64,000 nucleotides of DNA from Nostoc linckia z4. GTDB taxonomy: Bacteria > Cyanobacteriota > Cyanobacteriia > Cyanobacteriales > Nostocaceae. The notes under the pieces are model-generated. The model did not search any database. It was not told where the DNA came from and worked only from the letters and a program-made list of their open reading frames with translations. The stretch lies in the NCBI RefSeq assembly GCF_002608075.1, contig NZ_LAHA01000024.1, positions 264 to 64,263 of the forward strand, given 5' to 3'. The position numbers and the translations under genes are program-made. Shown here one piece after another: positions 1 through 64,000 of this stretch (within the stretch, counting starts at the first letter, position 1; the number at the start of each line of letters is the position of its first letter).

Positions 1-294
1 ATTAACAGCATTTTGAATTATTAGGTCTGGTTGAACAGCAGCGACAACAGCGCTTGATTTTACCAGAGACATCCTCTGTGTAGTATTTTTATTATTTTTA
101 CTACTTGTGGCTAAATCTTTATACGTTTGATTTTTGATTCCAGAAGTATTGATTAAAGAAGAAGTGTAACTACTTGCACTGGAGCTAAAGTAATTATTAG
201 AATTATCAAATATATCAGGTACTTTTAAAGATAGATTGCTAGTTTCCAGACCAAGATTTTGATTATTAGAATTACGCTCTTTGGTAAAAAGCAT
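1..294 (-). CDS. N-terminal part of a probable exported CARDB-type protein (runs off the window)
   Basis: An open frame of 98 codons starts at ATG 294 and runs off the left edge, so only the N-terminus is visible. GGAG lies about 11 nt before the ATG. The first 80 residues are low complexity, rich in Ser, Asn and Thr, with no hydrophobic signal peptide. The visible end, with QPDLIIQNAV, resembles the opening strand of a CARDB beta-sandwich repeat, a domain common in large secreted cyanobacterial proteins. It follows the HlyB-like transporter gene in the same direction, which suggests, but does not prove, that it is a type I secretion substrate. A terminator at 721-753 separates the two, so it probably has its own promoter. 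The catalytic part, if any, is outside the window. Confidence 0.65.
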   Translation of the reverse strand, partial: MLFTKERNSNNQNLGLETSNLSLKVPDIFDNSNNYFSSSASSYTSSLINTSGIKNQTYKDLATSSKNNKNTTQRMSLVKSSAVVAAVQPDLIIQNAVN

Positions 295-854
295 CAGCAA
301 TTGCACTCCATATATTCAAGTAAATTCGCATTATGTAACCGCTCAAATCCTTTTTGTTTCAGAACTTGAGCCAGAGAAGTATTTTAGTATAAGACAGGTA
401 CTACAAATATATTTGACTAGAAAATAACATAATTAGTTAGTAATATCACATTTTGAGGTATTACAAAATTTATCTTTTCACTTCATATAAATTTGTAATA
501 CTACATTTTTTGTAGATATTAAACTCTCCAAGCAAATTTAACCTTAGTCCGGTACTGTTCTAAATTAGAAAATAATCGGGGAGAAGTAGGGGAGAAAATT
601 GAGCGCAAATCATATCATGTCCAGTAAAAGATTTATTATTTAGACCGACGCGGGGACGCAAAGACGCGGGGACGCGGAGAAATTTTAACGACAAGTAATT
701 AGCCGGACATGATATCACATTAAAAAGGCGAATAGAGCATAACTCTATTCGCCAAAAAGTACTCGAAAGCCACTCTGTAGATATTTATTTTTTATCTAGC
801 CACAAGCTTTAAAGCCATTAAATCAGAACTTAGGCAGCGAATCTAGTGAATGTA
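295..854. other. Intergenic region with an inverted-repeat element and a terminator
   Basis: No convincing gene is present. Positions 612-622 (ATATCATGTCC) and 705-715 (GGACATGATAT) are perfect inverted copies enclosing about 80 bp that contain a GACGCGG-type short tandem repeat (about 647-678), so 612-715 looks like a small non-autonomous palindromic element. The A+T-rich stretch 310-600 should hold the promoter of the gene starting at 294, but no box could be assigned with confidence. Confidence 0.6.
721..753 (-). terminator. Rho-independent terminator of the secretion operon
   Basis: GGCGAATAGAG (727-737) and CTCTATTCGCC (743-753) form a perfect 11-bp stem with a 5-nt loop. On the minus strand the stem is followed by TTTTTA. 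It lies about 100 nt after the stop codon of the transporter gene. Confidence 0.85.
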
Positions 855-3578
855 CTATATATTTGCTTGCTGCCGTTGATATAGTGACCAGTACAAACCT
901 TTTTGTTGTAATAACTGTGAGTGAGTACCACGTTCAGCAATCACGCCTTGTTCTAACACCAAAATTAAATCGGCACGTTTGAGAGGAGCAAAGCGGTGAG
1001 CGATGAGAAAGACGGTACGGTTGGCAGAAATTTTTTGCAGATTTTGTAGTACTTGTTGTTCAGTTTCACTATCCAAAGCGCTGGTGGCTTCATCCAAAAC
1101 TAAAATCGGTGCTTGGGAAAGAAATAACCTTGCTAGGGCGATGCGTTGTCTCTGTCCACCGGATAAAGCGGTACCGCGTTCGCCGACATTAGTTTCGTAA
1201 CCGTAGGGTAATTGGCTGATGAAGTCGTGTGCTACCGCCAGCCTTGCGGCTTCTACCACTTGTTCTGCGGTAATATCAGGATTGCCGAGAGTGATATTTT
1301 CCAAAATAGAACCGTTAAATAAAAAGTCTTCTTGGAGAACTACACTAATTTGTTGTCGCAGTGATGCTAAATCGGCACTTTTAATATCAAAACCATCAAT
1401 CAGAATGCGTCCTGATTCAATTTGATAAAGGCGTTGTAATAGTTTAGAAAGAGTACTTTTACCGGAACCGCTACGTCCGACAATACCAACAAATTGTCCT
1501 GGGTCGGCATTGAAAGATATTCCCCGTAAAACTGGTTCAAAGTTCGGTCGGTAGCGGAAAAATACTTGCTCGAAGCTGACTTGACCTTTCAAAGGTGGCA
1601 AAACTAAGCCAGTTCCCGGTTCTGCTTCTGGAGAGACATTGAGAATATCACCAATGCGGTCTACGGAAAGTAGAACTTGTTGGAGGTTTTGCCACAATTG
1701 CACTAAGCGTAAAAGCGGCCCTGTGACTCTACCAGACAACATTTGAAAGGCGACAAGTTGTCCGACTGTGAGCTTTTGTTCGATGACTAACTTGGCTCCA
1801 AACCAGAGAATCAACATTGTGGAAAAATTGGTGAGGAAGTCACCAAGATTGCTGCTGATGTTGGAGGTAGTAGAAGCTTTAAAACCTGTGCGAATGAAGC
1901 GAGCAAATAAGCCTTCCCAGCGATCGCGTGCTACTGGTTCGGCTGCATGGGCTTTCACTGAGTGAATGCCGGTGACTGTCTCGACTAAAAACGATTGACT
2001 ATCGGCAGAACGGTTAAAAGTTTCGTTGAGCCAGTTACGCAGAATTGGTGTTGCAACTATTGTCAAGGTAGCAAATAGTGGCAATACTGCTAAGGCGACA
2101 AAGGTGAGGGGAATATTATAGTAAAACATCAATGCTAGGTACACCACAGCAAAGATGCTATCCAAAATTACAGTTAATGCTGTACCTGTGAGGAATTGCC
2201 GAATTTGTTCGAGTTCTTGGACTCGTGCTACTGTGTCTCCCACGCGCCGCGACTCAAAATAAGCCAAAGGCAAACGCATCAAATGGCGAAACAGCTGTGC
2301 TGATAAACTTAAATCCAGACGGCGGGCTGTGTGGGTAAAGATAAATAAGCGCAGAATGCCGAGTATGGACTCAAATATGGCGACAAACAGCAAAGCGATC
2401 GCCATAACATCAAGAGTCGGCAAACTCTCCTGCACCATGACTTTATCAATAACAACTTGGGTAATTAGTGGTGTTGTTAAGCCCAAAAGTTGCAAGGTAA
2501 AAGATGCTAGCAATACTTCCCCTAGCAATCCTTTATACTTCCAAACTGCTGGGGTAAACCAACTGAGGTTAAATTTTTCTTGCTGGGATATGAGTTCGAC
2601 TTGCCAGAGTTGTCCGTCCCAAGATGCTTCAACTACTGACTGGGGCAAACTTTCACAAAGGCGATCGGGATTTAAAGGATTAGCGATAATTAAGCGATCG
2701 CCTTTTATTCCGTAGGCTACCACCCAAGATGGACTCTGGGCTAACTCGGTATTCCACAACAACAAAGCTGGAAATGATATTTGTCGCAAGTCACTCCAAC
2801 TTACTTGTAACCGCCGCAACACTAAGCCCATCTTTTCTGCTGCTTCCACAACATTTTTTGGGCGTTGTCCTCTAAGTTGGCGTTGTACCCATTCCAGTTG
2901 CACGGAATTTTCTAGTTGTTGCGCCACCATTGTTAAACACGCAGCAGCAGTATTCCAACTGGCAACAAAAGGATAATTGGGAACAATTAAGTTGGCTGCT
3001 GGTAGTCCTTTTTGGGGTTGTAGAGGAACAGTTTCCTCGGAAGCTGGGGGTAGTGGAATTGTGGGAGAGTAGGAAAATGTCTCTTTTTCTGGTTCCCTTT
3101 CTACAGGTAAAGCTTGCCAAAATTCCTGAATTTGTGGGTGAGAAAATTCTGCCCACAGTGCTGTCTCCCAACACACTACTATCACTTCTTTACTAGCAGC
3201 TACAGCTTTAAAATCCGCAGACAGCTTTTGTAAATCGCCAAACCAATCTCCTGCTTCCAAGGCGGCTATGGATTTGCCAACACGTTCTTGAGATAGCCCG
3301 CTAGATGGGTTTCTTCCATCTCGCAAACGTACTTTACCAGCCACAATCAAGAATTGGTAACCGCTGATATCGCTTGACCAGATTTTATCCCCCAAACGAT
3401 ACTGACGAGCTTGAGATTCATCTCGCAATCGGGATTGCTGTTCGGGAGTCAACCAACACAGTGGTGGTTGATGCCAAGGTAAAGAAGCCAGCACTTCTAA
3501 TCGTAGAGATTCATTATCCAGAATTTTTAACTCACTTGTAATTTGACTGTCAGTTTTTGAATTTTCTCTGCTAGCCAT
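855..3578 (-). CDS. HlyB-type peptidase-domain ABC exporter with degenerate C39 domain and N-terminal cNMP-like domain
   Basis: 907-residue type I secretion ABC transporter, expected to sit in the inner membrane as a dimer and export a protein with a periplasmic adaptor and TolC. Order: residues 35-155 resemble a cyclic-nucleotide-binding fold; 195-325 is a C39 peptidase-like domain; 345-635 is the membrane domain; 660-900 is the ATPase with Walker A GRSGSGKST (701-709), signature LSGGQ (805-809), Walker B ILVLDE (825-830) and His861. In C39 peptidases the catalytic residues are Cys, His and Asp; the aligned positions here are Thr210, Trp285 and Asn300, so cleavage is not expected and the domain more likely binds substrate, as in HlyB. 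The start overlaps the upstream foldase gene by 52 bp, which indicates translational coupling. No HlyD-type adaptor gene is visible in the window. Confidence 0.92.
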   Translation of the reverse strand: MASRENSKTDSQITSELKILDNESLRLEVLASLPWHQPPLCWLTPEQQSRLRDESQARQYRLGDKIWSSDISGYQFLIVAGKVRLRDGRNPSSGLSQERVGKSIAALEAGDWFGDLQKLSADFKAVAASKEVIVVCWETALWAEFSHPQIQEFWQALPVEREPEKETFSYSPTIPLPPASEETVPLQPQKGLPAANLIVPNYPFVASWNTAAACLTMVAQQLENSVQLEWVQRQLRGQRPKNVVEAAEKMGLVLRRLQVSWSDLRQISFPALLLWNTELAQSPSWVVAYGIKGDRLIIANPLNPDRLCESLPQSVVEASWDGQLWQVELISQQEKFNLSWFTPAVWKYKGLLGEVLLASFTLQLLGLTTPLITQVVIDKVMVQESLPTLDVMAIALLFVAIFESILGILRLFIFTHTARRLDLSLSAQLFRHLMRLPLAYFESRRVGDTVARVQELEQIRQFLTGTALTVILDSIFAVVYLALMFYYNIPLTFVALAVLPLFATLTIVATPILRNWLNETFNRSADSQSFLVETVTGIHSVKAHAAEPVARDRWEGLFARFIRTGFKASTTSNISSNLGDFLTNFSTMLILWFGAKLVIEQKLTVGQLVAFQMLSGRVTGPLLRLVQLWQNLQQVLLSVDRIGDILNVSPEAEPGTGLVLPPLKGQVSFEQVFFRYRPNFEPVLRGISFNADPGQFVGIVGRSGSGKSTLSKLLQRLYQIESGRILIDGFDIKSADLASLRQQISVVLQEDFLFNGSILENITLGNPDITAEQVVEAARLAVAHDFISQLPYGYETNVGERGTALSGGQRQRIALARLFLSQAPILVLDEATSALDSETEQQVLQNLQKISANRTVFLIAHRFAPLKRADLILVLEQGVIAERGTHSQLLQQKGLYWSLYQRQQANI

Positions 3579-4309
3579 TTCTCAAACAATTCATTTTGTA
3601 GTGCTTGGTTTAGTTGAGTATCTTCTAAAGAGGCTGGCAGAAATTGTTCTACTCGAAACAAACCAAAAGGCCCTTCTCCTTGCAAAGAGGTTCCACCAAC
3701 CAATTTTATTGGGCCTACCACTTGCCCAGGACTTGCGACATCAATAGCTGCCCGTAGTGTGTCCGGTAGACTTCCTCGGCTAATGAGTCCCATCATGCCA
3801 TTCACAATTCGGTCATCTGCAAGTGAATATTCTCTAGCTAATTGCTCAAAGCTACCTCCTTCTTCTATTTGGATTTGTAATTCATCTGCCAATTCGCGAT
3901 TATCAACAACAATCCGAGAAAGTACCACCCGATCTAAAAAAATTTTGCGTTCAATAAAATATTCTGGAAGTTTTGCTTCGGTAACTACAGCTTTCAGTTT
4001 TTCTACCTTGTAGCCAAAAGTCACTGATGTATGAAATGTTGTGTAATCTGTGTTGTTCCTCTTTAACCATTCTTGAAAACTTTGGGGGTCAGTCAACTGA
4101 TTGTTGAGTCGAAAATCAATAATTGCTTGCTCAGTTACCGCTGTGCCAATCTCGATATCATCTCGCGTCCGGATTTCTTGCTCAATTACGTACTGGCGGA
4201 GAATATCCCCAATGTACTGTCCCAATTTTCCAGAGACTTGCAGGTATTTTACTGCTTCTTCAATAGAAATAGCTTGGTCATCGACTATCAAAAATGGTAA
4301 AGATTCCAT
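3527..4309 (-). CDS. SurA/PpiC-like peptidylprolyl isomerase of the secretion operon
   Basis: 260 residues. An N-terminal alpha-helical SurA-like chaperone region (about 10-120) precedes a parvulin/PpiC domain (about 120-235) with the segments IVVDNRELADEL and SLADDRIVNGMMGLISRG. No signal peptide is visible, so it may act in the cytosol or at the exporter rather than in the periplasm. It is the first gene of an overlapping pair with the HlyB-like exporter. In cyanobacteria such isomerase genes commonly accompany type I exporters, and an obvious role is keeping the substrate export-competent. No clear Shine-Dalgarno sequence precedes ATG 4309. The key rotamase residues are only loosely conserved, so it may be chiefly a chaperone. 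Confidence 0.85.
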   Translation of the reverse strand: MESLPFLIVDDQAISIEEAVKYLQVSGKLGQYIGDILRQYVIEQEIRTRDDIEIGTAVTEQAIIDFRLNNQLTDPQSFQEWLKRNNTDYTTFHTSVTFGYKVEKLKAVVTEAKLPEYFIERKIFLDRVVLSRIVVDNRELADELQIQIEEGGSFEQLAREYSLADDRIVNGMMGLISRGSLPDTLRAAIDVASPGQVVGPIKLVGGTSLQGEGPFGLFRVEQFLPASLEDTQLNQALQNELFEKWLAEKIQKLTVKLQVS

Positions 4310-4678
4310 GAACTAATTATGTAAAAATGGTTAAACACTCATAGGACTTTTAAATTAAATCATATAGAAATCATGTTGTCACAGATGGATTATTATGATA
4401 AAGATTTCATAAACTAAACAAAATATATTGCTAATGGAACAAGAGACGCTCTCAAGCTCTTTACGTCACCGTGCTTTCATGATTAGTAATACGCCCTTGG
4501 GAAGACACAACAGGATTGAAAATATTAGCTATGCCCTAAAAGCAAGCCAAGGGGAATTTTCTGAAAAACACTGTATCAATTTCAGCAACTAATCAGATAA
4601 GTAAGTGAAATCAACTAAAACAGGTGAAAAAATATATTGATTATTTAAGCTAATGTGCGCTGAAAAAGCATAAGTATA

Positions 4679-4786
4679 CTAGTAGTCTGGCAACCCAAAA
4701 ATGCGCTTCTTTCGGGCTGGGGAAATGGGAAGGGATTTAAAACCTTTCCCCTTTCCCGCGCCAAGTGAACTTGGCCAACCACTAGT
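4679..4786. mobile_element. MITE-like element, family B copy 1
   Basis: It starts CTAGTAGTCTGGCAACCC and ends TTGGCCAACCACTAG, which are imperfect inverted ends. The interior (CAACCCAAAAATGCGCTTCT then a purine run, TTTAAAACC and a pyrimidine run) recurs at 16587-16713 and, with clearer ends, at 56711-56871. No coding capacity. Confidence 0.7.
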
Positions 4787-4832
4787 TAACTGTTGACTGT
4801 TAACCGTTAACTGTCAACGGTCAACAGTTAAC
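4785..4832. repeat. Heptamer array of the TGTTGAC/GTCAACA type, palindromic
   Basis: Tandem TGTTGAC/TGTTAAC units run into their reverse complement, so the whole 48 bp can fold into a hairpin. The same unit recurs at 5781, 7095, 20054, 45560, 51918, 52942, 54432, 61636 and 63827. These are STRRs as known from heterocystous cyanobacteria. Confidence 0.85.
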
Positions 4833-4909
4833 TATTTAATCAAGTCAATGTGCAACGCCAAATGCAGAACAGCTTATTTTGTGGGCTAATTGTTACAAGT
4901 GCCAATGTT

Positions 4910-5710
4910 TTATAACCCATGACCAATGCCCCACAACCAAGCAAATATTACGGCTGCCATCGCACCGATTAATGTATTCAAAATATTTACAACTTCGTTT
5001 GTCAGCCAGTTATATTTTGATTGCAGTGTTGCTCCAATCACGCTTTCCAAATTAGTGGCGATAAATGCTGCTAACACACACCAAGCTACACCTAATATAT
5101 CAATTAAACCAACTCCCCAACCAACCAAGGCGATCGCCACAGAACCCACAACACCAGCTAAAGTTCCCTCTAAGCTTACCGCTCCTTCTGTACCGCGAGG
5201 CACTGGTTGAAGGGTGGTAATCAAAAAGGTGCTTTTACCATAAGCTTTACCAACTTCGCTGGCAGTGGTGTCAGCAAGTTTGGTACTGAAACTCGCCACA
5301 TAGCCTAATAATAATAGAGATTGGAAATTAGGGATTAGGGATTGGGGACTGGGTACCAAAATTCCCCAATTGAGTAACCCTACTCCCAAGGCACACAAAG
5401 CCCCAGTTAAAGCCGAACCCCAGACGTTTTCTGGGCCTCTTGCACCAGAACGCTTTTCGGCAATTCCTTCGGCCTCTTTTTGTGCCATCCCTATGCGGGT
5501 AACGCCAGAACCAACTAAAAAATAGAACATTACCACTGCATAACCTTGCCAGCCTAAAGTTCCCCAAATTAGTATGGCCAATAACCAAGCGTGGAATAAT
5601 CCAGCTGGAGTTAGCAGTTTTTTAGGAGCGATCGCAGCTAAACACAATAAAATTGTGTTTAATCCTACTCCCACCAGCCACGGATTGAGAGAATTAATTG
5701 AGGGTAACAT
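4910..5710 (-). CDS. DUF92/TIGR00297 membrane protein, VTE6-type phytyl-phosphate kinase homologue
   Basis: 266-residue polytopic membrane protein with about six to seven hydrophobic segments. The polar signature with GMAQKEAEGIAEKRSGARGPENVWGS (residues 74-99, abbreviated) and SFSTKLADTTASEVGKAYGK (141-160) identify the DUF92 family. In plants and Synechocystis the family (VTE6, sll0875) phosphorylates phytyl phosphate for tocopherol and phylloquinone synthesis; function here is inferred from that. Residues 119-133 (VPSPQSLIPNFQSLL) are encoded by a heptamer repeat array at about 5311-5356 that interrupts a loop in frame. Start is ATG 5710. It is transcribed alone. Confidence 0.85.
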   Translation of the reverse strand: MLPSINSLNPWLVGVGLNTILLCLAAIAPKKLLTPAGLFHAWLLAILIWGTLGWQGYAVVMFYFLVGSGVTRIGMAQKEAEGIAEKRSGARGPENVWGSALTGALCALGVGLLNWGILVPSPQSLIPNFQSLLLLGYVASFSTKLADTTASEVGKAYGKSTFLITTLQPVPRGTEGAVSLEGTLAGVVGSVAIALVGWGVGLIDILGVAWCVLAAFIATNLESVIGATLQSKYNWLTNEVVNILNTLIGAMAAVIFAWLWGIGHGL

Positions 5711-5780
5711 CAGTAATTAGTCAACAGTAAGTTTATATTATTACATGTATTGCAAGTTGCTTTTTAACTTAGTTCATTGC

Positions 5781-5812
5781 TGACCGTTAACTGTCAACAG
5801 TCAACAGTTAAC
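5781..5812. repeat. Heptamer array GTTAACTGTCAACAGTCAAC
   Basis: TGTTGAC-class array with inverted ends, in the 175-bp gap between the divergent DUF92 and VOC genes. Confidence 0.8.
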
Positions 5813-5885
5813 AACCAATAAAAAAGATGTACAACACCAAATGATTTTGGCAAGCGATTAATTATTAGTTTTTCCCATATAAAGT

Positions 5886-6317
5886 ATGAACCAAACTATA
5901 TTCCATCTTGCTTTTCCTGTGACTGATATTACCAAGACCAAAAAATATTATGTAGATGGCTTGGGCTGTATTCCCGGCCGGGAAAATCGCCACGCATTAA
6001 TTCTCAATCTCTACGGTCATCAATTAGTAGCTCATGTTACCAAAGATATTTTGACACCCCAACAAACCATTTATCCAAGACACTTTGGACTAATTTTTAC
6101 CCAAGAAGGTGATTGGCAGGATTTATTAGCAAGGGCACAACAACAGCAATTAATTTTTCGCGAAGAAAGTAAAAATCGCTTTGTTGGTTCTCCTCTTGAG
6201 CATCGTACTTTCTTTTTAGAAGACCCCTTTTATAACCTCATGGAATTTAAGTATTATCGCTACCCAGAAGCAATTTTTGAAAGTTCAGAACACACACAAA
6301 TTGGCGATAGAACTTAA
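5886..6317 (+). CDS. VOC (glyoxalase/dioxygenase fold) family protein
   Basis: 143 residues forming one vicinal-oxygen-chelate module pair: FHLAFPVTDITKTKKYYVDG at the N-terminus, HFGLIF in the middle and NLMEFKYY near the end. His7, His66 and Glu120 are in the positions that usually bind the metal. The substrate cannot be told from sequence; such proteins include dioxygenases, glyoxalases and resistance proteins. The gene ends 4 bp inside the convergent lipase gene, so the two transcripts overlap at their 3' ends. Confidence 0.85.
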   Translation: MNQTIFHLAFPVTDITKTKKYYVDGLGCIPGRENRHALILNLYGHQLVAHVTKDILTPQQTIYPRHFGLIFTQEGDWQDLLARAQQQQLIFREESKNRFVGSPLEHRTFFLEDPFYNLMEFKYYRYPEAIFESSEHTQIGDRT

Positions 6318-6934
6318 GAATTTAGAATTGAGCTAATAGGCTGTGCCAATATCTCTGATATGACTGCTAAAGTCTTGGAATTAGTGAGCATCCAAGAGTG
6401 TAAACCAACTCGCATAACCATTTCTTTTCCCACCAGCATTTGTGAACTTTTCGCTGGTACGATCATCAAATCGTAGGGTGTCCAGATAGATGTAAAATTT
6501 AGCTGTTTTAATATATCAACATCAGAATTCAAATCTTGGAGAAAAAGGCTGTTGGGACGCATTTGTATGCAACCAGGACGCTGGGATGCATAAGCAAGCA
6601 CAGTTCCGTTATGGGGTGAAGAAATGGTAATAAACCGCTGTACCTGCTTAATTCCTCCCAAGCGTTGCACATAGTAACGGCTGACAATTCCTCCCATACT
6701 GAAGCCTACTAAATCAATTGGTTGTTCTGGTGGAAAGTTATCTTTAACATAATCGGCTATTTGGTGTGCCAATTTATCAAGACCTAAATCACCATTATTG
6801 GGTACTAAATTCAGGGCATATACAAGCCAACCTTGTTGTATTAGGTATGCCCTCATTTTCCGAAAAACTATTTCTGTGTCGCCAATTCCGTGTACTAACA
6901 CAACTGGATTGCGCTGCTGATTTATAATACTCAT
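6314..6934 (-). CDS. Alpha/beta hydrolase, EstA/LipB-type lipase
   Basis: 206 residues. It begins with VVLVHGIGDTEIVFRKM (oxyanion-hole HG), has the nucleophile elbow GFSMGG, and continues YYVQRLGGIKQVQRFITISSPHNGT, a pattern typical of small bacterial triacylglycerol lipases. Asp of YDLMIVPAKSS and His of GLHSWML would complete the triad. No signal peptide is visible. The 3' end overlaps the VOC gene by 4 bp on the opposite strand. Natural substrate unknown. Confidence 0.85.
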   Translation of the reverse strand: MSIINQQRNPVVLVHGIGDTEIVFRKMRAYLIQQGWLVYALNLVPNNGDLGLDKLAHQIADYVKDNFPPEQPIDLVGFSMGGIVSRYYVQRLGGIKQVQRFITISSPHNGTVLAYASQRPGCIQMRPNSLFLQDLNSDVDILKQLNFTSIWTPYDLMIVPAKSSQMLVGKEMVMRVGLHSWMLTNSKTLAVISEILAQPISSILNS

Positions 6935-7455
6935 CGATAAAATTTAGCTGAATTATCGGGTTAAGTTTTACTCAATTTTAGATTTTAAATTTTGAATTTG
7001 GGATTGCAAAGGTAAATCCATACTGTTCTACAAGCTGAAGTTACTGGTTTTCGGATGCTCGCACAGATATTTAGCAAAGGTTAAGGTTTAAAGCGTTGAC
7101 TGTTGACTGTTAACTGTGAACCGTCAACAGTCTTCAAATGTAAAAAATTTAACTCAGTCCATAGATAGAGCAGCTGGCTGATTATTAGACAAAGAAATGT
7201 TAATTTTTGTGAAGCTAGCTTTCAGAATCTTGCTCTTAGTTACAGTAAAATTTAATAATTAGTTCTCAGTGTATTAGCTCGTAAGTGCTTGCAACAAAGC
7301 ATTTATAGTGTAGTTTTACTACAATGTTCATTAAACACAAACCTATAGAGGTTGTCACCAGGATAGGGTGACGCAAAGCAGAAAAATGTAACATTTTGTC
7401 GTGATTGTTAACAATTACGGTCAAATTTCAAATATAAAAGGCAGGAGTAATTGTA
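6935..7455. other. Intergenic region upstream of two divergent genes
   Basis: Holds a TGTTGAC-type array (7095-7130) with inverted ends. 7336-7400 contains GTCACCAGGATAGGGTGAC, an interrupted inverted repeat (GTCACC/GGTGAC at about 7356-7372) in the probable leader of the gene at 7456. No other gene seen. Confidence 0.55.
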
Positions 7456-8037
7456 ATGGGTTTTATCAAAAATTTGATCTCAGGAATTCTTGGTTTATTA
7501 AGCGGTATTCTGGGTTTCGTTACTGGCTTATTACCGGGAAAGAAAAAAAGCAACGGCTACTTCTTAGAATTGGACGAGGCCAAGGATACTGCTAAAGAAG
7601 CAGCTAAAGAGGTAGCATCAACAGCGAAGAAAGCAGTGGAGACAGTTGCTTCAACTGCCAAAAAAGTAACGGAAACAATTACATCAGATGCACCAGCCGC
7701 ATCCGAACCAGTTTCATTGAATGGAGCTAAAGCGGACACAACTAAAGCTAAGGCAAAATCGACTAAATCAACTAAAGAAGCAAAATCAACTCAAAATCCA
7801 AAACCAGCTGATGTTCAGCTAGTCCAGACTGCTCAAGGTCTACAAGTTCAACCCGGCAACAATGAAAAAGCTGCGGCGGCCAAAGTCGTTAAACAGCAGC
7901 CAACTGAAACCACCTTTGCGCCTAAATATCTAGCTCCTTCGGCTAATGGCTCTAACGGTCGTCGCCGTCCAGGGGCTAACATGAATTCTTACCTAGAACT
8001 AGCACGTCAGGTTAAAACCCCTGCTAATAATAAGTAG
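7456..8037 (+). CDS. Conserved cyanobacterial Ala/Lys-rich protein with amphipathic N-terminus
   Basis: 193 residues, no family recognised with certainty. Residues 1-27 (GFIKNLISGILGLLSGILGF) are hydrophobic/amphipathic with glycine every few residues and could lie on or in a membrane. Residues 35-75 are helical repeats of the type AKEAAKEVASTAKKAVETVA, followed by a basic disordered region and a C-terminal conserved patch (TTFAPKYLAPS, GRRRPGANMNSYLELARQVK). AGGAG 12 nt before ATG 7456 supports the start. The composition fits a stress or structural protein; function unknown. Confidence 0.75.
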   Translation: MGFIKNLISGILGLLSGILGFVTGLLPGKKKSNGYFLELDEAKDTAKEAAKEVASTAKKAVETVASTAKKVTETITSDAPAASEPVSLNGAKADTTKAKAKSTKSTKEAKSTQNPKPADVQLVQTAQGLQVQPGNNEKAAAAKVVKQQPTETTFAPKYLAPSANGSNGRRRPGANMNSYLELARQVKTPANNK

Positions 8038-8060
8038 AGACGTTGAATTTTACGTCTCTA
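8035..8060. terminator. Palindromic hairpin between convergent genes
   Basis: TAGAGACGT (8035-8043) and ACGTCTCTA (8052-8060) form a 9-bp perfect stem with an 8-nt loop. It includes the TAG stop codon of the plus-strand gene. The same palindrome family occurs at 58232-58260. It has no strong T run, so termination is inferred from position. Confidence 0.6.
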
Positions 8061-8068
8061 CAAATTTG

Positions 8069-10351
8069 TTAAACGTGAATACGCAAGGTTAAGACGACTT
8101 TAGCAGTTGTAAGTGTAGGAACTATCCAAAGTAGGAGCGATCGCTTAATTTTCTCCACTACAGCTGCATCTTTTTGGGTTGAAGCTTGTTCATCCAACAT
8201 TATCCCTGTTACCCGACCTTTTTTGATGGCGAACTCAAAGACGATTTCACCACCAAAACCTGGGGGTAAATTTATTATTTCTAGGTGTTGGGTTAAGTCA
8301 GCTATTGCCGTTTCATCCAAGCCAGTGGCGCTAAGGACTTCTAACTGGTGAGGGATGGGTGCTGCTAATTTTGGCGATGGCGGGGTTGATTCTTCTCGCT
8401 TTGTCCATCGCCTTCGTTTGAGAAAATCTGGAACCTCGTCTGCTGAAACTGGGGCTACTGCCATTGGAAATGTTATTTGACGCGCCACAGCACCAGCCGG
8501 AGGACTTGCAAATACTCCTTCGTAACTAACTGCTTCTGGCATTTCCACGGGAACTTGCATAGACACATATTGGCCTCCTGGTTCAACCCGCACGTCATCG
8601 CTAACAGCAACAAAAGCAGTGTATTGAGAAAGCAGTTGATAAGTTAAAGCTGTTTGTGTAACTGCTTCTACACCAGCTTTGGTTTCATAACTTACCATTT
8701 GATTCATCAAGTCTTTAATACAAGCACGTCCCCATAACTGAGCTACAGCCAGATTTTCCGTTTCTTCAAATGTGAGGTGAAACGTTTTTTCATAGCGTTT
8801 ACCGCCCGCAGCAATGCCGGAAATTTGCAGATTACCACTGGCTTTATCTTGTTTGCGGCCAAACAAAACTAATGGTTGTTCGCAAAATAAATCAGGTGCT
8901 ATTTTTGGGTAAATTACAGGCGATTCTGTATCACCTTGCCAAGAAATTTCAATATTCGTTAGTACAGGATTGTTGATTTGTTTGTAGAACTTTTCAGCAA
9001 CTTCTTCTGTAGGTTCATCATGACGAATAATTCTAGATATTCCCCGGCCGATTTCGGCAATGCGATTTAATAAAAAACGATTAACTGAACTACCAGCACC
9101 GAAACTATAAAGGCGATTTGCTGGTTGGAGATGCTGTTGTACCTCTGCCAAAATTTCATTTTCGTTGCCGATGTAGCCATCGGTAAGAAGCACAACAGAA
9201 CGTAATCTTCCGGTTGGTGTGGGGAATTTAATGGCTGTACGAATACCACTGAGCATTTCTGTGCCGCCAGCAGCTTGTAAATTATTAATATAAGCGATCG
9301 CTTTAGCACGATTTTCTGCTGTATTCGGTAGAGGTTTCTTTGATAACTCCCTGACTTTATCTGAAAAATCGAGAATTGTAAAAGTATCGTGGGGATTCAA
9401 CCCATTAATAAATCGCCGCATTAATTCTTGGCATTTTTTTAACGGATCGCCTGATTGCGAACCAGAAGTATCTACCAAAAACACGACATCTTTGGGGACA
9501 ATTTCATCAGTGGAATACTCCAAAGCTGGAATTAAATATATGGCAAAATGTCCGCCGCGATGGTCGGCTTGGGTTAATACTGTAGATTGAGTTTCTTGTC
9601 CCGAAACTTGATAGCGGAGAATTAAATCTTTGTTGGGAATTGTATCTTCTCCAGCTAATTGAATCCGCACAATTTGACTTGCATGTTCAATTTTTAATTG
9701 ATGGGAAGGAGAACGCACTTGAGAAATTGGTAAACCCGCGTCAATTTCCACTATGACATTAATATCATGACGAGAACGCATTCCTTCTGGAACTACAGGC
9801 GGTGTAATCCGCGAAGCATCAGGAACTCTATCTGTGTCGCCGCTATTATCTATGCTTGTTCCCGGAATATATCTCGGCCCTACCACCATCGGGAAGACAA
9901 ATTCGTAGTTTCCCGCCTCAAATTTTAAACTTTCAGTGTAACGAATTGTGACATCAATTTGTTCGCCAGGTTTGATGTTAGCCAGAGATTGCGTAAAGAT
10001 GTTGTCTCGTTCTTGTTCTAAAAGTCCTGCGGTGCGTCCTTCTTGTTTTGCCTTCTCATAGATTTGTTGCGCTTCTTCACGTTTTTTAATATTACCTTTG
10101 ATGGTGCGATCGCCTATTTTGATTTCCATATCATCCACCGCCGCTTCATCGGGTAACGGAAAGATATACACGGCTTCTAAAGGCTGTGTGAAGGGATTTT
10201 CAAAGCTTTGAATCACCTCAACTCGTGACAAATTACCTGCAACTTTGGCTAATACTTCTGTATGCTTGAGGGGAAAAACTAGCTTTTCTCCTTGAGGGGA
10301 TTGGACATACAAACCCCCTAGCTGTTCGTTTTTAGCAGTTACTTTATTCAT
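8069..10351 (-). CDS. VIT and von Willebrand A domain protein
   Basis: 760 residues. Residues 10-145 form a VIT domain (VEVIQSFENPFTQPLEAVYIFPLP, abbreviated, and QEGRTAGLLEQERDNIFTQS). A VWA domain follows at about 287-465 with a complete MIDAS start, DTSGS (294-298), and LLTDGYIG. Residues 640-680 are proline-rich and the C-terminal 80 residues (PGFGGEIVFEFAIKKGRVTG...) resemble a TonB-C/AgmX-like beta domain. No signal peptide is seen. Related proteins bind partners through the metal site; none has a settled role in cyanobacteria. It is divergent from the HTH gene at 10447 with 95 bp between, so they may share regulation. Confidence 0.88.
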   Translation of the reverse strand: MNKVTAKNEQLGGLYVQSPQGEKLVFPLKHTEVLAKVAGNLSRVEVIQSFENPFTQPLEAVYIFPLPDEAAVDDMEIKIGDRTIKGNIKKREEAQQIYEKAKQEGRTAGLLEQERDNIFTQSLANIKPGEQIDVTIRYTESLKFEAGNYEFVFPMVVGPRYIPGTSIDNSGDTDRVPDASRITPPVVPEGMRSRHDINVIVEIDAGLPISQVRSPSHQLKIEHASQIVRIQLAGEDTIPNKDLILRYQVSGQETQSTVLTQADHRGGHFAIYLIPALEYSTDEIVPKDVVFLVDTSGSQSGDPLKKCQELMRRFINGLNPHDTFTILDFSDKVRELSKKPLPNTAENRAKAIAYINNLQAAGGTEMLSGIRTAIKFPTPTGRLRSVVLLTDGYIGNENEILAEVQQHLQPANRLYSFGAGSSVNRFLLNRIAEIGRGISRIIRHDEPTEEVAEKFYKQINNPVLTNIEISWQGDTESPVIYPKIAPDLFCEQPLVLFGRKQDKASGNLQISGIAAGGKRYEKTFHLTFEETENLAVAQLWGRACIKDLMNQMVSYETKAGVEAVTQTALTYQLLSQYTAFVAVSDDVRVEPGGQYVSMQVPVEMPEAVSYEGVFASPPAGAVARQITFPMAVAPVSADEVPDFLKRRRWTKREESTPPSPKLAAPIPHQLEVLSATGLDETAIADLTQHLEIINLPPGFGGEIVFEFAIKKGRVTGIMLDEQASTQKDAAVVEKIKRSLLLWIVPTLTTAKVVLTLRIHV

Positions 10352-10446
10352 AAGTTTGATAACTTCTGTTGTATTGAACGTAAATCTAGACTAACCAAAG
10401 CAACAAGCAACTGTAACCTAACCACTCTTAGGAGTTTTGTTAGGAT

Positions 10447-11565
10447 ATGGGGGAGAAGTTGATAAATCCAACAATGACACCAATTCCCCAACTGTTTGCA
10501 CAAGCTGAAAATGACTGGAATTTAGCAAGGTTGTGTCAAGATCTCACCTCTGCCAAACAGCAAATTTCTGGGAAAGCCAAACAACTTACACCATTGGAAA
10601 TAAATTGCTTGAGGGGATTGCTTTGCGGTTATAGTCCTACTGAAATAGCTGCTGCAATGAATCGGGAAGTTAGGGGTTTACGAGTTGATTTATCTAGAGG
10701 ATTGTATCGCTATATCGAAGTACTAACTAATCGACCGTCTAATACTTTAAAAGACTGGAGAGAAGTTGCTGACTGGTTAGCGAAAGCTAACTATAAAATC
10801 CGTTTTTTCGATCGTAATTCCCAAAATAATGATTCGTCACTTAAAATTGTTGATATTTCTCTTGAAGGATCTGTTAATTCCTGTGTAATTGATTTGAAAG
10901 TTCGTAATATTGGCAACCAGGTTGCGTTTTTGAAAAATGCTCAGTTTTTATTTCATCATGTTTGGGTACTAAAAAGTTGGGTTTTACCTGAAGTACAAAA
11001 ATATGAACTAGCTTATCCAGCTGCACCAGCTATGTCAGTCCAGCGCAGCAGACCTGTTTTACCTAGTTTTGATTACCCAGTTACTTTACCAGCAAATTTC
11101 AATTTTGATATTCCTCTACCATTGAATTTTGTTAAAAATAACTATTTAAATACAGAAACAGAAATTATTCATCTGGAAAATATTAAAATTTCGCAATGTG
11201 TCAGTTGTAACGATGTAGATAGATTTACGTTTACTTTATTTTTGCCCAACAGCGAACAACAATTATCTAGCCAAGAACATTCACCGTATTTGATACGTAC
11301 ATCATATATTTATCACTTTAAAGTAGAACTTATTTATGATGAAGATAATAAATATATTCAATCTTCTGACTTAATTATTCTTTTAGAACCAAAATATCCT
11401 GAGAATATAGAAACACGAGAATTTTTGATAGAATCTGATTCTCAACTTTCCACAGAAATGAAAAAATGGAGTCAGCATAATCTAGAGTTTCTAACGGAAA
11501 TCGCCAAAATAAAAAGTGTTATGAGTTCATCATTAAATTCTTTAATCAAAATAGCGGTGCGTTAG
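10447..11565 (+). CDS. Protein with vMAP-like N-terminal HTH and unknown C-terminal domain
   Basis: 372 residues. Residues about 25-110 (LCQDLTSAKQQISGKAKQLT, LRGLLCGYSPTEIAAAMNRE, VRGLRVDLSRGLYRYIEVLT) match the HTH module found at the N-terminus of many cyanobacterial vWA-MoxR-associated (vMAP) and WD40/NTPase effector proteins. The remainder is a beta-rich domain with no family recognised; it contains two Cys pairs at most and no transmembrane segment. ATG 10474 (MTPIPQ) is an alternative start. It lies head to head with the VIT-VWA gene. The DNA- or partner-binding role is inferred. Confidence 0.65.
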   Translation: MGEKLINPTMTPIPQLFAQAENDWNLARLCQDLTSAKQQISGKAKQLTPLEINCLRGLLCGYSPTEIAAAMNREVRGLRVDLSRGLYRYIEVLTNRPSNTLKDWREVADWLAKANYKIRFFDRNSQNNDSSLKIVDISLEGSVNSCVIDLKVRNIGNQVAFLKNAQFLFHHVWVLKSWVLPEVQKYELAYPAAPAMSVQRSRPVLPSFDYPVTLPANFNFDIPLPLNFVKNNYLNTETEIIHLENIKISQCVSCNDVDRFTFTLFLPNSEQQLSSQEHSPYLIRTSYIYHFKVELIYDEDNKYIQSSDLIILLEPKYPENIETREFLIESDSQLSTEMKKWSQHNLEFLTEIAKIKSVMSSSLNSLIKIAVR

Positions 11566-11569
11566 CCTA

Positions 11570-11698
11570 CTAGCGTGTCAAAGCTAAAATGTTGCAATAA
11601 AATTTCTTGTGGGATGGGTGTCCTCACCCGTCCGGGCAGGCAGGATGCCCACCCCACAAGAGTTTACTAATGCACTATTTTAAGCTTGCCACACTAGT
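11570..11698. mobile_element. Near-full-length palindromic element
   Basis: The two halves are imperfect reverse complements over about 60 nt each: left CTAGCGTGTCAAAGCTAAAA, right (reverse complement) CTAGTGTGGCAAGCTTAAAA, then CTTGTGGG.TGGG in both. It has no coding capacity and would fold into one long hairpin after the stop codon at 11565. Confidence 0.75.
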
Positions 11699-11741
11699 AC
11701 TTACCTTTCACCTTACCCTTTTCCCGACTTCTCTTAGAAGT

Positions 11742-13340
11742 TTAATCTTTAGAGTTAAGACCGAGACGTTCTATTAGCATGGGTAAATCTTTAGCAGAGA
11801 CTTGGCGGTGATTGGTTTCTACAGCGTCAACCCAAGAGATACTTTTTCCCATCGTTGAGGCAAAAAACGCCCTCGACCAGCCTTTAGCTTTTCTGGCTTT
11901 GCGAATCATCTCACCTGATGGCGATCGCAGTTGACACTGATTTTTGGTTTGGCGGTTAATTCTGTTTTGGCTTTGCGGGTTGTTTAACCGTTGTTGTGCT
12001 TCTAACGGCAAATTGAACCGCCACCGTGACATTAAAAGTTCTTGCCAAAATCCAGCCGGACGTTTGCCTTGCTTGTTCTCCAACCAATCTGGCCCAATTT
12101 CAAGTTCTATTTGCCATCCAGCTTTTTTAACAACATTCATATCAGTTTCAAAATCATCAGCTAAACAGCGACGCAGTTGGCGATCGCTTGCTGCTGCTGT
12201 AACTCGTTTTTCTCCATAGGCAATTTCTAACAGCGTTTTGCCAATCAAGCGGTTTTGTAATCCGGGTACAATTTGAAAAGTTAGCCAAATCAGGATTCTG
12301 GCAGCACCGACGTTATGCTTGCCAATACTAAAAAGCGTTTGTACGGTTTTCTTGGTAATGATGCCTGTATGGTAATAATATTCTGATTTGTTCAAAAAGT
12401 ATTTTGCCCACTCGCCGGGTTTGACGGTAACAGTTAAACCAATCAATTTGCAATGGCTATCCTCTGCTTCAGCAAATTTGTGTTCCACAGAAACATTCCA
12501 AATTTGCCAATCTGTTGTTGTAAACGCCGGAATTTTATCTGTATTTAACCAAGTAATTTCTGCCAACACTTGAGCAGGTTGTCTTACCAAACTATCTAGA
12601 ATCTCTAATTTTTGTGATTTGCTCAAATCACGGCGCTTTGATAAACCTGTATATTCAACCAACTGTTTATCATCAATCTCAAAAGCTTGATTCCAAGGTT
12701 GGTGAAGCTCCAGTGCTTTAGCACAGTAAATTAGATGAATAGCACCTGCTCTGGGGTCAAATTCCTCAATGGTGGTAAGAGCAGCATCTATTGTTAATGG
12801 TTGCTTTTGTGGAGAAAATCTTTCATCGCTGATATAATACTCGATTTTGCCACTACGCCCTTTATTAACAGGTTTTTCGTAACTCAAAATCGAATCAGAC
12901 TTAATTTTCCAGGATAAATCTGACTTTTGTGACAAAACTTCTGCTACACCTCGCAGTACCAACGTCAATGCTGCTAATGTTGTGGAGCCATCAGGAAATA
13001 AAGAACCTGCTTTAAACCTTGGTTTTTCGGTTGTAGATTTCTGCTCTTTAAGTAGTAGTTTCAGCAGGAAAATCGCAAAGCGATCGGACTGGATACTTTC
13101 AATCTGACGAAAATTATTCCAAGTGACGAGATGTGTTTCAACCTGCTGTTGAACTTCAAAAATTTGAGTTTTAACTTGATTTTTTGTTTCAAAAAGCTGT
13201 GTTTTAACCTGCTTTTTTACGTCAACTAAACTGACTTTACTTTTTTGTTCTAAGTCAACTAAGGAATCTGCGATCGCTTCTCTTGTTTGTTTTATTGTAA
13301 CCTTTATCCGATTTCGTAATGCGTCAGATAAGCGTTCCAT
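11742..13340 (-). CDS. HTH protein with 11-residue-repeat coiled coil
   Basis: 532 residues, not recognised as a named family. Residues 41-73 are three 11-residue repeats (VKKQVKTQLFE, TKNQVKTQIFE, VQQQVETHLVT), predicting a long amphipathic helix. The middle (about 85-440) is an alpha/beta region with a winged-helix-like stretch (AFEIDDKQLVEYTGLSKRRD). Residues about 478-528 are an XRE-type HTH (GEMIRKARKAKGWSRAFFAS...SISWVDAVETNHRQVSAKDL). Two winged/HTH segments plus a direct repeat 285 bp upstream resemble replication initiators or autoregulated repressors, but that is inference only. ATG 13340 is the only sensible start. Long flanking gaps show it is monocistronic. Confidence 0.7.
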   Translation of the reverse strand: MERLSDALRNRIKVTIKQTREAIADSLVDLEQKSKVSLVDVKKQVKTQLFETKNQVKTQIFEVQQQVETHLVTWNNFRQIESIQSDRFAIFLLKLLLKEQKSTTEKPRFKAGSLFPDGSTTLAALTLVLRGVAEVLSQKSDLSWKIKSDSILSYEKPVNKGRSGKIEYYISDERFSPQKQPLTIDAALTTIEEFDPRAGAIHLIYCAKALELHQPWNQAFEIDDKQLVEYTGLSKRRDLSKSQKLEILDSLVRQPAQVLAEITWLNTDKIPAFTTTDWQIWNVSVEHKFAEAEDSHCKLIGLTVTVKPGEWAKYFLNKSEYYYHTGIITKKTVQTLFSIGKHNVGAARILIWLTFQIVPGLQNRLIGKTLLEIAYGEKRVTAAASDRQLRRCLADDFETDMNVVKKAGWQIELEIGPDWLENKQGKRPAGFWQELLMSRWRFNLPLEAQQRLNNPQSQNRINRQTKNQCQLRSPSGEMIRKARKAKGWSRAFFASTMGKSISWVDAVETNHRQVSAKDLPMLIERLGLNSKD

Positions 13341-13623
13341 ATTGATTGTTATTGTTATCTATTGAAAGTAATTTCTGATATTTGCTATGTGCAGATTTTT
13401 GACACGCAACTTTTATTCTAAATAATTTTTGTATAAAGCACAGAAGAGAATTTCTAATTTTAACATAAAATATGATTATTTAATAAATTAATTATTAATT
13501 ATCAAATCTATAAATATAATTAATCAATACTATTTACAACCAGCAAGATGTAAGGTCTAAAAATTAGTAAAACTATGATGCCAAACCTTCTATATATAAG
13601 CTTTTCAGGATTTTACATTTGCT

Positions 13624-13662
13624 GCTAAAAACAGGTCACAAAATTGCTAGAAACAGGTCACA
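13624..13662. promoter_or_regulatory. Direct repeat with 22-bp period, possible operator
   Basis: GCTAAAAACAGGTCACA (13624-13640) recurs as GCTAGAAACAGGTCACA (13646-13662), 16 of 17 bases identical. The 22-bp period places both copies on the same face of the helix, as for cooperative protein binding. It lies 285 bp from the HTH gene start and 295 bp from the CsbD gene start. Confidence 0.5.
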
Positions 13663-13854
13663 GATGCATATTAAAAAGTTAAATCTTTAAAAGTTTTTGC
13701 GAAGTCTTTGCAATCTGGATAAACTAATAGACTTGTGAATTTTTAATAGTCATATGTATTTTTTTAAACTTTTATGTATACTAAAAATGAAAGCTACAAG
13801 CTTTCTAAAAAAGCACAATTAAGCTCTAACATTGATATGTTTACATGTCAATTA

Positions 13855-13888
13855 TTCTTACGAATCATACTTATCTCTATCGTAAGAA
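13855..13888. promoter_or_regulatory. Inverted repeat upstream of the CsbD gene
   Basis: TTCTTACGA (13855-13863) and TCGTAAGAA (13880-13888) are perfect inverted 9-mers with a 16-bp spacer, about 70 bp before the CsbD start. It could be an operator or a leader hairpin. Confidence 0.5.
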
Positions 13889-13956
13889 AGAGTAGTAAGA
13901 ATCCAAAGTCTTGATTGTTTACAAACTTTTGAACCTAATTATCGAAGGAGAATTTT

Positions 13957-14139
13957 ATGAGCTTAGAAGATAAAATCAAAGCAACTGCCAAAAACATTGA
14001 AGGTAAAGCTAAAGAAATTGCAGGTCAAGTAACTGACAATCCAGAGTTAGAAGCCGAAGGCAAGCTAAAACAAGCTGAGGCTAATGTTAGCCAGTCTGTT
14101 GAAAACGCCAAAGATGAAGTGAAAAAACTGATTGACTAA
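13957..14139 (+). CDS. CsbD family stress protein
   Basis: 60 residues covering the whole CsbD domain: LEDKIKATAKNIEGKAKEIA, then GQVTDNPELEAEGKLKQAEA and a helical tail. Highly charged, helical and without cysteine, as usual for this family, which is induced by general stress in many bacteria; its biochemical role is unknown. GAAGGAG 7 nt before the ATG is a strong ribosome site. It is followed by a 180-nt 3' region ending in a terminator. Confidence 0.93.
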   Translation: MSLEDKIKATAKNIEGKAKEIAGQVTDNPELEAEGKLKQAEANVSQSVENAKDEVKKLID

Positions 14140-14479
14140 TCAACTTTGCTGTTTCAAGAATCCCAAATTCAGAGTTTAGAATTAGTAATAAATTCAGACT
14201 TGTCATCATTCTCAAATCTGTACCTTAGAATCGATCGTTAACTTGTAGAGTGTTAGTGTAATCGCAAGCACGCTGATTTTTTTACTAATTTTGAGGATGA
14301 ATTTGATTGCAAAACAGCAATCCTCATAAATAAATATAATGTTTAGAGGATTGCTTTTTTCTTCTGTAGTCTTAATTAATTCAAATTTAATTTTGAAAAA
14401 GATTTTCTAGCTCGATAGAGCTATGAATTAGCAATATTACTCTGTTTTTGTTCGATAAGATAGTTAAGGGAAAAAAACA
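14140..14479. other. 3' region of the CsbD transcript and promoter region of the next gene
   Basis: A terminator lies at 14317-14360, about 180 nt past the CsbD stop, leaving room for a 3'-UTR-derived small RNA. A short hairpin TAGCTC-GATA-GAGCTA lies at 14408-14423, just before the next gene. Confidence 0.55.
14317..14360 (+). terminator. Rho-independent terminator
   Basis: GCAATCCTC (14317-14325) and GAGGATTGC (14346-14354) form a perfect 9-bp stem with a 20-nt A+T loop followed by six T. An upstream alternative pairing GATTGC/GCAATC (14304-14322) competes for the same left arm. Confidence 0.85.
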
Positions 14480-14701
14480 ATGCCAAGATTGATAGGACAG
14501 CGACGATCGCCTGCTGGTTTGTATGTGCTTTCTGCGATGGTTGTCGCGATCGCCGCAGCTGGAGTACTTGAATATAAAGGTGTTTTCGATCTAGAGGATC
14601 TGGTTCAAAAAGTAAAAATTAACCTGCAAACAACTAGTTTATCTTCTAATTCTTCAACAACTCGCTTATCTAAAATAGTGCTGAGTAATAAGTATTCATA
14701 A
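14480..14701 (+). CDS. Small single-span membrane protein
   Basis: 73 residues, no family recognised. Basic residues 1-10 are followed by one hydrophobic helix (GLYVLSAMVVAIAAAGVLEY, 13-32) and a polar Ser/Thr-rich tail, so it is probably inserted with the tail outside or in the periplasm. AAGGGA lies about 8 nt before the ATG. It ends 63 bp before the PRC-barrel gene and is probably cotranscribed with it. Confidence 0.65.
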   Translation: MPRLIGQRRSPAGLYVLSAMVVAIAAAGVLEYKGVFDLEDLVQKVKINLQTTSLSSNSSTTRLSKIVLSNKYS

Positions 14702-14764
14702 TTAATTTGTGATTTACCTGCAAACAAACTTTAGGAACTCAGCACTACCAAAGGAATCAAAGAT

Positions 14765-16570
14765 ATGCGTCGAGGAACTGATTTAATAGGAAAAATTGTT
14801 GTTGCTTACAATACCGGAGAGCGAATTGAGCGGATTCAAGACTTGATTTTTGACCAACAGAGCGATCGACTTCTCGGACTGCTTGTGGATGATGGCAGCT
14901 TGTTTCGTAGTGCCCGTGTGATTCCATTTGCTCAAGTACAAGCCATCGGTTTAAATGCTGTAATCGTACCTACCAAAGCAGCAGTTGTCAAAATTAAGAA
15001 AGTGCCAGAAATTAGAGCTATTGTCAAACGCAACAATGTGCTCAAAGGAACCCGAATCTTGACTGTAAATGGACGCGATTTGGGAACAATGATTGACCTT
15101 TATTTTGACGAACAGACAGGAGTTGTTGAAGGATACGAAGTATCCGGCGGTTTGTTTGCTGATGCTTATTCTGGACGATGCTTTGTTCCCGCTACCAACA
15201 CGCTCAAAATCGGAGAGAATTTTGCATTTGTACCCGTTGAAACTGCTGAACTCATGCAAGAACAAGTGGGTGGTTTTAAAGGAGCCATTCAAACAGCTAG
15301 CAATACAATACAAGACACCACAGCGGCAGCTAATAAAAAACTTCAAGAAGTAGGTGAAATTGCGACAGAGAAGTTGCAAGAAACAACAGAGGTTGTGAGC
15401 AGACAATTGCAAGAAGCCAATCAAGCAGCAACAACATCGCTGACAAACGCAATTATCGATTCAACAGCGCAAAAAGCTTTTGTAGTTGGTCAAATTGCAG
15501 ATAGAGATGTATTTGCCCCAGATGGCAGCGTGTTAGCGATGCGGGGACAAACAGTTACCAGATCGATTGCCGATGAGGCCGAACGTCTAGGCGTACTCCA
15601 TCAACTTTATCGAGCCACTGGAGGAGATGTTGTAGCCGAGTTAAATCGCAAAATTCAGGAAACTGTAGACACAACTAGCAATCAATTCCAGGAAACTGTA
15701 AAACAAACAAGTGCGATCGCCGATCAAAAATTGCGACTGACAGCACGCAACACTGCCACCAACTTAATGAATGCAATTATCAATCCAGAAGAACAAAAGG
15801 CTTTGGTAATTGATAGGGTGGTTGATTACGACGTAATTTCCCCGAATGGAACATTGCTAATTGCTCAAGGACAGCCAATTACATTGGAGATTGCCGAACG
15901 AGCCGAGCATCAGGGAATACTTAACCAACTGTTCCAAGCAACAAAAGGCAGCTTAACAGCCGAGTTGAGTAACTCAACCAGCAATATTGTTGCTAGTTAT
16001 TTAGTAGAACAAGCTTTGGGACGACGAGTGCATCAGTTAGTTCGGACTAATGATGGATTAGTCGTAGCTGCGCCAGGACAAATTGTTACCCAACAAGTAA
16101 TTGAGCGCAGCCGCAGTTACAAGCAAGAACGGGCGCTACTCAATGCCGTTGGCTTAACCTTCATTGACGCAGTTGGTTCTAGTGCCAATCGCACACTTGC
16201 GGATACAAGCGAATTGGTGGTTGATAGTGTTGCTCGCGTACAAGAAAATGTAACTAGCTTCGTGGCAATCCTCCAAAAAAGGTTTGAACAGGTACGCCAA
16301 CAGGCAATTCAAACATTAGAAGAACACCGCATCAAAGATGCTTTAGGACGTACCGTGAATCGAATCATTTTAAACAAGGATGATAGCGTGATTTTAATTC
16401 CGGGGGATATCATTACCCATCGTGCCATCGAACTTGCCCGGAAAGCTGATGTGCTAGATATCCTATTAAGCTCGGTGTACAAAAAAGAAGAACAACCTGC
16501 GATCGCTTTATTAAATCCATCACCAAAAACTAAAGTCAAAGAGCGAGAACTTACAGTGTCATCGAGTTAA
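14765..16570 (+). CDS. Double PRC-barrel protein with repeated coiled-coil tail modules
   Basis: 601 residues. Two PRC-barrel-like domains occupy about 1-80 and 85-165 (RRGTDLIGKIVVAYNTGERI; LKGTRILTVNGRDLGTMIDL). After a helical stretch, a module of about 50 residues recurs: VVGQIADRDVFAPDGSVLAM...GQTVTRSIADEAERLGVLHQL (240-285), VIDRVVDYDVISPNGTLLIA...LEIAERAEHQGILNQLFQAT (345-395), a shorter form at 415-455 and another at 525-570 (LGRTVNRIILNKDDSVILIPG). These are joined by amphipathic helices rich in Gln/Glu/Thr. PRC barrels bind proteins or RNA in photosynthetic reaction centres and RimM; this long form is cyanobacterial and of unknown role. AAGGA precedes the ATG. Clusters with the small membrane protein and CsbD. 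Confidence 0.85.
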   Translation: MRRGTDLIGKIVVAYNTGERIERIQDLIFDQQSDRLLGLLVDDGSLFRSARVIPFAQVQAIGLNAVIVPTKAAVVKIKKVPEIRAIVKRNNVLKGTRILTVNGRDLGTMIDLYFDEQTGVVEGYEVSGGLFADAYSGRCFVPATNTLKIGENFAFVPVETAELMQEQVGGFKGAIQTASNTIQDTTAAANKKLQEVGEIATEKLQETTEVVSRQLQEANQAATTSLTNAIIDSTAQKAFVVGQIADRDVFAPDGSVLAMRGQTVTRSIADEAERLGVLHQLYRATGGDVVAELNRKIQETVDTTSNQFQETVKQTSAIADQKLRLTARNTATNLMNAIINPEEQKALVIDRVVDYDVISPNGTLLIAQGQPITLEIAERAEHQGILNQLFQATKGSLTAELSNSTSNIVASYLVEQALGRRVHQLVRTNDGLVVAAPGQIVTQQVIERSRSYKQERALLNAVGLTFIDAVGSSANRTLADTSELVVDSVARVQENVTSFVAILQKRFEQVRQQAIQTLEEHRIKDALGRTVNRIILNKDDSVILIPGDIITHRAIELARKADVLDILLSSVYKKEEQPAIALLNPSPKTKVKERELTVSSS

Positions 16571-16586
16571 TTATAGTTTCAGCTAC

Positions 16587-16713
16587 GACTCTGCCAACCC
16601 AAAAATGCGCTTCTTTCGGGCTGGGGAAAGGTAAAGGGGAAAAGGGTAAGGGATTTAAAACCTTTACCCTTTCACCTTTCCCCTTTTCCCGACTTCTGCA
16701 AGAAGTCTATTAA
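16587..16713. mobile_element. MITE-like element, family B copy 2
   Basis: CTGCCAACCCAAAAATGCGC and TTCTTTCGGGCTGGGGAAA repeat the 4681 copy almost exactly; then a purine run, TTTAAAACC and a pyrimidine run, ending in GACTTCTGCAAGAAGTC, itself a small palindrome. Confidence 0.7.
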
Positions 16714-16756
16714 AAGGATGGTTTTTAGCAACTGTCGTTGGGACATTGCCACGAAT

Positions 16757-17329
16757 TTAGAACCAATATTTGGGATATGTTCTTTCGTGCGCCAAATTAT
16801 TAAATACCACAGCACAGAGTACCAAAATTATCGAACCTTCTAAGGCAGGAGTTAAAAGAAATTGCCAGGACGGTTTCGTCATCATCACAACTAATGCAAC
16901 TGCTCCCGAAGGAGGGTGTAAAGTTGCAGTCAGCTGCATCATACCAATGGCTGTAGCTACCGCCATTCCCATTGCCCAAGGTTCTGAACCGAAAAGATGC
17001 AGAATAGTCAGACTAACTAATGCCGCCACAAGATTACCACCAATTACATTCCGGGGTTGAGCTAAAGGACTGTCAGGAACACCAAAGATTAATACGCTAG
17101 TAGCACCAAAGGGAGCCATCAACAAAGGAGAATTAGTTTTTACAGAAAGGTAAGCCGTTAGGGCTATGCCAATAAAACTACCGCACCAACTCCAAAATAT
17201 GTGTGTGTGGTGGGGTCTATCTAAACAAAATGAACGCTTAGTTCCACGTATTTTAAAGCAGTAGTTTCTCCATTTCTCCTGAAAATTTTGATAATTGAAT
17301 TTAGCTTGTTTGGGTAAATAACCTTTCAT
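16757..17329 (-). CDS. HPP family membrane protein
   Basis: About 190 residues from ATG 17329 (an in-frame TTG lies at 17344). Four hydrophobic segments follow a basic N-terminus; the family signature LHPPSGA sits between segments 3 and 4, and PLLMAPFGATSVLIFGVPDS and QPRNVIGGN are further conserved blocks. HPP proteins of cyanobacteria and chloroplasts have been linked to nitrite transport; here that is only inferred, since no nitrate-assimilation gene is nearby. Convergent with the PRC-barrel gene, with the repeat element between them. Confidence 0.88.
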   Translation of the reverse strand: MKGYLPKQAKFNYQNFQEKWRNYCFKIRGTKRSFCLDRPHHTHIFWSWCGSFIGIALTAYLSVKTNSPLLMAPFGATSVLIFGVPDSPLAQPRNVIGGNLVAALVSLTILHLFGSEPWAMGMAVATAIGMMQLTATLHPPSGAVALVVMMTKPSWQFLLTPALEGSIILVLCAVVFNNLAHERTYPKYWF

Positions 17330-17726
17330 AATTTTCCAGAGCAACTACAACTAACAGTCCTCAACACAAAAAGATTCCTTGTATTTACTGCTTTAGCTCA
17401 TCTTGGTCAGCAATTTAGCTATAAAATACGTAAATTCTGTTTCTTGAGAGAGTTTAAAATTAGACTCATCAGCTAAGGTTTTCGTCTGATGAAGGCCATG
17501 TTTGAGCCATAAATTAGCGTTTTATCACTCAGAAATTCAAATTCATTGATTTAAAAAATTTGGTAGCTGTAAAATGTCATGATTTTATGACATATAATTT
17601 CCAAAATATCCTTTGAAGCCGACCAAGGAAATACGAAATCTATACAAATAAGTTATTTTATTTATAAGATTTATTTATATTATTACCTGGCTTGACTTTC
17701 TGAGAAATCAGCTGTAGCTAATCTAT
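17330..17726. other. Intergenic, nothing definite
   Basis: A+T-rich gap between two minus-strand genes. The only structure noted is TCATCAG (17466-17472) paired with CTGATGA (17486-17492), a weak 7-bp hairpin. Confidence 0.5.
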
Positions 17727-18791
17727 TTATTTCACAAACGCTAATCCACTATATAAATGAAAAGCAGAGTCCCAATTAGTCTCCTCTCTACGAAATAGGT
17801 GAATGTGAGATTCAAGTTGACCCAGTATTTCTTTATGGTCTAATGCTGTATCTGCAAAGAGCGTGAAATCTGACCAAGTTTTGACCTGGGGTAGTTGCTG
17901 ACCGATCCAATTTGATAAACTATTCCAATTAATTCTGATTGTATTTTGGCTAGCTTGAGGAATAATTTCTAAACCTTGCTGAAATTCATAGCTACCATCG
18001 CAAAGCCGCAGAATACAACGTCTACCGGGTAGGTGTAAATCACAAAACTGAGCATAGTCTTGTGTTTGAGTTTTTCTTTCTAGCTGACCACGAGCATCAA
18101 TATCTACAACTTGTTCAAAAATAGGCAAAAGTCCTACTACTCGTGCTGTGACTTCTGACCAATCAAAGGTTAAAGAACCGAGTTGATTTGCTTGATTACG
18201 GCAAACAACAGTAGCTTTTAATTGAGATTGTGAAAAATATTTAATTTGAAATACTTGAATTTGTTGAATTGCGGTTATTGTTGTCCAAAAACAGGGAATA
18301 CCAGCTTGTTGCAGCTGTTCGCCGTAAAATTTTAGTTCTCCTACTTGTCCAGTGCGGTATAATCTCCAGCCACGACTTGGTAGCGTTAACCTTGCACTGT
18401 AAGGATCTATTTGCATTATTTGAGCAAATTTTCGAGATGCTTCTGGCTTCAGTTCGTTATTAACAGGTTCTAAGATTAGTACGCCAAGTTCGGTGTTATT
18501 GGGTTCGGATTTGGCTTGAGCAATAGCACGTTGTCTTTCTTCTTGCTCAATTTCTTGCAGCCGCCGCAAACCTTGACGCGCTAGCGTCACTATTCTAGTA
18601 TTTCTTGTATCTCGTAGTAGTTGTCGAAAAATTTTTTCTGCATCTTGGTAGTTTCCAGATACTTCATGCAGCCTACCGAGGTAAAATTGTACCCAAGGAT
18701 GTTCTGGTGATTCTTGTTGCAGCTGTTTGAGTAATGTAGCAGCTGTTTCATAGTCTTTATTGTCAAAGGCGATCGCAACTTGCTCAATCAT
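17727..18791 (-). CDS. Cyanobacterial TPR-containing protein
   Basis: 354 residues. Two to three tetratricopeptide helices lie at 1-75 (AFDNKDYETAATLLKQLQQE, WVQFYLGRLHEVSGNYQDAE), followed by a charged helix (about 75-100) and a 250-residue C-terminal region without recognised domain (LTLPSRGWRLYRTGQVGELK... FCDLHLPGRRCILRLCDGSY). No signal peptide or membrane segment. It follows rsmE by 95 bp in the same direction, and the gap contains a dispersed repeat, so cotranscription is possible. Function unknown; TPRs suggest a protein-binding role. Confidence 0.8.
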   Translation of the reverse strand: MIEQVAIAFDNKDYETAATLLKQLQQESPEHPWVQFYLGRLHEVSGNYQDAEKIFRQLLRDTRNTRIVTLARQGLRRLQEIEQEERQRAIAQAKSEPNNTELGVLILEPVNNELKPEASRKFAQIMQIDPYSARLTLPSRGWRLYRTGQVGELKFYGEQLQQAGIPCFWTTITAIQQIQVFQIKYFSQSQLKATVVCRNQANQLGSLTFDWSEVTARVVGLLPIFEQVVDIDARGQLERKTQTQDYAQFCDLHLPGRRCILRLCDGSYEFQQGLEIIPQASQNTIRINWNSLSNWIGQQLPQVKTWSDFTLFADTALDHKEILGQLESHIHLFRREETNWDSAFHLYSGLAFVK

Positions 18792-18814
18792 GTTTCAATC
18801 CACGCGAGAGAAAT

Positions 18815-18845
18815 ATCTCACGCAAAGGCGCAAAGGCGCAAAAAT
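18815..18845. repeat. Dispersed repeat CACGCAAAGGCGCAAAG, copy 1
   Basis: ATCTCACGCAAAGGCGCAAA then GGCGCAAAAA; the same sequence with one change occurs at 30092-30121. Confidence 0.7.
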
Positions 18846-18886
18846 TTTCTGTGAGCCTGGGTGTCTCTGCGCGATCTATAACTCAT

Positions 18887-19729
18887 TTATACTTCACAAG
18901 CTGCGGTAATCAAGGATAATGCCACTACTGGCGCTGTCACTGCTCTGAGGATACGACGACCAAGGGAAACAGGTTGAAATCCCACTGCGATGGCATTTTC
19001 AACTTCTTGTTTTGTCCATCCGCCTTCTGGCCCGGTAGCAATCACAATTGTCTGTTGTTCTGTCTTACCAAGCTCCGATCCAAGGAACCCTTGGCTCAAC
19101 GCCACTTGCTTTCCGACGCAAGGCGACAGGAACGCAGTGGCTCGACTTTGCGCTTTGTCATTTGTCACTTGTTCTTTGTGTTGTAAGCAATCTTTTAAGT
19201 GCGGAAAATCACCACGAGCCACACAGATATATTGCTGAGTGTTGACTATTGATTGTTGAGTGTTGACTGATGACAAACCCGTGTTAAAAGTAACAGGTTC
19301 TAAAATAGTTGGCACGAATGAACGTTCTGATTGTTCGGCGGCTTCCCCTGCGATACGCCGCCAGCGTTCGAGTTTTTGCGGGCTGGGATGAAGCAAAGTG
19401 CGATCGCTCAACACTGGTGCAATACAAGTTACCCCTAATTCCGTACAGCAGCGCACTACTTCATCGAATCCATTACCTTTGGGTAAAGCAATTAATAGTG
19501 TAATTAATACAGGTAATTCAGTTTCTACTGTCAGTATTTCTAAAACTTGTGCTTGTTCTGCTGCTAATTGCGCCAACCACCATTTTCCTTTACCGTCCAT
19601 TGCAATAAAGCGATCGCCCTCACGCAAACGCAACACCCGCCCCAGATAATGTTGCTGTTCTTTGGTAAGCAAAATTTGCTGTTGTTGGAGTTGGGAAGGT
19701 GCGATGGCAATTCTTTGCAGCTGAGACAT
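18887..19729 (-). CDS. rsmE: 16S rRNA (uracil-1498-N3)-methyltransferase RsmE, with repeat-derived insertions
   Basis: 280 residues, somewhat longer than the usual 240-250. N-terminal PUA-like part (HYLGRVLRLREGDRFIAMDG, 27-46) and SPOUT domain with LPKGNGFDEVVRCCTELGV (82-100), GPEGGWTKQEVE (233-244) and SLGRRILRAVTA (255-266), the knot that binds S-adenosylmethionine. The usual RAET of the last motif reads RAVT, a small departure. Residues 150-166 (SSVNTQQSIVNTQQ) and about 185-225 are encoded by repeat DNA (19232-19282 and 19054-19177) inserted in frame, which accounts for the extra length. ATG 19729. Confidence 0.92.
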   Translation of the reverse strand: MSQLQRIAIAPSQLQQQQILLTKEQQHYLGRVLRLREGDRFIAMDGKGKWWLAQLAAEQAQVLEILTVETELPVLITLLIALPKGNGFDEVVRCCTELGVTCIAPVLSDRTLLHPSPQKLERWRRIAGEAAEQSERSFVPTILEPVTFNTGLSSVNTQQSIVNTQQYICVARGDFPHLKDCLQHKEQVTNDKAQSRATAFLSPCVGKQVALSQGFLGSELGKTEQQTIVIATGPEGGWTKQEVENAIAVGFQPVSLGRRILRAVTAPVVALSLITAACEV

Positions 19730-20077
19730 CGGATTGAGGATTTTAGTTAAAAAACACCAATTTTTGCTACTTTAGTTTTGGCTACTGGTAAATTAAATTA
19801 CTTTAAATATGTTTTAATTTTTAATTATTTTCTGGTCAAATGACTGTGTTATTAATTGTCAACAATTAATTTCTCAGCATTGAGTTATACTGCGAAGAAA
19901 TTTCCTACTGCGATCGCTGTTGATTAAACTTGCTCTTTTACTCGGTAAAACAATTTAAAAGTCTTGGCTAAAACCCAATACGCTAAGTTAAGCGTTTGCT
20001 CTTTTCTTTGCAATAGCCTCTATCTTACCACTGCGCGCCTACACTAAAAAAAACTGTTAACTGTCAACAGTCAACAG
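19730..20077. other. Promoter region of rsmE and downstream region of the hydrolase
   Basis: A+T rich, with no recognisable gene. It ends in the heptamer array at 20054-20090. Confidence 0.5.
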
Positions 20078-20090
20078 TCAACAATCAACT
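20054..20090. repeat. TGTTGAC-type heptamer array overlapping a stop codon
   Basis: CTGTTAACTGTCAACAGTCA followed by ACAGTCAACAATCAACT. On the minus strand its GTTGATTGTTGA encodes Val-Asp-Cys-stop of the hydrolase gene. Confidence 0.8.
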
Positions 20091-20992
20091 GGTATCTTAA
20101 TTTGTAAAAATTCCTGGACTCGCTGCAAATAAGTTGATGCATCTTCTAACATCGGAAAATGGGCTGTATTCGGAATCACTACAAACTCCACTTTGTCACT
20201 CAATGCTGCTGCTTGACGCCCCATCTGGGCTGGAATGATCTTGTCATACTCACCCGATATCATTAGAGTTGGCACTGTCAACTTAGCAAATTCCTGTGGC
20301 ATCAACTCAGCTTGTGCCTTAGAAACTGAAGTAAAAATTGTACCTAATGCTGCATCATAATCTGCTTGGAGAAAATCTTCTAAAAAAGCCTGCCGTTCAG
20401 CATTTGGTATGGGACTATGCAGAAATCTAGCCATAAAGAATCGGTCAACAAATGGTATTTTAGCTAACCATTTGGGGCGGAATTTAACTACATAACCACC
20501 AAATTTATGAAAGGCTGTAAATGCTTTTTCGTCGTATTCAAAAACACCACTACAAGTTAAAATTCCCCGTTCTACTCGTTGAGGATAACGGTTAAAAAAT
20601 AAAGTAGCAACAGAAGCACCCATTGAATGGGCATGGATATAAACACGCTGGATATGCAACGCATCTAACAAAGCTGCCAAATCATCAGCGTATTCTTCTA
20701 ATTCATACGTTAACTGTTTGATTGCCTCTGATTGTTCCTGGGGTGACTCAGACTCAGCAACAGATTCGCTTGCTTGGACTATGGTTGGCTGACCGCGAGA
20801 ACGTCCAAATCCTCGTAAATCGTAGAGTAAACAATCAAATTGCTCAGATAAAGCATTAGCAATACTTTGCCAATATCTAGCCGAACCAGCCCAACCGTGG
20901 ATAAAAACCATCACTGGTTTAACTAAAGAATTAGATGGTTTTTTTACCCACTCATAATAATGCTCAACGCCACGAACATTAATGTAAGGCAT
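20078..20992 (-). CDS. Alpha/beta hydrolase (peroxidase/lipase-like fold)
   Basis: 304 residues. VMVFIHGWAGSARYWQSIAN (oxyanion hole), DLRGFGRSRGQ, nucleophile elbow HAHSMGAS with Ser123, acid Asp250 in SGEYDKIIP and His278 in PNTAHFPMLE form a complete triad. An acidic stretch at 73-90 (QASESVAESESPQEQSE) precedes the elbow and is unusual. No signal peptide. Substrate unknown; relatives hydrolyse esters, epoxides or act as C-C hydrolases. The last residues and stop codon are supplied by a heptamer array. Confidence 0.85.
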   Translation of the reverse strand: MPYINVRGVEHYYEWVKKPSNSLVKPVMVFIHGWAGSARYWQSIANALSEQFDCLLYDLRGFGRSRGQPTIVQASESVAESESPQEQSEAIKQLTYELEEYADDLAALLDALHIQRVYIHAHSMGASVATLFFNRYPQRVERGILTCSGVFEYDEKAFTAFHKFGGYVVKFRPKWLAKIPFVDRFFMARFLHSPIPNAERQAFLEDFLQADYDAALGTIFTSVSKAQAELMPQEFAKLTVPTLMISGEYDKIIPAQMGRQAAALSDKVEFVVIPNTAHFPMLEDASTYLQRVQEFLQIKIPVDC

Positions 20993-21130
20993 TTGTGCTT
21001 TGTCCTCTGTCTAATGTCATTCGTCTTTTCTTACAAATTCCCCTTCACCGTCGCAAGTACGGCTAAATCGGATTTTGCACTTCATCATTAGTCACTATAT
21101 CCTGGCTACATTGTTATTACTCTTTAGTTT

Positions 21131-21184
21131 TTGACTAATAACTAATGACTAATGACTAATGACTAATGACTAATGACCAATGAC
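21131..21184. repeat. TAATGAC heptamer array
   Basis: Six to seven near-identical units of ACTAATG immediately after the clpX stop codon, in the 194-bp gap before the hydrolase gene. Confidence 0.8.
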
Positions 21185-21186
21185 TC

Positions 21187-22527
21187 TTAGGCTGATTCTG
21201 GCTTTGGTAGTGAAGAAGGATGTACGATCAGTTCGGCGGTCGATCGCTTCTCTACCATCTCCCGTGTTACTGTACAACGTGTCACGTCTTTGCGAGATGG
21301 TAATTCATACATCACATCCAGCATCAATTCTTCTACAATCCCCCGCAACGCTCTAGCACCAGTTTTCCGACGGTAGGCTTCTTGAGCAATGGCTCTTAAA
21401 GCATCTGGTTTAAAGTCTAACTGGACATTATCCATCTTCAGCAGTTTTTGGTACTGCTTCACTAAGGCGCTGCGTGGTTGGGTAAGAATCGCCATTAGCG
21501 CTTCTTCATCTAGGGGATCTACCACTGCTACCATTGGCACGCGTCCGATAAATTCTGGAATCATGCCAAATTTCACTAGATCGTCCGGTTCTAGATGGCG
21601 GAGAGTGTCTGCTGCCCGTTTTTCCTTGGATTGACCTTCTCCCGGCTGCACAAAACCGATTGACTTTTTGCCGACTCTCTGGTCTACAACTTTTTCTAAA
21701 CCTACGAAAGCCCCGCCACAGACAAATAAAATATTGCTGGTATCAATTTGAATGCAGTCTTGGTAAGGGTGCTTGCGTCCTCCTTGGGGTGGGACGTTGG
21801 CGATGGTTCCCTCTAACATTTTCAGCAAGGCTTGTTGCACGCCTTCGCCGGAAACATCGCGAGTAATTGAGGGATTTTCGCTCTTGCGGGCAATTTTGTC
21901 AATTTCGTCGATGTAGATGATTCCCCGTTGGGCTTCCTCCACGTCTAAATCTGCCACCTGCAACAGTCGCAACAAGATATTTTCTACATCTTCTCCCACA
22001 TACCCTGCTTCCGTCAGCGTCGTGGCATCAGCGACGGCAAAGGGAACATCAAGGATTTTCGCTAGGGTTTGGGCTAAGAGAGTTTTACCGCAACCAGTAG
22101 GGCCAATTAACAAAATATTAGACTTTTGTAACTCCACTACATCATCAGTAGCAGCTTTGCCATTGGCTTTAGACTGAACGATGGCCAGCCGCTTGTAATG
22201 ATTGTAAACGGCTACAGATAAGACTTTCTTGGCTTCATCTTGACCAATAACGTGTTCGTCTAGATACTTTTTAATCTCTCTTGGCTTGGGTATTTGATTA
22301 AACGAAATACTCGAAGAGCGGGTACGACGTTTTTGAGGTGGTTCCGATTTTGGTGCGGGTTGGGCTGCTGCACCATTTGTATCGAGTAACTCTTCGTCTA
22401 GTATTTCGTTACACAAGTCAACGCATTCATCGCAGATGTAGACTCCCGGCCCCGCGATTAATTTACGCACCTGCTCTTGAGACTTGCCACAAAATGAACA
22501 TTTTAAATGGGAGTCGTACTTAGACAT
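21187..22527 (-). CDS. clpX: ClpX, ATPase subunit of the ClpXP protease
   Basis: 446 residues, full length. Zinc-binding domain with Cys10, Cys13, Cys32 and Cys35; Walker A GPTGCGKT (142-149); pore loop GYVG (175-178); Walker B IIYIDEID (203-210); sensor 2 in RKTGARALR. It unfolds substrates and feeds them to ClpP. It starts 9 bp after the clpP stop, so the two are one transcript and translation is probably coupled. The linker 45-72 is longer and more basic than in E. coli. Order tig-clpP-clpX matches most bacteria. Confidence 0.98.
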
Positions 22528-22536
22528 ACCAGCCTC

Positions 22537-23235
22537 TTATTTCAGAATGGTGACGTTTTCCCCTGCTGTGGGAAGATTTTGCCTGGAAATGACCTGATCG
22601 ATCAAACCGTAGTTTTTCGCCTCTTCTGCCGACATGAAAAAGTCGCGCTCGGTATCTGCTTCGATTCTTTCTAAAGGTTGACCAGTATGCTGAGATAGTA
22701 ACTGATTTAGCTTCGCCTTAACGTAAAGAATTTCTCTAGCTTGAATTTCAATGTCAATGGCTTGCCCTTGAGCGCCACCAAGTGGTTGGTGAATCATTAT
22801 CCGAGAATCGGGAAGAGACATACGCTTACCCGCAGTTCCCGCTGTTAACAAAAACGCTCCCATGCTCGCAGCTAATCCAAAACAAATGGTAACAACATCG
22901 GGGCGTATTTGTTGTATTGTATCATAGATAGCCATCCCTGCGTAGACAGAGCCGCCAGGGGAATTAATGTATAATTGGATGTCTTTTTCTGAGTCTTCAG
23001 CGTCTAGGAATAACAACTGAGCGACAATTGAGTTTGCAACAGCATCGTCTATTGGCGTTCCCAAAAAGATAATCCGCTCTCGCAGCAGGCGGGAGTAGAT
23101 GTCGAAAGCCCTTTCTCCCATACCGGATTGTTCTACCACCATCGGCACGATGTTGTTAGGGCTGCTCAACTGGGAGTTAATGTTTATTCGACTTAAGTTG
23201 CTGATGGGATAATTTCCCGACTGCGATACAAGCAT
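22537..23235 (-). CDS. clpP: ClpP, serine protease subunit of Clp protease
   Basis: 232 residues. Catalytic triad Ser124 ([10 protein letters not shown]), His149 (MIHQPLGG) and Asp198 ([11 protein letters not shown]). Compared with typical ClpP of about 200 residues it carries some 30 extra N-terminal residues, rich in Ser and Asn, before [20 protein letters not shown]; Met32 would be a start giving a standard-length protein. It is one of the several ClpP/R paralogues expected in cyanobacteria, here the one coupled to ClpX. Confidence 0.97.
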
Positions 23236-23585
23236 AGAAGATTTAACGATAGTTGGGACAGAGGTCTCGGCAGCTCAGGCTGCCTTGTTGACGAGTTGGG
23301 ATTTTTATTTAAGCTACGTGTTAACCATTATGCCTCATATAAATTCCTCTCGTGTAACACAGTATCAAGCCCAGACCCAAATAGTGTCACTATTTCCTCA
23401 GAATTCTTTAATTTTTCTTTTGATTGTGGGGATTGGGGAGATGAGGTAGACAAGGGAGCAGGGGAGAATAATAACTCCCCAGTCAACAGTCAACACTCAC
23501 CAATGCCCCATACCCTTGATATCCTTTAGCTTACCCATTCACCAGCACTTTAACTCAGAACTGATGAATTATCGATGTGAAATTT
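23236..23585. other. Intergenic region between tig and clpP with mixed heptamer repeats
   Basis: 23425-23512 is made of GATTGGGGA-, CCCCAGT- and CAACAGT-type units. Because of its length a second promoter for clpP-clpX probably lies between this array and the clpP start. No gene. Confidence 0.55.
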
Positions 23586-25025
23586 TCAGGACTCTGGTGC
23601 GGTTTCTGTGGAAGGTTCGCTGCTTTCTTCTGTTTCAGGTGCGTTGGTGTCTGCATCTGATTGTGTTGCTTCCGTTTCCTCTGCTGACGCTAAGGAACCT
23701 TCGGGTACAAGTTCAACTGAGGAGTGTTCTAAGAGCCAGTCAATGATTTTTTCGGTTAGCAGTTCATTTTCCACCATTGACCGTAGTCTTTCTTCATCAA
23801 TATCTTTCTCATCTGGATACTGTTGTAAAAGTTCTGTGACTCTGGCTGTGATTTCCTCTGGTGTCAGCTCTATAGATTCGCGTTTACCCACTTCTCGTAA
23901 GGATAAAGAGCGCTTGAGGCGGTCAATTGCTTCCTGGCGCGATCGCTCCCGCAATTGAGGAATAATATCTTGAGTAAATAACTTCCTCACATCTAGTCCT
24001 TGCTGAGACAAGCGAATTGCTGTTTGAGTCAGCATTGCATCCACTTCTTTCTCTATTAACGTTGCTGGTAACTCAATTTCTACGTGCTTGAGCAGTTCCG
24101 TTAACAAAGCTTCTTGCTTATTGCTCTTGGTTTTTTCGTCGGCTTCTTTTTGGTATCGCTCTACTAGAGAGGTGCGTAATTCCTCCAAAGTTTCAAAATC
24201 ACTGACTTCTTGGGCAAAGTCGTCATTTAATTCTGGTAGTTCTTTTTCTTTGAGTTCTTTAACCGTTACTGTAAAGGTTGCTGCTTTTCCTGCCAAATCT
24301 TCATTAGCATAAGGATCTGGGAACTGCGCTGAAATTTCCTTGGTTTCACCTGGATTCATGCCTACGATACCAGAGACAAAACCTGGAATAAATTTATCTT
24401 CTTGCAACTCTAGTTGAAAATCAGTTGCTTCGGCTCCGGGAATAGCTTCTGGTTCGCCTGTTTCCTCTTCACCCTCAGCTTTGGCGAACACGCCTTTAAA
24501 ATCCACTACAGCAACATCACCGATTTGGGCTGCACGTCCTTCTACAGGAATCAATGTTGCCAATTCTTGACGTTGCTTGTCCAGAGTGTTGTCTACTTGC
24601 TCTGGATCGTACTTGATTTCCTCAGCTTTAGCTTGCAAATCAGTGTACTGCACCAAATTTACTTCTGGCTCAACATCAACAGCCGCTGAAAACGTCAAGG
24701 GTTTTCCAGGTTCATAATTATTAATCAAATCCTCAAAAGAGGAACGCAGTTGCGGCTGACCTATGGCTTGAATGGATTCTTGTTTAACTGCTTGCTCAAT
24801 ACCATCTTGAATTAGTTCTTCCAGGGCTGCTGCCTTAATTCGAGTCGTACCCAGCCTTTGTAGTAATATTGGCCGAGGCACCTTGCCTTTACGAAACCCA
24901 GGAATATTGGCAGTACTCGCTAAGTTTTTAATGACTTGTTCGTAAGTTTGCTTGGTAATTTCCGGCGTAATTTCTATTTCCAAGCCAATTTGGCTGGCGG
25001 GAAGTTTTTCCTGGGTGACTTTCAT
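23586..25025 (-). CDS. tig: Trigger factor, ribosome-associated chaperone/PPIase
   Basis: 479 residues. Ribosome-binding signature GFRKGKVP (43-50) in the N-terminal domain, an FKBP-type PPIase domain (about 160-250, with GDVAVVDFKG and FIPGFVSGIVGMNPGETKEI), and a helical C-terminal chaperone domain. The last 40 residues are an acidic Ser/Thr/Glu tail (ATQSDADTNAPETEESSEPS) that is an extension beyond the core family. It heads the tig-clpP-clpX cluster and is divergent from asd. Confidence 0.97.
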   Translation of the reverse strand: MKVTQEKLPASQIGLEIEITPEITKQTYEQVIKNLASTANIPGFRKGKVPRPILLQRLGTTRIKAAALEELIQDGIEQAVKQESIQAIGQPQLRSSFEDLINNYEPGKPLTFSAAVDVEPEVNLVQYTDLQAKAEEIKYDPEQVDNTLDKQRQELATLIPVEGRAAQIGDVAVVDFKGVFAKAEGEEETGEPEAIPGAEATDFQLELQEDKFIPGFVSGIVGMNPGETKEISAQFPDPYANEDLAGKAATFTVTVKELKEKELPELNDDFAQEVSDFETLEELRTSLVERYQKEADEKTKSNKQEALLTELLKHVEIELPATLIEKEVDAMLTQTAIRLSQQGLDVRKLFTQDIIPQLRERSRQEAIDRLKRSLSLREVGKRESIELTPEEITARVTELLQQYPDEKDIDEERLRSMVENELLTEKIIDWLLEHSSVELVPEGSLASAEETEATQSDADTNAPETEESSEPSTETAPES

Positions 25026-25891
25026 GCTTCGTCTCTAGTTTTCTGGTATTTTAAACTCCGAGTACACACAAGACGCAAGTAATCGCGTTTATGGCTTGAT
25101 GTCTCTTAGGGGCAATGAGAGGATGCCACAAGGCTTCATGATATCCAAAAATGGATGGTTGTCCTGGGGCAAAGATCTAGTGTACTGCCAATGTCCAAAG
25201 ACTTGATACTTTAACTTCATAACAATTAGTCATTGGGCATTGGTGACTGTTGACTGGTGACTGGGGAATAATATTCTCCCCATCTCCCCATCTCCCCATC
25301 TCCCCCACCTCCCCCACCTCCCCATTCCCACAAATCAATTGAGAACTCACGAATTAATCATCCACTGGGCTGACACCGTGATATCCTTGTTCTCAATGAG
25401 TGGTTAGTACTCTAAAGTTATAGTTGTGGTAGTTAGTCTAGCTATTGGCTTGTAATCTCGCTCAATAGCTGAATCTAGTGTTGTCCTACCTTGTCCCTTT
25501 GGGAATCTACGGTGTATTTTTAATTTTGATAATGCATTTTGCAACTAAGACCTTGAATCAATTTATAGGTACAAGACCTTTCAAAAGCTAAAGTGCAGAT
25601 ATACCAATATAATTACGTTAAATGCCAGTTTGTTGTATATTATGTATAGTTTAAAATAATGTAAAAATCCATCAAAAATGCTTGTAAGGTACAACAAACT
25701 TAAATGAATTGACAAAATATCTAAAAAAATAAATGTATTGGATTGATAAAGATAGATTAAATTAGAAAAAAATAGAAAAAATCTAAATTTATTCAAAATG
25801 TATTTTTAGAGTACGAATTCCATTTAAATATAAGTAAATCGACAATTGTTATCAAAAATTACACACAAACCTCTTAAAGGAGGAAGCGAGT
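25026..25891. other. 866-bp divergent intergenic region between tig and asd
   Basis: Contains a mixed heptamer array (25226-25327: CATTGGG, GACTGTT and CCCCATCT units). 25560-25860 is extremely A+T rich; a 71-codon frame there is not convincing. Promoters for both operons must lie here, but none could be assigned with confidence. Confidence 0.55.
25226..25327. repeat. Mixed heptamer array (GTCATTGG, TGTTGAC, CTCCCCAT units)
   Basis: Successive short arrays: CATTGGGCATTGGTGACTG, then TTGACTGGTGACTGGGG, then repeated ATCTCCCC and ACCTCCCC units. Confidence 0.75.
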
Positions 25892-26929
25892 TTGTCTAAA
25901 TCTTATCGTATAGCTATTTTGGGTGCCACTGGTGCCGTGGGTACAGAGTTACTGGAATTATTAGAAAGTCGTGCTTTTCCCATTGCTGAGTTAAAGTTAT
26001 TGGCATCAGAGCGGAGTGCAGGGCGATCGCTCTCGTTTAATGGTGAAAATATACCAGTAGAACCAGTGAGTGATGATGCTTTTGAAAACGTTGATATAGT
26101 ACTGGCTAGTGCTGGCGGTTCCACATCTAAAGCTTGGGCACCCATCGCTGTGGAAAAGGGCGCAGTGGTAATTGATAATTCCAGTGCCTTTCGGATGAAT
26201 CCAGAAGTTCCCCTAGTAGTACCAGAAGTCAATCCCCAAGCCGCAGCTAATCACCAAGGCATTATTGCTAACCCCAACTGCACAACAATTTTGATGACGG
26301 TGGCAGTATGGCCATTGCATCAAATTAAACCAGTCCAACGAATTGTAGCCTCAACTTACCAATCTGCTAGCGGTGCTGGGGCAAGAGCAATGGCAGAAGT
26401 AAAAACCCAAACCAGCGCTATACTACAAGGACAGTCGCCAGTTGCTGAAGTATTGCCCTACCCATTGGCATTTAATTTATTCCCACATAACTCGCCATTA
26501 AACGATTTGGGTTATTGTGAGGAAGAAATGAAAATGGTCAACGAAACCCGAAAGATTTTTGGCAACCAGCAAATCAGAATTACTGCTACTTGTGTACGGG
26601 TTCCCGTACTCCGGGCACACTCGGAAGCAATTAATTTAGAATTTGCAACTCCCTTTAGTGTAGAGGCAGCTAAAGAAATTCTCAATTCTGCTCCTGGAGT
26701 AAAATTGGTAGAAGATTGGGAAAATAATTATTTCCCGATGCCAATTGAAGCTACAGGTAAGGACGAAGTACTGGTGGGAAGAATTCGTCAAGATATTTCT
26801 CATCCTTGTGGCTTGGAATTATGGTTATGTGGCGACCAAATTCGCAAAGGAGCAGCCTTAAATGCAATACAAATCGCCGAATTATTAGTAGAGAAAAATC
26901 TACTCAAACCATTAGTTAGTAGTCATTAG
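25892..26929 (+). CDS. asd: Aspartate-semialdehyde dehydrogenase
   Basis: 345 residues. NADP-binding GATGAVGTELLELLE (11-25), catalytic Cys130 in ANPNCTT, and RVPVLRAHSE with the proton-shuttling His. It makes aspartate semialdehyde for lysine, threonine, methionine and diaminopimelate. The start is a TTG at 25892: AAAGGAGG at 25876-25883 sits 8 nt before it and no in-frame ATG is nearby. The last codons and TAG lie in a TCATTAG repeat array. Followed by dapA. Confidence 0.96.
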   Translation: MSKSYRIAILGATGAVGTELLELLESRAFPIAELKLLASERSAGRSLSFNGENIPVEPVSDDAFENVDIVLASAGGSTSKAWAPIAVEKGAVVIDNSSAFRMNPEVPLVVPEVNPQAAANHQGIIANPNCTTILMTVAVWPLHQIKPVQRIVASTYQSASGAGARAMAEVKTQTSAILQGQSPVAEVLPYPLAFNLFPHNSPLNDLGYCEEEMKMVNETRKIFGNQQIRITATCVRVPVLRAHSEAINLEFATPFSVEAAKEILNSAPGVKLVEDWENNYFPMPIEATGKDEVLVGRIRQDISHPCGLELWLCGDQIRKGAALNAIQIAELLVEKNLLKPLVSSH

Positions 26930-26984
26930 TCATTGGTCATTGGTCATCAGTAAAGGACAAATAACAAATGACAAATAAAAAATG
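26917..26984. repeat. TTAGTCA/TTGGTCA heptamer array over the asd stop codon
   Basis: Units of AGTCATT and GGTCATT start inside the asd 3' end (its last residues VSSH and stop) and run into AACAAATGACAAATAA units. Confidence 0.7.
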
Positions 26985-27070
26985 ACATTTTAAATCAATT
27001 TGCTAATAGATTATTACAATAGAAAACCACCAAGATATAAAAATATGGGTAATTAGGAGTGATAAACAGG

Positions 27071-27955
27071 GTGGGAGATTTTGGCAATGTTTTAACCGCT
27101 ATGATTACGCCGTTTAAGGCAGATGGTAGTGTGAACTACGATCTAGCCGCAGAACTAGCAGCGCATCTCGCCAACAATGGTACAGATACATTGGTGGTAT
27201 GTGGCACAACAGGGGAATCCCCTACCCTGACTTGGGACGAGGAATACCAGTTGTTTGTGGAAGTGTTACAGGCTGTGGCAGGAAAAGCCAAGGTAATAGC
27301 AGGTTGTGGGTCAAATTCCACCAAAGAAGCGATCGCTGCTACTCAAAAAGCCGCTAAAATAGGAGTACACGGTTCCTTACAGGTTGTTCCTTATTACAAC
27401 AAACCACCGCAAGCGGGATTAAAAGCACACTTTCAGGCCATAGCACAAGCCTGTCCCGACTTACCACTGTTGTTGTATAACGTCCCCGGTCGTACCGGGC
27501 AAAACCTTGAGCCAGAAACAGTTGCCCAGTTAGCTAAGGTGAGCAACATTATCGGGATAAAGGAATCTACAGGTAGCATAGATCGAGCAAGTGAAATTCG
27601 TCGCTTGACACCAAAAGAATTCCAGATCTACTCTGGTGATGATTACATGACTTTGCCGATGTTAGCGATCGGGGCAAAGGGTGTAGTAAGTGTGGCTTCT
27701 CATCTGGTAGGTAACCAACTACAGCAGATGATTCAAGCTTTTAGTGCGGGTAAAATTGAGGTAGCCAGCGAGATTCATCTCCGACTCTTCCCGTTGTTTA
27801 AAGCTTTATTTCTGACTTCAAATCCCATTCCAATTAAAAAGGCATTAAAACTTCAAGGTTGGGAGGTTGGTTCAACTCGTCCGCCGCTATGCGAAGCTGA
27901 CTTGGAAGTGACTCAAAAATTAGAAATAGTTCTCAAAGAACTTAGTTTAATTTAG
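27071..27955 (+). CDS. dapA: 4-hydroxy-tetrahydrodipicolinate synthase
   Basis: 294 residues from GTG 27071 ([15 protein letters not shown]); an upstream GTG at 27059 overlaps the AGGAG ribosome site, so the inner start is preferred. Tyr136 in [11 protein letters not shown] and Schiff-base Lys164 in IIGIKEST, plus [10 protein letters not shown], define the enzyme. It condenses pyruvate with aspartate semialdehyde from the preceding gene: the first committed step to lysine and diaminopimelate. Probably cotranscribed with asd across the 140-bp gap. Confidence 0.96.
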
Positions 27956-28313
27956 TCCTAATAGGCTTACTTACTAAACTATAGATACAAACTAATGACT
28001 GTAATTGTTAACAAGTTATACCATTGTGAATTTTAAATTGAGAGTTTCTTGCTTTTAAAGAGTTATGTGCATCCATTCATACCACTAAGTTTTCAAATTT
28101 AAAATTGGTATTACTATTTAAAAACTTGTGTTAGGACTAATAGATATACTATGAATCCTTTGGTGTATTGTCATTTTTATTGAATAAACAATAAAAAATC
28201 TCAATTAAAACAAGATTGCTTTGGGACTGAACTAAAAGACAACTGGGGTTGTTTGAAATACAAGATCGTTAACTATCAACTTAATTAACAAAACGTAACA
28301 AACTAAGGAGAAA
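27956..28313. other. Intergenic region before rnj
   Basis: A+T-rich, no gene or clear repeat. Long enough for an independent rnj promoter and a 5' leader; cyanobacterial RNase J genes are often autoregulated through leaders, but nothing specific can be read here. Confidence 0.45.
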
Positions 28314-30086
28314 ATGGCTAAAAACGAAGCTAATAATTCCGCCTTGAAAATTATTCCTTTAGGCGGTTTGCATGAAATTGGAAAAAATACTTGTGTTTTC
28401 GAGTACGAAGATGAAATTGTTCTCTTGGATGCAGGATTAGCTTTTCCCACAGAGGCGATGCATGGAGTGAATATTGTTCTTCCAGATACGACCTATTTGC
28501 GGGAAAATCGCCACAAAATTAAAGGGATGATCGTTACCCACGGTCATGAAGATCATATTGGTGGGATTGCTTTTCATCTCAAGCAATTTGACATACCTGT
28601 GATCTATGGCCCAAGACTAGCAATGGCAATGCTAGAGGGTAAATTAGAAGAAGCTGGAGTACGCGATCGCACAGAATTAAAAAAAGTTTTACCCCGCGAT
28701 GTCGTGCGGATTGGTAAAAACTTTTTAGTGGAATATATCCGCAATACTCACTCAATAGCTGATAGTTTCACTGTTGCCATTCATACGCCACTTGGGGTAA
28801 TTATTCACACTGGTGATTTTAAAATTGACCATACGCCAGTGGATGGAGAAAAGTTTGACCTCCAACGACTAGCAGAACATGGTGAAAAAGGCGTTCTTTG
28901 TCTGCTAAGTGATTCTACTAATTCTGAAGTGCCAGGATTTACACCTTCAGAACGCTCTGTTTATCCAAATCTGGATAGAGTATTTAGTCAGGCCACTGGG
29001 CGATTGTTCGTCACTACCTTTGCTTCTAGCGTCCATCGCATCAATATGATTTTGGATTTAGCGAAGAAGCATAACCGTGTAGTGACCGTGGTCGGGCGTT
29101 CCATGCTGAACTTGATTGCTCATGCCCGTAATTTAGGTTACATCAAGTGTGAAGATAATCTGCTGCAACCGTTAAACGCAGTCCGCAACCTGCCAGATGA
29201 AAGTGTGTTGATTTTAACTACAGGTTCCCAAGGCGAACCAATGTCAGCAATGACCCGCATTGCCAATAAAGAACACCCCCACATCAAAATTCGTCAAGGC
29301 GATACAGTGGTATTCTCCGCTAACCCGATTCCCGGAAATACCATCGCCGTGGTCAACACCATAGATAAATTGATGATTCAAGGGGCAAATGTGGTTTATG
29401 GTCGGGATAAAGGAATTCACGTCTCCGGTCACGGCTGTCAGGAAGACCAAAAGTTAATGATTGCCTTAACTCAACCGAAGTTCTTTGTCCCATTCCACGG
29501 CGAACATCGAATGCTGGTGAAGCACGCCCAAACGGCTCAGAGTATGGGCATACCAGCAGAGAACATGATAGTTATTCAAAATGGTGATGTCATAGAACTG
29601 ACTGAAAATTCCATTCGGGTTGCCGGTAAGGTGCCATCTGGTATTGAACTGGTAGATACCACAAGTTCTGGTATGGTAAGTGCCACAGTGCTGCAAGAAC
29701 GGCAACGTATGGCAGAAGAAGGTATTGTTACCATTGCCGCCGCCATTGATTGGAATGGTAAACTTTTGGCAAAACCGGAAATTCACCTCCGGGGTGTAGT
29801 TACAAGTTTAGAGCGATCGCTCCTACAAAAATGGGTACAACAGCGCATTGAAGAAATTCTCAGTGTCCGCTGGTCAGAATTTGCAGCTACAGAAGCCGAA
29901 CCAGCCGATATAGATTGGGGTGGGTTGCAAGGAACTTTAGAGCGAGAATTGCAACGTTCTATTCGCAGAGAATTGCAATGTCAACCATCTGTGACTTTGT
30001 TGATGCAAATTCCAGAGGAGCCACCTGTAAAAGTTGCCGATGGGAGAAGACGGCGGACTCGGACAGCTGCTCAGGTGGCATCTTAA
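28314..30086 (+). CDS. rnj: Ribonuclease J
   Basis: 590 residues. Metallo-beta-lactamase motif THGHEDHIGG (75-84), IHTGDFKID, beta-CASP motifs (SDSTNSE, SVHRI...), HVSGHGCQED and the C-terminal RNase J domain, extended by a basic tail (GRRRRTRTAAQ). It is a 5'-3' exo/endonuclease for mRNA decay and rRNA maturation. AAGGAG precedes the ATG. Placement after asd-dapA is also seen in Bacillus (dapA followed by rnjB), so the linkage is old. Confidence 0.96.
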   Translation: MAKNEANNSALKIIPLGGLHEIGKNTCVFEYEDEIVLLDAGLAFPTEAMHGVNIVLPDTTYLRENRHKIKGMIVTHGHEDHIGGIAFHLKQFDIPVIYGPRLAMAMLEGKLEEAGVRDRTELKKVLPRDVVRIGKNFLVEYIRNTHSIADSFTVAIHTPLGVIIHTGDFKIDHTPVDGEKFDLQRLAEHGEKGVLCLLSDSTNSEVPGFTPSERSVYPNLDRVFSQATGRLFVTTFASSVHRINMILDLAKKHNRVVTVVGRSMLNLIAHARNLGYIKCEDNLLQPLNAVRNLPDESVLILTTGSQGEPMSAMTRIANKEHPHIKIRQGDTVVFSANPIPGNTIAVVNTIDKLMIQGANVVYGRDKGIHVSGHGCQEDQKLMIALTQPKFFVPFHGEHRMLVKHAQTAQSMGIPAENMIVIQNGDVIELTENSIRVAGKVPSGIELVDTTSSGMVSATVLQERQRMAEEGIVTIAAAIDWNGKLLAKPEIHLRGVVTSLERSLLQKWVQQRIEEILSVRWSEFAATEAEPADIDWGGLQGTLERELQRSIRRELQCQPSVTLLMQIPEEPPVKVADGRRRRTRTAAQVAS

Positions 30087-30091
30087 TAAGA

Positions 30092-30141
30092 ATCTCACGC
30101 AAAGGCGCAAAGACGCAAAATTTTTTGGAGGGTCTTTGCGC
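30092..30141. terminator. Dispersed repeat copy 2 forming a hairpin between convergent genes
   Basis: GCGCAAAGAC (30105-30114) pairs perfectly with GTCTTTGCGC (30132-30141); the loop contains AAAATTTTTT. The left arm belongs to the CACGCAAAGGCGCAAAG repeat also seen at 18815-18845. Position between rnj and the AAA gene suggests use as a two-way terminator. Confidence 0.7.
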
Positions 30142-30173
30142 TTTAGGCTGAGATGCAGTTTTTTATCATTGGG

Positions 30174-31085
30174 TTAGGGAATATCTTCAGGCATAATTTT
30201 TATCATCATTTCTTTGGTAACATTTGGAAGTTTGACAAGTCTGTTTGCTTGCTTCTCGATTGTTTTATCAAAAATATTTCTCACTAGTCTTCCATTGCCA
30301 AATTTCTTATCTCGACTTGTATGTAAATTAGTTAACTTATAAAGTAATGCCTGCTTTGATTTATCAGTGAGCTTGAAATGGTTTTGCTCACAAGTTTTTT
30401 CAAACATATTGAGTAACTCATTAGGCTTATAGTCTTCAAAGTAGAAATATTTATTAAATCTTGACTGTAATCCCGGATTAGCATCAATGAATCTAGACAT
30501 TTCTTCACTGTAGCCAGCAACTATTACTACTAGCCTGTCTCTGTAGTCCTCCATTCTTTTTAGGAGAGTATCAATAGCTTCTTGTCCAAAATCATTACGC
30601 GAATTTTCTGGTTTTAGTGCGTAGGCTTCATCAATAAACAGCACACCATCTAATGCTGATTCAATAAGTTCATCTACTTTAATAGCGGTTTGCCCAACAT
30701 AACCTGCTACTAGTCCCGATCTATCAGTTTCAACAAGATGGCCTTTGGAAAGTATTCCTAGCTCTTTATATATTTTACCCATTAGACGAGCGACAGTAGT
30801 TTTTCCAGTTCCAGGAGGCCCACAAAATACAGAATGTAGTGTGACAGAAATAGTAGCAAGTTTTTTTTCTTGCCGAAGTTTCTGGATTTTAAGAAAGTTG
30901 ATCTGAGTGTTAATCTCATCTTTCACATTCTGCATTCCCACCAGATTATTTAGTTGTTCAAGAACGCTATCTAATCCTTGAGAACTGCAATCATTATTAA
31001 TAGGACGCTTTTTTAGGTCTTTTTTTAACTGTTCTAGTTCCGCGTCAATTTCCTCATCCCACAAACTCTTATTCCAAATATTCAT
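30174..31085 (-). CDS. CbxX/CfxQ (SpoVK)-type AAA+ ATPase
   Basis: 303 residues. Charged N-terminal helix (10-28), then LDSVLEQLNNLVGMQNVKDE (38-57, the typical lead-in), Walker A GPPGTGKTT (89-97), Walker B VLFIDEAYAL (148-157), NDFGQEAIDTLLKRMEDYRD and sensor region GNGRLVRNIFDKTIEKQANRL. The family includes the Rubisco activase CbbX, but also EccA/SpoVK-type remodelers; there is no Rubisco gene here, so the client is unknown. Transcribed alone. Confidence 0.88.
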   Translation of the reverse strand: MNIWNKSLWDEEIDAELEQLKKDLKKRPINNDCSSQGLDSVLEQLNNLVGMQNVKDEINTQINFLKIQKLRQEKKLATISVTLHSVFCGPPGTGKTTVARLMGKIYKELGILSKGHLVETDRSGLVAGYVGQTAIKVDELIESALDGVLFIDEAYALKPENSRNDFGQEAIDTLLKRMEDYRDRLVVIVAGYSEEMSRFIDANPGLQSRFNKYFYFEDYKPNELLNMFEKTCEQNHFKLTDKSKQALLYKLTNLHTSRDKKFGNGRLVRNIFDKTIEKQANRLVKLPNVTKEMMIKIMPEDIP

Positions 31086-31308
31086 ACTCTATAGCCTCTA
31101 CAGTTAAGTAATAAGCGTCTCTATTATGCTTAAGTACAAACCAAAGAAGATTTATTTAACTTCGGCTAGACTTAGTATAAAAAAGTAAAAAATGCTAAAC
31201 AAAAGTTAATAGTATAGAATATGACAATTATATTACCGTAACTCAGTTTATACAAAGTTATCTCAGATATTTAACAGACGCAAACAATAGCAACCAAAGC
31301 GATCGCGG

Positions 31309-32505
31309 TCAATGAACCCAGAGGTACGTTAAAAGTAAAGTAGAGAGTGTGACTGGTACTCCAAATCTGAGGTGTTCCCAGAAGGTTAATTTGTAACCTA
31401 AATCAGCAGCAGCTTCTACAACTATCAAATTGGCTACCGAACCAAATAAAGTCAAATTACCTGCCAAGGTCGAACCGGCTGCCAGTAATAGCCAATACTT
31501 GGTATCGCCTTGAGGAATCAGGGGATGGAGTAGGAGTACGGCAGGTACATTAGAAATTAAGTTAGATAAAACCACAGTTATACCTAAAAAACTCGCAGCA
31601 GAGTTAACAGCGTGGGTAAATGGTTGGAGTAAATTCAATTTCTGGGTGACTCGCGTCAAGATAAATAATCCAGAAAACATTACCAGCAGATTCCAATCCA
31701 CTTTTTGTAAAATCCGCTGGGGTTTAACCCGGCGAGTAATTAGCAACAAGCTAGCAGCAACTAAAGCAGACTCAGCTAGGGGTAAGCCGATAGTAAATGC
31801 AATCAGCAACCCAGCTGTAATGACTAATGTTTTATTAAATAAAGGTTTAAAAATACGTTGGTTGGTGGTGGGTAATACTTGGCAAGCTTTGATTGAGCGT
31901 ACATCTGGGTAAAGTAGCCACAGTAATCCTAGTTGAACTACCAAGCCTAAAAGGGCAACTGGAGCTAATACACGCAGAAAATCTAGGTAGGGAATGCCTG
32001 AAAAGGAGCCTATGAGGATGTTTTGCGGATTACCGCTCAGGGTAGCTACTGAGCCTATGTTAGTTGCACCAGCGATCGCTAGTAAATAAGGTATCGGATT
32101 TAAACCCAAGGTTTGAGTCAAGCTCAAAGTTAAGGGTGTAAAAATCAGCGCTAGAGTGTCATTGAGAAAAAACGCCGAAAGGATACCACTACCAAAAGTT
32201 AAGGCAATCAACAAACCTAAAGGACTGCGAGTCACACTCAGTATTACAGATAGCGATCGCCGAAAAAACCCCGCATAGGATAAGTTGGCGTTTACTACCA
32301 TCATGCTCAACAGAAACACGATGGTATTAGCATCAATAGCCTGCCACGCTTGTTGTAAATTTAGAACACCTAAAGCAATTAAAAAAGCAGAACCGACTAA
32401 GGCAATGGTGGCACGGTTCATGCGTAAGCCTGGAATGTAGCCCAATGCTAACCCCAGGTAAGTTAACCCTAAGACGCCATAAGTAGCAAATTGCAGAAAA
32501 ATCAC
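31309..32505 (-). CDS. SLC13/ArsB-superfamily anion permease
   Basis: 398 residues with about 10-11 hydrophobic helices. Characteristic re-entrant motifs: FFLNDTLALIFTPLTL, TNIGSVATLSGNPQNILIG and, in the second half, LSNLISNVPAVLLLHPLIPQ and LAGNLTLFGSVANLIVVE. The substrate could be arsenite, sulfate, dicarboxylate or another anion; nothing nearby decides. The start is GTG 32505 with the first helix immediately following. No Cys-rich or TrkA domain is inserted. Confidence 0.86.
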   Translation of the reverse strand: MIFLQFATYGVLGLTYLGLALGYIPGLRMNRATIALVGSAFLIALGVLNLQQAWQAIDANTIVFLLSMMVVNANLSYAGFFRRSLSVILSVTRSPLGLLIALTFGSGILSAFFLNDTLALIFTPLTLSLTQTLGLNPIPYLLAIAGATNIGSVATLSGNPQNILIGSFSGIPYLDFLRVLAPVALLGLVVQLGLLWLLYPDVRSIKACQVLPTTNQRIFKPLFNKTLVITAGLLIAFTIGLPLAESALVAASLLLITRRVKPQRILQKVDWNLLVMFSGLFILTRVTQKLNLLQPFTHAVNSAASFLGITVVLSNLISNVPAVLLLHPLIPQGDTKYWLLLAAGSTLAGNLTLFGSVANLIVVEAAADLGYKLTFWEHLRFGVPVTLSTLLLTYLWVH

Positions 32506-33002
32506 TAAATATTAGCCTGATTATTCTAGTTGGGCAGACTTTGTGCGAATTAGCCTCCTACTGAAGCCTGAGCTAAATTTTTTTCTCTAGTTCTACTGTA
32601 TTTAGCTAGTTATTAACACGACACAAATATCAAACAACGGGAAAATACACAGTTCAAAGCCCGCCTACCAGAATATTACTGTTATTTACACTTACAAAAA
32701 ATAGTTTCAAAAACATTTCATTTTAAGTTTTGTAAATGTTAAACTAAAACCTACCCAATGAAGGATGTCTTCATTAAAATTTAAACTGTGTCAAGGTACG
32801 AACAAGATTACATTACTACACTACCGATCCCGCGAAAATTGCGGTTAACTTGACGTAGTAATAAATTAGATTCTGACTTAAGTGGCTAATTTGGGTATTA
32901 CATTATATCGCAGTCAGGACACGAATATTCCGGAAATTTCGTTGCCACGTTGTATACATTCACCAGAAAGGTGAACAGCCTCAATAACATAGAGGATTAA
33001 CC
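32506..33002. other. Long leader/promoter region of the nitrogenase-domain gene
   Basis: Nothing coding. Close to the ATG the sequence TTCACC-AGAAA-GGTGAA (32959-32975) forms a tight hairpin, and GAGGATTAACC supplies the ribosome site. No perfect NtcA box (GTA-N8-TAC) was recognised. Confidence 0.5.
32959..32975 (+). promoter_or_regulatory. Leader hairpin upstream of the Mo-nitrogenase-domain gene
   Basis: Six-base perfect stem with AGAAA loop, about 28 nt before the start codon; it may affect translation or mRNA stability. Confidence 0.4.
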
Positions 33003-33380
33003 ATGAAGGTATTTGATAATACCACAAAAAATATTTTTCTGGCAAGCTGGGTCTCAATCAATCAATCAGAGACTAGTGAAGATCGAGGAACCCAGCTAGG
33101 CCGTACTGTTTCCAAGCCCCACTGGAACATTCTTCAACCCTTAAAGCGGCTATTAGACAGCATTCAAATCCGCGATCGCCAATTAGCTCACCGATTGTGT
33201 AAACTGATTCCATCTCAGTGTCCCTTTGAGCGAGATGTCAAATTATTCGGCAAAACCCTATTTCACATTCCGCCTATGTGTAAGCTCAACCCCTTATATG
33301 AAGAAGTGGTTAGTTTACGTTTCCGAGCGTTGTGTTATCTAGCCGACGAATGTGGCGAAGATGTATCGCAGTACTGTTAA
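33003..33380 (+). CDS. Mo-dependent nitrogenase C-terminal-domain family protein
   Basis: 125 residues. The C-terminal 75 residues (LAHRLCKLIPSQCPFERDVK, IPPMCKLNPLYEEVVSLRFR, ALCYLADECGEDVSQYC) match the small cyanobacterial family named for a C-terminal extension of Mo nitrogenase; despite the name it has no nitrogenase active-site residues. Five Cys residues could bind metal or form disulfides. GAGG lies 7 nt before the ATG. Its role is unknown; it is common in nitrogen-fixing cyanobacteria. It ends at an inverted heptamer array. Confidence 0.85.
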   Translation: MKVFDNTTKNIFLASWVSINQSETSEDRGTQLGRTVSKPHWNILQPLKRLLDSIQIRDRQLAHRLCKLIPSQCPFERDVKLFGKTLFHIPPMCKLNPLYEEVVSLRFRALCYLADECGEDVSQYC

Positions 33381-33383
33381 TTA

Positions 33384-33630
33384 AGTTAGGAATTAGTTAG
33401 GAATTAGTTAGGAGTTAGGAGTTAGGAATTAGTTAGGAGTTAGGAATTAGTTAGGAGTTAGGAATTCGTTAGGAGGGAAGAGTTCAAAATAAAACTCAAA
33501 ACTCTTAATTCTTAACTCCTAACTCCCAACTCCTAACTCCTAACTCCTAACTCCTAACTCCTAACTCCTAACTCCTAACTCCTAACTCCTAACTCCTAAC
33601 TCCTAACTCCTCACTCCTCACTCCTCACTC
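33384..33630. repeat. Head-to-head TTAGGAG / CTCCTAA heptamer arrays
   Basis: Plus-oriented AGTTAGGA units (33384-33475) are followed by CTCCTAA units (33508-33630) on the same strand. The two blocks are reverse complements and could form a hairpin with arms of 80 nt or more. The array fills the gap between two convergent genes almost completely. Confidence 0.9.
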
Positions 33631-33645
33631 TTAATTGTTTTTTGA

Positions 33646-35508
33646 CTATTTTTTTCGCCATTTTTGAATGGCATCCTGAGCATCTTCGTAAGAAGCTGTT
33701 TCCTCTGGCACTAAAGTAGCAGTTTCAATTGCAGCATTGAGTTCTCCTTGAGCAGCGCGACGCTTGGCGAGATCTAAAATTTTCTCACTCCAATTATCGA
33801 TTGATTTTTGGGCGGTATCGAAGCCTGGTTGACCTGATGGTACTTTTTTAGCAACTTCGATGGCTCGATTATAGGTAGAGGCTTGTCCCGGCTGAATTAA
33901 GGCGTTAGCTGCATCTAAAAGAGTTGTATTACTGACATACTGCTTACCTTCTAGCCGCCATAGATTAATTGCCGCTTGTGCTTTAGCATAAAGCGGTTCG
34001 TTTTTGGTGATTAATCGAGCTGCGGCAATGGCACTAGCATACTGTCTTTGCTTGGCACGACCCTCTGCTAAATCTAAAATCATCCGGCTCCAAATCTTAA
34101 TATTTTCCTGAGCCTGTTCGTATAATGGCTCACCGGGTTTGATTCTCCTAGCTGTGGCGATGGCTAAGCTCAAATCACTAGCCTGAGTTTCTTGGAGCGA
34201 CATTTTTGCCAAGTCTAATACTGCTTGATTGCGCTTTTGCGATTCAGAACTCAAGGATGTTTGGACGCTAGATTGATTTTTAGGTCTAACTGGTGGGGTA
34301 GTTCCAATTGTCGAGGGGCCATTTGGGAAATTCTGGAACGCCTGAGGACTATTAGCAGTAGCATTGGGCGATGTACTTGATATCTGCTTAATCCTAAAAG
34401 TTTCTTGATTACGCAGAAAAACCACTGCGATTAAGCCTGTTACTAGCAAACTGCCTCCACCCCAGAAAATAACTTGCTTCCACAAAGGGGTGTTTGAATG
34501 ATTTCGTGGCAATTGGGAGACGTTAACTTGGGAGGAGTTAGGGATAAATCTTCCCTTGGTATTCATTCCTATGGAAGTTTCTGCTGGCTGGGAAGCTAAG
34601 CTGGTAGCTGACTGCTGGATTTGTTTGCCATTAGACTTTTGCACTTTAGAATTAATAGTTGTTTCTCCCCATTTACCTTGATTTTGAGGCGGGTCACCCA
34701 GGGGGGGAGCTGCAAGGGCAATGGCAAAGGATTCTTCGGGATAAATCACCGCTTCTGATTGGAAATCGCTTCCTATTGCCAATTTTGGTAAGATGACTTG
34801 GGGTTTGGATGGAATGATAATGGCAGGGTTTTGGATGGGACGCCAGTGATGCTGGCATAATTTGGGCACCACAAGGCTGAGGTAACTTTCTAAATCTGCT
34901 AAGTTGTTACCATTACCAGAACGCAAAGCTTCTAACAACGCTGCTGTAAAAAATCCGTGGCCTAGTTCGCTACTTTCGTGGGAAAACTGCTCTGGTTGAC
35001 AAGAAAAAATTGTTGCAAGTTCTAATTCTTGAGCTAGTTCTATGGTTTCTTCCCCCACGGGAGCATCTGCTTGTGTACCAAAAGCGCGGTTAATATCAAG
35101 CAGTAACAATACATTTAACTGGGCCATTTGGAGACTTTGCATTAGCGATCGCAATTCTATCCCTGTCTCTGGCACGAGTTCGGGGTTACCCTCCGCCGGC
35201 ATTAAGTAATCTTTGCCTTTGTAGTTGACTCCATAACCGCTAAAAAATAGCCACAGATAGTCTTGTGGTTGCCAACATGTCGCGGCCAAATCCTCAAGCA
35301 ACAGCAAAATATTTTCTTTAGTGGGATAGGTGGATCTATCTCCCATTGGTGGTGAGGTATCCGTCATTAGCAGGCAATGTCCGGGGAGAAAACCTGCCTC
35401 TGCCACCAAAATATCCTTTAGTGCCTCAGCATCTGCTTGGGCACAGCTTAAAGGTTGAAATAACTGATATTGATTGATGCCAATAGCGATCGCCCAGTAA
35501 TTTGCCAT
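33646..35508 (-). CDS. Membrane-anchored pseudo-orthocaspase (YN type) with repeat tail
   Basis: 620 residues. Residues 1-240 are a caspase/C14-like fold (YWAIAIGINQYQ, SCAQADAEALKDIL, LWLFFSGYGVN, VLLLLDINRAFG). The catalytic His of the SGHG motif is Tyr92 and the catalytic Cys of the DxC motif is Asn140, so it should be inactive. A disordered stretch (260-340) leads to one transmembrane helix (343-365), then three to four helical repeats of about 55 residues (YEQAQENIKIWSRMILDLAE; YASAIAAARLITKNEPLYAK). Pseudo-orthocaspases with this YN substitution are known in cyanobacteria; their role is unsettled. ATG 35508. Confidence 0.88.
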   Translation of the reverse strand: MANYWAIAIGINQYQLFQPLSCAQADAEALKDILVAEAGFLPGHCLLMTDTSPPMGDRSTYPTKENILLLLEDLAATCWQPQDYLWLFFSGYGVNYKGKDYLMPAEGNPELVPETGIELRSLMQSLQMAQLNVLLLLDINRAFGTQADAPVGEETIELAQELELATIFSCQPEQFSHESSELGHGFFTAALLEALRSGNGNNLADLESYLSLVVPKLCQHHWRPIQNPAIIIPSKPQVILPKLAIGSDFQSEAVIYPEESFAIALAAPPLGDPPQNQGKWGETTINSKVQKSNGKQIQQSATSLASQPAETSIGMNTKGRFIPNSSQVNVSQLPRNHSNTPLWKQVIFWGGGSLLVTGLIAVVFLRNQETFRIKQISSTSPNATANSPQAFQNFPNGPSTIGTTPPVRPKNQSSVQTSLSSESQKRNQAVLDLAKMSLQETQASDLSLAIATARRIKPGEPLYEQAQENIKIWSRMILDLAEGRAKQRQYASAIAAARLITKNEPLYAKAQAAINLWRLEGKQYVSNTTLLDAANALIQPGQASTYNRAIEVAKKVPSGQPGFDTAQKSIDNWSEKILDLAKRRAAQGELNAAIETATLVPEETASYEDAQDAIQKWRKK

Positions 35509-35709
35509 CGCGCTCTTTGTCGGTTATTGTTTGCTCGTCTGAAAATTGTGGTTGGCTTTATCCAAAAAACAAAGCTAACCTGATGTTTTCTAGTCTAGGT
35601 GATTCTCATCGAATCTTAAGATAAAATGTAATTTTTATTACGTTAGTTGACCGGAAAATACTTTCACCTAATTTCAATTGACAGATCGTTATTCAGGAGC
35701 TATAAGGTC

Positions 35710-36156
35710 ATGAGCCAAATTTTTGCTCAGATACCATCATCGATCGCTTCCTTTTCATTTATTAGCCAAATTGCCAAAAAAATCCGGATAGTTCCTTTAG
35801 CATTTTTGCTCATATCTACTGTTCCTGCGTGGTTTTTCACCGAAGCGATCGCCCCTCAAGTTGTGCGAGCTTACACCGCCAGAGTTGACCTAGCCATCGA
35901 TCGCCTGCCAGAAGAAAACTACGAAACCATTCTGCGACGAGCAGAAGCGGCCGCTAGAGCAGCTGCTCAGAGGAGCTTCGACCAAGATATTTTAGTAACA
36001 GATGTTTCAATCATTATCTCCGTACAAAGTTATGGAGCGATCGCACCAGTTCTAACATTAGAAGTCAGTCGCCCAGAATGGCGCAGCCGTCCGGACGCTC
36101 AAAATTGGGCAACTTACTATAAAACTGCGCGATCGCTACTGTTCTTTGAAAAATGA
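35710..36156 (+). CDS. Conserved cyanobacterial protein with one N-terminal membrane helix
   Basis: 148 residues from ATG 35710, preceded by AGGAG; an in-frame TTG at 35647 would add 21 residues but lacks such a site. Basic IAKKIRI precedes a hydrophobic helix (VPLAFLLISTVPAWFFTEAI, about 28-47), which may be a signal anchor. The remainder (AIDRLPEENYETILRRAEAA; DILVTDVSIIISVQSYGAIAP) looks like a small alpha/beta domain in the periplasm. No named family; it is monocistronic. Confidence 0.7.
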   Translation: MSQIFAQIPSSIASFSFISQIAKKIRIVPLAFLLISTVPAWFFTEAIAPQVVRAYTARVDLAIDRLPEENYETILRRAEAAARAAAQRSFDQDILVTDVSIIISVQSYGAIAPVLTLEVSRPEWRSRPDAQNWATYYKTARSLLFFEK

Positions 36157-36176
36157 TCGAGGGGATGAAAGAGGCA

Positions 36177-36312
36177 GGGGGCACAGAGATAGGGGAAAAG
36201 GTTAAAGGTTAAAGGGAAAAGGAATAAATTTAATCTTTACCCTTTTCCCCAGTTGGTGAGCTTGTCGAACCATACCCCTTTCCCCATACCCTGTTTACCC
36301 TGTTTGGCCAAT
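36177..36312. repeat. Purine/pyrimidine inverted repeat related to the family B interior
   Basis: GGGGAAAAGGTTAAAGG (left) is complementary to CTTTACCCTTTTCCCC (right) around ATAAATTTAAT. The same purine/pyrimidine organisation occurs in the elements at 16587, 41270 and 56711, but their ends are not seen. Confidence 0.5.
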
Positions 36313-36404
36313 GCCTTTACTTAATTCTTGGCTAAATTGGCGTCCTTGGTGTCAGTGAATGGCCTAAAATAAAAAGGTTGTCAAAAATCACTATATCTGC
36401 TGAC

Positions 36405-36578
36405 ATGGCTGTTCCTAAGAAGAAAACTTCCAAATCAAAACGAGATAAACGTCGGGCTACTTGGAGGCACAAAGCTGCTATTGAAGCTCAGAAAGCTCTA
36501 TCTCTGGGCAAGTCTATTTTGACTGGACGTTCTACATTTGTTTATCCATCTGCTGAAGACGAGGAAGAAGAATCATAA
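36405..36578 (+). CDS. rpmF: 50S ribosomal protein bL32
   Basis: 57 residues from ATG 36405: [20 protein letters not shown] at the start, [14 protein letters not shown] and an acidic tail (EDEEEES). A frame extends to 36378, but the canonical MAVPKKK start is at 36405. This is the Cys-less bL32 type, which lacks the zinc CxxC pairs of other forms. Part of the large ribosomal subunit. Followed by a long-range inverted repeat (36583-36686). Confidence 0.97.
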
Positions 36579-36582
36579 TTTT

Positions 36583-36686
36583 CCAATCAGGAAAAGCATG
36601 AACGGCATCGATAGGTTTAATGGGCAGAGTCATGGCTCAAATTTATCGCTCATGGATAAATGCTTTTTCTTGGCTTTCCTGATTGG
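36583..36686 (+). ncRNA. Structured 3' region of rpmF
   Basis: CCAATCAGGAAA (36583-36594) pairs perfectly with TTTCCTGATTGG (36675-36686), and inside it AAAAGCA (36592-36598) can pair with TGCTTTT (36661-36667). The closed region of about 100 nt begins 5 nt after the stop codon. It may be a processed 3' UTR, a terminator of unusual size, or a palindromic repeat; no T run follows. Confidence 0.45.
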
Positions 36687-37162
36687 ATAATCAATTATTG
36701 ATGGTCTACACAAGCTTATTAAATTGCAAAAAATTGGTAGTGAGTAATTGGGAACATCCATTACCCATTACCTATCAATTATCAGTAATGATTGGTAAGC
36801 TTATGTGGTTCCAGGTTATAGATTTTCTGGTTAAGACCGTTCATAGCTATTAGTCATTTACAAATAACCAACGACAAAGCACAAAGTCTCTAGCAATATT
36901 TTGCAGGGTGTGTCTGGTTACGTCGATAGAGAAGTGATTCGCCGTTTTCCCTAGCCTTTGGTTCTCTCATTCCCCAGGTACAGAACTCAATTAAGAGAGG
37001 ACAACTGGCAAATGACAAATGATAAAAGATGACCAGATAAAGTAACTACGGAATTTCAATGTTTTTTATCCTAATCATATTCAAGGGTAAATTATCTGGC
37101 GCTGTTGACAACTCAGCACAAAATTCTGCAAATATTTTGAGAAAACTTACTTTTCTCCCATT
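36687..37162. other. Intergenic region with a possible unannotated RNA
   Basis: STRR-like ACAAATAACCAACGACAAAG units occur near 36860. 36895-37015 is more G+C-rich than its surroundings; GTTCTCTC (about 36961) can pair with GAGAGGAC (about 36995) including one G-U pair. A small RNA is possible but not shown. Confidence 0.3.
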
Positions 37163-37768
37163 ATGTTAGGAAAATTCTTTGAGAAGCCAGGAAAAGAAAA
37201 TAACGAACGCGTTCCTCCAGGTCAACATTTAGCCAAGGGTTTCCCTGTATTAACTTACGGCGCAACTCCGCAAGTTGGTATTGAAGAATGGGAATTTCGG
37301 GTTTGGGGTTTAGCAAAGCCAGCTACTTTTAATTGGTCAGACTTTATGGCGCTACCTCAACATGAGTTCACAGCGGATTTTCACTGCGTAACCCGTTGGT
37401 CTAAACTCGATGTCAAATGGACTGGGATTAAAGTAACAGATTTTATGGCTCTCATTGAGCTAGACCCAAAAGTAGCCTACATTATGGAACACTGCTATGG
37501 TGGCTACACTACAAATATTTCTATCGAAGACTTTATGCGGGAAGAAAATTTCTTTGCCTTTAAAGTTTTTGGTGAAGATCTTCCAGTTGAACATGGTGGG
37601 CCGATGCGGCTAGTCGTTCCTCATCTCTACGCCTGGAAAAGTGCTAAGTGGATTAATGGTTTAGAGTTTTTAGCCAGTGAAGAACTAGGTTTTTGGGAAC
37701 GCAATGGCTACCACCACCGTGGCGAACCTTGGAAAGAGGAGCGTTATAGCAATGTATTTGGATTTTAA
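37163..37768 (+). CDS. Sulfite-oxidase-like molybdopterin protein (YuiH type)
   Basis: 201 residues. Oxidoreductase molybdopterin-binding domain with the molybdenum-ligand Cys75 in FHCVTRWSKLDVKW, followed by EHCYGGYTTNISIEDFM and GGPMRLVVPHLYAWKSAKWI. It is a short stand-alone form without signal peptide, dimerisation domain or haem, similar to B. subtilis YuiH. Substrate unknown. Its stop codon abuts a large inverted heptamer array. Confidence 0.9.
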   Translation: MLGKFFEKPGKENNERVPPGQHLAKGFPVLTYGATPQVGIEEWEFRVWGLAKPATFNWSDFMALPQHEFTADFHCVTRWSKLDVKWTGIKVTDFMALIELDPKVAYIMEHCYGGYTTNISIEDFMREENFFAFKVFGEDLPVEHGGPMRLVVPHLYAWKSAKWINGLEFLASEELGFWERNGYHHRGEPWKEERYSNVFGF

Positions 37769-38160
37769 GAATTAGGAATTAGGAGTTAGGAGTTATGAGT
37801 GAGGAGTGAAGAATTATAAGTTTTGAGTTATGAGTGAGGAGTGAGGAATTAAGAGTTATGAGTGAGGAGTGAAGGATTATAAGTTTTGAGTGAGGAGTGA
37901 GAAGTGAGGAATTATGAGTTATGAGTCATAAGTTATGAATAATAAAGTTGTTAATTAAAAATTTCTGACTGCAAACTCCTAACTCCTAGCTAACTCCTAA
38001 CTCCTAACTCATAACTCCTAACTCCTAGCTAACTCCTAACTCCTAACTCATAACTCCTCACTCATAATTCATAACTCCTCACTCATAACTCATAACTCCT
38101 AACTCCTCACTCATAACTCCTCACTCATAACCCCTCACTCCCAACTCTTTACTCATAACT
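37769..38160. repeat. Head-to-head heptamer arrays (GAGTTAGGA/GTGAGGA then ACTCCTAACTCAT)
   Basis: Units of AGGAGTT, ATGAGTG and GAGTGAG (37772-37940) are followed after about 40 bp by complementary ACTCCTA, ACTCATA and CTCCTCA units (37973-38158). The region fills the gap between two convergent genes from the first stop codon to 2 bp before the other, and could fold into a hairpin with arms of more than 150 nt. Confidence 0.9.
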
Positions 38161-38161
38161 T

Positions 38162-39544
38162 TTAACCCAAAAGTTTTTTGATGAGAGGCAATTTGTTTTT
38201 ATATGGAGCATAGCGCCATTTTAAATCTAGCCAAAAGGAGTTTTGCAATACGCTTTTTTCATGAGAAAAGGTGTCAAAACTAGCTTTGCCATGATAGTTA
38301 CCAATACCACTATCTCCTACTCCTCCGAAGGGTAAAGATGGGACTCCAACATGCATGATTGTATCGTTGATACAAACTCCACCTGATGAAGTTTCCTGCA
38401 AAACTCGCTTTTGGAGGTTTTTATTTTGAGAAAATAAATATAATGCTAGGGGTTTTGGTCTAGAGTTAATCAAGGCGATAACTTCTGCAATATCACTGTA
38501 TTCAATTACTGGCAAAATAGGGCCAAAAATTTCTTCCTGCATTACAGAAGCTTCTAAGGAAATATTATCAATTATTGTAGGGGCGATATAACGCTCTGAA
38601 GATTTAGTTTCTCCACCGAGAATAACTTCGCCATCTTTCAGAAATTTAACCAACCTATCAAAGTGTTTTTGGCTAATAATCCTGGCATAATCAGAACTAT
38701 TTGCCGGATTTTCTCCATAAAATTCTTTGAGGCATTTTTCGATACCATTGATTAAATCTTTTTTGATTTTTTTATCTACTAATAGATAGTCAGGGGCGAT
38801 ACATGTTTGCCCAGCATTAATAAATTTGCCCCAAGTAATTCGTCTGACAGTGTGTTCGAGATTAATGTCTGTATCGACAATACAAGGACTTTTACCACCC
38901 AATTCTAAAGTAACTGGTGTGAGATGTTTTGCCGCTGCTGTCATGACAATTTTGCCCACGGCTGTGCCACCAGTAAAAAATATATGGTCAAATTTTTCTG
39001 CTAGTAGTTTTTCACTGACTTCTATACCTCCTTCCACTGCTGTAATATAAGGTTGCGGGAAATATTTACTAATAATTTTATTAACAATACTAGAAGTGTA
39101 GGAAGCAATTTCTGAAGGTTTAATAATTGCACAATTTCCAGCGGCGATCGCACCTACTAGAGGTGAAATAGCTAACTGAAATGGATAGTTCCAAGGGGTG
39201 ATAATTAAGATAACTCCCAGTGGTTCTGGATAAATGCGGGCTGAATATGAAAAAAAATCTAAGGAAACTGGTGCTTTTTTCGGTTTTGCCCAAGTTTTGA
39301 TATGTTTGATGGCATAATCAATTTCTTTAACGACGGCAATTTCTGTTAGATAAGTCTCTACTACTGGTTTATGTAAATCTGCTTCTAATGCCTCGATTAT
39401 TTCTTGTGTGTGTTCAATGATTCCTTGCTTAAGTTTTTGCAGTTGTTCAATGCGAAAATTTATATCTTTAGTTTTGCCTGTTTGAAAAAACTCTCGCTGA
39501 TTTTGGATAATTTTGCCAATGTTGGATAATTCAGTGGTCATCAT
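38162..39544 (-). CDS. Aldehyde dehydrogenase, class 3-like (fatty-aldehyde type)
   Basis: 460 residues, typical of the short class 3 family that lacks the N-terminal extension. ITPWNYPFQLAISPLVGAIA, FTGGTAVGKIV (NAD pocket), general base Glu214 in LELGGKSP and nucleophile Cys248 in NAGQTCIAPDY. The C-terminus (residues 425-460, basic, with LKWRYAPYKNKLPLIKKLLG) may touch the membrane. Cyanobacterial relatives oxidise fatty aldehydes; that is inferred. Start MM at 39544/39541. Confidence 0.94.
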   Translation of the reverse strand: MMTTELSNIGKIIQNQREFFQTGKTKDINFRIEQLQKLKQGIIEHTQEIIEALEADLHKPVVETYLTEIAVVKEIDYAIKHIKTWAKPKKAPVSLDFFSYSARIYPEPLGVILIITPWNYPFQLAISPLVGAIAAGNCAIIKPSEIASYTSSIVNKIISKYFPQPYITAVEGGIEVSEKLLAEKFDHIFFTGGTAVGKIVMTAAAKHLTPVTLELGGKSPCIVDTDINLEHTVRRITWGKFINAGQTCIAPDYLLVDKKIKKDLINGIEKCLKEFYGENPANSSDYARIISQKHFDRLVKFLKDGEVILGGETKSSERYIAPTIIDNISLEASVMQEEIFGPILPVIEYSDIAEVIALINSRPKPLALYLFSQNKNLQKRVLQETSSGGVCINDTIMHVGVPSLPFGGVGDSGIGNYHGKASFDTFSHEKSVLQNSFWLDLKWRYAPYKNKLPLIKKLLG

Positions 39545-39677
39545 TTTTTATGCTATGAAAAACGATTTATTTCGGTCTATTGCTTGCTGTCTTTGTATAT
39601 TTATGGTTCCACGGCACAGCTATGTTATCTGACACAAAACTTGTATGAGAAACAATTTCAAACAATTACCAAATTGA

Positions 39678-40805
39678 TTATGTTTTTTGCGGTAGAAGTA
39701 CCACAAATTTACTACCTTTACCCAACTCAGAATTCAGCAAAATAATACCTTGATGTGCCTCAACAATTCGTCGGGAAAGATACAATCCTAAGCCACTACC
39801 AGAACTTTTGTGAGTGCCTTGGCGAAATCTTTCAAAAATGGTAGTTTGTTCTTCCGGAGGAATGCCAGGGCCAGTATCGGCTATTTCAATCCTAATGTAG
39901 TCAGAAAATATAGATTGGCTATTTTTACCAAATTGGTTTTCACAAGTCAAACGAATACTTACTGAACCTGAGTCAGTAAATTTGATTGCATTGCCGATAA
40001 GATTAGTAAATAAACGATGTAATTCTAAGCGATCGCCTATTATTGTATTTGCCTTTAACTCCTCAGCCAATTCCAAATTGAGCGACAGTTTTTTATCTTG
40101 AATTAAGGGGGTCAATTCTCCAGCTACTTCCTCTAGTAACTGTGCTAAATTCACAGGCTGCAATGTCAAAGTTTTCCGACCGGCTTCAAAGCGATAAACT
40201 TCCAATAAGGTATTGACCATAGAAAGCAAGTTAATATTGCTTCGAGCCATGATAGCAATTACTTCCTGCATTTGCGGCGATAATGCTCCTAAAGCACCTT
40301 GTTGAAATAGCATTAACATGCGATCGGCTGCTACTAAAGGAGTGCGTAAGTCGTGGGCGAGACGGGAGACAAAATCCTCTCGCTGGCGCGCAATTTCATC
40401 GCGTTCATCCATACTGTGCTTCAAACGCAAAAGCGATCGCACTCTTGCTAATAATTCATCCACTGTCACTGGTTTACGGATAAAATCATCAGCACCCAAG
40501 TCTAATCCGTGGGCAACATTGGGCGCATCGTGGGCAGTGATTAGCAGTATGGGAATATATTGCGATAACTTAATATCTCCCCGAATATGCTTAGTAACTT
40601 CGTATCCATCCATACCTGGCATCATCAAATCTAGAAGCACTAAGTCACAAGGAGATGCTTGTAATTGTGCCAACGCCGAAATACCATTTTCTGCGGTGCT
40701 AATGGTGTAACCTTCTTCCTCCAAAATAGTTTTGATTAGAAATACATTATCAGGAGAGTCATCAACAACCAGAATTTTATCAGAGCGAGAAGATTGTAAA
40801 GTCAT
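39678..40805 (-). CDS. Response-regulator/histidine-kinase hybrid
   Basis: 375 residues from ATG 40805 (a TTG at 40829 would add 8). N-terminal receiver with ILVVDDSPDN, acceptor Asp59 (LVLLDLMMPG) and Lys111 (RKPVT); short coiled linker; HisKA with His151 in SRLAHDLRTPL; HATPase with N, G1 (IADTGPGIPP), F and G2 (GSGLGLYLSRRIVE) boxes. The receiver placed before the kinase suggests control by another kinase. It lacks a sensor domain and is soluble. No partner gene is adjacent. Confidence 0.93.
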   Translation of the reverse strand: MTLQSSRSDKILVVDDSPDNVFLIKTILEEEGYTISTAENGISALAQLQASPCDLVLLDLMMPGMDGYEVTKHIRGDIKLSQYIPILLITAHDAPNVAHGLDLGADDFIRKPVTVDELLARVRSLLRLKHSMDERDEIARQREDFVSRLAHDLRTPLVAADRMLMLFQQGALGALSPQMQEVIAIMARSNINLLSMVNTLLEVYRFEAGRKTLTLQPVNLAQLLEEVAGELTPLIQDKKLSLNLELAEELKANTIIGDRLELHRLFTNLIGNAIKFTDSGSVSIRLTCENQFGKNSQSIFSDYIRIEIADTGPGIPPEEQTTIFERFRQGTHKSSGSGLGLYLSRRIVEAHQGIILLNSELGKGSKFVVLLPQKT

Positions 40806-41269
40806 GTCAAAGCTAGGTATGAGGTGCAAATTTTTGTTAATTTGACTGTACTTGTAACAATTTGTCTGGCAATTCCTTTAATTAACCTCCCGCTTAAGAG
40901 ATATTATTTACTCACGGCTTGGTATTTACGGAGTTTATAATTTGCTGTTAAGTTAAACTGGGCTGGATTTTTGGCAAAAAAAATAATTCACTAATAAAAT
41001 TATGGCTGGTAAAATTTGAAATTTGAATACGGTAGATGCTATAAATCGATAGGTAATATTTGATATAGTAACTAGCACCGGAAACTAAAAACGAAATTGT
41101 GTAGTCAAGCAATCGCTCGACTACGTAATTTGTATTGATTGAGTATTAATTTATGTTAACGGATTTTTAATATTTAAGTTCGTTAGTTGAGATTTTTCTT
41201 TCATTACTTTGGTGAAAGAGTGCTAAATCTTGTAGTTGTTGATGATGACGAAATTTTTGTCCGGGTCTG

Positions 41270-41383
41270 TAATAGACTTCTAAGAGAAGTGGGGAAAAGG
41301 GTAAGGGGTAAAGGGGAAAGGGCAAATAAAAACCCTTTTCCCTTTCCCCCTCTTGCAAAAGTTACTTTTACCAGAGGTCTAAT
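41270..41383. mobile_element. MITE-like element with purine/pyrimidine core
   Basis: Ends AATAGACTTCTAAGAGAAGT (41271-41290) and ACTTTTACCAGAGGTCTAAT (41364-41383) are imperfect inverted repeats. The core, GGGGAAAAGGGTAAGGGG then CCCTTTTCCCTTTCCCC, is palindromic. AAGTCT ends and core resemble the element end at 16696-16713. Confidence 0.65.
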
Positions 41384-41435
41384 GAAAATATTACCCAACA
41401 GGGACAATAGTTAACATTACCTTAAATATAAACGT

Positions 41436-41477
41436 CGTCCAAGGGTGTTTATCACCAGTCTGAAACATCCTTGGACG
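41436..41477. terminator. Hairpin near the 3' end of the amidohydrolase gene
   Basis: CGTCCAAGG (41436-41444) pairs with CCTTGGACG (41469-41477), and GGTG-TTTAT-CACC forms a nested hairpin. It lies 70 nt after the minus-strand stop codon at 41547. Confidence 0.5.
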
Positions 41478-41546
41478 CGCTTATGTGACTTTTATAGATG
41501 CTTTGCAGCCACGCTGTCTAATAATTTACTGAATTCAATTACTAGT

Positions 41547-43040
41547 TTATTTGTCAGGCTTCTGGTAGTCAAAATAAAACCATTGACCACCTTCCACATC
41601 TTGAAACAGATCGTTCACCTTGCCTATCTTTTTTTCATCCTTTAGTTGATCCTCTAGTAGATCAATCCCTTTATCACCCTCTTTTGCTGGCGGGACATAC
41701 AGATCTAATTTTTTCACTGTCTTTAAGTCAGCAAATAATTCTTTCAAATCAACATATAGTGGATATAAAGCCCTACTTGATTCAAAGAAATAGCGCTTGT
41801 TTCCATGATCTGCAACAGTGCGCCAGAGTGTAGAGGAAAGGAATGGGTTATCATCTATTGCCTTAACACTTAAAGGCGTTGACATATTACGAATCAACGA
41901 AAAAGCTCTAGCAAGACCTTCGTGTTTTGACCACTCTTCTAACCATATTTTGTAAGACTTTTCGTCACCTGAAATTCTTTGAGTCTCATCAATAAATGGT
42001 CTCGAATTTTCTTTAAACTTAGGATCTTGCTTGTCATAGACTTTTTCGATTCTATCGCTGTAGAATGAGGCGCGGAGAAATCGAATATCAGAGCCATTCA
42101 TTGGCGGATTCATCTCTTTTTTTGAATTATCTTTTTTCAGTCCATCCCAACTAAATACTTCATTTTTAATTCCCCAATCAAAGTCTCCATTTTCTGTTTG
42201 AAAACTCTTTAAAAGTTCTAATTGCTTGTCATATAGGTTGTTAGTCAACACACTAATCGTTTGTTTGTCTTCAGTTTCATTCTTCTTTGGAACGTAGTAA
42301 ACTACTAATTTATAATTTGGAGATAGATCGTCATTTTCGCCCTCCACATATTGTAAGACTGCCGACTCTCCCTTAGCATCTGAAAGGGACAAATGTATGA
42401 CTATAGGTTTGAGATATACATTAAACTCCTTGGAGCCTGTGTCTAATTTTGCGACAGCTAGCTCAGACGTGACAATAAAAAATGGCTCCTGCTTTAATCC
42501 CTCTACAGCATCTTTGACAGTTGCGTATCTGTCTAGTACATACTGTGCCAAGCCACTAATCGGTAAACGTGGTTTATTCTCATAGTCATTATGCTTGTAG
42601 CAAGCTTGTGGTAGAAAAAGGAGATTGGCAACTAAGCCCTCCTCGTTTATGCCATCAGTTGTAGCCTTTCCGTAGTTACATACAACCAGGCTCTTATACT
42701 TAGATGTCCATGTAAACGGTTTACCCTCATCATTTTCACCAGCACCTGTGCGATCGCTACCTTCAGGTGATGCCCATAAGCTTGTAGCCATATTTGCATC
42801 AGACCAATCCATAGAACGCACGGTAAAGATTGATTTTGTTTCTTGGTTAGCAACATAGATTGCACGGGTACAACCGAGTAATACCAGTGGTATTAATCCC
42901 AAGTGCAAATCATCGATCGAATTGCTCAATGCTTGATGAATGTTAAAAGATTCCTGTGTGAAATTGCAGCCTACTAGTGCGGCGATTCCAACAAATAGAA
43001 ACGGTATAGTTAATGAAAAACTTTTGAGGTAACGTTTCAT
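41547..43040 (-). CDS. Choloylglycine hydrolase-family (Ntn) amidohydrolase, probable lipoprotein
   Basis: About 497 residues from ATG 43040; an open frame reaches 43166 but only the 43040 start yields a clean signal peptide (KRYLKSFSLTIPFLFVGIAA) with lipobox LVGC at Cys25. The Ntn nucleophile is Cys57 in LLGCTRAIYV, followed by TVRSMDW (Arg75, Asp78), CNYGKATTDGINEEGLVANL and a Tyr/Asn/Arg set typical of bile-salt hydrolase and penicillin V acylase relatives. Cys57 must be exposed by cleavage in this family, which conflicts with lipidation at Cys25 unless a second cut follows. Natural amide substrate, perhaps an acyl-homoserine lactone or lipid amide, unknown. Confidence 0.83.
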   Translation of the reverse strand: MKRYLKSFSLTIPFLFVGIAALVGCNFTQESFNIHQALSNSIDDLHLGLIPLVLLGCTRAIYVANQETKSIFTVRSMDWSDANMATSLWASPEGSDRTGAGENDEGKPFTWTSKYKSLVVCNYGKATTDGINEEGLVANLLFLPQACYKHNDYENKPRLPISGLAQYVLDRYATVKDAVEGLKQEPFFIVTSELAVAKLDTGSKEFNVYLKPIVIHLSLSDAKGESAVLQYVEGENDDLSPNYKLVVYYVPKKNETEDKQTISVLTNNLYDKQLELLKSFQTENGDFDWGIKNEVFSWDGLKKDNSKKEMNPPMNGSDIRFLRASFYSDRIEKVYDKQDPKFKENSRPFIDETQRISGDEKSYKIWLEEWSKHEGLARAFSLIRNMSTPLSVKAIDDNPFLSSTLWRTVADHGNKRYFFESSRALYPLYVDLKELFADLKTVKKLDLYVPPAKEGDKGIDLLEDQLKDEKKIGKVNDLFQDVEGGQWFYFDYQKPDK

Positions 43041-43263
43041 TGGTTTATTTGTGTGTGTGTAAATTAATTGCAGAACTTTACAAGTTATAATGCTTTTTGC
43101 ATTTCTCAAAACCTGATAAAACCTAGATTCAAAAGTTTCACACCTTATGAAAATTTTAACTATCATAAATGTGCGAATGATAGTCTAGGTATAAGTTTAT
43201 GAAAAATGCTAAAAGCACGAATTGTGAGAAATGCTAGCTAAGTTTTCGTGTTTTCTTAGTACT

Positions 43264-43281
43264 ATTCGGATATATCCGAAT
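43264..43281. promoter_or_regulatory. 18-bp perfect palindrome, possible operator
   Basis: ATTCGGATATATCCGAAT is a perfect dyad of the size bound by dimeric regulators, about 225 bp upstream of the amidohydrolase start. Only one copy was noticed in the window. Confidence 0.45.
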
Positions 43282-43603
43282 GGTAGATATGAAAGCTGTT
43301 TTATATTTGATTTACATAGTCAATAAAACGTACTGAAAATTTGACTACGCAAATTAAATAAGTTTTAGCTTTGGATTGAGGTGTTGTTGGATTTTGTACA
43401 GACTAACTTTGACAGATTACAAATATTCTGGATATTTGTCAAGTTAAAAGCCATGCTTTAGCTGTATTTCTGCACAAAAAAATAGTATGCTTGTAGCGAT
43501 TACAAAATATGTGTCCTCGATCGCACAAATTATATGTTGATAAACACTTGCAAATTAAACAACTTCATGTATAGATTCTGAGGAGAGCTTGCGGTGTTAC
43601 CAA

Positions 43604-43795
43604 AAGGCAATAGGCAACAGGCAATAGGCAACAGGCAACAGGGAAAGTAAAAAGGCAACAGGCAATAGGCAATAGGCAACAGGGAAAGTAAAAAGGCAAT
43701 AGGCAATAGGAAAGAAAGTCTGCTGGTGTCTGGATTTTACTGTCAATTTATGTTCTAAACTATGCTTCGACTGCTATAAAACCCAATTTTCAAAA
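43604..43795. repeat. GGCAATA/GGCAACA heptamer array plus conserved 85-bp flank (copy 1)
   Basis: Array units AGGCAAC and AGGCAAT run to 43710, with AGGGAAAGTAAAA twice. The next 85 bp (AAAGTCTGCTGGTGTC... GTTCTAAACTATGCTTCGAC) recur at 55717-55800 after the same kind of array. Confidence 0.75.
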
Positions 43796-44094
43796 AACGA
43801 AGGGTTTCAAAGTAGACGCGGTTTAAATATAATCAGCTAGATGCCTAGCTAGCAGACTCAAATGCTTAGTTCAAGCTTGTTAAAATCTGCTATCAAAGGA
43901 GAAACTCCAGTTATTTTAGGAGTGCTGTTTGGCAAAAGAGAGATGCTGGTATCATAAATATCTTGCCTTGAATTTATAAATACAGTTATAAATTGTTACT
44001 AGTTCATATTCAGTAAAATATAGATTTTAGCTTTCGTCTAGATTATTACTAAGCAATTCAATATAAGATCTAAAACTTAAAATCCCAAATCAAC

Positions 44095-45486
44095 ATGCCA
44101 GACCTAACTCCTAATTCTAGTTTTAGTTTGACACTACGCTTGCAGATTCCCAATCGCGTGGGAATGTTGGCGTCGGTAACCCAAGCGATCGCCACCACTG
44201 GCGGTAATCTCGGTCAAATTGATTTAATCGAGCAAACCCGCAAAGAGTCTACCCGCGATATTACCGTTGATGCAGCTAGTACCGAACACGCTGAAACAAT
44301 TGTGCAAGCAGTTAAAGCACTGCCTGATATTAAGTTATTGAGCGTCTACGATCGCACCTTTAATTTGCATCGTGGTGGCAAAATCAGCATTGCTAGCCGA
44401 ATTCCCTTAAAAAGTGTGTCAGATTTAGCAATGGCTTACACCCCAGGAGTCGGTAGAATTTGTACAGCGATCGCTCAAGATCCAGAAGAAGTTTACAAGT
44501 TAACCATAAAACAAAATACTGTTGCCATTGTTACAGATGGTAGTGCAGTTTTAGGTCTGGGAAATCTCGGCCCGGCGGCGGCTTTGCCCGTCATGGAAGG
44601 CAAAGCCATGCTATTCAAAGAATTCGCCGGACTGGATGCTTTTCCCATCTGCCTTGCCACCCAAAATACAGACGAGATTATCCAGGCAGTGAAAAATATT
44701 GCTCCGGTATTTGGCGGCGTGAATTTAGAAGATATTGCTGCGCCACGTTGTTTTGAAATTGAGGCGAGATTGCGACAAGAATTAGATATTCCGGTTTTTC
44801 ATGACGACCAACACGGTACCGCAATTGTCACCTTAGCAGCCTTGTTTAATGCCTTGAAGTTAGTACACAAAACAATCGGAGAAATCCGCATTGTGATTAA
44901 CGGTGCAGGAGCAGCCGGAGTTGCCATTGCCCGCTTACTCAAGAAAGCCGGAGCAGATAAAATCTGGATGTGCGACTCCAAAGGAATTATCTCCACCAGT
45001 CGTACAGACCTCACAGAAGAAAAACTCGAATTTGCCGTCAAAGCTCAAGGTACTTTAGCAGGTGCAATGCAAGGAGCAGACGTATTTATTGGAGTCAGCG
45101 TACCGGGAGTTTTGACACCGGAAATGGTGCAATCGATGGCAAAAGACCCAATTGTGTTTGCAATGGCCAATCCCATTCCCGAAATTCAGCCAGAATTAAT
45201 TCACAAACATGTCGCTGTCATCGCCACTGGTCGCAGTGATTACCCGAATCAAATTAATAACGTTTTAGCCTTTCCGGGAGTATTCCGTGGTGCTTTAGAT
45301 TGTCGGGCACAGGCAATTACCACCACAATGTACCTAGAAGCCGCAACTGCCATCGCTTCTTTGGTAAATCCTTCAGACTTGAATCGGGAACACATTATTC
45401 CTTCAGTGTTCGATCCACGTGTTGTGACTGCGGTTGCTGGTGCTGTGCAAAGCGCCGCGCGTCAAGAAGGTATTGCTCGGAATTAG
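44095..45486 (+). CDS. NAD(P)-dependent malic enzyme with N-terminal ACT domain
   Basis: 463 residues. An ACT domain (about 10-90: LRLQIPNRVGMLASVTQAIA) precedes the malic enzyme core: AYTPGVG (114-120), TDGSAVLGLGNLGP, catalytic Lys170 in VMEGKAMLFK, FHDDQHGTAI and NAD fold INGAGAAGVAIARLL. It decarboxylates malate to pyruvate. The ACT domain suggests allosteric control by an amino acid, a fusion seen in other cyanobacterial and archaeal malic enzymes. The start sits after an A+T-rich leader without a strong ribosome site. Confidence 0.95.
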   Translation: MPDLTPNSSFSLTLRLQIPNRVGMLASVTQAIATTGGNLGQIDLIEQTRKESTRDITVDAASTEHAETIVQAVKALPDIKLLSVYDRTFNLHRGGKISIASRIPLKSVSDLAMAYTPGVGRICTAIAQDPEEVYKLTIKQNTVAIVTDGSAVLGLGNLGPAAALPVMEGKAMLFKEFAGLDAFPICLATQNTDEIIQAVKNIAPVFGGVNLEDIAAPRCFEIEARLRQELDIPVFHDDQHGTAIVTLAALFNALKLVHKTIGEIRIVINGAGAAGVAIARLLKKAGADKIWMCDSKGIISTSRTDLTEEKLEFAVKAQGTLAGAMQGADVFIGVSVPGVLTPEMVQSMAKDPIVFAMANPIPEIQPELIHKHVAVIATGRSDYPNQINNVLAFPGVFRGALDCRAQAITTTMYLEAATAIASLVNPSDLNREHIIPSVFDPRVVTAVAGAVQSAARQEGIARN

Positions 45487-45614
45487 AGGGAGTGGGGAGT
45501 GAGGAGTGGGGGAGATGGGGAGATGGGGAGGTAGGGGGCAGGGGAGAATGATAACTCGCCAGTCAACAGTCAACAGTCATCAGTCCCCAGTCCCCATACC
45601 CAATGCCCAATAGC
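45487..45614. repeat. Mixed heptamer array filling the malic enzyme/phosphatase gap
   Basis: Units GTGGGGA, GGAGATGG, then CAACAGT (45560-45580) and CCCCAGT follow each other from the stop codon of the malic enzyme gene to 20 bp before the next start. Confidence 0.75.
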
Positions 45615-45636
45615 GAAGATTATTTATCTGTTTCTA

Positions 45637-47979
45637 ATGAAGTACCAAGTTGGAGATGAGTTTTTCCAAAGACTACCACTGATTTTGGCAGGGCCAATTC
45701 TCAAACATACTGAACCGCAATCAGTAACAGTATGGGTGGCGCTCAAACAGGCTTGTGAGGTAGAACTCAAAGTTTATGGCACAACAAATGATGGTGAAAT
45801 GCTGGGAGAATGCTTATTCCAGGGCGATCGCTCTACTGTTGCTTTGGGTAAGTATCTTCATGTAGTTGCTGTCACGGCTCGGTCTACAGTTGGACATCGT
45901 CTAACTAGCGATCGCATTTATGCCTATGATTTGCAGTTCACCACCGCTAACCAGACTCGGCAAACGCTACAACAAGCATTATGCTCAAGCTCATATCCTA
46001 CGGCTAGTATCAGCTACTTTGAGCATCAAAAACCAACTTTTACTTTACCATCCTGCCGCCTCCAAGATTTGCAAATTGTCCATGCTTCCTGTCGTAAACC
46101 TCATGGTTCTGGGTTTGATGCCCTACCAATTCTTGATAGTCTTATAGAGGCATCTGCAAATCAAGTCCAGCTGCGTCCTCAACAGCTATTCCTGACTGGA
46201 GATCAAATTTATGGTGACGATGTAGCAGATCCATCGCTGTGGGTTGCTACTACTCTTGGGGATGCTCTGCTGGGTTGGGAGGAACAATTACCTGTAGCTG
46301 GGGTTTACTGTACCCCCAAAGAATTGCCCCCCGGAGAAAGAGCTAAAGTTGCTACCAATGAAGCCGGCTTGACCGCAGGATTACATAATAAATCCGGAAA
46401 AGTTGCCAGTCATCTGCTGAGTTTGGGTGAATATTACGCTACTTACTTGTTAACATGGTCACCAGTGTGCTGGCCAGTTGTATTTCCTAAAGGACGCCAA
46501 GTAACAAGCGATCGCCGAGCAATCAAAAATTGGAATCAGGCTGTCAAAGATTTACGACAATTCATTTATACCCTGGGGAAAGTGCGCCGCGCCCTTGCGA
46601 ATATTCCCACGTACACTATCTTTGATGACCATGATGTTAGTGATGACTGGAATTTGAACCAAGCTTGGTGTTTGCGAGTCTTGGGGCGTCCCTTAGGACG
46701 GCGAGTGGTGCAAAATGCGCTGTTAGCTTATAGCATCTTTCAAGCATGGGGCAATACACCAGAACAATTTGCACAAGGTCAACCAGGAGAAAAACTACTG
46801 GCTGCGGCACAAGCTTTGTCAGCTAATGCAGGAAAAGATACACAGGCTGATGAAGCGATCGCTCGTTATGTTGGTATGCCTGCCATCGATACCCACACGG
46901 ATTTACCTGTTTTAGTCCGAGACAATTCAGTGTTTATTTTATCGCGGCATTCTGAAACACTTACTTGGAATTACATAGTTAAGAGCGATTGTCATGAAGT
47001 GATTGTTTTGGATACGCGCACTTGGCGGGGTTACCCAGCCGATCAAAAAGCCATCGCCCCACCGATGCTGCTATGTCCAAAAGCTTTTGAGCAACAACTA
47101 GTTTTACCTTTACGAAAAATCGCTGAAGATACTCACAATCAAACCACATTTGTAATTGCACCCACTAATGTATTTGGTTCGCAAGTGATTGATTGGATTC
47201 ATCATTGGAATTTACAACAAGAGAAAGTTTTTTCCACCGATGTTGGTGATGCTTGGAACATCAATGTTGAAGCATTGGGTAAATTTCTCAATACTTTATT
47301 TGAGCAACGTCAACAAGTGATTATTTTATCTGGAGATATTCATTATAGTTTTGCGGCTCGCTTGTCTTATGCACGTATTCATGGTGATTCTTCATCGGTT
47401 TTAGTACAGTTAACTTCTAGTGCTCTAAAGAATGAAGAAGCACTAACAAAGCTCATTCATACACGAATGAAACATTGGTTATTACCAGAAAAACTACGAT
47501 ATTGGATTGGATGGATGAATCCAGCCAACATGGTAGAAATTGCTGGAAAAAAATTACACAGCGATACCTTCACTGCCAAACGCTACCACAAAAATCGGCT
47601 GCACCAACAACAGCAATTAACTGGCCCTGACTGGTATTGTGTCCTGGAATGGATGATTCGCCAAAGCGCTCAAACTTCTGAATGTACAGCAGATTTATCA
47701 TCATTCATCGCTCCTTGGAAACGAGCGAAAAATTCCCAAATCCGATATTTACAACCTCTAATGTTTTGGAAATCTCGCTGGTTCCAAGAAGGGCAAGAAG
47801 TAGTTGGATTAAATAACTTAAGTTTGGTGAAGTTTGAGTTACCAAATGCTAGTAGTGATTACCAAATTATTCAAGATTCCTACTGGTTTTGTTCTTGGTA
47901 TCCAACCAAAATTGTTTACAGCCGTTTTCAAACTCAGTTAACGCCTAATCAAGAATTATTGGGGGATTTTAAATTTTAG
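45637..47979 (+). CDS. PhoD-like metallophosphatase
   Basis: 780 residues. N-terminal beta-rich part (1-110), then phosphatase core with GDQIYGDD (188-195), IFDDHDVSDDW (about 329-339) and SGDIHYSF (about 565-572), the metal-binding motifs of the PhoD family. There is no signal peptide or Tat motif, so it probably acts in the cytosol, unlike classical PhoD. The second half (about 590-780) has no known domain. Substrate unknown; phosphodiesters are likely. Expression with the malic enzyme is possible but the gap is full of repeats. Confidence 0.85.
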   Translation: MKYQVGDEFFQRLPLILAGPILKHTEPQSVTVWVALKQACEVELKVYGTTNDGEMLGECLFQGDRSTVALGKYLHVVAVTARSTVGHRLTSDRIYAYDLQFTTANQTRQTLQQALCSSSYPTASISYFEHQKPTFTLPSCRLQDLQIVHASCRKPHGSGFDALPILDSLIEASANQVQLRPQQLFLTGDQIYGDDVADPSLWVATTLGDALLGWEEQLPVAGVYCTPKELPPGERAKVATNEAGLTAGLHNKSGKVASHLLSLGEYYATYLLTWSPVCWPVVFPKGRQVTSDRRAIKNWNQAVKDLRQFIYTLGKVRRALANIPTYTIFDDHDVSDDWNLNQAWCLRVLGRPLGRRVVQNALLAYSIFQAWGNTPEQFAQGQPGEKLLAAAQALSANAGKDTQADEAIARYVGMPAIDTHTDLPVLVRDNSVFILSRHSETLTWNYIVKSDCHEVIVLDTRTWRGYPADQKAIAPPMLLCPKAFEQQLVLPLRKIAEDTHNQTTFVIAPTNVFGSQVIDWIHHWNLQQEKVFSTDVGDAWNINVEALGKFLNTLFEQRQQVIILSGDIHYSFAARLSYARIHGDSSSVLVQLTSSALKNEEALTKLIHTRMKHWLLPEKLRYWIGWMNPANMVEIAGKKLHSDTFTAKRYHKNRLHQQQQLTGPDWYCVLEWMIRQSAQTSECTADLSSFIAPWKRAKNSQIRYLQPLMFWKSRWFQEGQEVVGLNNLSLVKFELPNASSDYQIIQDSYWFCSWYPTKIVYSRFQTQLTPNQELLGDFKF

Positions 47980-48122
47980 ATTTTAGATTTTGGATTTTGG
48001 ATTGACTAACGCCAGATCGATCCAAAATTGGACTTAGATAAGCTAATCATCATTCAAATTGCATCTTTGTGTCCCCGCGTCCCCGTGTCCCCGTGTCCCC
48101 GCGTCCCCGCATCCCCGCATCT
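47966..48122. repeat. TTTTAGA and GTCCCCG heptamer arrays
   Basis: AGATTTT units (47966-48007) overlap the 3' end of the phosphatase gene, and GTCCCCGC/GTGTCCCC units occupy 48068-48120 between convergent genes. Confidence 0.75.
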
Positions 48123-48161
48123 TTACTAATGAGTTATGCAATTTAAAAGCGCATCAGCTGA

Positions 48162-48551
48162 TTAATTCTCTAAATTCCATCCCACAGCTGCTGCTACTTG
48201 TTGAGCTAATTCTAAGGGATTGAAGGGTTTAGCGATCGCACCATTCATTCCTATTTGAGCATAGCGACGGCGATCGGAAGCCTGGATTTTAGCAGTTAAT
48301 AAAATTACCGGAATTGCCTTGGTTAGGGGATTTGCTTGTAATTTTTCAAAGGTGGCAATACCATCCATATCTGGCATCATTACATCCAATAAAATCGCAT
48401 CTGGCTGGTAAGTTTCGGCTTTAATTATACCCTCCTTACCAGAACCAGCTGTCTCCACTTTCCAACCTGCCACTGTTTCTAAGCAAATCTTGGCAACTTC
48501 TTGAATATACTGTTCGTTATCAACCACTAGAATTCGCTTCATTGGTATCAT
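48162..48551 (-). CDS. Single-domain response regulator (CheY-like)
   Basis: 129 residues. RILVVDNEQ, acceptor Asp in ILLDVMMPDMDG, Thr in LLTAKIQ and Lys in IAKPFNPLELAQ form a complete receiver without output domain. ATG 48551 is preceded by AGAGG 6 nt away; ATG 48542 is the alternative. It overlaps the end of the giant kinase gene by 32 bp, so it is probably translated with it and receives phosphate from it. Confidence 0.94.
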   Translation of the reverse strand: MIPMKRILVVDNEQYIQEVAKICLETVAGWKVETAGSGKEGIIKAETYQPDAILLDVMMPDMDGIATFEKLQANPLTKAIPVILLTAKIQASDRRRYAQIGMNGAIAKPFNPLELAQQVAAAVGWNLEN

Positions 48552-51500
48552 CGCTATCCTCTTTTCGGTTGTGAGTAACTCGTTGAAGCAACTCCATCAC
48601 CCGTTGTTCAAATCCCTCAGTAGTCACACGCCCCTTGGTCAAAAATTCTGTATGCCCTAACTTCAGTCGATTGTGTTCGGATTCATCCAAATCCTTAGCT
48701 GAGTATACTAGCACAGGAGTATTACACAGATGATTATGCTGTTGTAGCCAATCCACCACTGCAAAACCATCACTCTCTGGCAAGATTAAATCAAGAATCA
48801 TTAAGTCAGGATTCACTTCTTGACTCAGTCGGATGGCTTCCCGTCCAGTTTTGGCTAAAAAGGTTTCAATTTTGTGCTTTTCAAATAAAGTGATCAGCAG
48901 TTGAGCTAAATCGGTATCGTCTTCAACAATCAAAACACGGATTCCCTGGGGAGATTCTGCTAACACTTGTCTGACTGACTCTAATAGATGGTTGTCTGCA
49001 AATGTTTTATTTACTGAATGTAATTGGTTGCTTTTATCTCTTTTTGCAGAAGTCCTAATTAACGGCAGAGTAATGTAAAAAGTGCTACCTTGTCCTAATA
49101 CACTTTCAGCCCAAATACGTCCACCATGCTGTTGCATAATGCTTTTACAAATTGCTAAGCCCAAACCAGTACCGTCATGATTGCGGGAATCAGAAGAGTC
49201 AACTTGTTGAAACCGCTCAAAGATACTCTCAAGTTTGTCAGCTGGAATACCGCGTCCAGCGTCTTTGACTTTTAACAAAACTTCGTCACCTTGTTGTTGG
49301 ACTTGTAAGCAAACTGTAGACCCAGGAGAGGAAAATTTAATGGCATTACTTAATAAGTTGGTTAAAGTTTGAACAATGCGATCGCAATCTGCCCATACTT
49401 GACCAGAGACATCGGAAATCACTAGCTTTACTCCTGCTTTATCAGCTAAAGGCTGCATGACATTTACTGCTTCAGTGATGATGTCAACGATATTGCAGAT
49501 TGCTCGTTCCATTTTCGTCTTACCCGACTCAATGCGTTCAATATCGAGGATGTCATTGATTAAGCGTACTAAACGTTCAGTGCTATCAGTAGCAATTTGC
49601 AACAAGCGTTTTCCCTGTTCTGAGTCCGTTGGTAACAAACCACTAGCTAGCATTCCCAGAGAACCATGAATTGAAGTTAAAGGGGTGCGTAGTTCATGGC
49701 TGACAACAGAGATAAACTCATCTTTCATCCGTTCGATTTGCTTGCGCTCAGTTACATCACGTAATATAACTGTGTAAAATATTTCTTCATTCATATCGAT
49801 TTTGGAGATGGAAGCCTCAGCTGGAAATTCAGTGCCATCCTTGCGGCGACCATATATTTCCCGGCGTTCTCCCATACGGCGGGCAAGATTAGGAGATTTC
49901 CCAAAGTCCATCACATGCTGATGATGTACGTCGTAAAAGCGCGATGGCAACAGTAAGTCAAGCTTTTGTCCAATTACTTCCTGGGCAGAGTAGCCAAAAA
50001 TTTTCTCTGCTCCTTGATTAAACAATGTGATGCATTGAAAACCATTGATAGAAATAATTGCATCATCCGCGATGTCTAAAATTCGGGCAAATCGAGCTTG
50101 AGAAAAACGTAATTCTTCCTGTGTCCGCTGAAGTTCATCCAGTTGTGACTGCAACTGTTGATTCAGGGTAATTAACTCAGCAGTGCGTTCTGCTACTCTC
50201 AATTCCAGTTCGTTGATGGCTTGGAGATTGGGGACTGTTGACAGATACTGGGGAAGTTGTAGTAATTCTTTTCCCTCTGCTCGCCATCTTTGTTTTTTCC
50301 CTGCTTCATTGCTTTGGGCTACGCGTTGCAGCAATTTTACCCGTTCTAAACGATTAACAATTCTGGTTACTAATTCTGGCCCGATAATGGGCTTGCTCAC
50401 AAAGTCATCAGCACCAATGCTAAATACTTCATTGACTATTTCGGCATCGTTATGCACTGTGAGAAAGAGGATTGGTAACTCACTCCAGCGTGAATCGTTG
50501 CGTACTATCTGACAAAGTTCAATACCATTAATGAATGGTAGTTCCACATCTAAAACCAGTAAATCTGGTGCAACTGCTTCCAAGGTTTGCCAAAACTGAC
50601 GCGGATCTTCAAGAGCAATGGCTTTGAGTCCCCAAGGAGTAAGTAAGCTTTGCAAAAATGCTTGAATTTGGGGATCGTCGTCCACAATCAATACTTTGGT
50701 TTCTGTGTTGGAGGGATTTAGTGCCGTCTGGGTTGCGGTGTCTAATAGCTGTGTAGTTGTTGGTGCAGATTTGAGCGCTGCATTTTTTTCTTGAATTTCC
50801 CGACGCAAAAATTTTACCCAAGTTTGGAGGTTGTTGATTTGAGACGTACTCAAAGTTTGACCACAACTGAGTAACAACTCGATATTCCGCGCCCATTTTG
50901 AGCTAAGAGTCAAGCCAAAAGTACCCAACGAACCTGCCAAGGTATGCGCTTCTTTAGCTGCAAGGCTTTGAAGTTCAGGTTTGAGATTATTTTGGCATAA
51001 AGCAGCGATCGCTTGCTCCAACACCTTTACCTGCTCCTCCACCCGTCCTTGATAACGTTGCCAAATTTCGGCAACTTGCATTAGTGTTTGCTGTTGTGGT
51101 TGGGCATTGGGCATTGGGCATTGGGCATTGGCTCCAGCTTTCTCCCTTGTCTCCCCTACCTCTTCCAGTGGTTTCAAACGATAACCGATACCATAAACTG
51201 TTTCAATGAAGTCGCTGGGCGCTCCTACGGCTTTGAGTTTGTGTCGTAATCCTTTGATATGGGTGCGAACAGCTTCTTCTTGTGGAGTATCTTCATAAGA
51301 CCAAAGATGTTCTAATATCATGCCGCAGCTAAACACTCGCTGAGTATTTCGCAAGAATAGTTCTAAGAGAGAATACTCTTTTGGGGTGAGTGGCAACAGA
51401 TTTCCTGCATAATTAACTTCACAGCTGCTAGGGTCTAAGCGCAAATTACCACGCTCTAGAATGGGTTGCAAGGTTATGCTTCCACGACGCAATAACGCCC

Positions 51501-51837
51501 TGACGCGAGCAACTAATTCTTCTTGGTCAAAGGGTTTAACTACATAATCATCTGCCCCTGCATCTAATCCGATGGCTTTTTCATGACCGCTATCACACCC
51601 TGTCAATAATAATATTGGCACTTGCAGACCATGAGACCGAATCTGTCGGCAAAGGCTAATGCCATCCAACTTGGGCAACATGACATCTAAGAGGATTAAA
51701 TCAAAATCACAAGTTTGAATGAAATCCCAAGCAATGTCACCATCAGCTGCAACTTCAACAGCATAGTTTTGGTTAGTCAAAACTGAGGTGAGTAAATAGG
51801 CATTTAATTCATCATCTTCTACAATTAAAATTTTCAT
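48520..51837 (-). CDS. Single-chain phosphorelay: OmpR-type regulator, HPt, receiver, PAS, histidine kinase, receiver
   Basis: 1105 residues. Order: receiver 1 (Asp51), winged-helix DNA-binding domain (about 125-223: LTPKEYSLLELFLRNTQRVF, YGIGYRL), HPt (about 255-345, His298 in EAHTLAGSLGTFG), receiver 2 (Asp430), coiled coil (540-580), PAS/PAC (580-700), HisKA (His714 in VVSHELRTPLTS), HATPase (about 815-928) and receiver 3 (Asp1016). Every phosphorelay step and a DNA-binding output are in one soluble chain. Residues 236-247 (ANAQCPMPNAQP) are encoded by a GGGCATT heptamer array between the DNA-binding and HPt domains. Followed, with overlap, by a CheY-like gene. Confidence 0.95.
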   Translation of the reverse strand: MKILIVEDDELNAYLLTSVLTNQNYAVEVAADGDIAWDFIQTCDFDLILLDVMLPKLDGISLCRQIRSHGLQVPILLLTGCDSGHEKAIGLDAGADDYVVKPFDQEELVARVRALLRRGSITLQPILERGNLRLDPSSCEVNYAGNLLPLTPKEYSLLELFLRNTQRVFSCGMILEHLWSYEDTPQEEAVRTHIKGLRHKLKAVGAPSDFIETVYGIGYRLKPLEEVGETREKAGANAQCPMPNAQPQQQTLMQVAEIWQRYQGRVEEQVKVLEQAIAALCQNNLKPELQSLAAKEAHTLAGSLGTFGLTLSSKWARNIELLLSCGQTLSTSQINNLQTWVKFLRREIQEKNAALKSAPTTTQLLDTATQTALNPSNTETKVLIVDDDPQIQAFLQSLLTPWGLKAIALEDPRQFWQTLEAVAPDLLVLDVELPFINGIELCQIVRNDSRWSELPILFLTVHNDAEIVNEVFSIGADDFVSKPIIGPELVTRIVNRLERVKLLQRVAQSNEAGKKQRWRAEGKELLQLPQYLSTVPNLQAINELELRVAERTAELITLNQQLQSQLDELQRTQEELRFSQARFARILDIADDAIISINGFQCITLFNQGAEKIFGYSAQEVIGQKLDLLLPSRFYDVHHQHVMDFGKSPNLARRMGERREIYGRRKDGTEFPAEASISKIDMNEEIFYTVILRDVTERKQIERMKDEFISVVSHELRTPLTSIHGSLGMLASGLLPTDSEQGKRLLQIATDSTERLVRLINDILDIERIESGKTKMERAICNIVDIITEAVNVMQPLADKAGVKLVISDVSGQVWADCDRIVQTLTNLLSNAIKFSSPGSTVCLQVQQQGDEVLLKVKDAGRGIPADKLESIFERFQQVDSSDSRNHDGTGLGLAICKSIMQQHGGRIWAESVLGQGSTFYITLPLIRTSAKRDKSNQLHSVNKTFADNHLLESVRQVLAESPQGIRVLIVEDDTDLAQLLITLFEKHKIETFLAKTGREAIRLSQEVNPDLMILDLILPESDGFAVVDWLQQHNHLCNTPVLVYSAKDLDESEHNRLKLGHTEFLTKGRVTTEGFEQRVMELLQRVTHNRKEDSDDTNEANSSG

Positions 51838-52499
51838 TTTAAATGCTTTTCAAATAGAACAAGTAACCAGCAAAATTTAAATCACGACTTGCAAGTAAAA
51901 AAATATTCCATAGTATACTGTTGACTGTTGACTGTTAACAGTCAACGCTGTAAGTTTCCATAGCAAAATAATTAATATCAACGTTGAATTTTAAAGCATT
52001 TTCTAGAAATTTGCTCTTTTAGGTCAATACTCATTCATAAATATCAATATTGATTGATTTTTACTTGAATCTTTTCCACTTGCTTGGCAAGCTGCAAATA
52101 CAATACCTACAATGAATGTTTCCTTAAGGTTAACTTCATCATCACCTCTGGATTCTTCTACTGTAATTCTATTTTAAAAAATACCTGATTAAGCAGGGGC
52201 ATACCCTACAGTGTATTTCTCTAGTGCCAAAATTTTGAGGTTTGGTGATTGTCTATGGTGAAAATAAATTGGTGAAAGAGCGAAATTCAACACCAAAATC
52301 ATCTTTAATCTACAGTTTGAAGTCGTTCAACCCCAGGTAGGAATTATTGATTAAGTATTCATCTTAATTGCATACAAGTATATATCTTATGGTAGATGAC
52401 AGACGAAAAAAAATAAATTTCATCTTCAAATTACTTAACCAGCTTTGAAGTCATAAAACTCTGAATACGCTACAACAGAAAAAAGCCTCTGCTAAACCT
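51838..52499. other. Divergent intergenic region between the giant kinase and ferredoxin genes
   Basis: A TGTTGAC array with inverted end lies at 51918-51946. The rest is A+T rich; no gene. Promoters for both flanking genes are expected here. Confidence 0.5.
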
Positions 52500-52904
52500 G
52501 TGAAAAAAAGAGTAACCCTCACCTTCCCTAAACGTGCCGTACAAATGCCAGTAACCTACGTACTGGCTAAAGAGTTTAATGTCGCTGCCAATATTATCCG
52601 CGCCCAAGTTGCCCCCAATCAAATTGGCAAATTGGTATTAGAACTATCGGGAGACATCGATCAATTAGATGCGGCCATCGAATGGATGCGATCGCGCCAT
52701 GTTAATGTTTCTCATTCCTTAGGGGAAATTGCCATCGATCCAGATGTGTGTGTCCACTGTGGCTTATGTACTGGGGTTTGTCCTACAGAAGCCCTCAGTC
52801 TCAGCCCAGAGACATATAAGTTAACCTTCACGCGATCGCGTTGTATTGTTTGCGAACAATGTATTCCCACCTGTCCCGTACAAGCAATTTCTACCAACCT
52901 TTAA
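52500..52904 (+). CDS. NIL-domain ferredoxin with two 4Fe-4S motifs
   Basis: 134 residues. Residues 1-72 are a NIL (ACT-like) ligand-binding domain; two CxxCxxCxxxCP motifs follow (VCVHCGLCTGVCPTEA and RCIVCEQCIPTCPVQA), each binding one 4Fe-4S cluster. The first codon is GTG 52500; no ATG is available until residue 16, which lies inside the NIL domain. The NIL domain also occurs on methionine ABC transporters, suggesting that the ferredoxin senses or serves methionine/cysteine metabolism; this is inference. Confidence 0.93.
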   Translation: MKKRVTLTFPKRAVQMPVTYVLAKEFNVAANIIRAQVAPNQIGKLVLELSGDIDQLDAAIEWMRSRHVNVSHSLGEIAIDPDVCVHCGLCTGVCPTEALSLSPETYKLTFTRSRCIVCEQCIPTCPVQAISTNL

Positions 52905-52941
52905 CAATCTGACATCAGCGATCGTATATTTTTTTGTGTTG

Positions 52942-52977
52942 GCTGTTGACAGTTGACGGTTGACAGTTAACAGTCAA
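52942..52977. repeat. TGTTGAC-type heptamer array
   Basis: GCTGTTGACAGTTGACGGTT and GACAGTTAACAGTCAA, in the gap between convergent genes. Confidence 0.75.
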
Positions 52978-53062
52978 TAATACCCGACTGATTTATTCTG
53001 ACTCCTAAATTCTGATTTCTGAATTCTTCTTCAATCCCTTCCTCCACAACTAAGTTCACAAA

Positions 53063-54142
53063 TCAAATAAGATCGCTACTCAAACCAAACACATCTCCTA
53101 TGACACCGCCATCACCAACCAATCTAGTTTTTGCCGGCGAGTCATAAACCACTAGTAGCGAAGGTATGCCGATGACATCCTGAAAAAGTGTAATTCCTTC
53201 AGCACGATCTTCTCGATTTCCATAGGGAATATCTCTGACAAAATCTGGATTAATGAAGGCATTTTGTTGCAGATTTACAGCATTTTTCCAGCGATAAACT
53301 TGTATGGCCCCATCTAAATCCATTGTTGGGCCGGCTAAAATTAACAAGTCTTGTCCATCTAGGCACAAATCCCGAATTCCCAAACCGTTTAACCAAATGA
53401 AATACTTTTTATATAGTTCCTGGGTTTCTCCAATTTGCTTTAATTTCATCAGTCCAGGACTAGAATCTTCTAATTCGATTTCCACTACCATAGCCCAACC
53501 CCGCAATACAGGGCCGCGCAAACCAAGAAAAATACGGTTTTGATAAGCGACAATGCCTTCAATATCAAAGCCATTATCTTTCCCTGGAATTGCTGCTTTG
53601 ATAAATGACCCTAAATGAGAGTCTTCTAGCAAAGCTGCCATCAGTAAGTTACCTTGACTAGTAACCTCTAACTTAGCAGCATTTAACTGCACATCTGGCT
53701 TTTGGGGGTGTGGGCAAGATGAGAATAACTTGCCGTCTATTAAAGGAATCCGTCCTAAGAGGTAACGGTTGGGTTCTGATTCAATTTTTGCTAATCTTTT
53801 AAGGTTTTTTGTATCAATTTTGTCAGGTTTTGGTTTTTTGCGTTTGTAGCTGTGAGAACCAACAAACCATAAGTAATAATCGCTGTAAGCGAGTCCTTCT
53901 ATATCAATTTCTTGGTCTTCTGGTGCAGGCAAACTGATAAATTCTGCTACTCTAAATTGTTGATGGTCTGTAAATTTATCAGCATCAACTAAAGATAAAC
54001 GTTCAATTGTTGAACTTTCATCTGACCCCAACCATAAATACCTCTGATGTGTTAATACCACCGCCGACAACTCTTGTCTGTGTTCTTGAAAATTATCTAC
54101 AAAAGTCAATAAAACTTGATTAAGCAGTTGTGAGTTTGACAT
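53063..54142 (-). CDS. DUF3616 protein
   Basis: About 359 residues from ATG 54142 (a TTG at 54169 extends it). Repeated blade-like motifs (SAVVLTHQRYLWLGSDESST, DIEGLAYSDYYLWFVGSHSY, FDIEGIVAYQNRIFLGLRGP, RAEGITLF) suggest a beta-propeller. DUF3616 proteins are widespread and have no known activity. No signal peptide. Convergent with the ferredoxin gene. Confidence 0.83.
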   Translation of the reverse strand: MSNSQLLNQVLLTFVDNFQEHRQELSAVVLTHQRYLWLGSDESSTIERLSLVDADKFTDHQQFRVAEFISLPAPEDQEIDIEGLAYSDYYLWFVGSHSYKRKKPKPDKIDTKNLKRLAKIESEPNRYLLGRIPLIDGKLFSSCPHPQKPDVQLNAAKLEVTSQGNLLMAALLEDSHLGSFIKAAIPGKDNGFDIEGIVAYQNRIFLGLRGPVLRGWAMVVEIELEDSSPGLMKLKQIGETQELYKKYFIWLNGLGIRDLCLDGQDLLILAGPTMDLDGAIQVYRWKNAVNLQQNAFINPDFVRDIPYGNREDRAEGITLFQDVIGIPSLLVVYDSPAKTRLVGDGGVIGDVFGLSSDLI

Positions 54143-54695
54143 TTTCAACCATCTACAGAGTTGCAACAATATCCATTTTGTTACTATAATATAAGACTTA
54201 ACATCAAATAAATAATCTCAAAATGTTTATTAATATCAAATCATATATAGGAATCCGCTTTGATTTCTGAAATTATTTGTGTGGTGCGCGTTCGCGCAGC
54301 GCAAGCGCGATAGGGAGGGAACAGGGAATAGGCAAGAAAGAATCAAAGTGTACTGAGTTTTTTCAAAAATCAAGGACGAATCCCATAGCACTCAATCCTA
54401 TTTCAGTTGTGAAAAATATTGGTGTTAATTATTGACTGTTGACTGTTAACTGTCAAAGGTTAACAATCAACAACCCTAACACATAATATTTCACAAATTA
54501 TTTGGCATTGCTATAGGAAACTTGGCTATTTATACTTATGATAGATATTTTTATAGACGATAAAACGACTTATATCTATCGAAAGTATAATAACAATCTC
54601 CTAGCATTTTTTAATAAAAATATTAAAAGCAGGTACAAGTTTTTAACTAATGTTATTATGCAATAACCTGATTAGGTATCTCATTAAGATTAATT
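54143..54695. other. Intergenic region with several nested repeats
   Basis: ATATAGGAATCC at 54245-54256 is the left-end sequence of the element at 63792. It is followed by GTGCGCGTTCGCGCAGCGCA (from 54284), a G+C-rich Nostoc-type repeat, a short GGGAATAGG stretch, and the element copy 54382-54516. Confidence 0.55.
54382..54516. mobile_element. Family F MITE-like element, copy 1
   Basis: AATCCTATTTCAGTTGTGAA, ATATTGGTGTT, a TGTTGAC array, then CTAACACATAATATTTCAC and TTGGCATTGCTATAGG, parallel to 63792-63914 along its length. A left-type end at 54245 suggests that this copy may be interrupted. Confidence 0.7.
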
Positions 54696-55676
54696 ATGAA
54701 ATTAGCCACACAACCCACAATAAAAACTCTAGGAGACTACGCCTACCAAGCGATTCAAAAACACTTTAAGAAAACCTTGAAGTGGGAAAAATCAGTAAAG
54801 AAAGATGAAGATCCAGAAGCACTCCATCAAATGCGAGTGGGAATGCGTCGTCTACGCACAGCTGTAACGAGGTTTGGGATAGCCATAGATTTGCCCAAAC
54901 CAGTAAGCGATAAAAATATTGGAAAAATAGCTCGTCGTCTTGGTAGTCTCAGAGATTTAGACGTACTCAAAGAAAGTTTGGAAAATAATTACAAACCAAA
55001 TTTACCTCGTAAAGAACAAGGCTCATTGCAAACAGCTTTTGAAGCCTTGGCCAAACAACGGGAAGACGTACTTTCAAACGTGCAAAAAACTTTAAAGGAT
55101 GAGCCTTATAAGTCTTTGAAAGAAGGATTAGAAAAGTGGTTAGATAAACCCAATTATCACCCTTTAGCATCAGTTACCATTCAGCAAGTACTACCAGATT
55201 TACTTTTACCTGAAGTGAGTAATTTTTTACTGCATCCGGGTTGGTTAATTGGCACTGAATTTGTGGAATCAGAGGTAAGAATCAAGAAAAATTGGGAACG
55301 GGAAAAAATAGAACAACAATTGACAACCGAAGGTGAAGTTCTACATAGTTTGCGAAAAGAAGCTAAACGTATACGCTACCAAATGGAATTATTTACTGAA
55401 CTATATGGCGAGTCTTACGCCGCTTACATTACAGAAGTCAAAAATATGCAAGAAATTTTGGGTACGATGCAAGATAGCGTCGTTTTAGGTGAGTGGCTTG
55501 GAGATATCTTCAAGTCAGAAATTCAAACTCAGCTACCTACCCTTGTTAATTTATTAACTGAAAATCGTTACCAGTCTTGGCAGCAGTGGCAACCCTTACA
55601 AGAAAGATATCTCAAAACTGAAACTAGGCATAGCTTTCATTTAACAATACTGCACCCACTTTCGGGAGTAATATAG
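54696..55676 (+). CDS. CHAD domain protein
   Basis: 326 residues. The whole protein is the conserved histidine alpha-helical domain: EALHQMRVGMRRLRTAVTRF (40-61) and ALRKEAKRIRYQMELF-like LHSLRKEAKRIRYQMELFTE, with basic helices that bind polyphosphate in studied members. Here there is no fused CYTH triphosphatase domain. It probably associates with polyphosphate granules. The gene stands alone. Confidence 0.93.
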   Translation: MKLATQPTIKTLGDYAYQAIQKHFKKTLKWEKSVKKDEDPEALHQMRVGMRRLRTAVTRFGIAIDLPKPVSDKNIGKIARRLGSLRDLDVLKESLENNYKPNLPRKEQGSLQTAFEALAKQREDVLSNVQKTLKDEPYKSLKEGLEKWLDKPNYHPLASVTIQQVLPDLLLPEVSNFLLHPGWLIGTEFVESEVRIKKNWEREKIEQQLTTEGEVLHSLRKEAKRIRYQMELFTELYGESYAAYITEVKNMQEILGTMQDSVVLGEWLGDIFKSEIQTQLPTLVNLLTENRYQSWQQWQPLQERYLKTETRHSFHLTILHPLSGVI

Positions 55677-55982
55677 CAGGGAATAGGGAATAGGCAATAG
55701 GCAATAGGCAATAGGCAAAAAAAGTCTATTAGTGTTGGGGTTTTAGATCGGGTTATGTCCTAAACTGGGCTTCAACTGCGATACAGCGGATTTCAAGTTA
55801 GTGAAAGGCACAAATTATGTCTAGTAGTCAGGTATAATTTTTGACTTCTGAATTCTGAATTCTGAATTCTGACTTCTGAATTCTGACTTCTGACTTCTGA
55901 ATTCTGACTTCTGACTTCTGAATTCTGACTTCTGACTTCTGACTTCTGACTTCTACTGTAGTTTTTGTTAACCAAAATTGGA
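55677..55982. repeat. Heptamer arrays and conserved 85-bp block (copy 2) between convergent genes
   Basis: GGCAATA units (55678-55718) lead into AAAGTCTATTAGTGTTGGGG...GTCCTAAACTGGGCTTCAAC (55717-55800), matching 43711-43795. GACTTCT/GAATTCT units then run 55842-55955. Confidence 0.8.
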
Positions 55983-56627
55983 CTAACGAGTAGACAATTG
56001 AATAGGAGCCTCTAGGGATAAAACATAAACACTGCTTTGGGGAATCTGGACAATGCGGGTATTTTCAGCAGAACGTAAGCCAGAAATTAATCCAACGGCG
56101 CTTCCTAACATTGCTCCCCGGTCAAACTGGTCGGGATCGCCTTGGCTGATAAAGCCTAAGGTGCTTCCACCAATCCTACCCCAAACAGAGCCATTTTCAA
56201 CAGCTTTGTCATTAGCTCGCATGTGGGTAATGGTAGTACCGGGAATCATTTGACTTGATGCTTTGATTGAAACAATTCGACCTTTGACAACTAATGATTG
56301 GGCAATAATTTTTGCGCCGCCATCAGTGGGTTTGAGAATAATAGTTACAGGAGTATTTTCTGGGGCTACAACATTACCTAAACTATCTTGAATGGGGCTA
56401 GCTAAAGGAACAGTAAGGGGATAATCCTTTTTTTGTCCCACATCTACGGTGACAGAGGCTGGAAATGAAACAATAATTGCTGTGTCTTGAGGAATGTTAA
56501 TTTCTTGAGACACTGCTTGGGTTGTTTGTAGCGGCTGAATGGTTACTGGTTGGGCGGTAGCTGGGAGAAGGATAGAACCGAACACAGACATAGAACAAGC
56601 GAGACTCAAGAATATTTGTGTTTTCAT
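55983..56627 (-). CDS. Exported cyanobacterial protein of unknown function
   Basis: 214 residues. Signal peptide about 1-25 (MKTQIFLSLACSMSVFGSIL... PATAQ). A beta-rich domain follows (NIPQDTAIIVSFPASVTVDV; NTPVTIILKPTDGGAKIIAQ) and then a glycine-rich hydrophobic stretch (GAMLGSAVGLISGL), then VQIPQSSVYVLSLEAPIQL. The pattern recalls TrbI/VirB10-like beta domains but the match is not firm. Probably periplasmic or outer-membrane associated. Confidence 0.75.
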   Translation of the reverse strand: MKTQIFLSLACSMSVFGSILLPATAQPVTIQPLQTTQAVSQEINIPQDTAIIVSFPASVTVDVGQKKDYPLTVPLASPIQDSLGNVVAPENTPVTIILKPTDGGAKIIAQSLVVKGRIVSIKASSQMIPGTTITHMRANDKAVENGSVWGRIGGSTLGFISQGDPDQFDRGAMLGSAVGLISGLRSAENTRIVQIPQSSVYVLSLEAPIQLSTR

Positions 56628-57161
56628 AACAGTTTTCCTTTAATGTGAGCGTGGTTTTGAGGATTGAATTCCTTCACTCAATCAATAGGTTTGGGGTTAT
56701 GGATTTATGCAGTAGTCTGTCAACCCAAAAATGTTAGGTGGAGGTTGGGTAAAGGTTAAAGGGTAAAGGGTAAAGGGGAAAGGGTAAAGGGGAAAGGTTT
56801 TAAATCCCTTACCCTTTTCCCCTTTCCCTTTCCCCAGCCCTCACTCAGCAAAGTTAACTTGTCAGACTACTAGTAGTTTTATGGAGAGATGGAAAATAAA
56901 CAGAACTAATGAAAATTAGTACATATAAACTATTGAATAACTATTAAATAAATAAGTAGGTTTTTATAGAAATTATTGAGAATTAATAGTATTAGTTAAA
57001 AGTGGTGGCAGAAACATATCTCATACTAAGTAGCAGTCCAAGATAGTAATTGGAGTAGGGAGTGGGGAGTGAGAATATTCTGTTTGAATGCAACTGCGTA
57101 TCAATTCAATAAATAGATTTGTTCAAAGATTGTTTACCATCCATCGATACAAGGAGAATGT
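56628..57161. other. Intergenic region containing a MITE-like element
   Basis: The element is at 56711-56871. The rest is A+T rich; a GGAGTGGGGAGT-type array fragment lies near 57053-57070. No gene. Confidence 0.55.
56711..56871. mobile_element. MITE-like element, family B copy 3 (best ends)
   Basis: AGTAGTCTGTCAA (56711-56723) and TTGTCAGACTACT (56859-56871) are terminal inverted repeats with 12 of 13 matches. The interior is a long purine run (GGTAAAGGGTAAAGGGG units), TTTTAAATCCC and the complementary pyrimidine run. Confidence 0.8.
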
Positions 57162-58157
57162 ATGATTTCTCAAGTCAACTCCCAAGCGGTGAAAATATTG
57201 GAAGTCGCAGACGATCCGCGCCTTTCTAGGGAAACGAAGGCATTTTTGGAAGTGTTGAATTCAGGTGGTGTACCTTTAGAGACATTACCTCCCCTGGAAG
57301 CGCGTCAAGTACTGGTGGATGCACAGGTTTCTGTTCAAGTAGACCTTTCAGGCATTGAAGAGTCTGAAAAAACCATTGCTGCTGAGGGTTATTCCATTAC
57401 GCTCAATATCGTGCGACCTGTAGGTGTCAAAGGTATATTGCCTGTTTTCATCTTTATTCATGGCGGCGGTTGGGTGCTGGGCGATTATCCAACACATAAG
57501 CGTATGGTTCGCGATCTCGTTGTGCTTTCAGGTTTTGCAGGTGTTTTTGTCAACTACACTCGAACTCCAGATGCTCAATATCCACAAGCTATTAATGAAA
57601 TCTACGCTGCTACCAAATGGGTCGCTGAGCATGGTGAAGAGATTGGTGTTGATGGTAAGAATCTGGCAATAGTTGGAAACAGTGTCGGCGGTAATATGTC
57701 GGCGGTAACGACTTTGATGGCGAAGGCAAAAGGCGGCCCCCACATTAAGTTGCAAATCCTGATGTGGCCGATTGTAGACGCTAATTTTGAAACAAATTCT
57801 TATCAGCAATTTGGCGAGAAACGTTTCTTGACTTCATCTTTGATGAAGTGGATGTATGACATGTACATCGCTGACCCAGAAAAACGCAAAGACATCTATG
57901 CCTCTCCCCTACAAGCTACCGTTGAGCAACTCAAAGGATTACCTCCAGCGTTAATTCAGCTTGCAGAAAGCGATATCTTGCATGATGAAGGTGAAGCCTA
58001 TGGGCGCAAGCTCGATGAAGCTGGGGTAAACGTGACAACTGTGCGATACAACGGTATGATTCATGACTTCGGACTATTGAATGGTTTAGCCGAGCTTCCA
58101 GCAACACGTTCTCTTTTTGTGCAGGCGGCTGCTGAACTCAAGAAACATCTGCAATAG
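57162..58157 (+). CDS. Alpha/beta hydrolase of the HSL/GDXG esterase family
   Basis: 331 residues. Oxyanion motif IFIHGGGWVLGDYPTHKR, nucleophile elbow GNSVGG (GDSAGG in the consensus, so Asn and Val replace Asp and Ala), acid in LAESDILHDEG and His in GMIHDFGLLNGL. Cytosolic. AAGGAG sits 8 nt before the ATG. Substrates of this family range from short esters to carbamates; not decidable here. Confidence 0.9.
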   Translation: MISQVNSQAVKILEVADDPRLSRETKAFLEVLNSGGVPLETLPPLEARQVLVDAQVSVQVDLSGIEESEKTIAAEGYSITLNIVRPVGVKGILPVFIFIHGGGWVLGDYPTHKRMVRDLVVLSGFAGVFVNYTRTPDAQYPQAINEIYAATKWVAEHGEEIGVDGKNLAIVGNSVGGNMSAVTTLMAKAKGGPHIKLQILMWPIVDANFETNSYQQFGEKRFLTSSLMKWMYDMYIADPEKRKDIYASPLQATVEQLKGLPPALIQLAESDILHDEGEAYGRKLDEAGVNVTTVRYNGMIHDFGLLNGLAELPATRSLFVQAAAELKKHLQ

Positions 58158-58231
58158 GCAACGATTGTCTCTTTGGCGTTGCTAATCAGATGTATGAAAA
58201 CCATTTGCGTGATGTGATGTGAAAATTTTTT

Positions 58232-58260
58232 GTAAAGACGTTGCATTGCAACGTCTGTAC
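58232..58260. repeat. Palindromic repeat AGACGTTGCATTGCAACGTC
   Basis: AGACGTTGCA (58236-58245) and TGCAACGTCT (58247-58256) form a perfect 10-bp dyad with one central base; related to the hairpin at 8035-8060. Confidence 0.8.
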
Positions 58261-58303
58261 ATCTGGATTTATAGTTATTTACCAAGAAACTGCTGAAAAC
58301 CAA

Positions 58304-58651
58304 TTGGAAATAGTCAAAACACGTGGTGATTTAGTTCGTCTCAATGGTGAAAAAGTCAAACTCATTGGGCGTTATATATCAAGAACTTGGAAACCTGATG
58401 GAAAATTTACGGGAATTCCAGGTTTTCAAGGTATTTATATAAAAGCCCGTATCATACTTGAGGATGGCATGGAAGTCAGTATTTTTCCATCTTGGAATAA
58501 ACAATCGTTGCGATCGCCAGAGGAAACAGAAAAATATAATCATCAAATGGTTGAAGCCGTTGGAGTGGTTCAGTTTGAAGGCACACTAACTCCAAATTCC
58601 CAAATCCGCGAATCTTACATTAACTTAACCCAATTAGGGCTATACCTATAA
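58304..58651 (+). CDS. Small conserved protein of unknown function, start uncertain
   Basis: About 115 residues from TTG 58304; the open frame extends back into the palindromic repeat at 58232-58260, where upstream start codons are implausible. The readable core is KTRGDLVRLNGEKVKLIGRY, SRTWKPDGKFTGIPGFQGIY and VEAVGVVQFEGTLTPNSQIR, a compact beta-rich domain. No family recognised. No strong ribosome site is present, so this may be a gene whose 5' end was replaced by the repeat. It ends with LGLYL. Confidence 0.5.
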   Translation: MEIVKTRGDLVRLNGEKVKLIGRYISRTWKPDGKFTGIPGFQGIYIKARIILEDGMEVSIFPSWNKQSLRSPEETEKYNHQMVEAVGVVQFEGTLTPNSQIRESYINLTQLGLYL

Positions 58652-58893
58652 GAAGGGGGCGTTGCACATTGGTGTCAACTTAAGCTGTTGTGCGAGGATA
58701 GCAAATCGCAATATTTATTGTTATAAATTCTTCAGCAGAGTACTCGTATTTTCCACAAATTTGGTGTATTGTGTTTATTCTGTCCAATTGTTCAGTACTA
58801 AACTGTATCACAGTATCCTAATGAGTCTGGTTGAACCTTGTTGCAAGGCGATATCAGCTTCTCTAAGAATGAACACTCAAATTCTCTTTTTTT

Positions 58894-59208
58894 ATGACCA
58901 CTTTTCCAAACCTTTCCGAATATATGAAAATCATCAAAAAATCTGAAAAGCTAACTCTCAAGAAGATGAAGGAAATGGAAGAAGCTGAAGAACAGATTCT
59001 TCAAGGCCAAACTGCTGATTTTTCCGAACCTGTGCTTGAAGAGGAACCACTCGTGACTCCGGAATACCCACTTTTTAGTGCTGAATATAAAGAGCCTAAT
59101 TATATTCCAGTACGTGACAATCCTTTAGTTCAATCTGTGGGAAACTCAGGCTGGCAAGCTTCTGATATTTGGCGGGAGATCAGGGTAGATAGTTTTTATA
59201 ATGAATAG
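58894..59208 (+). CDS. Hypothetical small charged protein
   Basis: 104 residues from ATG 58894. It has a basic/acidic helical N-terminus (IIKKSEKLTLKKMKEMEEAE) and an acidic middle (ADFSEPVLEEEPLVTPEYPL), no Cys motif and no membrane segment. Composition is protein-like and unlike the noisy frames around it, but no homologue is recognised and the ribosome site is weak. Confidence 0.45.
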   Translation: MTTFPNLSEYMKIIKKSEKLTLKKMKEMEEAEEQILQGQTADFSEPVLEEEPLVTPEYPLFSAEYKEPNYIPVRDNPLVQSVGNSGWQASDIWREIRVDSFYNE

Positions 59209-59360
59209 ATAGGTAAATCTCTACTGATAGAGCCTGCATTATCAGAAATAAAGCGTTGCTAATTTCATGTATGAGAATGATTCTGTGATATTTAAACCCA
59301 AATATAGAGATTAGCGGTTGCTAGTATCTATATTTGGGTTCATATCGTAATTAAATCATA

Positions 59361-60257
59361 TCATAAATCATCGATTTTTAATTGCTCTTTCTTAGTAAAA
59401 GCCATTGCAATTCCTTTTTCGTAGTAAGCAGCTTCATTAATAAAAACAGGCCAAACAGTGGATTCTCCTTGATACACAATTGTTTTGTTATCAAAAGTGA
59501 GAAACATCGGATCTCCTGGATTCAAGGCTTGGTAATCTTTATCTTGCAACTGTGGATGAATCATGCAAAAGATTGTGCCATCATCTTTTTTTGGGTAGTC
59601 TATAACAGATAAGTGATGATAGAGGGTTAATGCTTCCTTAGTTGTGAAAATCTGACCTTGATTAAATTGTTCGATGTAATCTAGAACTCCATGAATCAGT
59701 TCCTCTGTTTGTTGGAACAATTTTGCTTTTAAAATACCTTGGGCTATGGGGCCAACTTCAATGGCAAAGCCTAATTCACACAGAGAATTCACAAATGGAT
59801 TTTCTGCAATTGATTCAAAAGCACAGTAATAAATATTAACTAAAGGATTAATTTCACTTAAATAAGCAGCCAATTTTAAGTTAAAGGGATGAGTGTTGAC
59901 TAAAATAATTGTCAGACCCATGTTAGATGTTGTGCTGTGTAAGTCTAATATGAAATCTGCTTGTTTGTCGCCTTTTGTTGCTAGGCGATTTTTAATTGAT
60001 TTGGCTTGTAATTCTTCGTAACCATTGAGATTTGGATTTTGTAAATCTTTTCTGAGAAAACAGCGGTTTAAATCCTTATCTATATATCGCCTTGCTGCTG
60101 CAAAAGCTTGGGGATTTGCTAACAGAGTAACTGTTTCAAAACTTGGTCTAGTAATCAATTCGGGAAACTGGGCAAATTTTTTGATTAAATAAGCCCCTGT
60201 AAACTCATTACCATGAGTTCCACCGACAATAGCAACTCGATTAATTTGGTTCACCAT
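59361..60257 (-). CDS. Aspartoacylase/succinylglutamate desuccinylase family enzyme
   Basis: 298 residues from ATG 60257 (a TTG at 60299 would add 14). Zinc ligands: His and Glu of GGTHGNEFTG and His of LDLHSTTSN; NPQAFAAARRYIDKDLNRCF and IEVGPIAQG are further hallmarks of the aspartoacylase branch, which hydrolyses N-acetylaspartate to acetate and aspartate. In cyanobacteria the acyl amino acid is not known. Followed by repeat DNA and the next gene upstream at 61389. Confidence 0.9.
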   Translation of the reverse strand: MVNQINRVAIVGGTHGNEFTGAYLIKKFAQFPELITRPSFETVTLLANPQAFAAARRYIDKDLNRCFLRKDLQNPNLNGYEELQAKSIKNRLATKGDKQADFILDLHSTTSNMGLTIILVNTHPFNLKLAAYLSEINPLVNIYYCAFESIAENPFVNSLCELGFAIEVGPIAQGILKAKLFQQTEELIHGVLDYIEQFNQGQIFTTKEALTLYHHLSVIDYPKKDDGTIFCMIHPQLQDKDYQALNPGDPMFLTFDNKTIVYQGESTVWPVFINEAAYYEKGIAMAFTKKEQLKIDDL

Positions 60258-60336
60258 TGCACCAACTTTGTTATGCAGCCATCGGGGTATTTTTTTCAAC
60301 AGAATTCAGGAGTCAGAATTCAGAATTCAGAGTAAC

Positions 60337-61389
60337 TTATAACGCATTTGCTTTGCTGATGCGATCGCGATTATGTGGTTGATTTAGATAGGACATATCA
60401 GGGCCATCGGGAATGATTCCACCGGGGTTGAGTGGAAACAAGTTACCGTAGTAGTCGCGTTTTACTGTTTCTACATCGCAGGTGTCAGCAACACCAGGAA
60501 GCTGATATAAATCTCTGAGGTAAGCTCCCAGATTTTCGTAGTCTCGAATGCGTCGGCGATTACACTTAAACAAGCTGTAATAAACGCTATCAAAGCGAAA
60601 TAACGTGGTAAATAAACGCACATCTGCAAGTGTGAGATTGTCACCGCACAGATATCGATGAGTTTGCAATGCAATCTCAATTTCATCAAGAGTTGCAAAT
60701 AGTTCGTTACAGGCTTGGTTATACGCTTCTTGGCTTTGAGCAAAGCCACAGCGATACACGCCGTTATTTACCGCGTGGTAAATTTTCTCATTCCACCAGT
60801 CAATTTTTTCTTTGAGTTCTTCTGGATAAAGATTTAATGTGGGATTATCAGCGAACTCGTTCATTTGAGAGTTGAGCATAACAATAATTTCTGAACTCTC
60901 ATTATTAACGATGGTTTGGGTTTGATTATCCCAGAGGATGGGAACAGTAACGCGCCCACTGTAACCCGGTTCTGCTCGTTGATAAAATTCAACTAAGGTA
61001 CGACAACCTTGTTCTTCTTCGTTGAATATCCAACCGCCTTCAATGGGAGAAGGAGAAACGATACATACTGATATTACCGCTTGGAGTTTTTTGAGCGATC
61101 GCACTACTAAAGTTCGGTGTGCCCAAGGACAACCCAACCCAACATAAAGTCTATAACGTCCGGCTGCCGGTTGGTAAGGATTCCCCTCTTCTGTACCGAT
61201 GAAGTTGCGAAATTGGCTACTTGGACGAATGTATGCTCCCGATTTATTGGTGGGAGCAAGCTTTGACATCATTATCCGCCAAAGGGTCGTCCAAACAAAC
61301 ATTCCCAGCCAAATAATCAGTTTTGGCGGAAGGGAACGGCCTTTCTTTTTGGGGAGAGTTTTATTCTCATTTATTGTTGAGTTGCTCAT
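60337..61389 (-). CDS. Glutathionyl-hydroquinone reductase-type glutathione transferase
   Basis: 350 residues. Catalytic Cys87 in VGLGCPWAHRTLVVRSLKKL, the CPWAHR hallmark of xi-class transferases (PcpF/YqjG), followed by PILWDNQTQTIVNNESSEI and the C-terminal helical domain (YLCGDNLTLADVRLFTTLFR; LYQLPGVADTCDVETVKRDY). A basic/hydrophobic N-terminal segment (KLIIWLGMFVWTTLWRIMMS, 23-42) is extra relative to soluble members and may be a membrane anchor. It reduces glutathionyl-hydroquinones in relatives. Confidence 0.92.
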   Translation of the reverse strand: MSNSTINENKTLPKKKGRSLPPKLIIWLGMFVWTTLWRIMMSKLAPTNKSGAYIRPSSQFRNFIGTEEGNPYQPAAGRYRLYVGLGCPWAHRTLVVRSLKKLQAVISVCIVSPSPIEGGWIFNEEEQGCRTLVEFYQRAEPGYSGRVTVPILWDNQTQTIVNNESSEIIVMLNSQMNEFADNPTLNLYPEELKEKIDWWNEKIYHAVNNGVYRCGFAQSQEAYNQACNELFATLDEIEIALQTHRYLCGDNLTLADVRLFTTLFRFDSVYYSLFKCNRRRIRDYENLGAYLRDLYQLPGVADTCDVETVKRDYYGNLFPLNPGGIIPDGPDMSYLNQPHNRDRISKANAL

Positions 61390-61741
61390 GGCGACAATCT
61401 AGCTTTGAGAGCGATGGACGTTACACTCGATCTACCATGCAAATTTTAGTGGTTAGGTTTCTACTGGTCTGTCCCATTAGTTTTGATGAGTTTGTAGTAA
61501 GCACTTCAGTGCTTAAAAATCAAGGACTAAAGTCCTTACTACGAACATTTTTTACTACAAAATTAATGTGACAGGCCACTACTCTTACAATTTACCTTAA
61601 GAAAACTCCAAAAAATAAATTATTCCGCTTGGGGTCGTTGACGGTTGACACTCAGCAGTCAACAGTCAACAGTTAACAATCTTCTGTGGAATATTTTTTT
61701 ACTTGGAAGTCCCTAAGATTGTGACACAAAACGCCAGTCTC
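61390..61741. other. Intergenic region with MITE-like element and heptamer array
   Basis: The element at 61466-61577 and the array 61636-61678 (GTTGACGGTTGACACTC... CAACAGTCAACAGTTAAC) occupy most of it. No gene. Confidence 0.6.
61466..61577. mobile_element. MITE-like element with 20-bp terminal inverted repeats
   Basis: Left GGTCTGTCCCATTAGTTTTG (61466-61485); right CAAAATTAATGTGACAGGCC (61558-61577), matching as reverse complements at 17 of 20 positions. Inside are two small hairpins, AGCACTTCAGTGCT and AAGGACTAAAGTCCTT, flanked by TAGTAA/TTACTA. Confidence 0.8.
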
Positions 61742-62236
61742 TTAGACCATTTCAAACTCTAACTGATGACTGTTGAGAAAATCATGGGTGAAATGATCTA
61801 CCACATTTGTATCAGCCAGTTCTAAATTGTAAAAATCCACAGTTTCATGCTCAAAATATGGCCCAGCGTGCCAAGTTCCTTGATGTAATTTGATAAAACA
61901 ATTGCCAGGAATGCGGAAAGCAGCAATTTTTTCTAAAATTGGTTGATTTAAATCATTATTTGGCGGACAAACTGCAATTAACCAATCTTTGCCTTCCAAA
62001 GAACCCAAACATTGAGTACATTGTAGGTGGCGAGTAATTTTATGAAATCTTCGCCCCCTTTTATTCAACCGCATGATATAAAATCGCGGAGTTCCATTTT
62101 GCAGGTTTAATTGAGCATCTTCGGTATCATAAGCTTTGCCATCTTGACTCGCCAAGATTACTTGTCCATAAAGCGAAAAGTTTTCCGGCGTTATCCATTG
62201 CGCCTGTAATTGTTGTAGTGTTTGCGAACTACTCAT
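61742..62236 (-). CDS. allA: Ureidoglycolate lyase-family protein
   Basis: 164 residues from ATG 62236; the longer frame begins at a TTG. FYIMRLNKRGRRFHKITRHL, TQCLGSLEGKDWLIAVCPPN, IPGNCFIKLHQGTWHAGPYF and FYNLELADTNVVDHF match AllA, which converts ureidoglycolate to glyoxylate and urea. The metal and substrate His residues (FH, GTWHAGP) are present. No other allantoin gene is next to it, so the substrate is inferred. Confidence 0.87.
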   Translation of the reverse strand: MSSSQTLQQLQAQWITPENFSLYGQVILASQDGKAYDTEDAQLNLQNGTPRFYIMRLNKRGRRFHKITRHLQCTQCLGSLEGKDWLIAVCPPNNDLNQPILEKIAAFRIPGNCFIKLHQGTWHAGPYFEHETVDFYNLELADTNVVDHFTHDFLNSHQLEFEMV

Positions 62237-62270
62237 AATCAAAATTTTTTTCAAATACGTATATTATAAG

Positions 62271-62533
62271 AATTCAGAATTCAGGAGTCAGAATTCAGGA
62301 GTCAGAATTCAGGAGTCAGAATTCAGGAGTCAGAATTCAGGATTCAGAATTCAGGAGTCAGAATTCAGGAGTCAGAATTCAGGAGTCAGAATGGTCTAGG
62401 TTACATTCGCTACGCTCACAGAATCAATTAATTAAGCCGTAGAACAAAATCAAAAACGCCTACAAAGATGATTGATTTTTCACTCATTCTGAATTCTGAG
62501 TTCTGAATTCTGAATTCTGAGTTCTGAATTCTG
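62271..62533. repeat. Head-to-head heptamer arrays (GAATTCAGGAGTCA / TTCTGAATTCTGAG)
   Basis: Plus-oriented CAGGAGTCAGAATT units (62271-62391) are followed by CTGAATTCTGAGTT units (62485-62533), partly complementary. Between them TTACATTCGCTACGCTCACA (from 62401) is another small palindrome. It lies between the sigma factor gene and allA. Confidence 0.85.
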
Positions 62534-62547
62534 TCCCAAAAACAATC

Positions 62548-63567
62548 TTAGCTAGCTAGATAACTGCGTACTTGTTCCTTTTGACGCCTGAGAAGACTGA
62601 GAGCTTTTTGTTCTATCTGACGTACCCGTTCTCGGCTAATGCCCATGCGATCGCCAATTTGTGCTAAAGAAAGTTCATGTCCATCTGTGAGGCCAAAACG
62701 CAAGGTTAATATTTCTCGCTGTTGGGGAGATAGCTTTGATAATAAGTTTTGTAAATCTTGATGCAAGGATTCTTCGGCGGCGTAGTCTTCTGGAGACAGT
62801 CCGTCATCTTGCAATATGTCTTGTAATTCTGTATCCTGCTGTTCCCCCACTCGCGCTTCTAGGGAAAAGGGCTGACGCGCTAAAAATAAACACTCACGAA
62901 TTTGACTTGGTGTCAATGACAAGGCTTCGGCAATTTCGGCTGTGCTGGGAACGCGACCTAATTGTTGAGATAATTCACGCTGTACCCGCTTAATTTTATT
63001 CAGTTTTTCAAAGATGTGAATTGGTAGTCTAATTGTACGTCCTTGTTGAGCGATCGCTCGTGTGATTCCTTGACGAATCCACCAATAAGCATAGGTTGAA
63101 AACTTATAACCAAGAGCCGGATCGAATTTATCTACTCCCCGTTCTAAACCCAAAGTTCCTTCTTGGATTAAATCCATAAATTCCAAGTTGCGGTGCTGAT
63201 ATTTTTTCGCCACAGCTACTACTAACCTCAGGTTAGCTTGAATCATTTTCTGCTTGGCTTGCTGCCCTTGACTTAGCTGTTGCTGCAACTCTTCAACACT
63301 CAAGTTCGCTTTGTCTGCCCATTCTTGCAAGGTGGGTTGATGGTTTAGTTTCACAGCCAATTCTTCCTTAGCCGCTAATAAATTCATCATCTGCTGCACT
63401 TGTTGGGCAAAAATAACCTCTTGCTCGCGAGTCAACAAATCTACACGTCCGATTTCTTGCAGATAAATACGCACAATATCATCTGTAGTTCGAGCTTTTT
63501 TATCTGCAACTAAGCTTTTTTTCTGCGTTTTTTGTACTTCGGGTTGTGGAGATGTTAAGTTGCTCAT
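62548..63567 (-). CDS. Group 2 sigma-70 factor
   Basis: 339 residues. Region 1.2 (RTTDDIVRIYLQEIGRVDLL), region 2 (DLIQEGTLGLERGVDKFDPA; KFSTYAYWWIRQGITRAIAQ), region 3 (IRLPIHIFEKLNKIKRVQRE) and region 4 (EILTLRFGLTDGHELSLAQI, GISRERVRQIEQKALSLLRR) are complete. It lacks the long region 1.1 and insertion of the primary factor, so it belongs to the group 2 (SigB/C/D/E-like) factors that cyanobacteria use in stress, nitrogen or light responses; which one cannot be told. A 433-bp upstream region contains a MITE-like element. Confidence 0.95.
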   Translation of the reverse strand: MSNLTSPQPEVQKTQKKSLVADKKARTTDDIVRIYLQEIGRVDLLTREQEVIFAQQVQQMMNLLAAKEELAVKLNHQPTLQEWADKANLSVEELQQQLSQGQQAKQKMIQANLRLVVAVAKKYQHRNLEFMDLIQEGTLGLERGVDKFDPALGYKFSTYAYWWIRQGITRAIAQQGRTIRLPIHIFEKLNKIKRVQRELSQQLGRVPSTAEIAEALSLTPSQIRECLFLARQPFSLEARVGEQQDTELQDILQDDGLSPEDYAAEESLHQDLQNLLSKLSPQQREILTLRFGLTDGHELSLAQIGDRMGISRERVRQIEQKALSLLRRQKEQVRSYLAS

Positions 63568-64000
63568 GGTTATTCACTCCTATGTAACCTAATGAATTTA
63601 TTGGTATCAAGTCTAGATACCCAGACTCATAGCCCTTTTACACCGCTAATCTATCCATTGGCAAGACTAATCAATTTTTGTCTTTGATAAATTAGAAGTT
63701 AATTATTCAAAATAATCAACCCCTAATCAACTTATTTCAAGATATTAACATCTTTAATATCTAAAAATCAATTACCAAAAGTATTATTTGCATATAGGAA
63801 TCCTATTTCAGTTTTGAAACATATTGGTGTTGACTGTTGACTGTTGACTGTTAACGGTTGACAGTCAAGGACTCTAACATATAACATCTCAGCAATTATT
63901 TGGGATTGCTATATATTTTTTGTGAGTCACACTTACTTATCGCTCGATGTTTGCATATTGTCAAGTTTATTCAACACAAAACAATTTTTTGCCTCTAACT
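63568..64000. other. Upstream region of the sigma factor gene
   Basis: Positions 63568-63780 are A+T rich and should hold the promoter. The element 63792-63914 follows. No gene is recognisable up to the window end. Confidence 0.5.
63792..63914. mobile_element. Family F MITE-like element, copy 2 (complete)
   Basis: ATATAGGAATCC (63792-63803) and GGATTGCTATAT (63903-63914) are inverted ends with 11 of 12 matches. The interior carries a TGTTGAC array (63827-63868) and matches copy 1 at 54382-54516. Confidence 0.8.

Follow-up and report, generated by a model that had tools for sequence, protein, structure and literature searches.

A giant inverted heptamer array between convergent Nostoc genes is an STRR pair obeying a polarity rule broader than the published one

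The gap between two convergent genes in Nostoc is occupied nearly end to end by degenerate heptamers, G-rich on one strand in its left half and on the other strand in its right half, which raises the question of whether such an arrangement arises from the facing genes, from the copying of one arm into the other or from a more general property of the repeats. The gap (site 2) lies in a window of 64,000 nucleotides, by which we mean the whole stretch of DNA that was analysed. An earlier note on this DNA had described a giant inverted heptamer array at 37769-38160 and a second convergent gap of like organization. Both descriptions hold: TRF, family 7-mers and the predicted fold bear out the coordinates and arrangement at site 2, and at site 1 an AGGAGTT arm is followed by an AACTCCT arm in the same polarity. 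The features of the two sites are as follows.

33381-33645: site 1, convergent gap between a Mo-nitro_C gene (+; PF06967) and a caspase-domain gene (-; PF00656)
33406..33466, + strand: site 1 left arm, AGGAGTT family, polarity as at site 2 (family 7-mers)
33500..33630, - strand: site 1 right arm, AACTCCT, polarity as at site 2 (TRF, family 7-mers)
37163..37768, + strand: flanking gene, Oxidored_molyb domain protein (molybdopterin oxidoreductase), 201 aa
37769-38161: site 2, convergent gap between the Oxidored_molyb gene (+) and the aldehyde dehydrogenase gene (-)
37769..37926, + strand: site 2 left arm, degenerate AGGAGTT, GAGTGAG and ATGAGTT heptamers (family 7-mers, TRF)
37927..37971: site 2 spacer, 45 bp, A+T-rich; decayed heptamers, then unique sequence
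37972..38160, - strand: site 2 right arm, AACTCCT, CTCACTC and AACTCAT, the reverse complement of the left-arm family
38162..39544, - strand: flanking gene, aldehyde dehydrogenase, 460 aa

The arms of site 2 adjoin both stop codons, which end at 37768 for the + ORF and at 38162 for the - ORF; each arm begins directly after the stop codon of its neighbouring gene, with its G-rich strand on + in the left arm and on - in the right arm. TRF scores the left arm at 243, with a 63-bp higher-order unit and 90% matches, and the right arm at 220, with a 21-bp unit and 81% matches. Folded as one RNA strand, the gap has a predicted energy of -158.6 kcal/mol, compared with -84.9 +/- 5.5 for 100 shuffles (z = -13.4). 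No Rfam family matched positions 33000-39000 at its gathering score. STRRs are tandem, degenerate 7-bp units that lie between genes in the Nostocales and occur in many variants; such heptanucleotide repeats of heterocystous cyanobacteria were reportedly described by Mazel in 1990, and to our knowledge their description includes no fixed G-first polarity of pairs. Site 2 resembles them in its degenerate tandem 7-bp units (TRF period 7 and multiples), in its many variants and in its intergenic position in a cyanobacterium of the Nostocales, the host being placed through the closest relatives of the flanking protein, which among the loci fetched are Nostoc. Site 2 is an STRR inverted pair, and it follows a polarity rule broader than the published one.

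We surveyed 2.464 Mb of the 9.0-Mb Nostoc genome, comprising 120 stretches of 20 kb and the window, on contigs that were named by an array search rather than drawn at random; a first sample of 1.664 Mb was extended by a further 0.8 Mb once the polarity rule and the definitions had been frozen. Genes were called with a home-made hexamer model, which in one annotated 50-kb stretch found 42 of 48 annotated stops, with 42 of its 43 calls annotated and 34 starts in agreement. Arrays of periods 6-9 were detected by lag matching and oriented by G versus C, those with equal G and C being left out of the orientation counts. The first sample held 603 period-7 segments, 115 of period 8, 76 of period 9 and 34 of period 6; period 7 was commoner than each of periods 5, 6 and 8-11, and no period-7 segment appeared after mononucleotide shuffling of the same 1.664 Mb. 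Array bases made up 0.14% of coding sequence versus 3.9-9.3% of gaps in the genome sample.

The earlier note had reasoned that two convergent gaps with the same organization argue for selection or a copying mechanism. Across the survey, convergent gaps are not special. Arrays in both orientations were present in 228 of 612 array-bearing gaps, in similar share whichever way the genes faced (convergent 41 of 108, tandem 153 of 406, divergent 34 of 98; p = 0.91 by Fisher's test over 2.464 Mb of the same genome), and convergent genes were accordingly rejected as the cause of inverted pairs. A lack of enrichment in convergent gaps was the outcome that the earlier note had named as refuting its view. 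Counting by family 7-mers gave 22/86, 101/342 and 22/88 for the same three classes, and a second genome of the genus (G006) gave 2/19, 10/27 and 2/13. Taken alone, the AGGAGTT family leaned towards convergent gaps in the first sample (7/12 versus 12/40 tandem and 1/8 divergent). The inverted G-rich/C-rich arrangement looks like a general rule of the repeats that is not special to facing genes. What stands of the earlier reasoning is that so non-random and recurrent an arrangement requires either selection or a process with some bias; its tie to convergent genes falls away.

The rule is one of polarity. Irrespective of family, neighbouring arrays in one gap of this genome were ordered G-then-C in 228 cases and C-then-G in 10, with 84 in equal orientation; among pairs with a spacer of at most 60 bp, 146 were G-then-C and 1 was C-then-G, and in 7 of the 10 C-then-G pairs the spacer exceeded 200 bp. 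Nine pairs at most 60 bp apart lay more than 100 bp from any ORF, all of them G-then-C. In the first sample each of seven heptamer families held to a single order wherever a gap class had pairs, mixed cases being few. Among family rows with both orientations, 157/160 were G-first overall and 59/60 in the 0.8 Mb examined under frozen definitions; since these rows share arrays (AGGAGTT, AAGTCAG and AATTCAG), the 157/160 are not independent gaps. The second genome, G006, gave 11 G-then-C pairs and none reversed at a spacer of at most 60 bp, 15 to 2 at any spacing and 14/14 G-first among pairs of the seven families. Loci from other species, with the orthologous gap included, gave 9 to 0 at up to 60 bp (2 Nostoc, 6 other Nostocales and 1 outside) and 17 G-then-C to 5 C-then-G at any spacer. 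Two GGATTTT / AAAATCT pairs that lie between the genes of a tRNA cluster (G000:C1, near 240.2-240.5 kb and near 243.5-243.7 kb) are likewise G-first and allow the rule to be examined where nothing is translated; the anticodon of one of the four tRNA genes is unassigned.

Single arrays are flanked by C-rich sequence on the 3' side (skew -0.135) and G-rich sequence on the 5' side (+0.100). Where an array of a single orientation follows the rule, the sequence beyond it tends to hold more complementary than same-strand 7-mers of its family, clearly so at stops (83 of 118 informative cases, p = 1e-5) and less clearly at starts (37 of 60, p = 0.09); 70 of 172 single-orientation arrays at stops had no complementary partner beyond the array. 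We read single arrays as one polar unit of which one arm is often below detection or of another family. Single-copy intergenic hairpins displayed no G polarity (88 G-first versus 92 C-first). Outside arrays, intergenic hairpins of the multi-copy kind (among them GTAGAGACG) leaned G-first, 53 to 25, and the polarity is therefore not wholly confined to tandem arrays.

Relative to genes, the rule takes the form of a G-rich strand that points away from the ORF, as in 510 of 557 arrays within 50 bp (354/383 at stops, 156/174 at starts) and in all 101 arrays within 25 bp of an ORF in convergent gaps. When only long, high-scoring flanks were considered, 133/139 arrays at stops and 49/53 at starts pointed away within 25 bp. 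Obedience climbs with G/C skew (65/89, 94/103, 121/125 and 230/240) and fades with distance, sooner at stops than at starts (21/59 versus 43/48 for tandem gaps at 50-100 bp); at distances of over 100 bp the orientation rule is absent (112/220). Arrays without any GG still obey (56/61), as do those of periods 6, 8 and 9 (12/12, 72/74 and 38/40). At these three periods the outward strand is also A-rich (12:0, 72:2 and 35:5), so that A and G can be separated only at period 7, where arrays near ORFs are indifferent to A versus T, with no A-first lean (216 versus 255). The density of G-outward arrays peaks after stops, at about 19% of intergenic bases 15-45 bp downstream and about 1% beyond 200 bp, an enrichment of about 15-fold over 200-300 bp. 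The opposite orientation is mildly depleted after stops, at 0.9-2.2% within 45 bp versus 2.2-6.4% at 45-500 bp, and G-inward arrays are scarce within 100 bp of divergent starts, at 0-0.6% of bases versus 3.4-4.0% at 150-300 bp.

In G006, 49 of 65 arrays near ORFs obey (40/45 with strong skew, 9/20 with weak skew), as do all 32 arrays of the seven families within 50 bp. Rule-breakers on G006:C1 include AATTACG and AATTTTG arrays, in which G and C are almost balanced or very scarce. In the small samples from other species, the arrays near ORFs that obey number 18/24 in Nostoc, 23/29 in other Nostocales and 4/7 outside the Nostocales, or 6/9, 15/19 and 2/5 once the orthologous gap is removed. The Nostoc plasmid AP018319 (485 kb), sampled in four 50-kb stretches, yielded 5 arrays, 2 pointing away and 3 toward from genes called with the hexamer model, too few to judge; a DNA search of plasmids, run with simple repeats filtered, had no match. 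Two simple sources of orientation were rejected. Seeding by stop codons is not apparent, as the stops before abutting arrays (TAG 51, TAA 77, TGA 27) resemble those of all called genes (562, 977 and 377). Replication-strand bias was suggested by the matches listed for G006, all of them on +, yet 400 kb held 49 + and 52 - arrays.

The history of site 2 can be followed in the same gap of relatives. In 46 of the 80 loci fetched, the two orthologous genes lay no more than 700 bp apart. Both family orientations were present in 15 of 21 Nostoc-type gaps, the window included, and all 15 were G-first; these 15 gaps share descent, and L022 has three 7-mers only. Inspected by eye, the Nostoc gaps mostly keep their arms and vary in the middle. 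Other genera carry other repeats in the same G-first order (L032, GGGCATG then CATTGCCC; L049, GGATTTT then AAAATCT; by eye), and some of their orthologous gaps have no array (by eye). In L063 and L041 the left and right arrays come from different families, yet run G-rich then C-rich. In L012, L016, L020 and L060 the middle of the gap contains unrelated palindromes some 25-30 bp long, as well as longer inserts. L014 and L015 (73 and 87 bp) are, by eye, one 7-bp unit apart in each of two unrelated sequences, differences that fit slippage in steps of 7, as slippage predicts. Near a heptamer arm, L015 also carries the unrelated 7-bp sequence GGTTACA in duplicate; from this duplication, 7-bp steps seem to have no need of a pre-existing STRR.

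How, then, do two opposed arms come to share one gap? The earlier note had suggested foldback (snap-back) repair, in which one arm is copied from the other. Opposite-facing pairs belong to one family in 90 of 228 cases against 34 expected, and gaps of 100-600 bp that hold a left array tend to hold a right array too (odds ratio 6.4), so the arms are not wholly independent; the family linkage, which counts for foldback, also makes an old shared palindromic seed possible. Fixed polarity could itself follow from foldback, provided that G-rich nascent strands alone snap back, and sites 1 and 2 share more 12-mers between their arms than most foreign pairs (ranks 0.92 and 0.75). Pairing between own arms ranks at 0.86 at site 1 and only 0.17 at site 2. 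Over all loci, however, own arms share no more 9-, 12- or 16-mers than foreign arms (AGGAGTT, n = 37, mean rank 0.44-0.51, permutation p = 0.67-0.86), with no excess similarity in five families at any of these lengths (p = 0.50 or more throughout), and they pair no better than foreign arms (p = 0.92; p = 0.89-0.99 in four families). The similarity ranks are those of single families, a row pooled over all families having been left out because its rank has no meaning. The leading variants at site 2 differ between arms (AGGAGTG, 34, on the left; AGGAGTT, 64, on the right), a long GGGAGTT arm faces a short AACTCAT arm in L018 (123 versus 37 7-mers), and 138 of the 228 pairs join different families. 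Arms as mirror copies are thus disfavoured over all loci, and we consider foldback very unlikely to be the copying mechanism. Slightly less credible still is a mobile element, MITE-like or another small dispersed repeat, with heptamer ends. The AAAGGGG family often encloses a similar A+T loop of about 12 bp (ATTAAATTTATT and kin; 25 loose-pattern matches), as such an element would, but the spacers of the 20 AGGAGTT pairs in the first sample vary between 0 and 348 bp, those inspected look unrelated by eye, and the orthologous Nostoc gap, also by eye, mostly retains its arms rather than its middle. AAAGGGG...CCTTT pairs with a near-identical 12-bp loop, at G000:C1:3636-3719, G000:C1:370882-370974 and C71b:6203-6281, resemble a dispersed hairpin element.

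Two further explanations invoke selection at gene ends. A transcription terminator that works in both directions, or a hairpin at mRNA ends, favoured by selection where genes converge, would accord with the strong predicted fold of site 2, with the crowding of G-outward arrays right after stops and with the G-first lean of multi-copy hairpins. A simple consensus scan for a G+C-rich stem followed by a T run nevertheless found 0 terminator-like sites in 37700-38250, inverted pairs are as frequent in tandem and divergent gaps, and own arms pair no better than foreign ones. Among single-copy hairpins at most 60 bp from a stop, A-first outnumbers the reverse (36 versus 20) with G balanced (31 G-first versus 30), as expected of terminators, whereas period-7 arrays near ORFs have no A-first lean. 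We regard the terminator as unlikely. Selection on structures of the G-rich strand, with quadruplexes or RNA effects tolerated downstream of a stop if on the coding strand and upstream of a start if on the non-coding strand, is a minority reading with a modest chance of being correct. G4-forming heptamers in Xanthomonas and Nostoc PCC 7120 are reported to have the same orientation preference (PMC4692102), and the scarcity of G-inward arrays at divergent starts points the same way. Against it, arrays without GG obey, and quadruplexes are therefore not needed; the rule is alike at starts and stops and, in two cases, between tRNA genes; and the strong enrichment of G-outward arrays after stops, set against the merely mild depletion of the other orientation, indicates that avoidance alone is insufficient.

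The reading that we favour, and hold to be somewhat better than even, is that site 2 consists of two STRR arrays in one gap, each grown by slippage separately, within a unit of fixed polarity. The arms would have expanded in the two halves of the gap through repeated slippage, each on its own, the growth step probably being 7-bp slippage. A common form of such repeats in the Nostoc genome is a G-skewed array, a short spacer and a C-skewed array, such that each strand reads G-rich first. Where such a unit fills a gap it would leave no room for a wrong arm near a gene, and the arm beside a gene end, whether start or stop, would have its G-rich strand directed away; the gene-end rule may follow from this. 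The potential to form a giant hairpin would be a by-product of two same-family arms, neither copied from arm to arm nor tuned for pairing. Polarity itself may stem from strand-asymmetric growth, or from a template switch favouring the G-rich nascent strand going into the unit. We slightly favour such a mutational cause, at about an even chance, over selection, which we place a little short of even. A homogeneity gradient along arrays, a sign of polar growth, was not seen (p = 0.26), and periodicity beyond the 5' edge of arrays was in weak excess (0.274 versus 0.252, p = 0.026).

What began as a curiosity of one gap becomes a quantitative rule with few exceptions in this Nostoc genome. The usual functions of such repeats do not readily account for a 146:1 polarity of close pairs, for a rule that is alike at both gene ends or for its hold on arrays without G-runs, and the polarity data point to an unrecognized asymmetry in the growth or survival of intergenic repeats. 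It is conceivable, although on balance doubtful, that bacterial intergenic short tandem repeats of any family, at periods 6-9, build units in which both strands run from G-rich to C-rich and so direct the G-rich strand outward from functional sequence, like telomere repeats, by strand-asymmetric growth or end-processing and not through quadruplexes, terminators or translation. Should the rule extend to other phyla, as the work on Xanthomonas suggests, the abundance of heptamers in bacterial gaps becomes a testable question.

The polarity rule is partly known from published work on the quadruplex-forming heptamers of Xanthomonas and of Nostoc PCC 7120 (Rehm 2015; PMC4692102). That report concerns GGGAATC and GGGGA(C/T)T heptamers, studied as quadruplex-forming units, and gives 70 and 75 inverted pairs in 'convergent orientation' for two Xanthomonas and few pairs for PCC 7120; according to its authors, the functional role of the heptamers remains to be elucidated. 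Their G strand lies on the coding strand downstream of genes and on the non-coding strand upstream, and both arms of site 2 are placed likewise. A run of at least 3 G per unit, as in the G4-forming heptamers, is lacking at site 2, where the dominant units AGGAGTT, AGGAGTG and AGTTATG have no GGG. Compared with that work, the rule described here extends to GG-free units, to periods 6-9 and to pairs whose arms differ in family, with its near-exclusive order at close spacing. A statement of a general G-first polarity rule was not found in the open-access literature searched, a body that does not cover the founding STRR papers.

Other heptamer systems resemble site 2 in part. TAACTGA repeats of Beggiatoaceae and cyanobacteria (MacGregor 2015; PMC4679880) also form intergenic heptamer arrays; unlike site 2, those in the Beggiatoaceae genome lie mostly upstream of start codons, with one inverted case reported. 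In the Nostoc trnL intron, heptamers of Class I (TDNGATT) and Class II (NNTGAGT) build the stem of the P6b stem-loop, much as heptamers build the arms of site 2, and the P6b indels described come in steps of 7 nt and affect one side or both (Kaasalainen 2015; PMC4476775). The P6b element differs from site 2 in being short, in lying within a group I intron and in having a structure tied to a functional RNA.
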